Below, one piece after another: positions 1 to 34,896 of a stretch of 34,896 bases of DNA. The notes under the pieces are model-generated. The model saw only the letters and a program-made list of their open reading frames with translations. It searched no databases and was not told the origin of the DNA. Source of the DNA: Candidatus Zhuqueibacterota bacterium (GTDB taxonomy: Bacteria > Electryoneota > RPQS01); the NCBI GenBank assembly GCA_003818605.1, contig RPQS01000040.1, positions 1 through 34,896 of the forward strand, given 5' to 3'. A program made the position numbers and the translations under genes. How positions within the stretch are numbered: the stretch's first letter is position 1; the number at the start of each line of letters is the position of its first letter.

Positions 1-71
1 ACATCTACGACGTCGGGACGCGCTTCAATCCGTTTCTGTTTTTCAAATCCACTCCCCGCGCCTCCCGGTAG
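1..71 (+). CDS. 3' end of an unidentified gene (partial)
   Basis: An open frame enters from the left edge (first full codon at base 3) and ends at TAG 69-71, encoding about 22 residues that finish in NPFLFFKSTPRASR. The stop lies 23 bases before the next start, and a GGAG ribosome site sits between them, which fits an operon junction. The fragment is too short to assign a family, and it could be a chance open frame. Confidence 0.35.
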   Translation, partial: IYDVGTRFNPFLFFKSTPRASR

Positions 72-94
72 TCGGAATAAATCGGAGATCCACC

Positions 95-538
95 ATGCCT
101 TCCCTGAAAATGGGTCGCGGTCAAGTCGGTTTCACGGTCGCCCGTTCCTACAAGACCACTCTGGAAAAAGCGTGGAACGGCGCCACGCAGGCCAAACATC
201 TGAAAAAATTCTTCGTGGACAAAGTCAGCAGTGATTTCACGCCCGAAGTCCGTTCCGTTGTCTGGGAATGGAAAGGCTACGAACAGGCTCATCTCTACAT
301 CACCGCCTGCAAGCCGAAAGAATTCGTGGAATTCCACTGGAAAGCCGAAGGTGTGAAATACCACACCTGTGTCCGGCTGGAATTCGCCCGCATCCGGGGC
401 CGCGTGCTGCTCACGATAACCGAGCAGGGTTGGACCAATGCGGATGTCAAGTCCGCCTTTGCCCACTGCACCGGCTGGACGGATTTCGTGGACTACCTCA
501 AAGCCTATCTGATTTATGGTCTGGATTTCCGTAAATAA
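95..538 (+). CDS. AHSA1/SRPBCC (START-like) domain protein
   Basis: This 147-residue protein has the size and layout of a single-domain SRPBCC/AHSA1 (activator of Hsp90 ATPase homologue-like) protein. The N-terminal strand-helix (FTVARSYKTTLEKAWNGATQ) is followed by a beta-rich centre (VVWEWKG, FVEFHWKAEG, VLLTITEQGW) and a long C-terminal helix (CTGWTDFVDYLKAYLIYG). The GW...L pattern is typical of this family. The fold makes a hydrophobic pocket, but the ligand or partner cannot be read from sequence. The start at 95 has GGAG at 84-87 with 7-base spacing; an in-frame ATG at 110 is possible but less well placed. There is no signal peptide, so it should be cytoplasmic. It may be co-transcribed with the gene ending at 71. 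Confidence 0.75.
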   Translation: MPSLKMGRGQVGFTVARSYKTTLEKAWNGATQAKHLKKFFVDKVSSDFTPEVRSVVWEWKGYEQAHLYITACKPKEFVEFHWKAEGVKYHTCVRLEFARIRGRVLLTITEQGWTNADVKSAFAHCTGWTDFVDYLKAYLIYGLDFRK

Positions 539-814
539 ATCAATTCAAACAAAAATTTACAAGGTGGGGTCGCGTGACAGACATTACCTAATCGCCGCAG
601 CTTTCGCCGGAGTCTGATCTGACGCCTTCAGGTCACTATTCTAATTTACAAATAGTCGTCTATGAATGCAAGCGTTGCGATCTCGTACTGAAGCAAAATC
701 GTCCGCCGTATGCGCACAGGATTTTGTTGTTCTATCTTTTCTGTCCTTTTCGTATGTGCAATCGGATAATCAATTTTGCTCCGTTTCCTAACACTAAAAT
801 TTAGGAGCCAAACA

Positions 815-1432
815 ATGACCACATATGCAGTATTAGAGCATCCGCAACTTGGTAAAATTGCGGTGAAACAAGGATTCTCTTGGCCAGCTTTCTTTTTCAC
901 GTGGATCTGGGCGTTGTCTAAAGGTCTTGTCGGGGTCGGATTCGGGTTGCTTATTCTAGTACTGGTTCTGAATTTCGGCGGTCGTATCCTTGTTTATTTT
1001 CTGGGGATTCCAGGCGTATTTCTCGATGCTCTCATTGTGCTTGTTTTCTGTGGTTCCATCGGAGGCGGAGGAAATGGTTGGGTAGTAGAGAAGTTGATCG
1101 GTCAGGGATATGTATTGTTGGGTGAAGCGGAAGCGAATTCCAAGAAAGATGCCGCATGCGGAGAAATTAAAACCACAGCAATTCAGGAACCAACCGGTAC
1201 CATGCAAGACACGGAATCGTACCGGAATCTTGAAACCGTGATCAATGATTATCAGTCACGACCGGATGTTCCGCTGAATTTGGGTCAGAAAGAAAGATTG
1301 CTCAAGCTTGCGGCGACGCTTCGTCCTGACGTCACGAGTGAGGAATGGCTCGACATTGCGCGTCTTATTAACAATAATCCGCGAGCCGATCTCAGTAAAT
1401 ACAGCCTGTATAATTATGGAGGCATCTGCTAA
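815..1432 (+). CDS. DUF2628 membrane protein with C-terminal extension
   Basis: The protein has 205 residues. I chose the ATG at 815 rather than an upstream in-frame start because TAGGAG at 802-807 precedes it and the family motif begins there. The N-terminal half matches DUF2628: AVLEHPQLGKIAVKQGFSWP followed by AFFFTWIWALSKGL, then two hydrophobic segments (roughly residues 37-60 and 65-90) and a Gly-rich turn. DUF2628 proteins are small inner-membrane proteins of unknown function. The second half (from about residue 115) is soluble and helical (YRNLETVINDYQSRPD, EEWLDIARLINNNP), and I do not recognise it. The gene is more A+T-rich than tatC downstream. A 276-base gap upstream with T-rich stretches could hold its promoter, but no clear -35/-10 pair is visible. 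Confidence 0.7.
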   Translation: MTTYAVLEHPQLGKIAVKQGFSWPAFFFTWIWALSKGLVGVGFGLLILVLVLNFGGRILVYFLGIPGVFLDALIVLVFCGSIGGGGNGWVVEKLIGQGYVLLGEAEANSKKDAACGEIKTTAIQEPTGTMQDTESYRNLETVINDYQSRPDVPLNLGQKERLLKLAATLRPDVTSEEWLDIARLINNNPRADLSKYSLYNYGGIC

Positions 1433-1475
1433 GAACGGTTCATTTCGCGAATGGCAAGTGTGTGAATAAGTCATT

Positions 1476-2222
1476 ATGACTACGCCTAAAACCATGACCT
1501 TCTGGGATCATTTAGATGAACTCCGCCGCCGTTTGCTCTGGTCGCTGGCGGCGATGGTTATAGCGGCCGTGGGCGGGTTTTTCCTTTCCTTCCGCGCGCT
1601 GGATTTTCTCATTCAGCCGTTCATGGATCAAGTCACGGGATCGCTGGCTTTGCTCGCTCCAGCTGACGGCTTTGTCGTTCAAGTGAAGATCGCTCTCGTA
1701 CTCGGTTTGCTTGTTGCCGCGCCTTTCGTTTTTTTCGAGCTTTACGGTTTTATTGGCCCGGGTTTAAAGCCGAAGGAAAAACGCTGGCTGTGGCCGGTGG
1801 TTATCATCGGCACACTGCTGTTCTGGGGTGGGGTCGTGTTTGCGTGGGTGATCCTGCCCGCCGCGCTGGAGTTCCTCGGTTCGTTTGCGCAATCCGGTGT
1901 TCAGAATTTTTGGTCGTTGAAAAACTATATCAACCTCGTGCTTTTTCTTCTTCTTGCCTTTGGTCTGATTTTTCAACTGCCGCTAATTATCGGACTCCTG
2001 ATCGCTTCCGGTTTAGTGAGAGCCGAGGTATTCCGACATCATCGCCGCTATGCCATCGTGGCAATTTTCATCGTAGCCGCCGTAGCTACTCCCACAACTG
2101 ATGCCGTCACCATGATGCTCATGGTCTTGCCGCTCGTTGTTCTCTATGAATTATCCATTTGGATCGGGGTACTGGTGGAGTCAAAGAGGCGCAAGCAGCG
2201 TTCTACCATCGAACCGTGTTAA
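1476..2222 (+). CDS. tatC: Sec-independent protein translocase TatC
   Basis: TatC is the multi-spanning core of the twin-arginine translocase and recognises the twin-arginine signal of folded substrates at the inner membrane. The 248-residue protein has the usual length and six hydrophobic segments. The N-terminal signature FWDHLDELRRRLLW is present, as is the conserved loop after TM2 (FFELYGFIGPGLKPKEKRW). The TM4 position that is Glu in Escherichia coli (FEVP, E170) reads FQLP here, with Q167. The start at 1476 lacks a strong ribosome site; ATG 1494 (MTFWDHLDE) is an alternative. TatA and TatB are not in this window. A perfect stem-loop follows the stop and separates it from the convergent giant gene. 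Confidence 0.95.
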   Translation: MTTPKTMTFWDHLDELRRRLLWSLAAMVIAAVGGFFLSFRALDFLIQPFMDQVTGSLALLAPADGFVVQVKIALVLGLLVAAPFVFFELYGFIGPGLKPKEKRWLWPVVIIGTLLFWGGVVFAWVILPAALEFLGSFAQSGVQNFWSLKNYINLVLFLLLAFGLIFQLPLIIGLLIASGLVRAEVFRHHRRYAIVAIFIVAAVATPTTDAVTMMLMVLPLVVLYELSIWIGVLVESKRRKQRSTIEPC

Positions 2223-2286
2223 AACTGTTCCGCGGTCGTCGGTTTTCCGATCGGTAACGGCGTATTTGATCGAATACAAGAAACGT

Positions 2287-2315
2287 AAAGCGGCCTGCAT
2301 CATGCAGGCCGCTTT
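2287..2315. terminator. Perfect stem-loop between convergent genes, likely bidirectional terminator
   Basis: Arm AAAGCGGCCTGCAT (2287-2300), one centre base, then the complementary arm ATGCAGGCCGCTTT (2302-2315). In practice this gives a 12-bp stem closed by an ATCAT loop. It lies between the tatC stop (2222) and the stop of the giant minus-strand gene (2395). The T-run after the stem is short on both strands, so the terminator role rests on position and stem strength. Confidence 0.7.
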
Positions 2316-2394
2316 GTTGTTGGGGCGGTGCGCCGGGAGGGCATTCCGACGCACCGTGGGCAAGTGAATCCCTCCGGGCAAGAGGGATCCGGGC

Positions 2395-5300
2395 TCATTT
2401 AATCAAATGCAGTTTGCGCACGGCATGGTAATCCCCGCTCGTCATGCGCGCAAAATAGACTCCCGAACCGACGCGATTCGCGTTCCATGATACGCGATGC
2501 GTTCCGGCTTTTCGGTAATCATCCACGAGCCGCTCCACCTCGCGTCCCATGATATCGAAGATGACAATTTGCGTTGTCCCGTCATGCGGCAAGGCGAATT
2601 CCATCGTGGCTACAGCGTTAAACGGATTCGGATACGGCGGATTCAATGCGTATTCGCGCGGCAAGTCTCGCGCATCGCCAATCGCCGACGGTCCGCGGAT
2701 TTCAAACACACCGTCGCTCGTATCGGCCAATGCCGCATTGGACAACGCCGTGACGATGAGATAGCAGTTCTGCGCCGCCGGGCCGCTCACAGTCCAAATC
2801 TCCGAAGAATCATTGACCGTTGCCGCGAACAAGGTGTCATACTCATTGACCGGCTCGCCGCGCCACAGTACCAAGCTCACGTCTCCGCCAAAGCCTTCGC
2901 CCGTCCAGCGCAGACGAATTTCCTGATCCGTTTCCAGCACTTCGCCGCCGTTCGGTGCCACCACTCGGATCTGCGGCATCACAATCCGTAGTGGTGAATC
3001 GGTTGTGTCGGTTAGTTCTGGCCGATCCCTTGCCGTAATTCTCAGAGCCACCATGTCCGCCGCCGGACCTGTCACCGTCCATAAGAAAGAATCCACCGTG
3101 ACTTGTGCCAGTGTTTCCCACGGATCGGCGCGGTCTCCCGCCGTCACTTCCACGTCCACCGCTCCGCTGTAGTTTGTACGCTGCCAGCGAATCCATTTCT
3201 GTTCGCCCACATACCACGTTTCGCCGCCGCCAAGCTGCAAGGATAGTCCGGGTTCGATGACTCGCCGCACCGGGCTGATCGCGTAAATCGCCGGATTGGC
3301 AAACGAGCTCACGCGAATCCGCAGCGAATCCGTTCCGGGTCCCACGACTGTCCAGAAATATTGCGCTTCATTGGTATTGTCGGATAGTGTCTGCCACGTC
3401 CCGTTCAGCGAGTCGCGTGATACTTCCAGCTTCACCGCGCCGCTGCCGTCCGTCCATTGCCAAGCGATGGCCAAAATATTTCCCACCGTGTCTATTCCGC
3501 TTTCGGCGGGAAGCAGGAACGTCAATGCCGGAGCATGCACCGTGAATTCAGAAGACGTGTCCGCTAATCCGGTGACTTCATCCAGAATGACGAGCGACAC
3601 GTGGTCGGATCGCGGCGGAGTAACCGTCCAATCGAAGCTTGTTGCCGTGCTGTTGCTCAGCAAGGTTTCCGCCGGCAATCCTTCGCGTAAGGCCAGCAAG
3701 CGATACGGCCCTTCCGACCATGTTGCTTGCCATTCCGTGTGAATGACATCGCCGATATCGTAATCCGTTTCGAATGTCCCGACAAATTCCAGTTCTCGAC
3801 GGAAGAAAGTCACATCGCTTTCCAGTGTGTCTGCCGCTTCCGCATAGTTCACACTCACAATCCGCAGCCGCGCATGCGACGTGGTGTCTCCGGCAATCGG
3901 CCACGTGAACTGACTGCCTTCACCTTCATAGAGTGTTGTCCACGCTCCTGAAGGATAATTCCGGTCAAGTTCCAGCCGCACGCCGCCGTCAGTCTCGTGA
4001 TTACTCCATGAGATCTGTAGATCCGATCCGATCTCATATTCGCTTTGTGCGAGCGGATTCAGAGCCAGACCCGGTCTTACCAACCGCATGTTAAAGATGG
4101 TGTCCGCCGCTCCCGGCCGCGCATCCAGCATCACTCGCACGGAAAGTGCCTCGGTCTCTTCTCCGATCGGTATCCACAGGAACTCATTGCTCGCTGTCGT
4201 GCCGAGACTTTCCCATGCAGACACCGGATAATTGCGGGAGACGGCAACGCTGACGTCACCTTCCGCATGCTGTCGTGTGAATTCAATGCTCTGCGCATGA
4301 TCCAGCACCCAGCGCACTCCATTCGCGGGTGAAGTGATTGCCAAGCGCGCCGCATACGGCCCACGAACGGCAATACTGTCGCGCGGCACTCGCTGTGCCA
4401 TGTCCTCAATCACAATCCAGGAGTTTTCCGTTTCGCGCGGCGACAACAATCCGATAGCTTCCACGCCGGTGACATTCGCGGCTAAGGTATCAGTGATGCC
4501 CGCCGCTGTGCGGAGTAGCACGCGCACTGCGCCCGTGTAGGCCGTGCGTTGCCAACTCACGTTGAACGAATCCCCCGTCCACAATTCCTGATTGGAAATC
4601 GGTGCGGTAATGTGCAATGCCGCCGCCCGAATGCTAAAAGTTCCCGATTCCGCCGTCCATGTGCTTTTCACCGAAGACGTAATGCGAATTCTTGCGCTCT
4701 CCGTTTCGCTTCCGTTTACCGTCCATAAAAACGAATCCGCATCTACATTGACGGCCAGCGTTTGCCACGAACCTCCGGGATAACTGCGATTGATCGTTAC
4801 GTGCACACCTGCCGGATGATCTTCTCGTGTCCAACGGATTGGCAATACGCTTCCCAGCGGAACAGTTTCACCACCGATGGGATTCGCCAATAGGAGCTGC
4901 GGCAAGGCCAGCACGAAATCATCCGACTGCGCGCTGATGCTGGGACTCTGCACGCTGCGCACCATGATTCTGGCTTGTTCGGTGGGCGGTTCCGTCGGTA
5001 TCCATGTATAGGAGTCCCCCGCGACATTCGCGGCGATCAGTTCCGAAAAACTTGCTCCCCCGTTGCGCGATAGATAGAGATTGACCGGACCTTCCACCGC
5101 AATGCGCGTCCACGAAAGTACCGCCGGGAATCCGATGATGATGCGTGCTCGTCCCAGATCTCCGAAGAACAATGACGGTACCAGAATCTGGAAATTGCCC
5201 GCCATGGTATCGCCTAAGGAGGCGTCTACCGTGGAAACAATCCGCAGCCGTGCGTTATTCGTGCCCGGTTCGGTTACCGTCCAGTTGTAGAAGGTATCGC

Positions 5301-8300
5301 TGACCGATGAAGTCAGAGTCGTCCAGGCGCCGCCCGGATAGCTGCGGCAAATGTCCACTTTCACAGGATCGTTTACGATCAGACGCCGCCACGTAAGGCT
5401 CAGATTTCTCCCGGCAATCGCGTTATGTCCCGCGGATGGTGTAGCCAAAATGAGTTCCGGCGCGGCCAGAGAGAACAATCCGGATTGCGCTTCCAGAGGA
5501 ATTCCCGCCGAACTGCGCACAGTAATGCGCGCATTGCCCGATGCTGACCCGCTCGCTGTCCAATGAATGGAATCGCCCGCCACTCCGGATCGTAAAAGCT
5601 CCAACGGCGCGCCGGGTGAACGTTCCAATAAAACGTCCACCGGAGAACTGAATGACGTGCGCGTCCATATCACAGTCATGCTTCGTCCGAGCGCCTGCAC
5701 ATATCCCGCTGCGGGCAGTGTGACATTCAGACTCGGAACCAGAATCGCGCAGTTGAACGAGGTCATGCTCGAAATCCAAGCCACGTCCACGGAGGTAATC
5801 CGCAGCCGCGCGATATTCGTGACCGGGCCGGTGACGTTCCACAAAATCGAATCGCCGTCCGCTATGCCGATTTCTTCCCACGGTCCGCCTGTGCCCTGAC
5901 GCGAGAGTTCCACGCGCACGGTTCCGGCGGTAAATCTCCGCGACCATTTCAGCGTCACCGTTTCCCCTGCGTAAAATGTATCCGCCGCCGAGGGCATCAC
6001 ATAAACAAATTGCGGCTGACCGATGCGCACCGCACCATCCGTCGTGTCGCCCATCATCGGATTGGTCGTCGCCAGCACGCGAATGCGTGCCGTTTCCGAT
6101 GCTGCGCCCGAGGCCGTCCATGTATAGCTATTGCCGCCCGCGTTTGATGCCAGCGTTTCCCATGATCCCGACGGCCAATTCCGTTTGATGTAAATGTTCA
6201 CTCCCGGAGCAAGACCCACGGAACTCCAAGCGATCTGTACGGGCAAACCTAACGCAATCGAGTCTCCCGCAACCGGTGTGAGCAGGTGCAGCGATTGGTG
6301 CGCGATCAGAAAATCCACATCGCTTACGTCGCTGATACTCGAATTGGTAACAAGCTGAACGCGCAGTCTGGAGTGAAGTCCCACTGCTCCCGTAACCGTC
6401 CAGCGCATGGTATCCGCCGATGTTCCGCCGTTGAGTACTTCCCACGCGCCGTCCGGATAATTCCGGTTCAAATCAATTCGCACCGGGCCGGTCACTCCCG
6501 CTCGCATCCAGCGGAATGTGTAAGCCTGTCCGATAATCAGCGTGTCGCCGTTGTTCGGCCAGAGCACGGCCAGTCCGGGATCCATGATCGAGAAATCGTT
6601 TGAAGTATCGCCGAAGACCGGCTGACTCTCATACACAATCCGCAGGCGCGCTTGTTCCGTGGTCGGCTGTGTAACCGTCCATGAGTAATTGTTGCCGGTC
6701 TGTCCGCCGACAATCGTTTCCCATGTTCCGCTCGGATAAGCGCGATCCAGTTCCAACCGCACGCTGCCCGCAAGTCCGCTCCGCGTCCATGCGACCAAGT
6801 AAGTGCTGCCGGCCGCCCAATGCTCGCCGCCCGCCGGCGAGGTCAACACCAACGACGGCTGGAAGATCGTGAAATTGGCGACGGATGTATCTCCGACGGA
6901 CGGATTGCTGATCAGATAGACTTTTATCCGCGCCGTTGTGCTGGCCGCACCGGACGCGTTCCAAACCAGAGAGTCGGTCGTGGTCGTTCCGAGAACTTCC
7001 CACGATCCTGCCGGGTAGCTTCGGTTCAGATCCACGCGCACTTCTCCGTCCGCTTGGAACCGAGTCCACTTAATCGTATACGGGAAACCTGCGTTTAAAG
7101 TTTCGCCGCCGTTGGGTGTGATGAGGGCTATCGGCGCGCTGATGATCGTAAAGTTGGCGTTTGAAGTGTCGCCGCGTGTGCTGGTCGTAGTTGAGACTAC
7201 CCGTATCCGCGCGTTCGTGGCGGAACCCGATACCGTCCATACATAGCCGTTGCCCGAAACCGAAGAAGCGATTGTCTCCCACGATCCCGACGGATAATTT
7301 CTCTTCAAGTCCACACGTACGTTTTCACTGACGCCCGCTCTTTGCCATTGAATCGTCTGCGAGCTGCCCGCCAGCCACGTCTCGCCACCGTTGGGATAGA
7401 TCATTGTCAGCGACGGCGCGGCAATCGCAAATCCGGTTTCCGTCGTATCGCCTACAAATGCTTCCGCCGTCAGGAAAACACGCAAGCGGGCATTGGCCGA
7501 AAGGGCTCCGGATACGCTCCAACTGTAAGTGCTCGCTGTAACCGTGCTGGTCAAAGTCTCCCAGCTTCCTGCGGGATAATTGCGGTTGAGTTGCACCGTC
7601 ACATTGCCTGTGGCATTGGTTCGCGTGAAAGTAACGGAACTGGTCGAACCCGTATAAACCGTTTCGCCGCTGTTGTGACTCGTTAGTGCCAGAGCCTTTG
7701 CGACGAACGAGAAGTTCGCCGCTGAAACGTCGTTGATCGTTTCATCTGCCGTCAATTGAATCTTTATCCGGCATGTGCTGGAAGCAGCACCCACTGCCGT
7801 CCACCGGAAAGTGTCCACCGTAACGCCGGTCGTCAATGTTTCCCAACCACCGGATGGATAATTCCGGTTCAGCAGTACGCTCACGCCGCCCGTTGCCAGT
7901 GTTCGTGTCCAACGCACGGTCAGCGGCCCGCCCAGCGTGTAGCTTTCTCCGCCGTTCGGAGCCGAGAGCGTCAACGCGGGCTGCACGATACTGAAGTTCG
8001 CGTTCGATTCGTCCGCAATGGCCGGATTGCTGTTCAAACTCACCCGCACTCGTGCCAAAGTTGTGGCCGGACCTGTAACCGTCCAGCTCATGCTGTTGCT
8101 GGTTTCCGTCGTAGACAAAGTATCCCAACTCCCCGACGGATAATTGCGATTCAAAACCACCGTTACCGGCCCGGTTGCATTGGATCGTGTCCAGGTAATC
8201 GTTGTTGCGCTGCCGATGCCCAGTGAAATTCCGCCGTTGGGCGCCGTCACGGTCAGCGATGCGCTAATTAAACTGAAATTCGCGTTCGAGGAATCGCGCG

Positions 8301-11300
8301 CTGACGGCGCGGAGTTCAGGAATACACGCACGCGGCAAGCCGTGGATGCCGATCCTGTCGGTGTCCAACTTACGCTCGTACCCGTAACGGTGGTCGAAAT
8401 GTTTTCCCACGTCCCGCTCGGATAAGCGCGATTCACCTGCACGGTGGCTTCGCCATCCGCATTGTTGCGCGCAAACGTGATCGTCTGCGCTTCGCCGATC
8501 ACCCAGGCTTCCCCGCCGTTCGGCGAAGTTACGGTAATACCGGGCGCTGCAATCGTGAAATGGCTTCCGCTGGTATCGGCAACGGTGCTGTTGCTGACCA
8601 GATATATTCTCACTCGCGCCGCTGAACTTGCCGCCGCTGTCACCGTCCATTGCAGTGAATCTACCGCTACGGCACTCGCGAGAGTTTCCCATGATCCACC
8701 CGGATAGCTGCGGTTAAGCATCACCCGTACGTCGCCCGATGCAAATTGCCGCGACCAGCGAATCTTCTGCACCGAACCGATCAGCCATGTTTCGCCGCCG
8801 GCTGGAGCCAGCAAGGTCAATTGAGGTATGCCAATGCCGAAATTCGTATTGCTTGTATCGCCGACGGACGTCGCGGCGGTCAAGAAGACTCGCACGCGTG
8901 CCGTTGTCGTTGCCGAAGCGGTTACCGTCCATGCATGACTGGTGCCCGCCGCCGTTGTGGTCAACGTTTCCCACGTTCCGCCCGGATATGTGCGATTCAA
9001 TTGCACGGTCACATTGCCTTCAGCGTCGTTCCGCACCCATGTGATGTTTTGCGAAGTTCCGATTCCCCATGCCTCGCCGCCGAGAGGAGAAGTCAGTAAA
9101 AGTCCCGGAGCCGGAATTGAGAAGTTGTTATTGGAGGAGTCGCCAATTGTCGGTGTCGCCGTGAGAAACACGCGCACCCGCGCCGCCGCCGATCCCGGTC
9201 CCGTCACCGTCCAACTGTAGCTGTCCGTTGTGACCGAAGAAGACAGCGTTTCCCATGCTCCTGCGGGATAGCTGCGATTGATTTGTACGGTCGCCGCACC
9301 CGCTGCATTGTATCGCGCCCAACTGATGGTCTGTGAAGATCCCACCGCCCAACTCTCGCCGCCGTTGGGTGAACTGACAACAATGCCCGTGCCAATCACG
9401 AAATTACTGTTGGATTCGTCAAGGAGCGTGGGCAGCGTCACCGATGATACTCGTATGCGCGCCGCGTTGGAATACGGCGTGGTCACGTTCCATGCGAATG
9501 TGTCTGCCGTCACGCCGACGGCGATCGGTGACCACGTGCCGGTTGAGTATTCGCGGTTGACGTACACATTCAGTGGCCCGTCCAGATTCGTCCGTGACCA
9601 GCGAATCACATAGGGAAATCCTGCCGCCGCAACTTCTCCGCCGTTCGGTGTCGTAACCGCCAGAGTTGGAGTCAATACCGTGAAGTTCGCATCGGAAACA
9701 TCGGTGGCGGACGTGTACGAATTCGACGTCACCCGCACTCGCGCGCTCGTCGTTCCGTTCTGATCTACCGTCCACACCAAACTGTCCGCCGTCACGGTAG
9801 ATGCCAGCGTCACCCACGATCCTGAAGGATACGAGCGATTGAGTTCTACCTTCACCGAACCGCTGAGATATTGAGTCGTCCAGCGGATTCTCTGAATGCT
9901 GCCCGGAGTGAGCGATTCGCCGCCGTTGGGATAGGTGACCGCAACCGCCGGTTCCACGATATTGAAATTCGCGCTGCTCGTGTCTCCCACGCTTGCCAGA
10001 GCCTGCAGGTAAATCCGAATCCGTGCCGTGGAACTTGCCGGAGTCGTAACCGTCCACGCATAACTCGAAGAGGAAGTAGTGGTCAGCGTCGTCCAATTGC
10101 CCGAAGGATAGCTGCGGTCAATCTGTACCACCACGTTTCCGGTAGTGCCTGATAAGGTCCAGGAAATCGTCTGTGAAGAATTGACAATCCATGTTTCGCC
10201 GCCGTTCGGCGCGCTGAGGGTTAGCTGCGGCTGCGTGATTGAAAAATCGGCGTTGGAAATGTCCGTCGCCGCCGGTGTTTCCACCGAAGTGATTCGCACG
10301 CGCGCATGCGTTGTTGTCGGATTCGTGACTGTCCATGTAAAGCTGCCGTCGTTGGATGTGGACGAAGTCAGCGATTCCCACGATCCTCCCGGATAATCCC
10401 GGTTCAATTCAATAGCCACGTTTCCGCCCAGGCCGCCCGTCGCCCATGTGATGTTCTGCGACCCCCCCGCGATCCACGATTCGCCGCCGTTGGGAGTCTG
10501 CACAGCCACACTGGGTGTTCCCGTAGATGTCTGCCACATGCCGCGTCCGTGTGTGGCCGCGCGCAGCATTCCTGTCGTCGGATGCAGCGCGATGTCGTCC
10601 ACGACTACGTTCGGCATGCCGTTGGAATAATCCGACCACGAACTCCCGCCGTTCGTAGTAGCATAGACGCCGAGATCCGTCGCGACATACAGTTTGTTCG
10701 GATCGTTCGTATCATACACGATCGAGTTGCACGGCATGTCCGGCACGCCCGTCGAAACGTTCGTCCACGATGTCCCGCCGTTCGTGCTCTTCCAGATATG
10801 TCCCGTGCCGTATCCGGAAACCGTCACCATCACCGTATTGGGGTCGGTCGGATGCACGGCTACGCGCGTGATATAGCGATAGGGAAGACCCGAATAGCAC
10901 GACGTCCAGTTCGTGCCGCCGTTGGTTGTCTTCCACACTTGCCCGTTGTTTTCGTATCCGACGTAGATCACTTGCGAATTGGACGGAGCAATCGCAATCG
11001 TACTGATATATTGAGTGCTCAGCGCGGAGGAGATCGCCGACCAGTTCGACCCGCCGTTCGTGGTCTTGTACACCATCGTCGTGCCGGTATACAGCACGGT
11101 CGCGTTGGACGGATCCATCACGCGCGGCGTGACCCACGCGCCCACGCCGGAAATTCCGCTCTGAATGGCATAGAAGGACGAACCGCCGTTGGTGGATTTG
11201 TAGTGCGAACCGCGCTGCGTTCCCGCATAGATGATGTTGGAGTTTGTGTGATCCACGTTGCAGTATGCGCCATCGCCGCCCAGCACAGCGCTCCACGTCG

Positions 11301-12822
11301 TGCTGCCCGTATACTTGTTTGTGCCGTTGTCCTGTGTTCCGCCGTAAGCCGTGTTGCCGTTCAGTTGGTCGTTGCACATCGCGTAGAACTGATACGTGGC
11401 CAGTCCGCTGTTCAAATCCGTCCACGTGTCGCCGCCGTTCGTGGATTTGTACAATCCGCCGTCCGTTCCTGCGATGATCGTATTCGGATCTCCGGGCTTG
11501 AAGGCCAATGCGTGGTGATCCGCATGCGCATACAGCGAGTGTCCGGGAGGATAGTTCCAGTACGTTTTCTGCGACCAGTTCACGCCGCCGTTGGTGGACT
11601 TGTACAAGTCCAATCCGGAGGAATAAACGATGGACGAATTCGTGGGATGGACTTCGCACACGATATTGTACCATCCCTGCCCAGAGTACATATTGGGTGT
11701 TGAGGCCTGCAGCGTCCAGCTTCCGCCCGCATTGGTCGTGCGATAGATTCCTAAAAGCCCCGCGCCCGCCGAAATGGTTTGTGAAATACCGACGTACAGC
11801 GTCTGTTCGCTGCTTTGCGAAATCGTCAGCGCCATCCGCCCCATACTTGTAGCGGAGGGCAATCCGCTCGATCTCAGCGTCCACGTTGCGCCGCCGTCTT
11901 CGGACTTGTACACTCCATTGCTCGAACCGCCCCATGGATAACCAATCGCGGCATACAGCACATTCGCGGAATCGGGATGGATGATCAGGTCTTTTGTGTC
12001 CCCGCTCAAATATCGCGTCCAACTCGAACCGCCGTCCGTGGATTTGTACACGCCGCCGCCCCCGCTCCAGATATTGGTTGCGCACCACAGAATCTGCGAA
12101 TTGGTGGGATGAACGATCAGTTTGTTGATCGCCCGTCCTTGCGATTGCGTCCAAGACATGCCCGTCGTGTTCCACGTGCTGCCCGCATCGGTGGATTTTA
12201 AAATCCCCGCGCCGAGCACTGCGTCTACGTTGTAAGCCCCTTCGCCCGTGCCGATATAAACCGTATTGAGATTGCTGGGATCAAGCGCCACCGAACCGAT
12301 GGCCAACGAGGGAAGATCGTCTGTCAAAGGCAGCCAGCTCGTTCCGCCGTTGGTGGTTTTCCACAATCCGCCGGAAGCCGCGCCGACGTAAATAATATTC
12401 GTATTGGTGGGATGCCATGCGATTGTGAGCATGCGGCCCGCGATGTTGTTCGGCCCCATAGCCGTCCAGTTCTCGTCAAGCGTCCGGTCGCGATGGTGGC
12501 TGCTCCGCTTGGTTTCCCAAGCCTGCATCCGCGCGCCGATGGGAATGTCGCCGCTCGGAAACGCGCGCTGGCCGTAGAACCATTCCATGCGGTTAAACGG
12601 CTTCCAACCCGTCCCTTTTCCCGGGCTGACTAACGGGTCGTAGTGCGTCCGAAACAGTGAATCCATTTGCGCAAACGTGTTGATGGATTCCACGGCAACG
12701 TCTTCTGCGCGCAACGTGTTGCGTAGCGGAAGCAGGCTTGTTGCGAGGACGCACACCATAAGAGCGGCCCGAACAAACGGAGTAAGTCCATGGGAGAGCG
12801 TAAGCTTGGAAGGGGTACACAT
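2395..12822 (-). CDS. Giant T9SS-sorted surface protein: BNR/sortilin-like propeller plus 28 Ig-like repeats
   Basis: The 3475-residue protein begins with a signal peptide (hydrophobic AALMVCVLATSLLPL, likely cleaved near LRA-ED at residue 39). Residues about 118-765 carry thirteen blade motifs of the K(S/T)TNGGxxW type, as in BNR/sortilin/Ycf48-like propellers; two seven-bladed propellers would fit. Residues 777-3380 are 28 tandem units of about 93 residues, each opening with PNGGE(S/T)W and containing a V(Q/L)LNRxYPxGxWETL strand pair and an ARVRV strand. This resembles the Kre9/KNH-type (Ser-Thr-rich, PF10342-like) beta-sandwich. The last 90 residues are a T9SS type A sorting domain (YPNPFNAVATMEF, IVIFDIMGREVERL, GSGVYFARM, ending LHLIK). 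The start has AAGAGGTG at 12833-12840, 10 bases upstream. The predicted role is a secreted or surface-anchored stalked protein with a binding head; the ligand is unknown. No catalytic motif was seen. Confidence 0.9.
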   Translation of the reverse strand: MCTPSKLTLSHGLTPFVRAALMVCVLATSLLPLRNTLRAEDVAVESINTFAQMDSLFRTHYDPLVSPGKGTGWKPFNRMEWFYGQRAFPSGDIPIGARMQAWETKRSSHHRDRTLDENWTAMGPNNIAGRMLTIAWHPTNTNIIYVGAASGGLWKTTNGGTSWLPLTDDLPSLAIGSVALDPSNLNTVYIGTGEGAYNVDAVLGAGILKSTDAGSTWNTTGMSWTQSQGRAINKLIVHPTNSQILWCATNIWSGGGGVYKSTDGGSSWTRYLSGDTKDLIIHPDSANVLYAAIGYPWGGSSNGVYKSEDGGATWTLRSSGLPSATSMGRMALTISQSSEQTLYVGISQTISAGAGLLGIYRTTNAGGSWTLQASTPNMYSGQGWYNIVCEVHPTNSSIVYSSGLDLYKSTNGGVNWSQKTYWNYPPGHSLYAHADHHALAFKPGDPNTIIAGTDGGLYKSTNGGDTWTDLNSGLATYQFYAMCNDQLNGNTAYGGTQDNGTNKYTGSTTWSAVLGGDGAYCNVDHTNSNIIYAGTQRGSHYKSTNGGSSFYAIQSGISGVGAWVTPRVMDPSNATVLYTGTTMVYKTTNGGSNWSAISSALSTQYISTIAIAPSNSQVIYVGYENNGQVWKTTNGGTNWTSCYSGLPYRYITRVAVHPTDPNTVMVTVSGYGTGHIWKSTNGGTSWTNVSTGVPDMPCNSIVYDTNDPNKLYVATDLGVYATTNGGSSWSDYSNGMPNVVVDDIALHPTTGMLRAATHGRGMWQTSTGTPSVAVQTPNGGESWIAGGSQNITWATGGLGGNVAIELNRDYPGGSWESLTSSTSNDGSFTWTVTNPTTTHARVRITSVETPAATDISNADFSITQPQLTLSAPNGGETWIVNSSQTISWTLSGTTGNVVVQIDRSYPSGNWTTLTTTSSSSYAWTVTTPASSTARIRIYLQALASVGDTSSANFNIVEPAVAVTYPNGGESLTPGSIQRIRWTTQYLSGSVKVELNRSYPSGSWVTLASTVTADSLVWTVDQNGTTSARVRVTSNSYTSATDVSDANFTVLTPTLAVTTPNGGEVAAAGFPYVIRWSRTNLDGPLNVYVNREYSTGTWSPIAVGVTADTFAWNVTTPYSNAARIRVSSVTLPTLLDESNSNFVIGTGIVVSSPNGGESWAVGSSQTISWARYNAAGAATVQINRSYPAGAWETLSSSVTTDSYSWTVTGPGSAAARVRVFLTATPTIGDSSNNNFSIPAPGLLLTSPLGGEAWGIGTSQNITWVRNDAEGNVTVQLNRTYPGGTWETLTTTAAGTSHAWTVTASATTTARVRVFLTAATSVGDTSNTNFGIGIPQLTLLAPAGGETWLIGSVQKIRWSRQFASGDVRVMLNRSYPGGSWETLASAVAVDSLQWTVTAAASSAARVRIYLVSNSTVADTSGSHFTIAAPGITVTSPNGGEAWVIGEAQTITFARNNADGEATVQVNRAYPSGTWENISTTVTGTSVSWTPTGSASTACRVRVFLNSAPSARDSSNANFSLISASLTVTAPNGGISLGIGSATTITWTRSNATGPVTVVLNRNYPSGSWDTLSTTETSNSMSWTVTGPATTLARVRVSLNSNPAIADESNANFSIVQPALTLSAPNGGESYTLGGPLTVRWTRTLATGGVSVLLNRNYPSGGWETLTTGVTVDTFRWTAVGAASSTCRIKIQLTADETINDVSAANFSFVAKALALTSHNSGETVYTGSTSSVTFTRTNATGNVTVQLNRNYPAGSWETLTSTVTASTYSWSVSGALSANARLRVFLTAEAFVGDTTETGFAIAAPSLTMIYPNGGETWLAGSSQTIQWQRAGVSENVRVDLKRNYPSGSWETIASSVSGNGYVWTVSGSATNARIRVVSTTTSTRGDTSNANFTIISAPIALITPNGGETLNAGFPYTIKWTRFQADGEVRVDLNRSYPAGSWEVLGTTTTDSLVWNASGAASTTARIKVYLISNPSVGDTSVANFTIFQPSLVLTSPAGGEHWAAGSTYLVAWTRSGLAGSVRLELDRAYPSGTWETIVGGQTGNNYSWTVTQPTTEQARLRIVYESQPVFGDTSNDFSIMDPGLAVLWPNNGDTLIIGQAYTFRWMRAGVTGPVRIDLNRNYPDGAWEVLNGGTSADTMRWTVTGAVGLHSRLRVQLVTNSSISDVSDVDFLIAHQSLHLLTPVAGDSIALGLPVQIAWSSVGLAPGVNIYIKRNWPSGSWETLASNAGGNSYTWTASGAASETARIRVLATTNPMMGDTTDGAVRIGQPQFVYVMPSAADTFYAGETVTLKWSRRFTAGTVRVELSRQGTGGPWEEIGIADGDSILWNVTGPVTNIARLRITSVDVAWISSMTSFNCAILVPSLNVTLPAAGYVQALGRSMTVIWTRTSFSSPVDVLLERSPGAPLELLRSGVAGDSIHWTASGSASGNARITVRSSAGIPLEAQSGLFSLAAPELILATPSAGHNAIAGRNLSLTWRRLIVNDPVKVDICRSYPGGAWTTLTSSVSDTFYNWTVTEPGTNNARLRIVSTVDASLGDTMAGNFQILVPSLFFGDLGRARIIIGFPAVLSWTRIAVEGPVNLYLSRNGGASFSELIAANVAGDSYTWIPTEPPTEQARIMVRSVQSPSISAQSDDFVLALPQLLLANPIGGETVPLGSVLPIRWTREDHPAGVHVTINRSYPGGSWQTLAVNVDADSFLWTVNGSETESARIRITSSVKSTWTAESGTFSIRAAALHITAPISNQELWTGDSFNVSWQRTAYTGAVRVLLRTAAGITDTLAANVTGVEAIGLLSPRETENSWIVIEDMAQRVPRDSIAVRGPYAARLAITSPANGVRWVLDHAQSIEFTRQHAEGDVSVAVSRNYPVSAWESLGTTASNEFLWIPIGEETEALSVRVMLDARPGAADTIFNMRLVRPGLALNPLAQSEYEIGSDLQISWSNHETDGGVRLELDRNYPSGAWTTLYEGEGSQFTWPIAGDTTSHARLRIVSVNYAEAADTLESDVTFFRRELEFVGTFETDYDIGDVIHTEWQATWSEGPYRLLALREGLPAETLLSNSTATSFDWTVTPPRSDHVSLVILDEVTGLADTSSEFTVHAPALTFLLPAESGIDTVGNILAIAWQWTDGSGAVKLEVSRDSLNGTWQTLSDNTNEAQYFWTVVGPGTDSLRIRVSSFANPAIYAISPVRRVIEPGLSLQLGGGETWYVGEQKWIRWQRTNYSGAVDVEVTAGDRADPWETLAQVTVDSFLWTVTGPAADMVALRITARDRPELTDTTDSPLRIVMPQIRVVAPNGGEVLETDQEIRLRWTGEGFGGDVSLVLWRGEPVNEYDTLFAATVNDSSEIWTVSGPAAQNCYLIVTALSNAALADTSDGVFEIRGPSAIGDARDLPREYALNPPYPNPFNAVATMEFALPHDGTTQIVIFDIMGREVERLVDDYRKAGTHRVSWNANRVGSGVYFARMTSGDYHAVRKLHLIK
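2683..10494 (-). repeat. 28 tandem Ig-like coding repeats (about 279 bp each)
   Basis: The in-frame array encodes residues 777-3380 of the giant protein. I counted 28 units by their opening PNGG-type motif, the NRxYPxGxW segment and the ARVRV-type strand. Units 1-15 stay close to consensus (PNGGESW, LNRNYPSGSWETL). From about unit 16 the motifs decay (PVAGDSI, PAAGYVQ, LGRARII, PISNQEL, TFETDYD), and the last two recover GGGETW and PNGGEVL. No two neighbouring units look nearly identical at the DNA level, so the amplification is not recent. Confidence 0.85.
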
Positions 12823-12976
12823 CGTATTTCATCACCTCTTGACATCGTATCTCGCAAGAGGTAATGGCAACCCCTAAGCCAAGCCCGTCTACTGCACAGA
12901 CAAATCATCAGTATCTCGCTCGCGAAGTTCAACACATTTTTAATTTGCCGTGATGTTCGCTTTATCTATGCAAAAT

Positions 12977-13013
12977 GAAGCGGGTCGTCAATATCATCTT
13001 GACGACCCGCTTC
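12977..13013 (-). terminator. Terminator hairpin downstream of the 440-residue cargo gene
   Basis: Perfect 15-bp stem: GAAGCGGGTCGTCAA (12977-12991) and TTGACGACCCGCTTC (12999-13013) with a 7-base loop TATCATC. Read on the minus strand, the stem is followed by ATTTTGCAT, a modest T-run. It lies 183 bases past the stop of the minus-strand gene at 13196 and before the promoter region of the giant gene, so it probably insulates the two. Confidence 0.65.
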
Positions 13014-13091
13014 CCCCCGCTTCAGCGTGTAAATGAAAGGGGGACTTTTTCTCGTTTCTAATTTTCTTTTTCTGCCTTCTCCCATTAAGCA

Positions 13092-13120
13092 GGAATCCCC
13101 GCCATCATGGCGGGGATTCC
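13092..13120. repeat. Perfect palindromic stem-loop with ATCAT loop
   Basis: Arms GGAATCCCCGCCAT (13092-13105) and ATGGCGGGGATTCC (13107-13120) around a single C. The effective loop is ATCAT, as in the stem-loop at 2287-2315, although the stems are unrelated. It lies downstream of the minus-strand gene ending at 13196. No T-run follows on either strand, so its role as a terminator is uncertain. Confidence 0.6.
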
Positions 13121-13195
13121 CGTTTCCGTTTCACATCACCAGAGAGAAGATTCTTTCCGCGCCGCTAATGCGGCGCACGCAATGCCCGCAAGGGC

Positions 13196-14518
13196 CTATT
13201 TCATCAACACCATGCGATTGGTGAACGTTTGCTGATTCACGGTAATACGGTAAAAATAAATTCCGGAACTGAGATCGCTGCCGTTAAACGGCACGGCATA
13301 GGTGCCGGCGGTTTGATATGTATTCACCAGTTCCGCCACTTCCCGTCCCGTAATGTCGTACACGAACAAACCGACTTTCCCGGCCGCAGGAATCGAATAG
13401 CGGATCATCGTCGAAGGGTTAAACGGATTCGGATAATTCTCCGCCATCAGATACGAGACGGGTTCACCTACCAGCGTCGGTTCGTCCACGGCACTAACCG
13501 TCATGATCAGATTGGTCGTGTCGCCCGGTTCGCGCCAGAACTGGCCGTTGTACTCGTAGACAATGATCCACGGCGGGGAGTTCGGAGTCGGTGGAATCAG
13601 AGCGCCGACAATATGCATGGGGTGTCCGATTTCTCCCGGAATTTCCGTCATGTCCGTTCCGAAATTCAGGAAGACATGCTCGCCGCCGCTGTTCTGCGGA
13701 AGAAACATGAACACGCCCGGAGGATTCACCGGTTCGGGAATGCAGGTGTGGAAATCAAGTTGTCCCATCATTTCGATACGTGTCGGATCTGCATGTCCGT
13801 CCACGTCCGATTCCACGGCCGCCCCCCCGCACAGATTCATAACGTACGGTTGGCCGCCGCCGTTTCCACCGTGATGACCAAAGGGTGGACGCCATTCCAA
13901 ACCGTCAATCTGAAAGACGATGACCATCGGCGGATCGCCGTAGCTGAATAACCCGCCCTCGATCATGATGTCTTGTCCGTTCACAGGTCTTTCTGCACCA
14001 CTCGGAGGATTATACCACGGCGGACCGAAGCATAAGTGATATTCCGGCGTGCCGTCTCCTTCGACGTCAAGGAAGTACACGGTCCGTCTCGGATGCGCCG
14101 TGTCCGGATGCAACACGATCGCGGTTCCCGAAAGCTCGACCGTTGTCAACGAATCGCGCACCGGACGCGTTGTGTCGTGGTTTTGTCCGATCAGTGTGAG
14201 TGTTACAATGGTCGGCTGTGTTGGCAGCACTTCAATTAAAGCGGCTCCGAATCCGATCATCGGCTTGCGCGCGCTGATCGTATACGCTCCCGCAATGACA
14301 TGATCGAATGCGAATGTGCCGTTTTCCGCCGAGACCGCGCGTAAATTCATATGATGGCCGGGATGCCCGCCGTTGACGCCGGAAAGATGAACAAACGCGC
14401 CGGGTACCGGACTGCCGTCCCGCAGGGTCACCGTGCCCTGCACCGAGCCGATAGGCTGGGCAATGAGCGTGGCCGTCAGCAGCAATACTGTTGCTATGAC
14501 CAAGGTTGCGCGTTTCAT
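13196..14518 (-). CDS. T9SS-sorted secreted protein with carboxypeptidase-regulatory-like N-terminus
   Basis: The 440-residue protein starts with a clear signal peptide (MKRATLVIATVLLLTATLIA). A carboxypeptidase-regulatory-like beta-sandwich follows at about residues 25-115 (VQGTVTLRDGSPVPGAFVHL, GTFAFDHVIAGAYTISARKP). The centre has a distinctive unit, VELSGTAIV...YFLDVEGDGTPEYHLCFGPPWYNPPSGAERP...VIVFQIDGLEWR, and a diverged second copy that ends IIVYEYNGQFWREPGDT. The C-terminus (about 360-440) is a T9SS type A sorting domain: NYPNPFNPSTMIRYSIP, VYDITGREVAELVNTY, SSGIYFYRI, MVLMK. The start has AAGGAG about 8 bases upstream. It is a tandem paralogue of the next minus-strand gene. It is probably a surface or extracellular protein; the function of the central unit is unknown and no catalytic residues were recognised. 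Confidence 0.85.
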   Translation of the reverse strand: MKRATLVIATVLLLTATLIAQPIGSVQGTVTLRDGSPVPGAFVHLSGVNGGHPGHHMNLRAVSAENGTFAFDHVIAGAYTISARKPMIGFGAALIEVLPTQPTIVTLTLIGQNHDTTRPVRDSLTTVELSGTAIVLHPDTAHPRRTVYFLDVEGDGTPEYHLCFGPPWYNPPSGAERPVNGQDIMIEGGLFSYGDPPMVIVFQIDGLEWRPPFGHHGGNGGGQPYVMNLCGGAAVESDVDGHADPTRIEMMGQLDFHTCIPEPVNPPGVFMFLPQNSGGEHVFLNFGTDMTEIPGEIGHPMHIVGALIPPTPNSPPWIIVYEYNGQFWREPGDTTNLIMTVSAVDEPTLVGEPVSYLMAENYPNPFNPSTMIRYSIPAAGKVGLFVYDITGREVAELVNTYQTAGTYAVPFNGSDLSSGIYFYRITVNQQTFTNRMVLMK

Positions 14519-14585
14519 GGCTTGTCTCCTTACAGTTCTCTATTTCGGTTAGAAGGATGAACCTCGAATCAACCGCACTTGCGAA

Positions 14586-14619
14586 TCGTCGTCGCGGGCG
14601 TGGCGACCCGCGACGACGA
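14586..14619 (-). terminator. GC-rich hairpin between the two cargo paralogues
   Basis: 13-bp perfect stem: TCGTCGTCGCGGG (14586-14598) and CCCGCGACGACGA (14607-14619) with loop CGTGGCGA. It lies 20 bases downstream of the minus-strand stop at 14640 and about 70 bases before the start of the next gene. There is no T-run, so it may attenuate read-through or protect the mRNA end rather than act as a classical terminator. Confidence 0.5.
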
Positions 14620-14639
14620 CTGCATATCACTCCGTGGAA

Positions 14640-15950
14640 TTACTTCATCAACACCATACGGCCTGTATGGGTGGTGTTGCCGGCACTCAATCGGTAGAAG
14701 TAAATGCCGGAAGAGTGTGTGCTGCCGTTCCAGGGAACGGCGTATGCTCCTGCGGTCTGGTGAGTGTTCACCAGTTCGGCCACTTCGCGGCCGGTCAGAT
14801 CAAACACTTTTAACGTCACATCGCCTGCCACCGGAATCGAGTAGCTAATGGTGGTAACGGGGTTGAAAGGATTCGGATAGTTGTTCACCGTGACATACGA
14901 CGTCGGTGCGCCGATGTATACCGGCTCTTCCACCGCCGAGACCATCGCCGCGCCCAAGCCAACCGTATCGCCCGGCTCGCGCCAGAAAACGCCGTTGATC
15001 TCGTAGACGATAACAATCGGAACTTCCGCGTTCGGGCAATAAATCTGCCCACCCACGATTGTCACTTCTTCGCCGTTCAGCGGACGCGTGGCGCCGTTGC
15101 CCGGATCGTAATTCGGGCCGCCGAAATCCAGCCTGTATTCCGGCTCCGGATCGTCATCTGTATTCAGAGCGATGCACGGAGTCTCACCGTGGAAGCCGAT
15201 GCAGCGCAGCCACTCGGCTGTGCCTTCGAGTTCCACTAAGGTCACACTGTCCGGATTGCAGCCGTTGTTGCCGTGATCGCCGCCGCCGTGTCCGCCGTGT
15301 CCTTGTCCGGGAATACGCCAGACCAAGCCGTTGATCTCAAACACAACAATGACCGGAGGCTCGGCAAACGTCAAGAGTCCGCCTTGAATCGTGATCTGAT
15401 CGCCGTTCTCGGGACGAACCGCGCCACTCGGCGGATTGTACCACGGCGGTCCAAAGCTTAAACGGAAATCAGGCGCGCCGTCCGCATTCACGTCCAATGC
15501 ATAAAGAGTGCGGCGGGGATGCAGGCTGTCCGGATGAACCACGATAGCCGTACCGGTCAGCTCAACAATGGTCAAGCTGTCGCGAGGCGGACGGGGAGTC
15601 GTATCGCGATGCTGAATGGTCAGCGTCACGTTCGTGGTCAGACCCTGTTCAACTAAAATCATGCCTCGGGCAAAACCCAAACGCGGGGCCATGGCATTAA
15701 TCTCATAACGACCAACCGGGACACTCGGAAATCCAAACGTGCCGTCCGGTCCCGTTAACATCATAAACGGCGGGCGAGGGCCATGCATACCGCCGTCGTG
15801 AATACGTACCATATGGATCTGCGCGGCTGGCACCGGTGTGCCGTCCGCCAGATTGACCAAGCCTTGAACGGCGCCAAACTGAACAGGTTGTGCCATTAAA
15901 GCGGAAGTCAAGGCCAGAATTGCTGCCAACGTGAACAAAACGCGTTTCAT
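14640..15950 (-). CDS. T9SS-sorted secreted protein, tandem paralogue
   Basis: The 436-residue protein has the same architecture as its downstream neighbour: signal peptide (MKRVLFTLAAILALTSALMA), carboxypeptidase-regulatory-like domain (VQGLVNLADGTPVPAAQIHM, GTFGFPSVPVGRYEINAMAP), two copies of the central unit, and a T9SS sorting domain (NYPNPFNPVTTISYSIP, VFDLTGREVAELVNTH, SSGIYFYRL, MVLMK). Here both central copies are well kept: VELTGTAIV...LSFGPPWYNPPSGAVRP and VELEGTAEW...LDFGGPNYDPGNGATRP, each ending in a V(F/Y)EINGxxWR strand. A His/Gly-rich linker (GQGHGGHGGGDHGNNG) joins them and might bind metal. The start has TAGGAG 8 bases upstream. Close spacing (121 bases) and shared order suggest duplication and probable co-transcription. 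Confidence 0.85.
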   Translation of the reverse strand: MKRVLFTLAAILALTSALMAQPVQFGAVQGLVNLADGTPVPAAQIHMVRIHDGGMHGPRPPFMMLTGPDGTFGFPSVPVGRYEINAMAPRLGFARGMILVEQGLTTNVTLTIQHRDTTPRPPRDSLTIVELTGTAIVVHPDSLHPRRTLYALDVNADGAPDFRLSFGPPWYNPPSGAVRPENGDQITIQGGLLTFAEPPVIVVFEINGLVWRIPGQGHGGHGGGDHGNNGCNPDSVTLVELEGTAEWLRCIGFHGETPCIALNTDDDPEPEYRLDFGGPNYDPGNGATRPLNGEEVTIVGGQIYCPNAEVPIVIVYEINGVFWREPGDTVGLGAAMVSAVEEPVYIGAPTSYVTVNNYPNPFNPVTTISYSIPVAGDVTLKVFDLTGREVAELVNTHQTAGAYAVPWNGSTHSSGIYFYRLSAGNTTHTGRMVLMK

Positions 15951-16189
15951 AATGCAGTGCTCCTAAAGAATAAAGGTTTCAGGTTACGGCTTCATTTAAG
16001 GCAATTTTGCGGCCACAACATAACATCTTATTATTTAGTCAGATAAATATAATATTTTCTTCCTTGTGTGATCCAGCTTCCCAGTCCTGCGCATCGCATG
16101 CGCAACTCACTGAGATGCAGTGCGGGGCCGCTGACTCTACTCCATTTGCGGGAGAAAATGGGAGAGCGCGACCCCGCACCGTTGAAATT

Positions 16190-16219
16190 CGCCGAGCGGG
16201 ATCTGTGATCCCGCTGGAA
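16190..16219. repeat. Hairpin-family repeat, variant GGGATC/GATCCC
   Basis: Flank CGCCG, then arm AGCGGGATC (16195-16203), loop TGT, arm GATCCCGCT (16207-16215), then GGAA. The flanks match those of the copies near 33411, 33801 and 34771, while the stem differs on both sides and still pairs perfectly. Confidence 0.65.
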
Positions 16220-16265
16220 ACTACCTGATTATCAGGCAGCGGAAACACACCCCGCCTGATTATTC

Positions 16266-16297
16266 TTCCGCCGTGGCGGGTGTGTCACCCGCCCGGC
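16266..16297. repeat. Hairpin-family repeat, variant GGCGGGTG/CACCCGCC
   Basis: Flank TTCCGCCGT, arm GGCGGGTG (16275-16282), loop TGT, arm CACCCGCC (16286-16293), then CGGC. It differs from the copy at 17421-17452 by one stem base (C-G here, T-G wobble there). It lies just past the stop of the lipoprotein gene ending at 16308 on the minus strand, so it may serve as its 3' structure. Confidence 0.65.
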
Positions 16298-16307
16298 ATC
16301 CGAGCCT

Positions 16308-17171
16308 CTATTCCGTCTTCTTCGGACCAGCATCCAGTATAACCGTAAATTGAAGGTCTATCGGCTTGTTCTGCTGAATCCCTCCGCTGCGTTTCTCCAT
16401 TCCCTCCGAATGACCCTTCCCTTGCGGCCCGCCGCCCATTCCACCGCCAGGGAATCCGCCTCCGCCTCCCGGACCCTGACCGTTTCCTCCGAATCCCGGC
16501 ATCCCGCGCGGAGGACCGTCCTCACCTTTGCGGAGTTTCTTCCGTTCCATGGCCGGAGACTCTGCCTTGAGAAGAATGGTTGCGCCCGGCTTCAACCACG
16601 GAATCAATTCCGCTATTTCGATTCGGAATGTCAACTCGACGGAATTCGGAGTCTCCATATACTGAGCCTGCAATCCCATCTGATCCGCTTCCCCGGCCGT
16701 TTTCCGTCCGCTGACGGTTGAGTCAGGGGAGATTATTTCCAAGTCATCATTCTGCATCTTGAGCATTTCAACAACTGAGGACGGCGGCAGATCGGCCTTG
16801 GGAAGGAAGTGTCCCGATTGCGCCGGAGGCTTCTCCCCGTGCATGCCCATCGGATAGCGGATTCCCCACTTCAGATCCGGTTTTTCCGGCCTGCTGAACC
16901 ACAGAGTCAAGCCCGCTCCCTTAAATCGTCCCGCCAAATTCCGTTCCGGCGAATAGAAGCGTATATAAAAAGCGCCGCTGTCGTTGACCATCGTGAGTGA
17001 GCCGTTGAGTTTTTCGATTCGGTAAGCCGGAAGGTTCCACCAATCGGGATTACCGCTCACGATGGACGTTGGGTTCAGCCAGACCGACCGTAAAGTCTCC
17101 GATTTGCAGCCCGCAAGCAGCAGGCATGCTAAAACTAAAGACAAAACAGTGATTCTATTCAAGTACCACAT
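16308..17171 (-). CDS. Orphan lipoprotein with Gly-rich C-terminal segment
   Basis: The protein has 287 residues when started at ATG 17171. A longer in-frame start at 17252 exists, but it would bury the signal peptide 27 residues inside; GGAG lies 11 bases upstream of 17171. The signal peptide ends in a lipobox (L19-A20-G21-C22), so it should be lipid-anchored, probably in the outer membrane. The body has a beta-rich part (GSLTMVNDSGAFYIRFYSP, LTLWFSRPEKPDLKWGIRYP) and a second one (NSVELTFRIEIAELIPWLKP). Residues about 227-262 form a Gly/Pro-rich low-complexity segment (GGGGGFPGGGMGGGPQGKG), and the C-terminus returns to a strand (PIDLQFTVILDAGPKK). I do not recognise the family, and no catalytic motif is visible. 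It is monocistronic and diverges from the glycosyltransferase cluster. Confidence 0.7.
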   Translation of the reverse strand: MWYLNRITVLSLVLACLLLAGCKSETLRSVWLNPTSIVSGNPDWWNLPAYRIEKLNGSLTMVNDSGAFYIRFYSPERNLAGRFKGAGLTLWFSRPEKPDLKWGIRYPMGMHGEKPPAQSGHFLPKADLPPSSVVEMLKMQNDDLEIISPDSTVSGRKTAGEADQMGLQAQYMETPNSVELTFRIEIAELIPWLKPGATILLKAESPAMERKKLRKGEDGPPRGMPGFGGNGQGPGGGGGFPGGGMGGGPQGKGHSEGMEKRSGGIQQNKPIDLQFTVILDAGPKKTE

Positions 17172-17548
17172 GATGTTGGATTCTCCGGGGAGTAAAAATC
17201 GGGTGTTTTCGCAGCGGGATTTATACCCTATGGTATATCGGGACAGGAACACAATTTAGACACGGGTTGCCGGTCGGGGTTTATCGGGATTATCTACTGA
17301 ACATCCGGGCCAATTAACTTGCATTCTACTTGTAAAAGCGTAAATTCTGTACCGTGATGGATAATCCGCCCATCTATTAGATGTAAAACACCCCTAAAAT
17401 CTTCCATACCCTGTTCTCTTGTCCGCCGTGGTGGGTGTGTCACCCGCCCGGCGCGTAAACACCGCAAGGTTCGCCGAGGAGGATCACTAAACCCTCCGGC
17501 AATCTTTGGTTCTTTCTCGTTTCTCATTTCTGATTTCCCATTTTCTTC
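17172..17548. other. Intergenic gap between divergent genes, with two repeats
   Basis: This 377-base gap separates the orphan lipoprotein (-) from the glycosyltransferase cluster (+). It contains a hairpin-family repeat at 17421-17452, followed directly by a second dispersed motif at 17453-17480. Promoters for both directions should lie here, but no clear hexamers were picked out. The last 40 bases before 17549 are a pyrimidine-rich run (TTTCTCGTTTCTCATTTC) with no ribosome site. Confidence 0.55.
17421..17480. repeat. Hairpin-family repeat plus second dispersed motif
   Basis: 17421-17452 has arms GGTGGGTG (17430-17437) and CACCCGCC (17441-17448) around TGT, a wobble variant of the copy at 16266-16297. 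17453-17480 contains AAACACCGCAAGGT, then one base, then CGCCGAGG; the same arrangement recurs at 33542-33570. Confidence 0.65.
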
Positions 17549-18988
17549 ATGACTTCTTCCCGCTGGCTTTTCCTTATCCTTCTTCTCGCCGCTCTTCTCC
17601 GGTTCTATAGCCTCGGAACCGAGAGTCTCTGGCTGGATGAAACCTTCACCGTCCGGAATGTCACCATGACCTATCCGGAACTCATCCGTTATTTCTCGAA
17701 CGAAACCCAGACAATTCTCTTTCATCTCATTCAGAAGGCTTGGTGTGACATCGTCGGGCTTTCCGAATTTGCTTTTCGCATTCCCGCGCTGATCTTCGGC
17801 TTGCTGTCCGTCTACGGCACGTTTCTTTTAACCCGCGAGTTGTTTTCCCGTTCGGTGGCTCTCTTCTCTGCGTTTTTTATGGCCATAAATCCCTTCTGCA
17901 TTTTCTATTCGCAGGATGCGCGGCCTTATTCCCTGTTTCTCGCGTCCGCTGTCTTCTCCTGCCACTTCGGTATCCTCCTCTTGCGGCGATCGGATTGGAA
18001 AATTTACGCGGGGTACGTCTTGAGTACGGTCATCGCGTTTTACACTCATCCGCTCGCGCCGCTTCTGTTCGGTGTTCATGTCACGGGTTGCTTTCTGTTT
18101 CGTAACATGCCCGGCAGCCGTCCGCTTCGCCCGTTGGTTCTCCTCGGTTTGATGGCTCTCTGTATGGTCATTTTTATCCCGCAGCTTCTGCTGATGAAAA
18201 ATGCCCTCGTGGCCAAGACCGCCGGTGTCTCTGGCGCTTCCTGGATTCAAATTCCGAACCTGAACGAGTTCACCAGAACGATTCGTCAGTTCTTCATGAA
18301 TCCCCGTCTGTGCAGCGCGGTCTTGTGGATCATGGCTGCTGTCTTGATCGTTAAATTTTCCGAAGTCCGCAAGAATTGGAAAGAGTTGCTCTATCTGGGT
18401 GCTATAGTCGTATGCATGATGATCGGCCCGTGGGTGGCTTCCTACGTGGTTACTCCACTCTATGTGTCCCGTTATGTTATTCCCGCCCTGGCGGCCTTTA
18501 TGATCTGTCTCGGTTGGGTTGTATCTGTTTTACCGCGAACCGTCCGCGTCATCTGTCTTGCGGTTTTAGTCTATTTTTCGGCTGTCACATTACATGCCTA
18601 CTACACCGGAGCGGATAAGGATCCGTGGCGGCAAACCGCCGCAGCGGTTCGCGAAGTTGTCCAACCCGGTGATCTCGTCATCGCGCATCCGTTCTATACC
18701 GGATCTGCTTTGTTTCATTATTTTAAGCCGCAGGAAGGTCTCACGACGGTGTCTGTCCGGACATCCGAAGATCTTCCTGCATCCGTGGACACCGCTCGGC
18801 GCGTGATTCTGGTTTTATCCTATGACGAACGGCCTAACGAAATGCATCGGGGTGTGATCGCGAGAATTGCCCGCGACCGGCTGGTCAGTATGAATCGGCC
18901 GTTGCGGCCCGAACTTCATCGCAATCGGTGGGCATATTGGATTGCCAATATTCGCGTCATTGTCTATGAACGTCCGGATTTACCGTAA
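17549..18988 (+). CDS. GT39-like (PMT/ArnT-type) membrane glycosyltransferase
   Basis: The 479-residue polytopic protein belongs to the GT-C superfamily, which moves a sugar from a polyprenyl-phosphate donor to an acceptor on the periplasmic face. Visible marks are the first hydrophobic segment followed by an acidic pair in loop 1 (SLWLDETF, D30-E31, the usual catalytic position), the helix LSEFAFRIPALIFGLLSVYGTF, and the second loop motif YSQDARPYSLF. These are typical of bacterial PMT_2/GT39 proteins. About eleven hydrophobic segments are visible, with a short soluble C-terminal part (about 380-479). The start has no clear ribosome site, but no better in-frame start exists. The GT2 synthase follows 126 bases downstream on the same strand, so they may act in one surface-glycan pathway. 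Donor and acceptor are unknown. Confidence 0.85.
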   Translation: MTSSRWLFLILLLAALLRFYSLGTESLWLDETFTVRNVTMTYPELIRYFSNETQTILFHLIQKAWCDIVGLSEFAFRIPALIFGLLSVYGTFLLTRELFSRSVALFSAFFMAINPFCIFYSQDARPYSLFLASAVFSCHFGILLLRRSDWKIYAGYVLSTVIAFYTHPLAPLLFGVHVTGCFLFRNMPGSRPLRPLVLLGLMALCMVIFIPQLLLMKNALVAKTAGVSGASWIQIPNLNEFTRTIRQFFMNPRLCSAVLWIMAAVLIVKFSEVRKNWKELLYLGAIVVCMMIGPWVASYVVTPLYVSRYVIPALAAFMICLGWVVSVLPRTVRVICLAVLVYFSAVTLHAYYTGADKDPWRQTAAAVREVVQPGDLVIAHPFYTGSALFHYFKPQEGLTTVSVRTSEDLPASVDTARRVILVLSYDERPNEMHRGVIARIARDRLVSMNRPLRPELHRNRWAYWIANIRVIVYERPDLP

Positions 18989-19113
18989 ACTGTGTGCGCT
19001 GAAATGTAAAAAATCTATTGCGATCGTCTTGCTTCTCTGCGGATTATCCGCTAAATTGCACCTTGAATTTGTTTGAACACCCTCTCTAAGCATTTGTCCC
19101 CACAAGGTTTCAC

Positions 19114-20907
19114 GTGCAGTTTTTATTCTACCCGCTGGCTCTCCTCGTAACGTTCGGACTACTGCTCGGCGTCGTTTACCGCAAACCGGGTAACATCAAC
19201 CGCGTGTTTGCGGCCTATCGCCGCCCTCGGCGTCTCACGCAAACGATTGCTTTTTGGATGGCGGGCATCGTTGCCGTCTTCGGCTTTGTTCAGTGGATGC
19301 GCTGGCCGTACTATGTGGAGTTTTTTACCCGGCTGAGCCGTTTCCAACTCGGACACAGCAGCGTGGGCGAAATTCTGACTCTGGTGGGAATGACCTTAAC
19401 CATGCTCTGTGAAGCCATTGTCATCATTCACTGGATGATGTACCTTGTCTACTGCTGGATCGGAGCCACCCGCTACCGTCTGCCGCAGAGTCCGCCGCTG
19501 TCCGATGATCCTCCCGAAGTTTTAGTGCTGATCACCTGCTGCAATGAAGAGCCGTTCGTTGTCCGCCGCAGTCTCTCCACCGTCGGGCAAATAGACTATC
19601 CGCGCGCAAGAGTAGTGCTGTTGGAAAATTCGCGCGATCTGAAATTAAAAGCGCAAGCCGCGCAGATCGCCGCGCAGTACGGAGTGGAAGTGCTGCACGT
19701 TAAAAACCGCGGCCATAAAGCGGGGGCGATGAACGACGCGCTCGCTCTGCTGAAATCCTCCGCCGAATATTTGTGCATCCTTGACGCCGACCAACGTGTG
19801 GCTCCGAACATCCTCCGCGATCTGGTTCCGCTTTTAGAAGCTGATCCGAAAGCCGCTTTCGTGCAGACGTCTCAGCTCTATGAGAACTGCGAAGAGACCT
19901 GGCTCTCCCGCGCCGCCGCGCAGCAGGAATCGCTGCTTTATGACACCGTATTGGAGGCGAAAGGAGCTTTAGGCCGCGCGCTTTGCTGCGGCACGAACTT
20001 CGTCATGCGCATGAGTGCGCTGCGGGATGTCGGCGGCTGGGATGAACGCACGATGTCCGAAGATCTCTGCACGTCGTTTCTGATGAACCGGCGCGGCTGG
20101 ACGACGCTCTATCTACGGAAGGCATACGGTTGGGGTATTGGCCCGCTGAATCTTCTCGGCTATTGGAAGCAGCAGCGGCGCTGGGCGTCTGGCAACACCG
20201 CCGTGGCTCATATCGTTCTGCGCGATTTTTTGAAGCAAAAACCCGAACGGCTGCCGTTCCGAATGGCCGTGGGGTATTTGTGGTCGGCCGGATACTACAT
20301 TACCGCTTTGGCTTTGGCTGTTTTGGCCACGCTGCCCATGATTCTCACGGCAGTTTCTTTTCTGAACACTCCGCAGCTCTTTCAGCCGCGCGGAGACATT
20401 CTCCGGCCTGAATGGCTCTTTCTTTCCGTCTATCCGCTCTATGCGATGATCATGCTCTTCCCGTATGTCAACATGCGCATGCGCGGTTATCCCATCCGTA
20501 ATCTGGTGATGCTGCAAGGACTGCTGGCGATCACCATTCCCGTTTATCTGGCTTCGGCCTTGCGCGGATTTTTCCGCCGGATCACAGAGTTCGAAATCGC
20601 TCCCAAAAAACTCATGGCGGGCAGAATCTCCTTTGTCAAGGCTCCGCAGACTTATCTGATGCTGCTCCTCCTGGCCGCTGGTTCCGTGTTGGGCTCCGGC
20701 GTCGTCAGCAACCCCGGTTCCGCTATTATGTGGATCGGACTCTTCTGGACGTTTGTCTATACGCTCTCATTCGGGCACTTTTTTATTTTTGCCTATGAGA
20801 GCTATCGGTTGCTGAAAGATCGCGGCAGCGAACCGGATGCTCCTGAATCTGAAACTTCCGCTGTTCCTGCGACTGATCATGTCGAAGAAACATCCACCCG
20901 TAACTAA
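19114..20907 (+). CDS. Processive GT2 glycosyltransferase (cellulose-synthase-like)
   Basis: The 597-residue protein starts at GTG 19114 (AAGG 7 bases upstream). Two N-terminal hydrophobic segments precede a cytoplasmic GT-A domain (about 135-370), and four or five membrane helices follow (about 385-575). This is the layout of BcsA/curdlan/hyaluronan-type synthases, which polymerise a sugar from an NDP donor and extrude the chain. Motifs seen: LDADQ with the DxD at D224/D226, the catalytic base SED (D317), and QQRRW at 353-357. The first Asp motif, usually DDS, reads ENS here (171-173). No PilZ domain is present, so there is no sign of c-di-GMP control. The last 29 bases overlap the start of the next gene, which implies translational coupling. 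The polymer cannot be predicted. Confidence 0.9.
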   Translation: MQFLFYPLALLVTFGLLLGVVYRKPGNINRVFAAYRRPRRLTQTIAFWMAGIVAVFGFVQWMRWPYYVEFFTRLSRFQLGHSSVGEILTLVGMTLTMLCEAIVIIHWMMYLVYCWIGATRYRLPQSPPLSDDPPEVLVLITCCNEEPFVVRRSLSTVGQIDYPRARVVLLENSRDLKLKAQAAQIAAQYGVEVLHVKNRGHKAGAMNDALALLKSSAEYLCILDADQRVAPNILRDLVPLLEADPKAAFVQTSQLYENCEETWLSRAAAQQESLLYDTVLEAKGALGRALCCGTNFVMRMSALRDVGGWDERTMSEDLCTSFLMNRRGWTTLYLRKAYGWGIGPLNLLGYWKQQRRWASGNTAVAHIVLRDFLKQKPERLPFRMAVGYLWSAGYYITALALAVLATLPMILTAVSFLNTPQLFQPRGDILRPEWLFLSVYPLYAMIMLFPYVNMRMRGYPIRNLVMLQGLLAITIPVYLASALRGFFRRITEFEIAPKKLMAGRISFVKAPQTYLMLLLLAAGSVLGSGVVSNPGSAIMWIGLFWTFVYTLSFGHFFIFAYESYRLLKDRGSEPDAPESETSAVPATDHVEETSTRN

Positions 20908-22780
20908 AACTCCGCCGAAAAAGCCGCAGCCGGTTTATGCGGCGGCGCATGGTGTCAACTCCCGCGCTCTGCGTTTAAGTCTGCAGATAGCGGGTTTTTT
21001 ACTCCTGGCCGCCGTGCTCGCCGCTTGGCTGCGTCCTGATCTGCGCGTGTGGGGTTTCCATTTCCTGGCCTTTCTTCCGCTTCCCGTTTCACTCCTGCTG
21101 TTTGCGGCCGCTGTTGTTCTGCTCACTCCGTTCGGTGGACGCATGGTCACAGGGCTTACCGCGCGGCTTTCTTTTCTTGCAAACCGTTCCGCCGTGATTT
21201 GGGCCGTGGTGGCTGTATTAGTCTTTTACGTCGGTCGCAATTCCATTTCGCTGCTCGGCGACGGTGCCCTGTGGATTAAGGAACTGTCGTGGATCGGCAT
21301 CTTCGAAGCCCGCGGTCAGGATGTTCCGGGCAGCCGCTGGAAACTCCGCAAGGAACCGCTTGAACTCGGTCTGCATGAAATCGTCTTTCGCGCCGCCGCG
21401 AGTTTTCGTCCGCCCGACCCGCCCACCTTCAGTCAGCAGCAGAAGGAAGCCCTTCTGAAAAAGCGGGAAGCATGGTTCATCAGCACGGCGCGTAATACGT
21501 ACGCGTATCTGTCCATTCTGGCCGGTGCATTGGCTGTGTTCATGGCCGTGCGTTTTGCGCGGCGGCGGATTCCCCCCCGATCGCGCGCGCCGTTTCTGCT
21601 GCTCTTGTTCACTACAGCCGCCATGCCGTTCTTCTTCGGCTACGTGGAAAACTATTCGTGGATGTCGCTGGCCATGCTGGCTTTTCTCTTCGCCGGAATC
21701 GAGGAATCTTTTCCGCCGCGCCGTTTTCCGTGGAAAACCGCCGCGGCATTTGTGCTGGCTGTATCCTTCCATCTCACCGCTTTCATTCTGCTCCCGGCCG
21801 TAGTCTTTTTTCTGTGGAATCACTTCGCTTGTGTAAATGAAAACGAAGAAAACAAACACGTTTTCCGCCGGGCATGGATCGTGCTGGGAGCTTTTGCCGT
21901 TCTGGGTTTGGCCGGATATGTCTATGTGAAAGGGTGGAAGGGCTGGATTTCGGTTCTGACCGTGCTTCCGCATCGAAGTAAAGACGGCTACGCGATGTTC
22001 ACGCTGAACCACGGGGTGGACTTGCTTAATATGTTCGTTTTTGCTCTCGGGCCTGTTTTAGCCGTCTCGTTCTCTCTTTTCCGGAATAAATCTCGCACCG
22101 TTGTTGAGCAATCCCGCCTGGCCTTTCTGGCGTTGGCCGCCGCATGCGGAGTGTTTTTTGTTCTCGTGTTCAATCCCAATCTCGGCATGGCGCGCGATTG
22201 GGATATTTTAGCCGCCGCCTTATGGCCGGCGGTTGTTCTGGCCGCTTGGCGGCTCGCGGAGTGCGATTTTCAAGAGCATAAAGCGGCGGTTCTCGCCTCG
22301 CTCGCGGCCTTCGCGTGTGTTCTGCTCGTGCCGTTTCTTCTCCTTCAGGCGTTCGAGCGGCCTTCGATTGCGCGTTTTGAAAGCTTGCTGCGTATGGATC
22401 GCTCCCGCTCCGCCTACGGTTGGGAGAATCTGGCCGTCTACTACGAGAATAAAGGAGATATGCAAAACAGAATTCGCGCGTGGCAAGCGGCGCTGTCCGT
22501 TGAAAAAAACCCCCGCTATATGATCAATGTGGCCGTCGCGCTCCGTTTGGCGGGAAGGCTCGAAGAAGCGGAATCGTACTGCGCGGAGGGTGCGCGCAAA
22601 AGTCCCAAATTCGCTTATCAGCTTCTTTATCTGGCAAGCGGCTGGGTGAATCGCGGCAATTTGGAAAAAGCCCGCGAACTCGTGCAGCTAACGATGGAAC
22701 TCGATCCTGAAGATCGCGAAGCGCCGCGTCTGCTGGAAAACCTCAACCACCAGATTGCCAAGCGCGACTCGTTGAAATGA
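20879..22780 (+). CDS. Polytopic GT-C-like membrane protein with C-terminal TPR repeats
   Basis: The protein has 633 residues when started at ATG 20879; an upstream in-frame start at 20837 would overlap the GT2 gene by a further 42 bases. After a basic N-terminus (SKKHPPVTKTPPKKPQP) there are about ten membrane segments up to residue about 495. Loop 1 has LGDGALWIKEL, in the place where GT-C enzymes carry their acidic catalytic pair. FFGYVENYSW and MARDWDIL are further motifs seen in related membrane proteins of uncultured FCB bacteria. Residues about 510-625 form three TPR-like helical pairs (AYGWENLAVYYENKGDMQNR, ALRLAGRLEEAESYCAEGA, SGWVNRGNLEKARELVQLT). It may be a glycosyltransferase or an assembly factor working with the two upstream enzymes; this is inferred from coupling and topology. 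A strong terminator ends the cluster. Confidence 0.75.
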   Translation: MSKKHPPVTKTPPKKPQPVYAAAHGVNSRALRLSLQIAGFLLLAAVLAAWLRPDLRVWGFHFLAFLPLPVSLLLFAAAVVLLTPFGGRMVTGLTARLSFLANRSAVIWAVVAVLVFYVGRNSISLLGDGALWIKELSWIGIFEARGQDVPGSRWKLRKEPLELGLHEIVFRAAASFRPPDPPTFSQQQKEALLKKREAWFISTARNTYAYLSILAGALAVFMAVRFARRRIPPRSRAPFLLLLFTTAAMPFFFGYVENYSWMSLAMLAFLFAGIEESFPPRRFPWKTAAAFVLAVSFHLTAFILLPAVVFFLWNHFACVNENEENKHVFRRAWIVLGAFAVLGLAGYVYVKGWKGWISVLTVLPHRSKDGYAMFTLNHGVDLLNMFVFALGPVLAVSFSLFRNKSRTVVEQSRLAFLALAAACGVFFVLVFNPNLGMARDWDILAAALWPAVVLAAWRLAECDFQEHKAAVLASLAAFACVLLVPFLLLQAFERPSIARFESLLRMDRSRSAYGWENLAVYYENKGDMQNRIRAWQAALSVEKNPRYMINVAVALRLAGRLEEAESYCAEGARKSPKFAYQLLYLASGWVNRGNLEKARELVQLTMELDPEDREAPRLLENLNHQIAKRDSLK

Positions 22781-22798
22781 GGGGAAAATCACTCCGTA

Positions 22799-22828
22799 AA
22801 AACGGGCGCGATGTCTCGCGCCCGTTTT
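22799..22828. terminator. Rho-independent terminator between convergent genes
   Basis: 13-bp perfect stem: AAAACGGGCGCGA (22799-22811) and TCGCGCCCGTTTT (22816-22828) with a 4-base TGTC loop. The A and T runs at the two ends let it work in both directions: it ends the glycan cluster (stop 22780) and faces the histidine kinase gene (stop 22944). A second, imperfect hairpin (GGGCGCG, TGTCT, CGCGTGCCC) follows at about 22839-22860. Confidence 0.85.
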
Positions 22829-22943
22829 GCTCTCCGCCGGGGCGCGTGTCTCGCGTGCCCGCAATCCGCGTTTTTATCGCATGCGATCCAACAAAAAATC
22901 CTGCCTCACGGCAAGATTCCTGAAAAAAAACGGCGGTCAGTCG

Positions 22944-24596
22944 TTAATGGGAAGGCTTGCGAAGAAACGGAATAGTCACGATGAAGGTCGCGCCGCTGCC
23001 CGGTTCGGATTCCACGTGAATTTCCGCTCCATAGCGAGCGAGAATGTTGCGGCTGGTGGACAAACCCAATCCGGTTCCGGTCGGCTCGCCGGGAGCGGCT
23101 TCGGAACTCTTGGGTTTGGTAGTGAAGAACGGCCGGAAAAGACTCTGCTTTTGTTCGGGAGAAATCCCGCATCCGGTGTCGGCAATCGTCAGTGTAAGAT
23201 AGCGCCCGTCCGCACGCGTCCGCACGGTTAAAGTTTTCTGCGGCGCGTGATACATCGCGTCAATCGCATTGCGCAGTAAATTGCCGATCACCTGCGCGAA
23301 ATCGATATAGACGCCGTACACGGTGGGAGAATTCGCGTCCAGATCAATTTCCGTTTTGACGTGATGCTTGAAGAAAAGATTGGCATCCAGGAAACGCAAT
23401 TCCGTGCGAATGATGTCTTCGATAATCAGATTCTGCGGCTGCGCTTCCTTCTCGTTGCGCGATTTCAGCAGCAGATTCGCCACGATGTCTTTCATGACCA
23501 GCGCCTGCTGCCGGATCTGATTGACTTCGTGCTGTCCCGCGTGTCGGAGTTCAAGAATATCGCAAAAACCCATAATCCCCATCAGCGGTCCGTTCAAATT
23601 GTGCGCGATGCCCGCCGAAAGCATGCCGAATTCAGCGAGTTTGCTTTCACGCACGAGTTCGATTTCCAGCTGATGGTTCTGCTTCTCGATCAGCTTTTGC
23701 TCGGTGATGTCCTTGGCCATGAGCATCACCGAAGCCTTCTTACCCGATTCGAATAAAAAGCTGCGGCTGACCAAGAACACCCGGCCGTCGTTGGCTTCCA
23801 GTTCCAGCATCTGCCCTTCATAAGCCGAGGCCAGTCCCTGCAAGTCGGATTTGTCTTTCCGCGCGAACTCTGCCAGCCAGCGATGGCAAATCACCGGCAA
23901 TTCATACGGCTCGAACATCTGCTCCGCCGCGGGATTCGCGTACAAAATGTCTCCCGTACCCGACACCAGCATCAGGGAGTCCCGCATGGATCGAATGAAC
24001 AATCCCAGGCGGTCGCGTTCCGCGCGCAAGTATCGTTCCGTGGCCGCCCGCTCGCCCACGTCCCGGCCTACGATAATGGCAAAAGCTCCGTGTCCGGATT
24101 TGGATCTCGCTGACATGAATTCAATCAGCCGCGATCTTACGTCCGGTAGGTTGCTCGGAAGCTCCAGCACGTGAACCCCGCCCGCTCCGGCGTCTTCGTA
24201 GAGCGTTCGTGCGGCTTTCCGTTCCGGTTCCGGAAACATGTCCAGAAAATGTCTCTTCTCGATCATGTCTTCCCGGGCAATGCCCGACCATTCGCAAAAC
24301 GTGCGGCTGGCTTCCACGATCAATCCGTCCGACCGGTACACGACGATAATCGCGTCCGGACCTTCCAACAGAAGATCCAATACCGCCGGCGGCTCTTCCT
24401 GTTCTTGGGGAACGTCTGCTTTAGTGGGGAGGCCGGAGCGCCGCAGGCGAGATCCGGTTAACAGCGAGCCTACAAAATTGGCCAGAGAACGGGCTCGCTC
24501 CGCCGATGGTGACGAAGGAGTCTGTTTTCTTGTGTCGGGCCCTGGGGTATCCGGCGTCGTTTTCTGCAAGTCGCTGTTTGGGGCTCCGGAGGTCAT
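22944..24596 (-). CDS. Soluble PAS-PAS sensor histidine kinase
   Basis: The 550-residue protein has no membrane segment, so it probably senses a cytoplasmic signal. After a Pro/Ser/Thr-rich N-terminus come two PAS-like domains (about 72-185, PDAIIVVYRSDGLIVEASRTF; and about 195-305, SLMLVSGTGDILYANPAAEQMF, ending in MAKDITEQKLIEKQ). A dimerisation/phosphoacceptor domain follows, with H332 in GIAHNLNGPL, then an HATPase_c domain: N-box (VIGNLLRNAID, near 440), DTGCGI (near 472), FRPFFTTK and GTGLGLS (near 508). The residue after the phosphoacceptor His is Asn rather than the usual acidic residue. No response regulator is adjacent, so the partner is unknown. It diverges from hemW across a 156-base AT-rich region. 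Confidence 0.9.
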   Translation of the reverse strand: MTSGAPNSDLQKTTPDTPGPDTRKQTPSSPSAERARSLANFVGSLLTGSRLRRSGLPTKADVPQEQEEPPAVLDLLLEGPDAIIVVYRSDGLIVEASRTFCEWSGIAREDMIEKRHFLDMFPEPERKAARTLYEDAGAGGVHVLELPSNLPDVRSRLIEFMSARSKSGHGAFAIIVGRDVGERAATERYLRAERDRLGLFIRSMRDSLMLVSGTGDILYANPAAEQMFEPYELPVICHRWLAEFARKDKSDLQGLASAYEGQMLELEANDGRVFLVSRSFLFESGKKASVMLMAKDITEQKLIEKQNHQLEIELVRESKLAEFGMLSAGIAHNLNGPLMGIMGFCDILELRHAGQHEVNQIRQQALVMKDIVANLLLKSRNEKEAQPQNLIIEDIIRTELRFLDANLFFKHHVKTEIDLDANSPTVYGVYIDFAQVIGNLLRNAIDAMYHAPQKTLTVRTRADGRYLTLTIADTGCGISPEQKQSLFRPFFTTKPKSSEAAPGEPTGTGLGLSTSRNILARYGAEIHVESEPGSGATFIVTIPFLRKPSH

Positions 24597-24668
24597 TTAC
24601 ATCTTTATGCTAAGGCAAACCTTGCCCTTGACGGGCTGACACAGCTCTGTCCATTCTGTAATCGGGAA

Positions 24669-24696
24669 CTCTGTTTAATTATAATAAGTAACAGAG
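24669..24696. promoter_or_regulatory. AT-rich divergent promoter region with inverted repeat
   Basis: Between the histidine kinase (-) and hemW (+) there is a TATAAT hexamer at 24680-24685 on the plus strand inside an inverted repeat: CTCTGTT (24669-24675), a 14-base AT spacer, AACAGAG (24690-24696). The -35 position is poor (TGTAAT at 24657-24662). An operator overlapping a hemW promoter is plausible but unproven. Confidence 0.3.
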
Positions 24697-24752
24697 CTTG
24701 ATAGCTGAATCGTTCAGTAAGCTTTTATTCCAGAATACTTTGAGCAATTCCG

Positions 24753-25919
24753 ATGCCATTTCATTTGTACTTTCATTTGCCTTATTGTAGACGGAAGTGT
24801 CCATACTGCGATTTCTTTAAAATTGTCCCCCGCGAAGGTGACCGTGAGCGGTATATTTCTGCACTCATGTGCGAAATAAATTTCGCACATCGGCAATGCC
24901 AATGGGCCGACGGACCCGTGCGGACGGTTTACTTCGGAGGCGGAACTCCTTCCCTTCATCCGCCCGAAGAAATCTCCGCAATACTGGACCAAATTCGGCT
25001 GCTATGGGGTCTTGCCGATAATGCTGAAATCACTCTGGAAGCCAATCCCGCATCGTTGAGTCCCGTCTGGCTGCAGGGATGGAGGGATGCTGGTGTGAAC
25101 CGACTCTCGATTGGGGGGCAATCGTTCTCCGCGCGAAAGCTCACCATGCTGTTTCGCGATCATGAGGTTCACCACATCTGCGAGGCTGTGGAATCCGCCC
25201 GTAAGGCCGGATTTTCGAACATTTCCCTCGATCTTATTTTCGGCCTCCCGGGCGAGACTCTTGAGGAATTAAAGTCCGATTTAGCAAACCTCCGAATGCT
25301 GGAACCGGAGCATATTTCACTGTATAACCTCGAATTTCATGAAGGTACTCCATTTCATCGCTGGCGCGAATCCGGTCGCCTCCTCCCGCTTGTGGAGGAT
25401 TTAGAAGCCGATATGTACATTTTAATACACGATTATTTATGCAATTGTAACTACGACCACTACGAAATATCAAATTTCGCCAAACCCGGTTTTCGCTCAA
25501 TTCACAATTCGGCTTACTGGCAATCGAACCCGTATCTCGGCCTCGGTCCTTCCGCACATTCGTTCGACGGCAAAATGTTGCGATTTGAAAACATCGCGAA
25601 CATGCCCGCCTACTTTTCCGCTCTCGAATCCGGCCATTTGCCTATCGCAAAAGAATCCCATTTAAGTCCGCAGGAACGCTGCGAAGAATGGCTGATGCTG
25701 TCTCTCCGTCTTTGCGAAGGTGTTGCCTATGAAGATGCCGCCTCCCAATTCGGTGAAAGGCAAGTAAAAGCGCTATGGAAACGTGCCGCGACACTCCCTT
25801 CCGGGCTGTGCAACCTTTCGCCGCAAGGTCTGTCTCTTACTCCGGAAGGCTGGTTCCGCGAAGACAGTGTTTTTTTATGGCTGATAGAAGGATTGAAACA
25901 CCCCGAAAACGTTGACTAA
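24753..25919 (+). CDS. hemW: HemW-like radical SAM protein (heme chaperone family)
   Basis: The 388-residue protein is a radical SAM enzyme of the HemN/HemW family. The 4Fe-4S motif is CRRKCPYC (C12, C16, C19) directly after an aromatic N-terminus. The fourth Cys that marks true coproporphyrinogen dehydrogenase HemN is absent, which favours HemW, a heme-binding chaperone thought to deliver heme to respiratory proteins. Other marks are YFGGGTPSLHPPEEI, EANPASLSP, GVNRLSIGGQSF (usually GVQSF), SLDLIFGLPGET, the HISLYNLEFHEGTPF strand, and YEISNFAKPGFRSIHNSAYW with LGLGPSAHSF. Length is normal for HemW. The start follows GAGCAATTCCG, a weak ribosome site. It appears to stand alone as a transcription unit. 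Confidence 0.9.
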   Translation: MPFHLYFHLPYCRRKCPYCDFFKIVPREGDRERYISALMCEINFAHRQCQWADGPVRTVYFGGGTPSLHPPEEISAILDQIRLLWGLADNAEITLEANPASLSPVWLQGWRDAGVNRLSIGGQSFSARKLTMLFRDHEVHHICEAVESARKAGFSNISLDLIFGLPGETLEELKSDLANLRMLEPEHISLYNLEFHEGTPFHRWRESGRLLPLVEDLEADMYILIHDYLCNCNYDHYEISNFAKPGFRSIHNSAYWQSNPYLGLGPSAHSFDGKMLRFENIANMPAYFSALESGHLPIAKESHLSPQERCEEWLMLSLRLCEGVAYEDAASQFGERQVKALWKRAATLPSGLCNLSPQGLSLTPEGWFREDSVFLWLIEGLKHPENVD

Positions 25920-25999
25920 TTCTTCTATTTGAATTATCTTAAAGTCTTGCAACGGATCCAAGAAAAATACCAATATCAATCTTTCACAAGGAGTTGAAC

Positions 26000-26614
26000 G
26001 TGAAACTCGTCAGACTGCTGACCGTGTGTGTGCTCTGTGCACTGCTGGTTGTGGCTTTTACAAGCTGTTCCAGCAAGAAGGTTGTTTCCCGCGTGGATGC
26101 CGAAACCACTATTGATCTTTCCGGCAACTGGAATGACACCGACAGCCGCCTCGTGGCCGATGAAATGATCACCGATGCGCTGGCCAAACCGTGGCTCGTG
26201 AATTTCGTCAAGGTCGCAGGTGCGAATCCCGCCGTGATCGTCGGTGCGATTAAGAATCTCACGGATGAACACATCGCCACCGGCACGTTTGTGGGTGACA
26301 TCGAACGCGCGTTCGTCAATTCGGGCAATGTTCGAGTTGTCGCTAAAAAGGATGAACGCGAAGGCGTGCGCGAAGAGCGTGCCGATCAACAGGCCAATGC
26401 ATCGCCCGAAACCGTCAAGGAATTCGGCATGGAACTCGGCGCCGACTATATGCTCATCGGCGAGATGAACAAGATCGTGGATCAGGAAGGCAAAGAAAAA
26501 GTCGCCTTCTATCAAGTGGATCTCACGCTCACCGATCTCAAGACCAATGAAAAAGTGTGGATGGGACAGAAGAAGCTGAAGAAGTACATCGCCCGCAAAG
26601 CCTACAAACCGTGA
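26000..26614 (+). CDS. lpoB: LpoB-like penicillin-binding-protein activator lipoprotein
   Basis: The protein has 204 residues when started at GTG 26000, with AAGGAG at 25988-25993 and 6-base spacing; a TTG at 25994 abuts the ribosome site and is less likely. The signal peptide ends in a lipobox-like FTSC (Cys near residue 23). The mature part matches the LpoB family (PF13036-like): SGNWNDTDSRLVADEMITDAL, VIVGAIKNLTDEHIATGTFVGDIERAFVNSG, and FGMELGADYMLIGEMN. In Enterobacteria LpoB sits in the outer membrane and reaches across the periplasm to switch on PBP1b. The partner PBP is not in this window. The next gene encodes another envelope lipoprotein of a type often found beside LpoB. Confidence 0.85.
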   Translation: MKLVRLLTVCVLCALLVVAFTSCSSKKVVSRVDAETTIDLSGNWNDTDSRLVADEMITDALAKPWLVNFVKVAGANPAVIVGAIKNLTDEHIATGTFVGDIERAFVNSGNVRVVAKKDEREGVREERADQQANASPETVKEFGMELGADYMLIGEMNKIVDQEGKEKVAFYQVDLTLTDLKTNEKVWMGQKKLKKYIARKAYKP

Positions 26615-26651
26615 TGACCGACATCTCCGCCGAGCCGGGGCTCCCGACCCG

Positions 26652-26683
26652 GTCCGCCTTTGGCGAGATCTCGCTTCGCGGAC
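26652..26683. repeat. GAGATCTCG palindromic repeat, full copy
   Basis: Outer arms GTCCGC (26652-26657) and GCGGAC (26678-26683) enclose the inner palindrome GCGAGATCTCGC. Related copies lie at 33472-33505, 33580-33613 and 34836-34866. Just upstream, at about 26624-26655, CTCCGCCGAG and a CCGGG/CCCGG stem resemble the hairpin-family repeats. All of this lies in the gap between lpoB and the next lipoprotein gene. Confidence 0.7.
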
Positions 26684-26697
26684 CGCAATCTTTACTT

Positions 26698-26743
26698 TCA
26701 TCCTTCATCCTTCATCCTTCATCCTTTCTTCGCGGGAGGATGA
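26698..26743 (+). promoter_or_regulatory. Four TCATCCT repeats complementary to a start codon
   Basis: TCATCCT occurs four times in a row (26698-26704, 26705-26711, 26712-26718, 26719-26725). Its exact reverse complement AGGATGA is at 26737-26743 and contains the proposed ATG (26740-26742) of the next gene. In the mRNA any of the four copies could pair with the start site. Confidence 0.5.
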
Positions 26744-26794
26744 AAGGGGGGATTGCTTTCCCCCTGCGTGCGGGGGGATGTAAGGGGGGTCTCT
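26731..26794 (+). repeat. G-run/C-run dispersed repeat overlapping a gene start
   Basis: The segment holds GGATGAAAGGGGGG, then TTTCCCCCTGCGTGCGGGGG, then ATGTAAGGGGGGT. Similar elements lie at 28171-28210 and 32646-32722, with half copies near 13031 and 33501. Here it forms the first codons of the lipoprotein gene starting at 26740. Confidence 0.65.
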
Positions 26795-28170
26795 TTGTTC
26801 TTCTCTTCACCCTCCTTTTTCTCGTCGGCTGCGCTCCGCGCGTTGCGCTCATGCAGAGCGTGCGGACGGACATGTCCGCCTCGCAATATCAGAAGGCATA
26901 CACGACTTACTCGCAAAAAGTCGGTAAGACCTCTCGCGTGGATGAACTCTTGAACCTCGGACTCTTAGCATTCGAGGCGGGAGACTATCAAAAGTCCTTC
27001 AGCGTGCTCTCCGATGCGGAGCGATTGGCCGAAGAGCGGTTGACCAAGAGCTTATCGCGCGAAGCCGTGGCTTTGGCTCTGTCGGACAAGATGGGAGCCT
27101 ATCAGGGCACGGTTTTCGATAAAGCCATGCTGCACTACTATCGCGGTCTGGGATTTCTCGCGCAGAAAAATCTCGAATCGGCCACCGTGGAAGGTAGGGC
27201 AATCGCGCACTATCTGGAGGTCAACGCCCGCGAAAGCAAGCGCACCTACAAGGACGACGGCTTCCTGCAGTGGTATTCGGGTTCGCTGTACGATGCCTTC
27301 GGGCAGTACAACGATGCGTGGATTTCTTACAAGCGCGCGCGGGAAATCTATGCGGACTATTACGGAGTCCGCGAACCATCGTTTCTCTGTCCCGTCACCT
27401 ATGCCGCCGTACGCAAAGTCGGCGTGGCCGAGTCCGAGCAGGAACTCCTGCAGCAGTGTCCCGCCGCCGATTCCATTCCGTCCGGCTGGGGTCGTGTGAT
27501 TGTCCTCTGTGAGGCGGGTTTGGCTCCGCCGATTCGTGAAGAGAATATTATGCTGCCCATCTATAAAAATGATCCGCACGATTTCCGCGATGAGAATGAG
27601 CGGGAGCATTTCGCGCACGATGTTGCTCTTCGCCGCGGCCATGATTATCATCAGGACAGCGACGTGGAACTGGATTATCTGCTCCGCGTTGCTCTGCCGT
27701 ATTATGCGGGCGACTATTCCGGTACGCAGATAGCGCAGGTTGTGGTAAAGGACGCAACGGATCGCGAAATCCCCGCCGAACTCGCGCAGAATATCGGCGG
27801 TATTCTGCGGCAGGATTTGGCGGATCGGCAGCCCGTGATTATTGTGCGGGCGATTACGCGCGCGCTGATCAAGTACGGAGCCACGAAGGCGGCGGAAGCG
27901 GCGGGCGATAAAAAGAATGAAACTCTGGGCGCCATTTTCGGGGCGGTCGTAAACGCGGCGGGTGCGCTCACGGAAGCGGCGGACGTCCGCTCGTGGGAGA
28001 CTCTGCCCGATCGCATCTATGCCGCCGATTTCCGTCTGCCGCCCGGCCCTCACAATTTGCGCGCGGTGTTTCAGGATGATCTGGGCGGCGTCGTTTTCCG
28101 CCACGATTTCCCGCCCGTGGAAGTCAAATCCGGCGACGTCGTTTTTCTCCGCGCAAGGTGTATGCGATAA
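26740..28170 (+). CDS. COG3014-like TPR lipoprotein, LpoB neighbour
   Basis: The protein has 476 residues when started at ATG 26740. The frame stays open back to 26557, but that part overlaps lpoB and runs through intergenic repeats. The hydrophobic stretch GLFVLLFTLLFLVGC gives a lipobox (L28-V29-G30-C31), so it is lipid-anchored. The mature part starts with helical TPR-like pairs (ASQYQKAYTTYSQKVGKTS, LLAFEAGDYQKSFSVLSDAE, YRGLGFLAQKNLESATVEGR, ALYDAFGQYNDAWISYKRARE-type segments). A beta-rich half follows, with GRVIVLCEAGLAPPIREENI and a C-terminal DFRLPPGPHNLRAVF...SGDVVFLRARCM. This fits the uncharacterised COG3014 family, often found next to LpoB. A role in controlling cell-wall synthesis is inferred from context only. 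Its first 17 residues are encoded by a dispersed repeat, and another copy follows the stop. Confidence 0.7.
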   Translation: MKGGIAFPLRAGGCKGGLFVLLFTLLFLVGCAPRVALMQSVRTDMSASQYQKAYTTYSQKVGKTSRVDELLNLGLLAFEAGDYQKSFSVLSDAERLAEERLTKSLSREAVALALSDKMGAYQGTVFDKAMLHYYRGLGFLAQKNLESATVEGRAIAHYLEVNARESKRTYKDDGFLQWYSGSLYDAFGQYNDAWISYKRAREIYADYYGVREPSFLCPVTYAAVRKVGVAESEQELLQQCPAADSIPSGWGRVIVLCEAGLAPPIREENIMLPIYKNDPHDFRDENEREHFAHDVALRRGHDYHQDSDVELDYLLRVALPYYAGDYSGTQIAQVVVKDATDREIPAELAQNIGGILRQDLADRQPVIIVRAITRALIKYGATKAAEAAGDKKNETLGAIFGAVVNAAGALTEAADVRSWETLPDRIYAADFRLPPGPHNLRAVFQDDLGGVVFRHDFPPVEVKSGDVVFLRARCMR

Positions 28171-28210
28171 TCTTTTTCCCCGCGCAGGGGGATGCAAGGG
28201 GGTTTCATTT
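28171..28210 (+). repeat. G-run/C-run dispersed repeat after the lipoprotein stop
   Basis: TTTTTCCCCGCGCAGGGGG followed by ATGCAAGGGGGTTTCATTT. It has the same C-run, GC-rich turn, G-run, ATGNAAGGGGG order as the copy at 26731-26794, so the lipoprotein gene is bracketed by two copies. The CCCC/GGGG part can fold and could help terminate. The remaining gap to 28405 holds nothing else I can name. Confidence 0.6.
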
Positions 28211-28404
28211 AATCTGTCCGTTTATAAATATAATCCCGCCCGTCTCCGGAATGGACAATCCGACCCTCCGAAAAAACAGGACTCATACTACGGCGGTAAA
28301 GCGGATTTAATCGCTCGATAATGACATAATGCGTTGCGATCATTCAGTCTGGTCGGAGACAGCGCATTTTAAAACCGTCCACGCCTGATGATTCACGGTA
28401 GTTA

Positions 28405-29565
28405 ATGACTATGCTGCTCACTCATAGAATTCGACAACTCATCGTCCCTGCCGCTGTTGCGGCAGGGTTTATCCTGTTGTCATTAGGATGTTCCCGGCAG
28501 GATTCCGCGGAAGGCAAACGTCGCGGGCCGATGAAATTCCCCGTCGAAGTGACTACGGTCACGTCCCGCGATGCGAAACTGGTCGTGCAAACCGTCGGAT
28601 CGGTAGAGGCTTTCGAGATTGTTCAGGTGACGGTTCGCGTCCCCGGCGTCGTGCAAAAAGTCCGGTTCCGCGAGGGGGAATTCGTGGCCGCGGGTGCGCA
28701 ACTCGTCGAAATCGAACCGGAGCGCTACACCCTGTCCCTGCAATCGGCGGAAGCCGCGCTTGAACGCGCCAAAGCGGCGCTTCGCGAAGCTCAATCCGGC
28801 CTGATGCGGCGGGTGGACATTGGCGAACGCAATCCCGGCTTCGTCAGTACCGAGGATTTGGAGAATTGGCAGACGCGCGTGCTGTCGCTTCAGGCCGATT
28901 CCGCACAAGCCGCCGTGAATCTGGATTTGGCGCGCCTGAATCTGCGTGACGCCTACGTCCCGGCGCCCGTTTCGGGCATCATGCAAAGCCGTATCGTCAG
29001 AACGGGACAATATGTTCAAGCCGGAACGGTTATCGCGGCGATGGTCCGCCGCGATCCGCTGCTCCTGAAGTTTTCCGTTCCCGATCAGGAGGCGCAGCGT
29101 CTCCGCGTCGGACAAACCGCCGTATTTTCCACGCGCGACAGCCGGGAAACCTACGAAGCGCGCCTTACCGCTGTGACCGATTTCGCCGATCCGTCTACGC
29201 GCATGGTCAGCGTGACCGCCGAAGTCACCGATTCCCGCCGCTCCGAATTGCATCCGGGCGCCTTCGCCGAAGTCACGATTTCCATGGGTGAATCCACGCA
29301 GTTGCCCGTTATTCCGCAGCTTTGCATCCGTCCCAGCGAACGCGGATTTCTGGCTTTCACGGTGAAAGACAGCATCGCGCACGAACGGGTGCTCACCCTC
29401 GGTCTGCGCACCGATGACGGCAATGTGGAAGTGTACAACGGCGTCGAAGCCGGCGAAATCATTGTCGTGCGCGGCGCGGAAGCGCTTTCCGATGGCGCCG
29501 TCGTTCGCATCATTAAAGGTGCGAAATCCGACTCGACGGCGGCCAAGCCGGGCGGAAAAAAATGA
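28405..29565 (+). CDS. RND efflux periplasmic adaptor (membrane fusion) lipoprotein
   Basis: The 386-residue protein is an AcrA/MexA-type adaptor that links an RND pump to an outer-membrane channel. The signal peptide ends in a lipobox (LSLGC, C29). The family order is clear: a barrel-sandwich/lipoyl half (VEAFEIVQVTVRVPGVVQKV, REGEFVAAGAQLVEIEP), an alpha-hairpin (about 110-190, QSAEAALERAKAALREAQ), the second lipoyl half (DAYVPAPVSGIMQSRIVRTG), a beta-barrel (DPLLLKFSVPDQEAQRLRVG, LHPGAFAEVTISM) and a membrane-proximal domain. ATG 28411 is an alternative start. The stop overlaps the permease start by 4 bases, so the two are translationally coupled. No TolC-like gene or local regulator is present. 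Confidence 0.92.
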   Translation: MTMLLTHRIRQLIVPAAVAAGFILLSLGCSRQDSAEGKRRGPMKFPVEVTTVTSRDAKLVVQTVGSVEAFEIVQVTVRVPGVVQKVRFREGEFVAAGAQLVEIEPERYTLSLQSAEAALERAKAALREAQSGLMRRVDIGERNPGFVSTEDLENWQTRVLSLQADSAQAAVNLDLARLNLRDAYVPAPVSGIMQSRIVRTGQYVQAGTVIAAMVRRDPLLLKFSVPDQEAQRLRVGQTAVFSTRDSRETYEARLTAVTDFADPSTRMVSVTAEVTDSRRSELHPGAFAEVTISMGESTQLPVIPQLCIRPSERGFLAFTVKDSIAHERVLTLGLRTDDGNVEVYNGVEAGEIIVVRGAEALSDGAVVRIIKGAKSDSTAAKPGGKK

Positions 29566-32500
29566 ACCTCACTGAAGTCTGCGTCCGCAAACCCGTTTTA
29601 GCGTGGATGCTCATGGCCGGCACCGTCGTGTTCGGCATTGTTGCGCTCTCGCGGATCGGCATCAGTCAATTTCCCGACGTGGATTTTCCCACCATCAATG
29701 TGAGCGCGACGTGGGAAGGCGCTGCTCCCGAAGTGATGGAAAACGACGTGGTGGAAATTCTTGAGGAAGCCCTGTCGCAAGTCGAGGGAGTGAAGGCCAT
29801 CAACTCCTCATCGCGGCAGGGTTCCGCCAACGTCACGATCGAACTTGACCTCTCGCGCGACGTGGATGTCGCCCTGCAGGACGTTCAAACCCGCGTCTCG
29901 CAAGCCCAGCGCCGCCTCCCTCGCGACATGGATCCCCCCGTTATCTCCAAGAGCAATCCCGAAGACAACCCGATCATGTGGATTGCTCTCTCCGGCCCGT
30001 TTCCCCAGCAAGTGCTCAGCGACATCGCCCGCTATCAGGTGCGGGAGAAGATGCAGACGATTCCCGGTGTCGGCGAAATCACCATGGGCGGGTGGCTGGA
30101 GCGGAACATCCGCATTTGGATTGACGCCAACAAGCTCGACGCCAAGGGGCTGACGGTCAACGACATCGTCTCCGCCTTGCAGCGCGAACACGTGGAATTG
30201 CCCGCCGGACGATTGGAAACGACGGGCCGCGAAGTCAGCGTGCGGGTCATGGGTGAAGCTCTCGATCTGGAAACGCTGCGAAAAATCGCCATTAAAGAAA
30301 CTGCCGCCGGAGCCGTTTATCTGCATGATGTTGCCATTGTGGAAGACGGCTTTGAAGATATGCGCCGTCTGGCGCGCGTCAACGGACAACCCGCCAATGG
30401 GATCGGGATTAAAAAACAGCGCGGCGCCAATGCCGTGGCGGTGGCCAAAGCCGTCCGCGAGCAAATGGCGATCATTCAAAAGACGCTGCCCGAAGGCATG
30501 GAACTCGGCGTCAATTTCGATACGACCAAATTCATCGCCGACTCCGTGCATGAAATTCAGCTCGAACTGGTGTTGTCCGTCATCCTGACCGCCCTGATCT
30601 GCTGGCTGTTTTTGGGTTCGATGTCCAACGCATTGAATGTCATTTTAGCGATTCCGATGTCGCTCTTCGGCACCATTGCCGTGATCTATTTTCTCGGATT
30701 CACGCTGAATACGTTCACGCTCTTGGGATTGGCGCTCGCCGTGGGAATTGTCGTGGACGACGCCATTATGGTGCTCGAAAACATTGTCCGCCACGCCGAA
30801 ATGGGCAAGGATAAAAAGCGAGCCGCGTTGGAGGGAACGAAAGAGATTACGTTCTCGGCGTTCTCCGCCACGCTGGCCGTGGTGGCGATCTTCCTGCCGG
30901 TCGTGTTCATGAGCGGCATTATCGGCAAATTCTTTCTTCAGTTCGGCGTCACTCTCTGCGTCGCGGTGCTGCTGTCATATCTGGAAGCGGTGACGCTCGC
31001 CCCCGCTCGCTGCTCGCAAATCCTCGACATCTCCCGCGAAAACCGCAATCGTGCGGGCAACTGGGTGGATGATTTATTCCGCCGCTTTGCCGGAACCTAT
31101 TACAAGCATTTAACGCGATTTCTGCGCCGTCCGGGCACCGTACTTGCTTCCGCCGGGTTTATTTTTCTCGGTGCGGTATTTATTCTGAAAAGCCTTCCCG
31201 GTGAATTCGTTCCCTCGCAGGATCAGAGCATGATGATGATCCGCCTGCAAGCCGCGGTGGCGTCGAATATCGAGGAAACCGATCAGCTCTTCCGTAAAGC
31301 CGAACAGGTAATCAGTTCCCATTCCGAAGTGACTCGCGTCTTTGGAGCGGTGGGCGGTATGGGCGGCGGCACTGTCAGCAGCGGAGTTCTTTTCGTTACG
31401 CTGGTTCCGCCCTCGCAGCGGCAGATGGATCAGAAGGAATTCTCCGGTGTCTTGCGGCAAAAGCTGAATTCCATTCCCGGTCTGCGGGCGGTGATACAGG
31501 ATCTTTCCCAGCAGGGATTCACCGGCCAGCGCGGATTTCCGATAGAATTTTCCATTCGCGGACCCGATTGGGCGAAACTGGAGCAGCTCAGCGGAGAAGT
31601 CACAGCCAAGCTCGCGCAAAGCGGCCTGGCCATGGATATTGACACCGATTACCGTATCGGCGTACCCGAATTGCGCATTACTCCCGACCGCGCACGCTGC
31701 ACCGATCTGGGAATTTCCATCGAAAACGTCGCCATGTCCATCAACACGCTTATCGGCGGCGAGCGGGTCGGCAAATACAGCAGCGGCGGACGGCGTGTGG
31801 ATGTGCGCGCGCGGCTGCTTTCCGATCAGCGGCGGCGGCCGGAAGACGTCTCCCGGCTGCGGGTGCGGGCGAAAAACGGTGAGTTGATTCCACTCGCGTC
31901 GCTGGTTAAATTCGAAGAGCGTCCCGCCCTGCAGGCGATTTCCCGCCGCGACCGCGAACGGGCGATTTCAGTTTACGCCAACGTGGCTCCCGGCCATTCG
32001 CAGGAAGAAGCCATCCGCTATGTGGAAGCGATGTCGGGTGAATTGCCGCCCGGTTATCGCACGGTGCTCGGCGGCTCCAGCGTGGCGTTCAAGGATTCCA
32101 TGAGCAGTCTTTTGTTTGCGCTCTTTCTCGGAATTCTCGTTGCTTACATGGTCTTGGCCTCGCAGTTCAATTCGTTCTCGAATCCGGTGACGATTCTCAC
32201 CATTCTTCCGCTTTCCATCGTCGGTGCCGCGCTCGGACTGCTCATCACCGGAAAATCGCTGAACATCTTCAGCATGATCGGACTCCTGCTCTTGATGGGC
32301 ATCGTGAAGAAAAACTCCATTATTCTGGTGGATTATGCGAATCAAAACCGCGCGCAGGGCTTATTGCCGCGTGATGCCATGCTGAAGGCCGGGCCGATTC
32401 GTCTGCGTCCGATTTTAATGACCTCCGTTGCCACGTTGATGGCCGCCATTCCTCCCGCGTTGGGTCTTGGCCCCGGAACGGAGATTCGTTCGCCGATGGC

Positions 32501-32627
32501 CGTTGCCGTGATCGGCGGCGTGTTTGTTTCGACCGCCTTAAGCCTTTTAGTGGTTCCCTGTTTTTATACGAAGTCGGCGGATTGGAAAAATTCCCTGCGC
32601 GAACTTTTCCGCCGCAAAACGCGTTGA
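29562..32627 (+). CDS. RND multidrug efflux permease (HAE1/AcrB family)
   Basis: The 1021-residue permease is full length for the family and uses the proton gradient to expel substrates from the periplasm or inner leaflet. The N-terminus has the standard PVLAWMLMAGTVVFGIVAL helix, then DVDFPTINVSATWEGAAPE. The TM4 proton-relay acids are the pair D399-D400 in GIVVDDAIMVLENIVRH, followed by EITFSAFSATLAVVAIFLPV. The second half shows LGILVAYMVLASQFNSFSNP, then MIGLLLLMGIVKKNSIILVD and RLRPILMTSVATLMAAIPPA. It is coupled to the adaptor upstream by the ATGA overlap. The substrate cannot be told from sequence. A G-run repeat follows the stop. Confidence 0.95.
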   Translation: MNLTEVCVRKPVLAWMLMAGTVVFGIVALSRIGISQFPDVDFPTINVSATWEGAAPEVMENDVVEILEEALSQVEGVKAINSSSRQGSANVTIELDLSRDVDVALQDVQTRVSQAQRRLPRDMDPPVISKSNPEDNPIMWIALSGPFPQQVLSDIARYQVREKMQTIPGVGEITMGGWLERNIRIWIDANKLDAKGLTVNDIVSALQREHVELPAGRLETTGREVSVRVMGEALDLETLRKIAIKETAAGAVYLHDVAIVEDGFEDMRRLARVNGQPANGIGIKKQRGANAVAVAKAVREQMAIIQKTLPEGMELGVNFDTTKFIADSVHEIQLELVLSVILTALICWLFLGSMSNALNVILAIPMSLFGTIAVIYFLGFTLNTFTLLGLALAVGIVVDDAIMVLENIVRHAEMGKDKKRAALEGTKEITFSAFSATLAVVAIFLPVVFMSGIIGKFFLQFGVTLCVAVLLSYLEAVTLAPARCSQILDISRENRNRAGNWVDDLFRRFAGTYYKHLTRFLRRPGTVLASAGFIFLGAVFILKSLPGEFVPSQDQSMMMIRLQAAVASNIEETDQLFRKAEQVISSHSEVTRVFGAVGGMGGGTVSSGVLFVTLVPPSQRQMDQKEFSGVLRQKLNSIPGLRAVIQDLSQQGFTGQRGFPIEFSIRGPDWAKLEQLSGEVTAKLAQSGLAMDIDTDYRIGVPELRITPDRARCTDLGISIENVAMSINTLIGGERVGKYSSGGRRVDVRARLLSDQRRRPEDVSRLRVRAKNGELIPLASLVKFEERPALQAISRRDRERAISVYANVAPGHSQEEAIRYVEAMSGELPPGYRTVLGGSSVAFKDSMSSLLFALFLGILVAYMVLASQFNSFSNPVTILTILPLSIVGAALGLLITGKSLNIFSMIGLLLLMGIVKKNSIILVDYANQNRAQGLLPRDAMLKAGPIRLRPILMTSVATLMAAIPPALGLGPGTEIRSPMAVAVIGGVFVSTALSLLVVPCFYTKSADWKNSLRELFRRKTR

Positions 32628-32645
32628 CCGCCGGGCCGGAATCTT

Positions 32646-32722
32646 GTTTCCCCCCGTGTCCTTAGGAACGCAAGGGGGGGTCGTCTGTCCCCCTGCTTGC
32701 GGAGGGATGAAGGGGGGGCTTC
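32646..32722 (+). repeat. G-run/C-run dispersed repeat, double copy
   Basis: Two units in tandem: TTTCCCCCCGTGTCCTTAGG onward to GCAAGGGGGG, then GTCCCCCTGCTTGCGGAGGG onward to ATGAAGGGGGGGCTTCTG. It lies between the RND permease stop (32627) and the methyltransferase start (32760). The C-run/G-run pairs can fold and may act as a 3' structure for the efflux operon. Open frames that run through it upstream of 32760 are not real extensions of the methyltransferase. Confidence 0.65.
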
Positions 32723-32759
32723 TGTCCATCATTTATCATTTCCTCTGAATGGAGTATCC

Positions 32760-33338
32760 ATGTCCGAAAGCAATACGCCTCACAAACATCACATTTGCCC
32801 GTGGTGGATGGGATATTTTTTAGCTTCACCCCTCCGCCGCTGGATGCAGAATCCCGCCAAGATCATTTCGCCGTATGTTCACGAAGGCATGACCGTGCTC
32901 GAACCCGGCCCGGGAATGGGATTTTTCACATTAGAGATTGCTGAACGTGTAGGTTTCAGCGGCAGAGTCATCGTTGTTGACGTTCAGCAGAAAATGCTCG
33001 ATGTTTTGATGCGCAAAGCCAAGAAAAAAGGGTTGGCTGACCGTATTGATGCGCGACTCGTGACGGATGACGGTACGGGCACGGATGATCTGGCGGGCAA
33101 AGTGGATTTAGTCTGGGCCTTTGCCGTTGTGCATGAACTGCCGGATATGAATCTTTTCTTCCGCGAAGCAGCCGCGGCCTTAAAAACCGGCGGCAAGCTC
33201 TATCTGGCCGAACCGTCCGGACACGTCAACCCCGATGCATGGGCTAAAACAATTGCATCTGCAAAGCTTGCGGGCTTGGCACCAGAATCGGAAATCACCA
33301 TCCCCCGTTCCCGCACGGCGTTACTGGCGAAATCATAA
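32760..33338 (+). CDS. Class I SAM-dependent methyltransferase
   Basis: The protein has 192 residues when started at ATG 32760, with GGAG at 32751-32754. An upstream in-frame start at 32697 would translate a dispersed repeat and is rejected. The SAM-binding motif I is TVLEPGPGMGFFTLEIA (about 45-61), followed by the acidic end of strand 2 (VIVVDVQQKML), a motif near VDLVWAFAVVHEL, and the post-motif GGKLYLAEPSGHV. The N-terminal HHICPWWMGYFLASPLRRWM is characteristic of a subgroup of small bacterial methyltransferases with unknown substrate. It is cytoplasmic and probably transcribed alone. Confidence 0.85.
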   Translation: MSESNTPHKHHICPWWMGYFLASPLRRWMQNPAKIISPYVHEGMTVLEPGPGMGFFTLEIAERVGFSGRVIVVDVQQKMLDVLMRKAKKKGLADRIDARLVTDDGTGTDDLAGKVDLVWAFAVVHELPDMNLFFREAAAALKTGGKLYLAEPSGHVNPDAWAKTIASAKLAGLAPESEITIPRSRTALLAKS

Positions 33339-33937
33339 ACAAAAACTGGCGGCGGTCTCCGACCGTCGTCTTTTGCGATCGTTGCGCGGGGTGTCCTTAC
33401 CCCGCGCATTCTTCCGCCGAGCGTGGGTCGCTGACCCCGACGGAATCTTGCTGTCCCTCCGTTTACGGTCCGTCCGCTTTGCGGACGAGATCTCGTTCCA
33501 CGAGGGGATGAAAGGGGGGCGTTTTTATCCGCCTCCTCCGCAACGCAAACACCGCAAGGTGCGCCGAGGTATGCGTCCCCGTCCGTCGTAGACGAGATCT
33601 CGCTTCGCGGACGTGCCCGGAATCTTCCGCCGAGGTGGGCGCCCTCGCCCACCCGAAAGATCAGAAATCATACGTCGGCGAACATCGTTTCGTATATTAT
33701 TTTCCGGCCGCACGAGGCGTGCGGCTCCGCGTGCCCGGAATCTTCCGCCGCGGCGGCAGGCGTCTGCATTCTTCGCCTGCCCCACAAGGCGAAGACATCG
33801 CCGAGCGTGGGTCGCTGACCCCGCCGGAATCCGCCGATAAAAACTAACGGCAACATCCGGAAACGGACATTCGTCCGCCGTTGTCGCTCTCCTGAGCGGC
33901 AATGGCATTCCATTCGCCAATTAATCGCGTAACGACT
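33339..33937. repeat. 599-base intergenic cluster of hairpin and palindromic repeats
   Basis: No gene is supported here. In order: stem GGCGGTC/GACCGTC (33351-33367); TGCGCGGGG/CCCCGCGCA (33383-33408); hairpin-family copy TTCCGCCGAG with GGGTC-GCT-GACCC (33411-33449); GAGATCTCG element (33472-33505); G-run half copy (33501-33520); AAACACCGCAAGGT motif (33542-33570); full GAGATCTCG palindrome with CGTCCG/CGGACG arms (33580-33613); GGTGGGCG/CGCCCACC hairpin (33624-33659); GCCGCAC/GTGCGGC (33707-33725); GGCAGGCG/CGCCTGCC (33755-33781); and a second GGGTC-GCT-GACCC copy (33801-33830). Overlapping open frames on both strands encode only repeat-derived peptides. Confidence 0.75.
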
Positions 33938-34663
33938 ATGAAACTGTATAAATATCGACGTATTGACGACTATACTATTGCCTCGATTCGCGATAGCACA
34001 TTGTGGTTTTCGTCGCCAGCAGATTTTAATGACCCATACGATTGCAGATTAAGTATGGATTCCTATGGTACGAAAGAAGAATGGGAGAACTTTCTCAGAG
34101 AAGGCTTTATTCCTGATCCAATAATTAGAGATTTAATTGATAGGCGGCAGATACACAATGATCTTGATCTTGCTATACATAAATTACAGGCAATAATGGA
34201 AGAGGTTAGGCATAGTCTATGTGTGTGTTGTTTTAGCCAATTGAACAATTCTATCCCAATGTGGTCCCACTACGCTGACGGACATAAGGGAATCTGCCTC
34301 GAATTCGATTCAGAAAAAGATACCAAACTACAAAACATATTTGATGTGAATTACTGCGAATCGTTTCCTTCTATCACAATTCGTAATACTAAAGAGGAAA
34401 TAATGAAAAAATTAGTAACCAGCAAGGCTAAGGCATGGAATTACGAAAGTGAATGCAGAATATTTGCACGCGGAGAAAAAGGGCTGACGAAAGTAGATAG
34501 AAGAAGCATGACAGGTGTTATCTTTGGTTGTTCGTGTCCACTGCAAGACAAAGAAAAAGTAATAAACGAGCTTAGAGCATATGTACCAGTACCAAAGCTT
34601 TATAAAGCAAATACAAAAATAGATAAATATGAAGTAGTGATAGTCGAATGTAGTGAAAAGTGA
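33938..34663 (+). CDS. DUF2971 family protein
   Basis: The protein has 241 residues when started at ATG 33938, where the family begins (MKLYKYRRIDDYTIASI); an in-frame ATG at 33902 would add 12 unrelated residues. DUF2971 marks are the N-terminal LYKYR, STLWFSSPADFNDPYDCRLS, the central CVCCFSQLNNSIPMWSHYADGHKG followed by ICLEF, and KAWNYESECRIF. The biochemical function is unknown, and the family is common in variable genome regions. The gene is visibly richer in A+T than its neighbours (many AAA, AAT and ATA codons), and repeat clusters lie on both sides, which suggests acquisition from elsewhere. No partner gene is visible in the window. A stem-loop follows the stop. Confidence 0.85.
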   Translation: MKLYKYRRIDDYTIASIRDSTLWFSSPADFNDPYDCRLSMDSYGTKEEWENFLREGFIPDPIIRDLIDRRQIHNDLDLAIHKLQAIMEEVRHSLCVCCFSQLNNSIPMWSHYADGHKGICLEFDSEKDTKLQNIFDVNYCESFPSITIRNTKEEIMKKLVTSKAKAWNYESECRIFARGEKGLTKVDRRSMTGVIFGCSCPLQDKEKVINELRAYVPVPKLYKANTKIDKYEVVIVECSEK

Positions 34664-34684
34664 CTTTTAGGGCAGACGTAGTTG

Positions 34685-34707
34685 GCCGCAATTACTTTCG
34701 TTGCGGC
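34685..34707 (+). terminator. Stem-loop downstream of the DUF2971 gene
   Basis: Arms GCCGCAA (34685-34691) and TTGCGGC (34701-34707) with a 9-base loop TTACTTTCG, starting 22 bases after the stop. There is no strong T-run after it, so terminator activity is likely but not certain. Confidence 0.45.
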
Positions 34708-34721
34708 AGAATATAGACACA

Positions 34722-34806
34722 CGCGAGGGGTAGGGACACCCCTCGCGGCGACAAAAACAATCGCAAATTTCCGCCGAGCGTGGGTCGCTGACCCCGCCGG
34801 AATTCG
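34722..34806. repeat. Two more hairpin-family repeats
   Basis: 34722-34749: arms CGCGAGGGG and CCCCTCGCG around TAGGGACACC. This resembles the element at 33383-33408 read in the opposite direction, whose loop TGTCCTTA becomes TAAGGACA. 34771-34806: TTCCGCCGAG, then GGGTC-GCT-GACCC, then CGCCGGAATT, matching the copies at 33411 and 33801. Confidence 0.65.
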
Positions 34807-34835
34807 CACATAAACTAGCGCTAAAACGGACATGG

Positions 34836-34866
34836 TCAGCCTCGGCGAGATCTCGATTCGCGGACA
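34836..34866. repeat. GAGATCTCG palindromic repeat, partial copy
   Basis: GGCGAGATCTCG at 34844-34855 followed by ATTCGCGGAC. The right outer arm GCGGAC is kept, but the left arm reads GTCAGC, so the outer stem is broken in this copy. Confidence 0.6.
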
Positions 34867-34896
34867 GGCCAAGTCCATACCAAATCCTTCGTTCAT

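Follow-up and report, generated by a model that had tools for sequence, protein, structure and literature searches.

Dispersed hairpins with a non-canonical C/G foot as probable REP elements linked to a clade of RAYT transposases

Introduction

Short hairpins that share their flanks and differ in their stems are scattered along the window, a stretch of 34,896 nucleotides that makes up the whole of contig C85 of the genome G000 (a MAG of 3.23 Mb in 253 contigs). Their stems change on both sides and still pair, which raises the question of what these elements are and what keeps them folded. The first-pass annotation, made from the sequence of the window, proposed REP/BIME-type elements or, alternatively, protein-bound or processed RNAs. 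Dispersed copies, covariation and RAYT genes bracketed by these hairpins all support the former reading, and we consider it highly probable from genome comparison that the hairpins are REP elements, i.e., short mobile DNA that is non-autonomous and relies for its copying on RAYTs, the HuH/tyrosine single-strand transposases.

Hairpin elements in the window

At least 15 hairpin elements of about 11 stem kinds were identified in the window, twice the number counted previously. All seven copies named in the first-pass annotation were recovered (the elements below that start at 16190, 16266, 17422, 33412, 33625, 33796 and 34769), and at least eight others had been overlooked (17470, 22833, 26626, 33384, 33700 on the minus strand, 33745, 33875, and 34722 on the minus strand). 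The previously described GGGTC/GACCC stem is indeed present in three copies, where it is extended to GCG(T)GGGTC/GACCC-CGC, a longer stem in which a single T bulges out. Seven hairpin elements, representing six kinds, lie in the gap at 33339–33937 (33384, 33412, 33625, 33700 on the minus strand, 33745, 33796 and 33875), together with two copies of a different repeat. The features of the window are as follows.

16190–16217, plus strand: REP-like hairpin; foot CGCCGA, stem GCGGGATC-TGT-GATCCCGC, which recurs in the genome at C113:1131 and C178:6861
16266–16296, plus strand: REP-like hairpin; foot CCGCCGT, stem GGCGGGTG-TGT-CACCCGCC; folding z -5.3
17422–17451, plus strand: REP-like hairpin; foot CCGCCGT, stem GGTGGGTG-TGT-CACCCGCC with one G-T pair; identical stem found twice in G011 (other family, same order)
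17470–17499, plus strand: decayed REP-like element of the GGAGGGTC family; foot CGCCGA
22833–22865, plus strand: REP-like hairpin, intergenic; foot CCGCCGG, stem GGCGCGTG-TCT-CGCGTGCC
26626–26656, plus strand: REP-like hairpin; foot CCGCCGA, stem GCCGGGGC/GACCCGGT; family member at C109:2749
33384–33407, plus strand: probable REP, GCGCGGGGTG-TCCT-TACCCCGCGC; the family brackets the RAYT G000:C151, inverted on its two sides, and has 51 genome copies
33412–33446, plus strand: probable REP; foot TTCCGCCGA, stem GCG(T)GGGTC-GCT-GACCCCG, partner CGGAAT; the family flanks the RAYT G001:C103
33484–33505, plus strand: second dispersed repeat, divergent copy (GACGAGATCTCG...)
33591–33612, plus strand: GACGAGATCTCGCTTCGCGGAC repeat; 53 genome copies
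33625–33658, plus strand: REP-like hairpin; foot TTCCGCCGA, stem GGTGGGCG-CCCT-CGCCCACC
33700–33731, minus strand: REP-like hairpin; stem GCCGCACG-CCT-CGTGCGGC, also at G000 C100:24951
33745–33783, plus strand: REP-like hairpin of the GCGGC-foot kind; stem GGCAGGCG, 11-nt loop, CGCCTGCC; resembles hairpins beside the RAYTs of loci L066, L069 and L072
33796–33830, plus strand: probable REP; foot CGCCGA, stem GCG(T)GGGTC-GCT-GACCCCGC
33875–33906, plus strand: probable REP, CGCCGTTGTCGCTC-TCCT-GAGCGGCAATGGC; the family flanks the RAYT G001:C53 and has 16 copies in G000 and 47 in G001
33938–34663, plus strand: DUF2971 gene, with its ATG at 33938, downstream of the REP cluster; a neighbour outside the system
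34722–34747, minus strand: probable REP of the G000:C151 RAYT family with a compensated base-pair change (GCGAGGGG...CCCCTCGC)
34769–34804, plus strand: probable REP; foot TTCCGCCGA, stem GCG(T)GGGTC-GCT-GACCCCGC, followed by CGGAATT

Abundance and covariation of the stems

Elements were collected by their flanks only, with the stem left unspecified, using the pattern TCCGCCGN{14,44}CGGAAT (i.e., TCCGCCG...CGGAAT), and the reversed pattern served as a control. There are 118 matches in G000 versus four for the control, and a consensus search within the window gave three matches versus 0.10 expected. Among the 100 interiors listed, 57 pair at six or more of eight positions, compared to an average of 5.1 and at most 14 in 2000 shuffles; thus, the stems pair better than shuffled sequence. 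The proposed covariation within constant flanks was borne out as well. Across 39 distinct elements, 95% of the inner pairs (eight per element) are intact, seven of the eight pair positions show two-sided change, and the covariation score of 0.492 exceeds both the shuffled score (0.174 +/- 0.016; 0 of 500 shuffles) and that obtained with slid partners (at most 0.096). Constancy of the outer helix is uninformative here, because the pattern itself partly selected it. When single elements were folded as DNA, most had z of about -4 to -5, and the bulged GCG(T)GGGTC copies had -1.3 and -1.9.

Certain stems recur among the matches listed (GGCAGATC nine times, GCAGGGTC seven times and GGAGGGTC five times), and the GGCAGATC and GGTGGGTG stems are also found in G011, which belongs to another family of the order. 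Since stems recur and are common to this other family, much of the paired change lies between hairpin families. The fold is also maintained inside a family: the GCGCGGGGTGTCCTTACCCCGCGC family has 51 copies in G000, and in 12 of its 14 copies with two changes one change exactly compensates the other, four different kinds of compensation being represented. Counted as distinct haplotypes within one family, four out of six two-change haplotypes are exactly compensated (chance 1.3% each, p 5e-7), and there are eight distinct one-change haplotypes.

Such paired changes might be purely mutational, as template switching at quasi-palindromes copies one arm onto the other and is known in other bacteria. 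The excess of compensated over uncompensated doubles within one family is what arm correction would also yield. However, uncompensated single changes are common, as the eight one-change haplotypes indicate, and this process leaves unexplained why the foot is constant, why the elements are dispersed and flank RAYT genes, and why stems are shared across families of the order. We therefore judge it improbable as the whole explanation; it could coexist with REP mobility as a source of compensated variants.

RAYT genes and their flanking hairpins

The search for a REP-associated tyrosine transposase that the first-pass annotation had suggested returned nine matches to NF047646 in G000 (E<=1e-8), and the hairpins flank RAYT genes. 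Y1_Tnp/RAYT genes occur throughout the order. RAYTs of the DDV class are about 160 aa long and carry two nearly invariant motifs, DHLH and Y[IM]HxNPVRRG (HuH plus Y...NP). One of them, encoded on contig C103 of the sister species G001, scores 101.9 bits against NF047646, for which the curated cut-off is 80. The best solved relative is E. coli TnpAREP (PDB 4er8; phmmer 1e-5), and no plasmid relative close to the DDV RAYT was found, the best having 31% identity.

Most of the 21 tabulated DDV RAYTs have the same stem on both sides, typically inverted, and a few have a hairpin on one side only; at L021, the two flanks carry two different stems. Several families seen in the window can be matched to a cognate gene. 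The G000:C151 RAYT is bracketed by GCGCGGGGTG and is the cognate of the window elements 33384 and 34722, and the G001:C53 RAYT is bracketed by CGCCGTTGTCGCTC and corresponds to element 33875. For the main family of the window, the cognate is the G001:C103 RAYT, which has AGCGGGGGTCGCTGACCCCGC on its upstream side and AGCAGTGGTCGCTGACCCTGC copies in inverted orientation downstream. No RAYT for this main family (GCAGGGTC/GCGTGGGTC) was found in G000, an assembly that is 93% complete, and it is present in the sister species G001. Another RAYT, G000:C137, is bracketed by GCCGGGTT.

In both species, a Y1_Tnp domain was also found within the reading frame for a large protein, predicted to be DNA methylase-like (L025 at G000:C108 and L026 at G001:C66), an apparent in-frame transposase insertion or fusion.

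Each genome has several hairpin families, each with its own RAYT, except for GCAGGGTC/GCGTGGGTC in G000 and the L021 locus. The nearest RAYT relative has a closer stem than expected by chance (0.25 versus 0.39, p 0.0003), and the foot likewise tracks RAYT kinship (p 0.008). When five stem groups were placed on the RAYT tree, four changes were required versus 8.4 for shuffled groups. A Mantel test over all stem and RAYT distances gave no significant correlation (r 0.12, p 0.11), which is a caution, and also the result expected where only near relatives keep similar stems.

Genomic placement

Random open reading frames cover 92% of the sequence, which makes overlap with them uninformative, and placement was therefore assessed with greedy gene calls. 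By these calls, the window copies are all intergenic, as had been stated previously. Genome-wide, strict elements are strongly depleted from gene calls (18 out of 37 overlap a call versus 89% background coverage, p about 2e-9), and several of the 18 probably lie in spurious ORFs, such as 33525–33908 on the minus strand. Fourteen of the 19 intergenic elements sit between tandem genes, and elements occur on both strands inside a single gap.

This placement bears on the view that the hairpins work as RNA, for example by stabilising 3' ends, marking processing sites or terminating transcription, in which case the covariation would reflect selection for the RNA fold. Depletion from genes and the preference for gaps between tandem genes are compatible with it, and secondary effects of this sort are known for REPs (PMC3733652). 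On the other hand, both strands are used in one gap, and identical stems recur at unconnected loci and beside transposase genes. The terminator reading was dropped because the hairpins are not followed by a T-run. Families tied to RAYT branches also argue against a per-site RNA function, which would not produce them. No Rfam match at the gathering score was obtained for the window and three RAYT loci. We thus regard an RNA function as the primary explanation to be quite unlikely; the protein-bound or processed RNA of the first-pass annotation is not needed to account for the hairpins, and such a role is possible as a secondary effect.

Less plausible still is that the hairpins are ends or remnants of IS200/IS605 elements or integron attC sites: the former are hairpins with a 5' guide too and the latter likewise keep fold over sequence, but the flanked enzymes have Y...NP rather than Y...Q and exceed the RAYT model cut-off, RAYTs inside one genome are diverged single copies, and the conserved flank is GCCG/CGG rather than the attC boxes RYYYAAC/GTTRRRY, whose absence led us to set the attC reading aside.

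Returning to REP elements, their copies can apparently outlast the enzyme or be independent of it, since the flank pattern remains above control in G007, where no Y1 RAYT was detected (20 versus 3), and in G003, which has no DDV RAYT (47 versus 2). Five copies of the CCGCCGAGCCGGGTT..AACCCGGCCGGAAT type were observed in G018, a genome from another family of the same phylum where no DDV RAYT was detected; these may be orphans or the result of transfer.

Foot sequence and RAYT residues

RAYT-associated REPs have been described with a GT[AG]G foot, apart from the atypical structures of subclass 2.6 and the CnGA foot of class 3 (PMC6006769). The canonical unpaired GT[AG]G foot was not found in the DDV-class hairpins. 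Their foot is GCCG plus a variable base (A 42, C 25, T 16 and G 15; n=98) or GCGGC, usually within TTCCGCCG...CGGAA; the guide tetranucleotide could be placed in more than one way, since the foot can also pair with the CGG located 3' of the stem. In the same genomes, other RAYTs (L024 and L032) are accompanied by GTAG feet.

In E. coli, the residues W94, Q95, E100, H101 and R104 have been reported as GTAG contacts (PMC6006769, PMC8266576). We aligned the RAYTs to E. coli W94–R104 and scored the foot by a separate rule on hairpins located within 220 nt of the RAYT, the C/G foot class being defined post hoc, after data inspection. Among 26 rows of DD[V] RAYTs, 21 have a C/G foot (21 of the 23 called), one has GTRG, one has YTAG and three have none. 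The two exceptions are L020, a tie scored as GTRG whose near hairpin is C/G, and L109, which has YTAG and falls outside the clade. In comparison, 14 out of 15 [DE]H..R RAYTs have GT[AG]G (14 of 14 called) and one has none, while the nine WSE-like rows comprise six with [CT]TAG (six of seven called), one with GTRG and two with none. The difference between the DD[V] and [DE]H..R foot classes has a Fisher p of 4e-9, which ignores kinship and overstates the association between foot and residues, since the DD[V] RAYTs are one clade in one order, with few independent switches. When the frozen rule was applied to a later set of 20 loci, five of seven predictions were correct (one a tie), including two of two for DDV; at L141, one of the two misses, inspection revealed GTAG alongside the nearest hairpin.

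The WSE-like RAYTs L022, L070, L075, L085 and L089 are flanked by hairpins whose foot is CTAG or TTAG, which may be another non-canonical tag.

The residues were mapped on 4er8 as W94 Q95 ... D100 V101 ... P104. Of the residues reported to contact GTAG in E. coli, the DDV class keeps W and mostly differs at the others: Q95 is mostly R, position 100 is D, 101 is mostly V and 104 is mostly P; this would be expected given a different tag. In the RAYT tree, 25 of the 26 DDV rows form one clade. The DDV RAYTs (28 at 180–274 bits) are all confined to the 13-genome order; across the remaining 26 genomes of the phylum, no score is above 112 bits. Judging from these comparisons, it appears that in the order studied a C/G foot replaces GT[AG]G and that the matching RAYT clade mostly has V/P at positions 101/104.

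A tentative extension, which we hold to be somewhat less probable than its opposite, is a switchable guide code in which a few residues of W94–R104 would set the foot, with [DE]H..R specifying GT[AG]G, D-D-V-x-x-P specifying GCCG/GCGGC and W-S-E specifying [CT]TAG. If true, the hairpins of this phylum would form compatibility classes predictable from the RAYT protein.

Comparison with known REP systems

The closest point of reference is the GTAG-tagged REP/BIME and RAYT/TnpAREP systems of E. coli, Pseudomonas and Stenotrophomonas (TnpAY1 subclasses 2.2, 2.4, 2.5, 2.7 and 2.8). Common features are short dispersed intergenic hairpins and their clusters, inverted copies flanking RAYTs, a distinct stem for each RAYT and several families per genome. 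A REP in frame inside a RAYT gene has been described for subclass 2.4; here, locus L072 has its own REP (834–860) in frame inside the RAYT gene (ORF 545–1150), between the HuH and W/Y motifs, and has two similar neighbours. In contrast to the GTAG-tagged systems, the hairpins reported here have a GCCG/GCGGC foot and usually, in addition, a bulged C/G-rich helix at the base (TTCCG/CGGAA or GCGG/CCGC), and their RAYTs mostly have V/P at E. coli H101/R104.

TnpAY1 class 3 from Planctomycetes and Acidobacteria (CnGA foot; PMC6006769) is alike in its non-GTAG foot and high copy number, and the CCGA of the main family of the window fits CnGA. However, the motifs of class 3 enzymes are Y----Q and NHVH, whereas those studied here have Y...NP and DHLH, and the base after GCCG varies. 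Membership in class 3 was ruled out by the Y...NP enzyme, although the CCGA foot of one sub-family fits. The CGTC-tagged REPs (PMC3733652) are similar in having a non-GTAG tag, stems of 8–9 bp, loops of 4–5 nt and many families. Their stems begin with two A/T positions, their tail is CCA and they lack an associated transposase, whereas the elements described here have a stem that starts with G-C, a 3' flank CGGAAT and flanked RAYTs; both the element alignment and the RAYT association thus place them outside this group. Finally, subclass 2.6 from Bacteroidetes, which has atypical structures, also combines Y..NP RAYTs with non-GTAG hairpins, but its NH[LIV]H and WQ motifs differ from the DHLH and mostly WR found here, a separation made at the level of enzyme motifs.

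On this sequence evidence, the hairpins and their enzymes represent a REP/RAYT system with a non-canonical foot, set apart from the published classes by their descriptions, and an earlier description of this foot is possible.

Proposed mechanism and implications

By analogy with the family, the RAYT would recognise the folded single strand (the lagging-strand template or similar) via the foot and the stem, with the foot acting as a guide that chooses the nick beside the hairpin, and would insert copies into single-stranded DNA elsewhere. Unpaired variants would go uncopied and decay, so that the surviving stems would differ by paired changes; as the RAYT would read the folded strand by foot and stem, the stem would drift only in pairs. 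New stems would arise with the divergence of RAYT lineages, and quasi-palindrome template switching may provide compensated variants. RNA roles after insertion may exist and are not required by this scheme.

Published RAYT-linked REPs almost all have GT[AG]G, and the evolution of tag specificity was therefore not open to comparison before. Within one phylum, there are now sister enzyme classes with GTAG, C/G and [CT]TAG feet, and more than 10 stems matched to RAYT branches. Together they may serve as a naturally occurring substitution series with which to tell the residues that read the foot from those that read the stem, in transposases small enough to re-target. The intergenic clutter of such genomes would be accounted for as mobile DNA rather than regulatory RNA.

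Other repeats in the window

The second dispersed repeat, GACGAGATCTCGCTTCGCGGAC, occurs in the window at 33484, 33591, 34844 and 26662, and its 53 copies in G000 were counted at three or fewer mismatches, versus 0 for the control. One copy downstream of the L024 RAYT seemingly interrupts the loop of a hairpin of the GTAG type, which suggests a nested element. A strong terminator-like hairpin, AAAACGGGCGCGA-TGTC-TCGCGCCCGTTTT, lies at 22800–22832, immediately before the REP-like element at 22833. The minus strand of the window encodes at 2395–12822 a repeat protein of 3475 aa with internal DNA repeats of about 282 bp.
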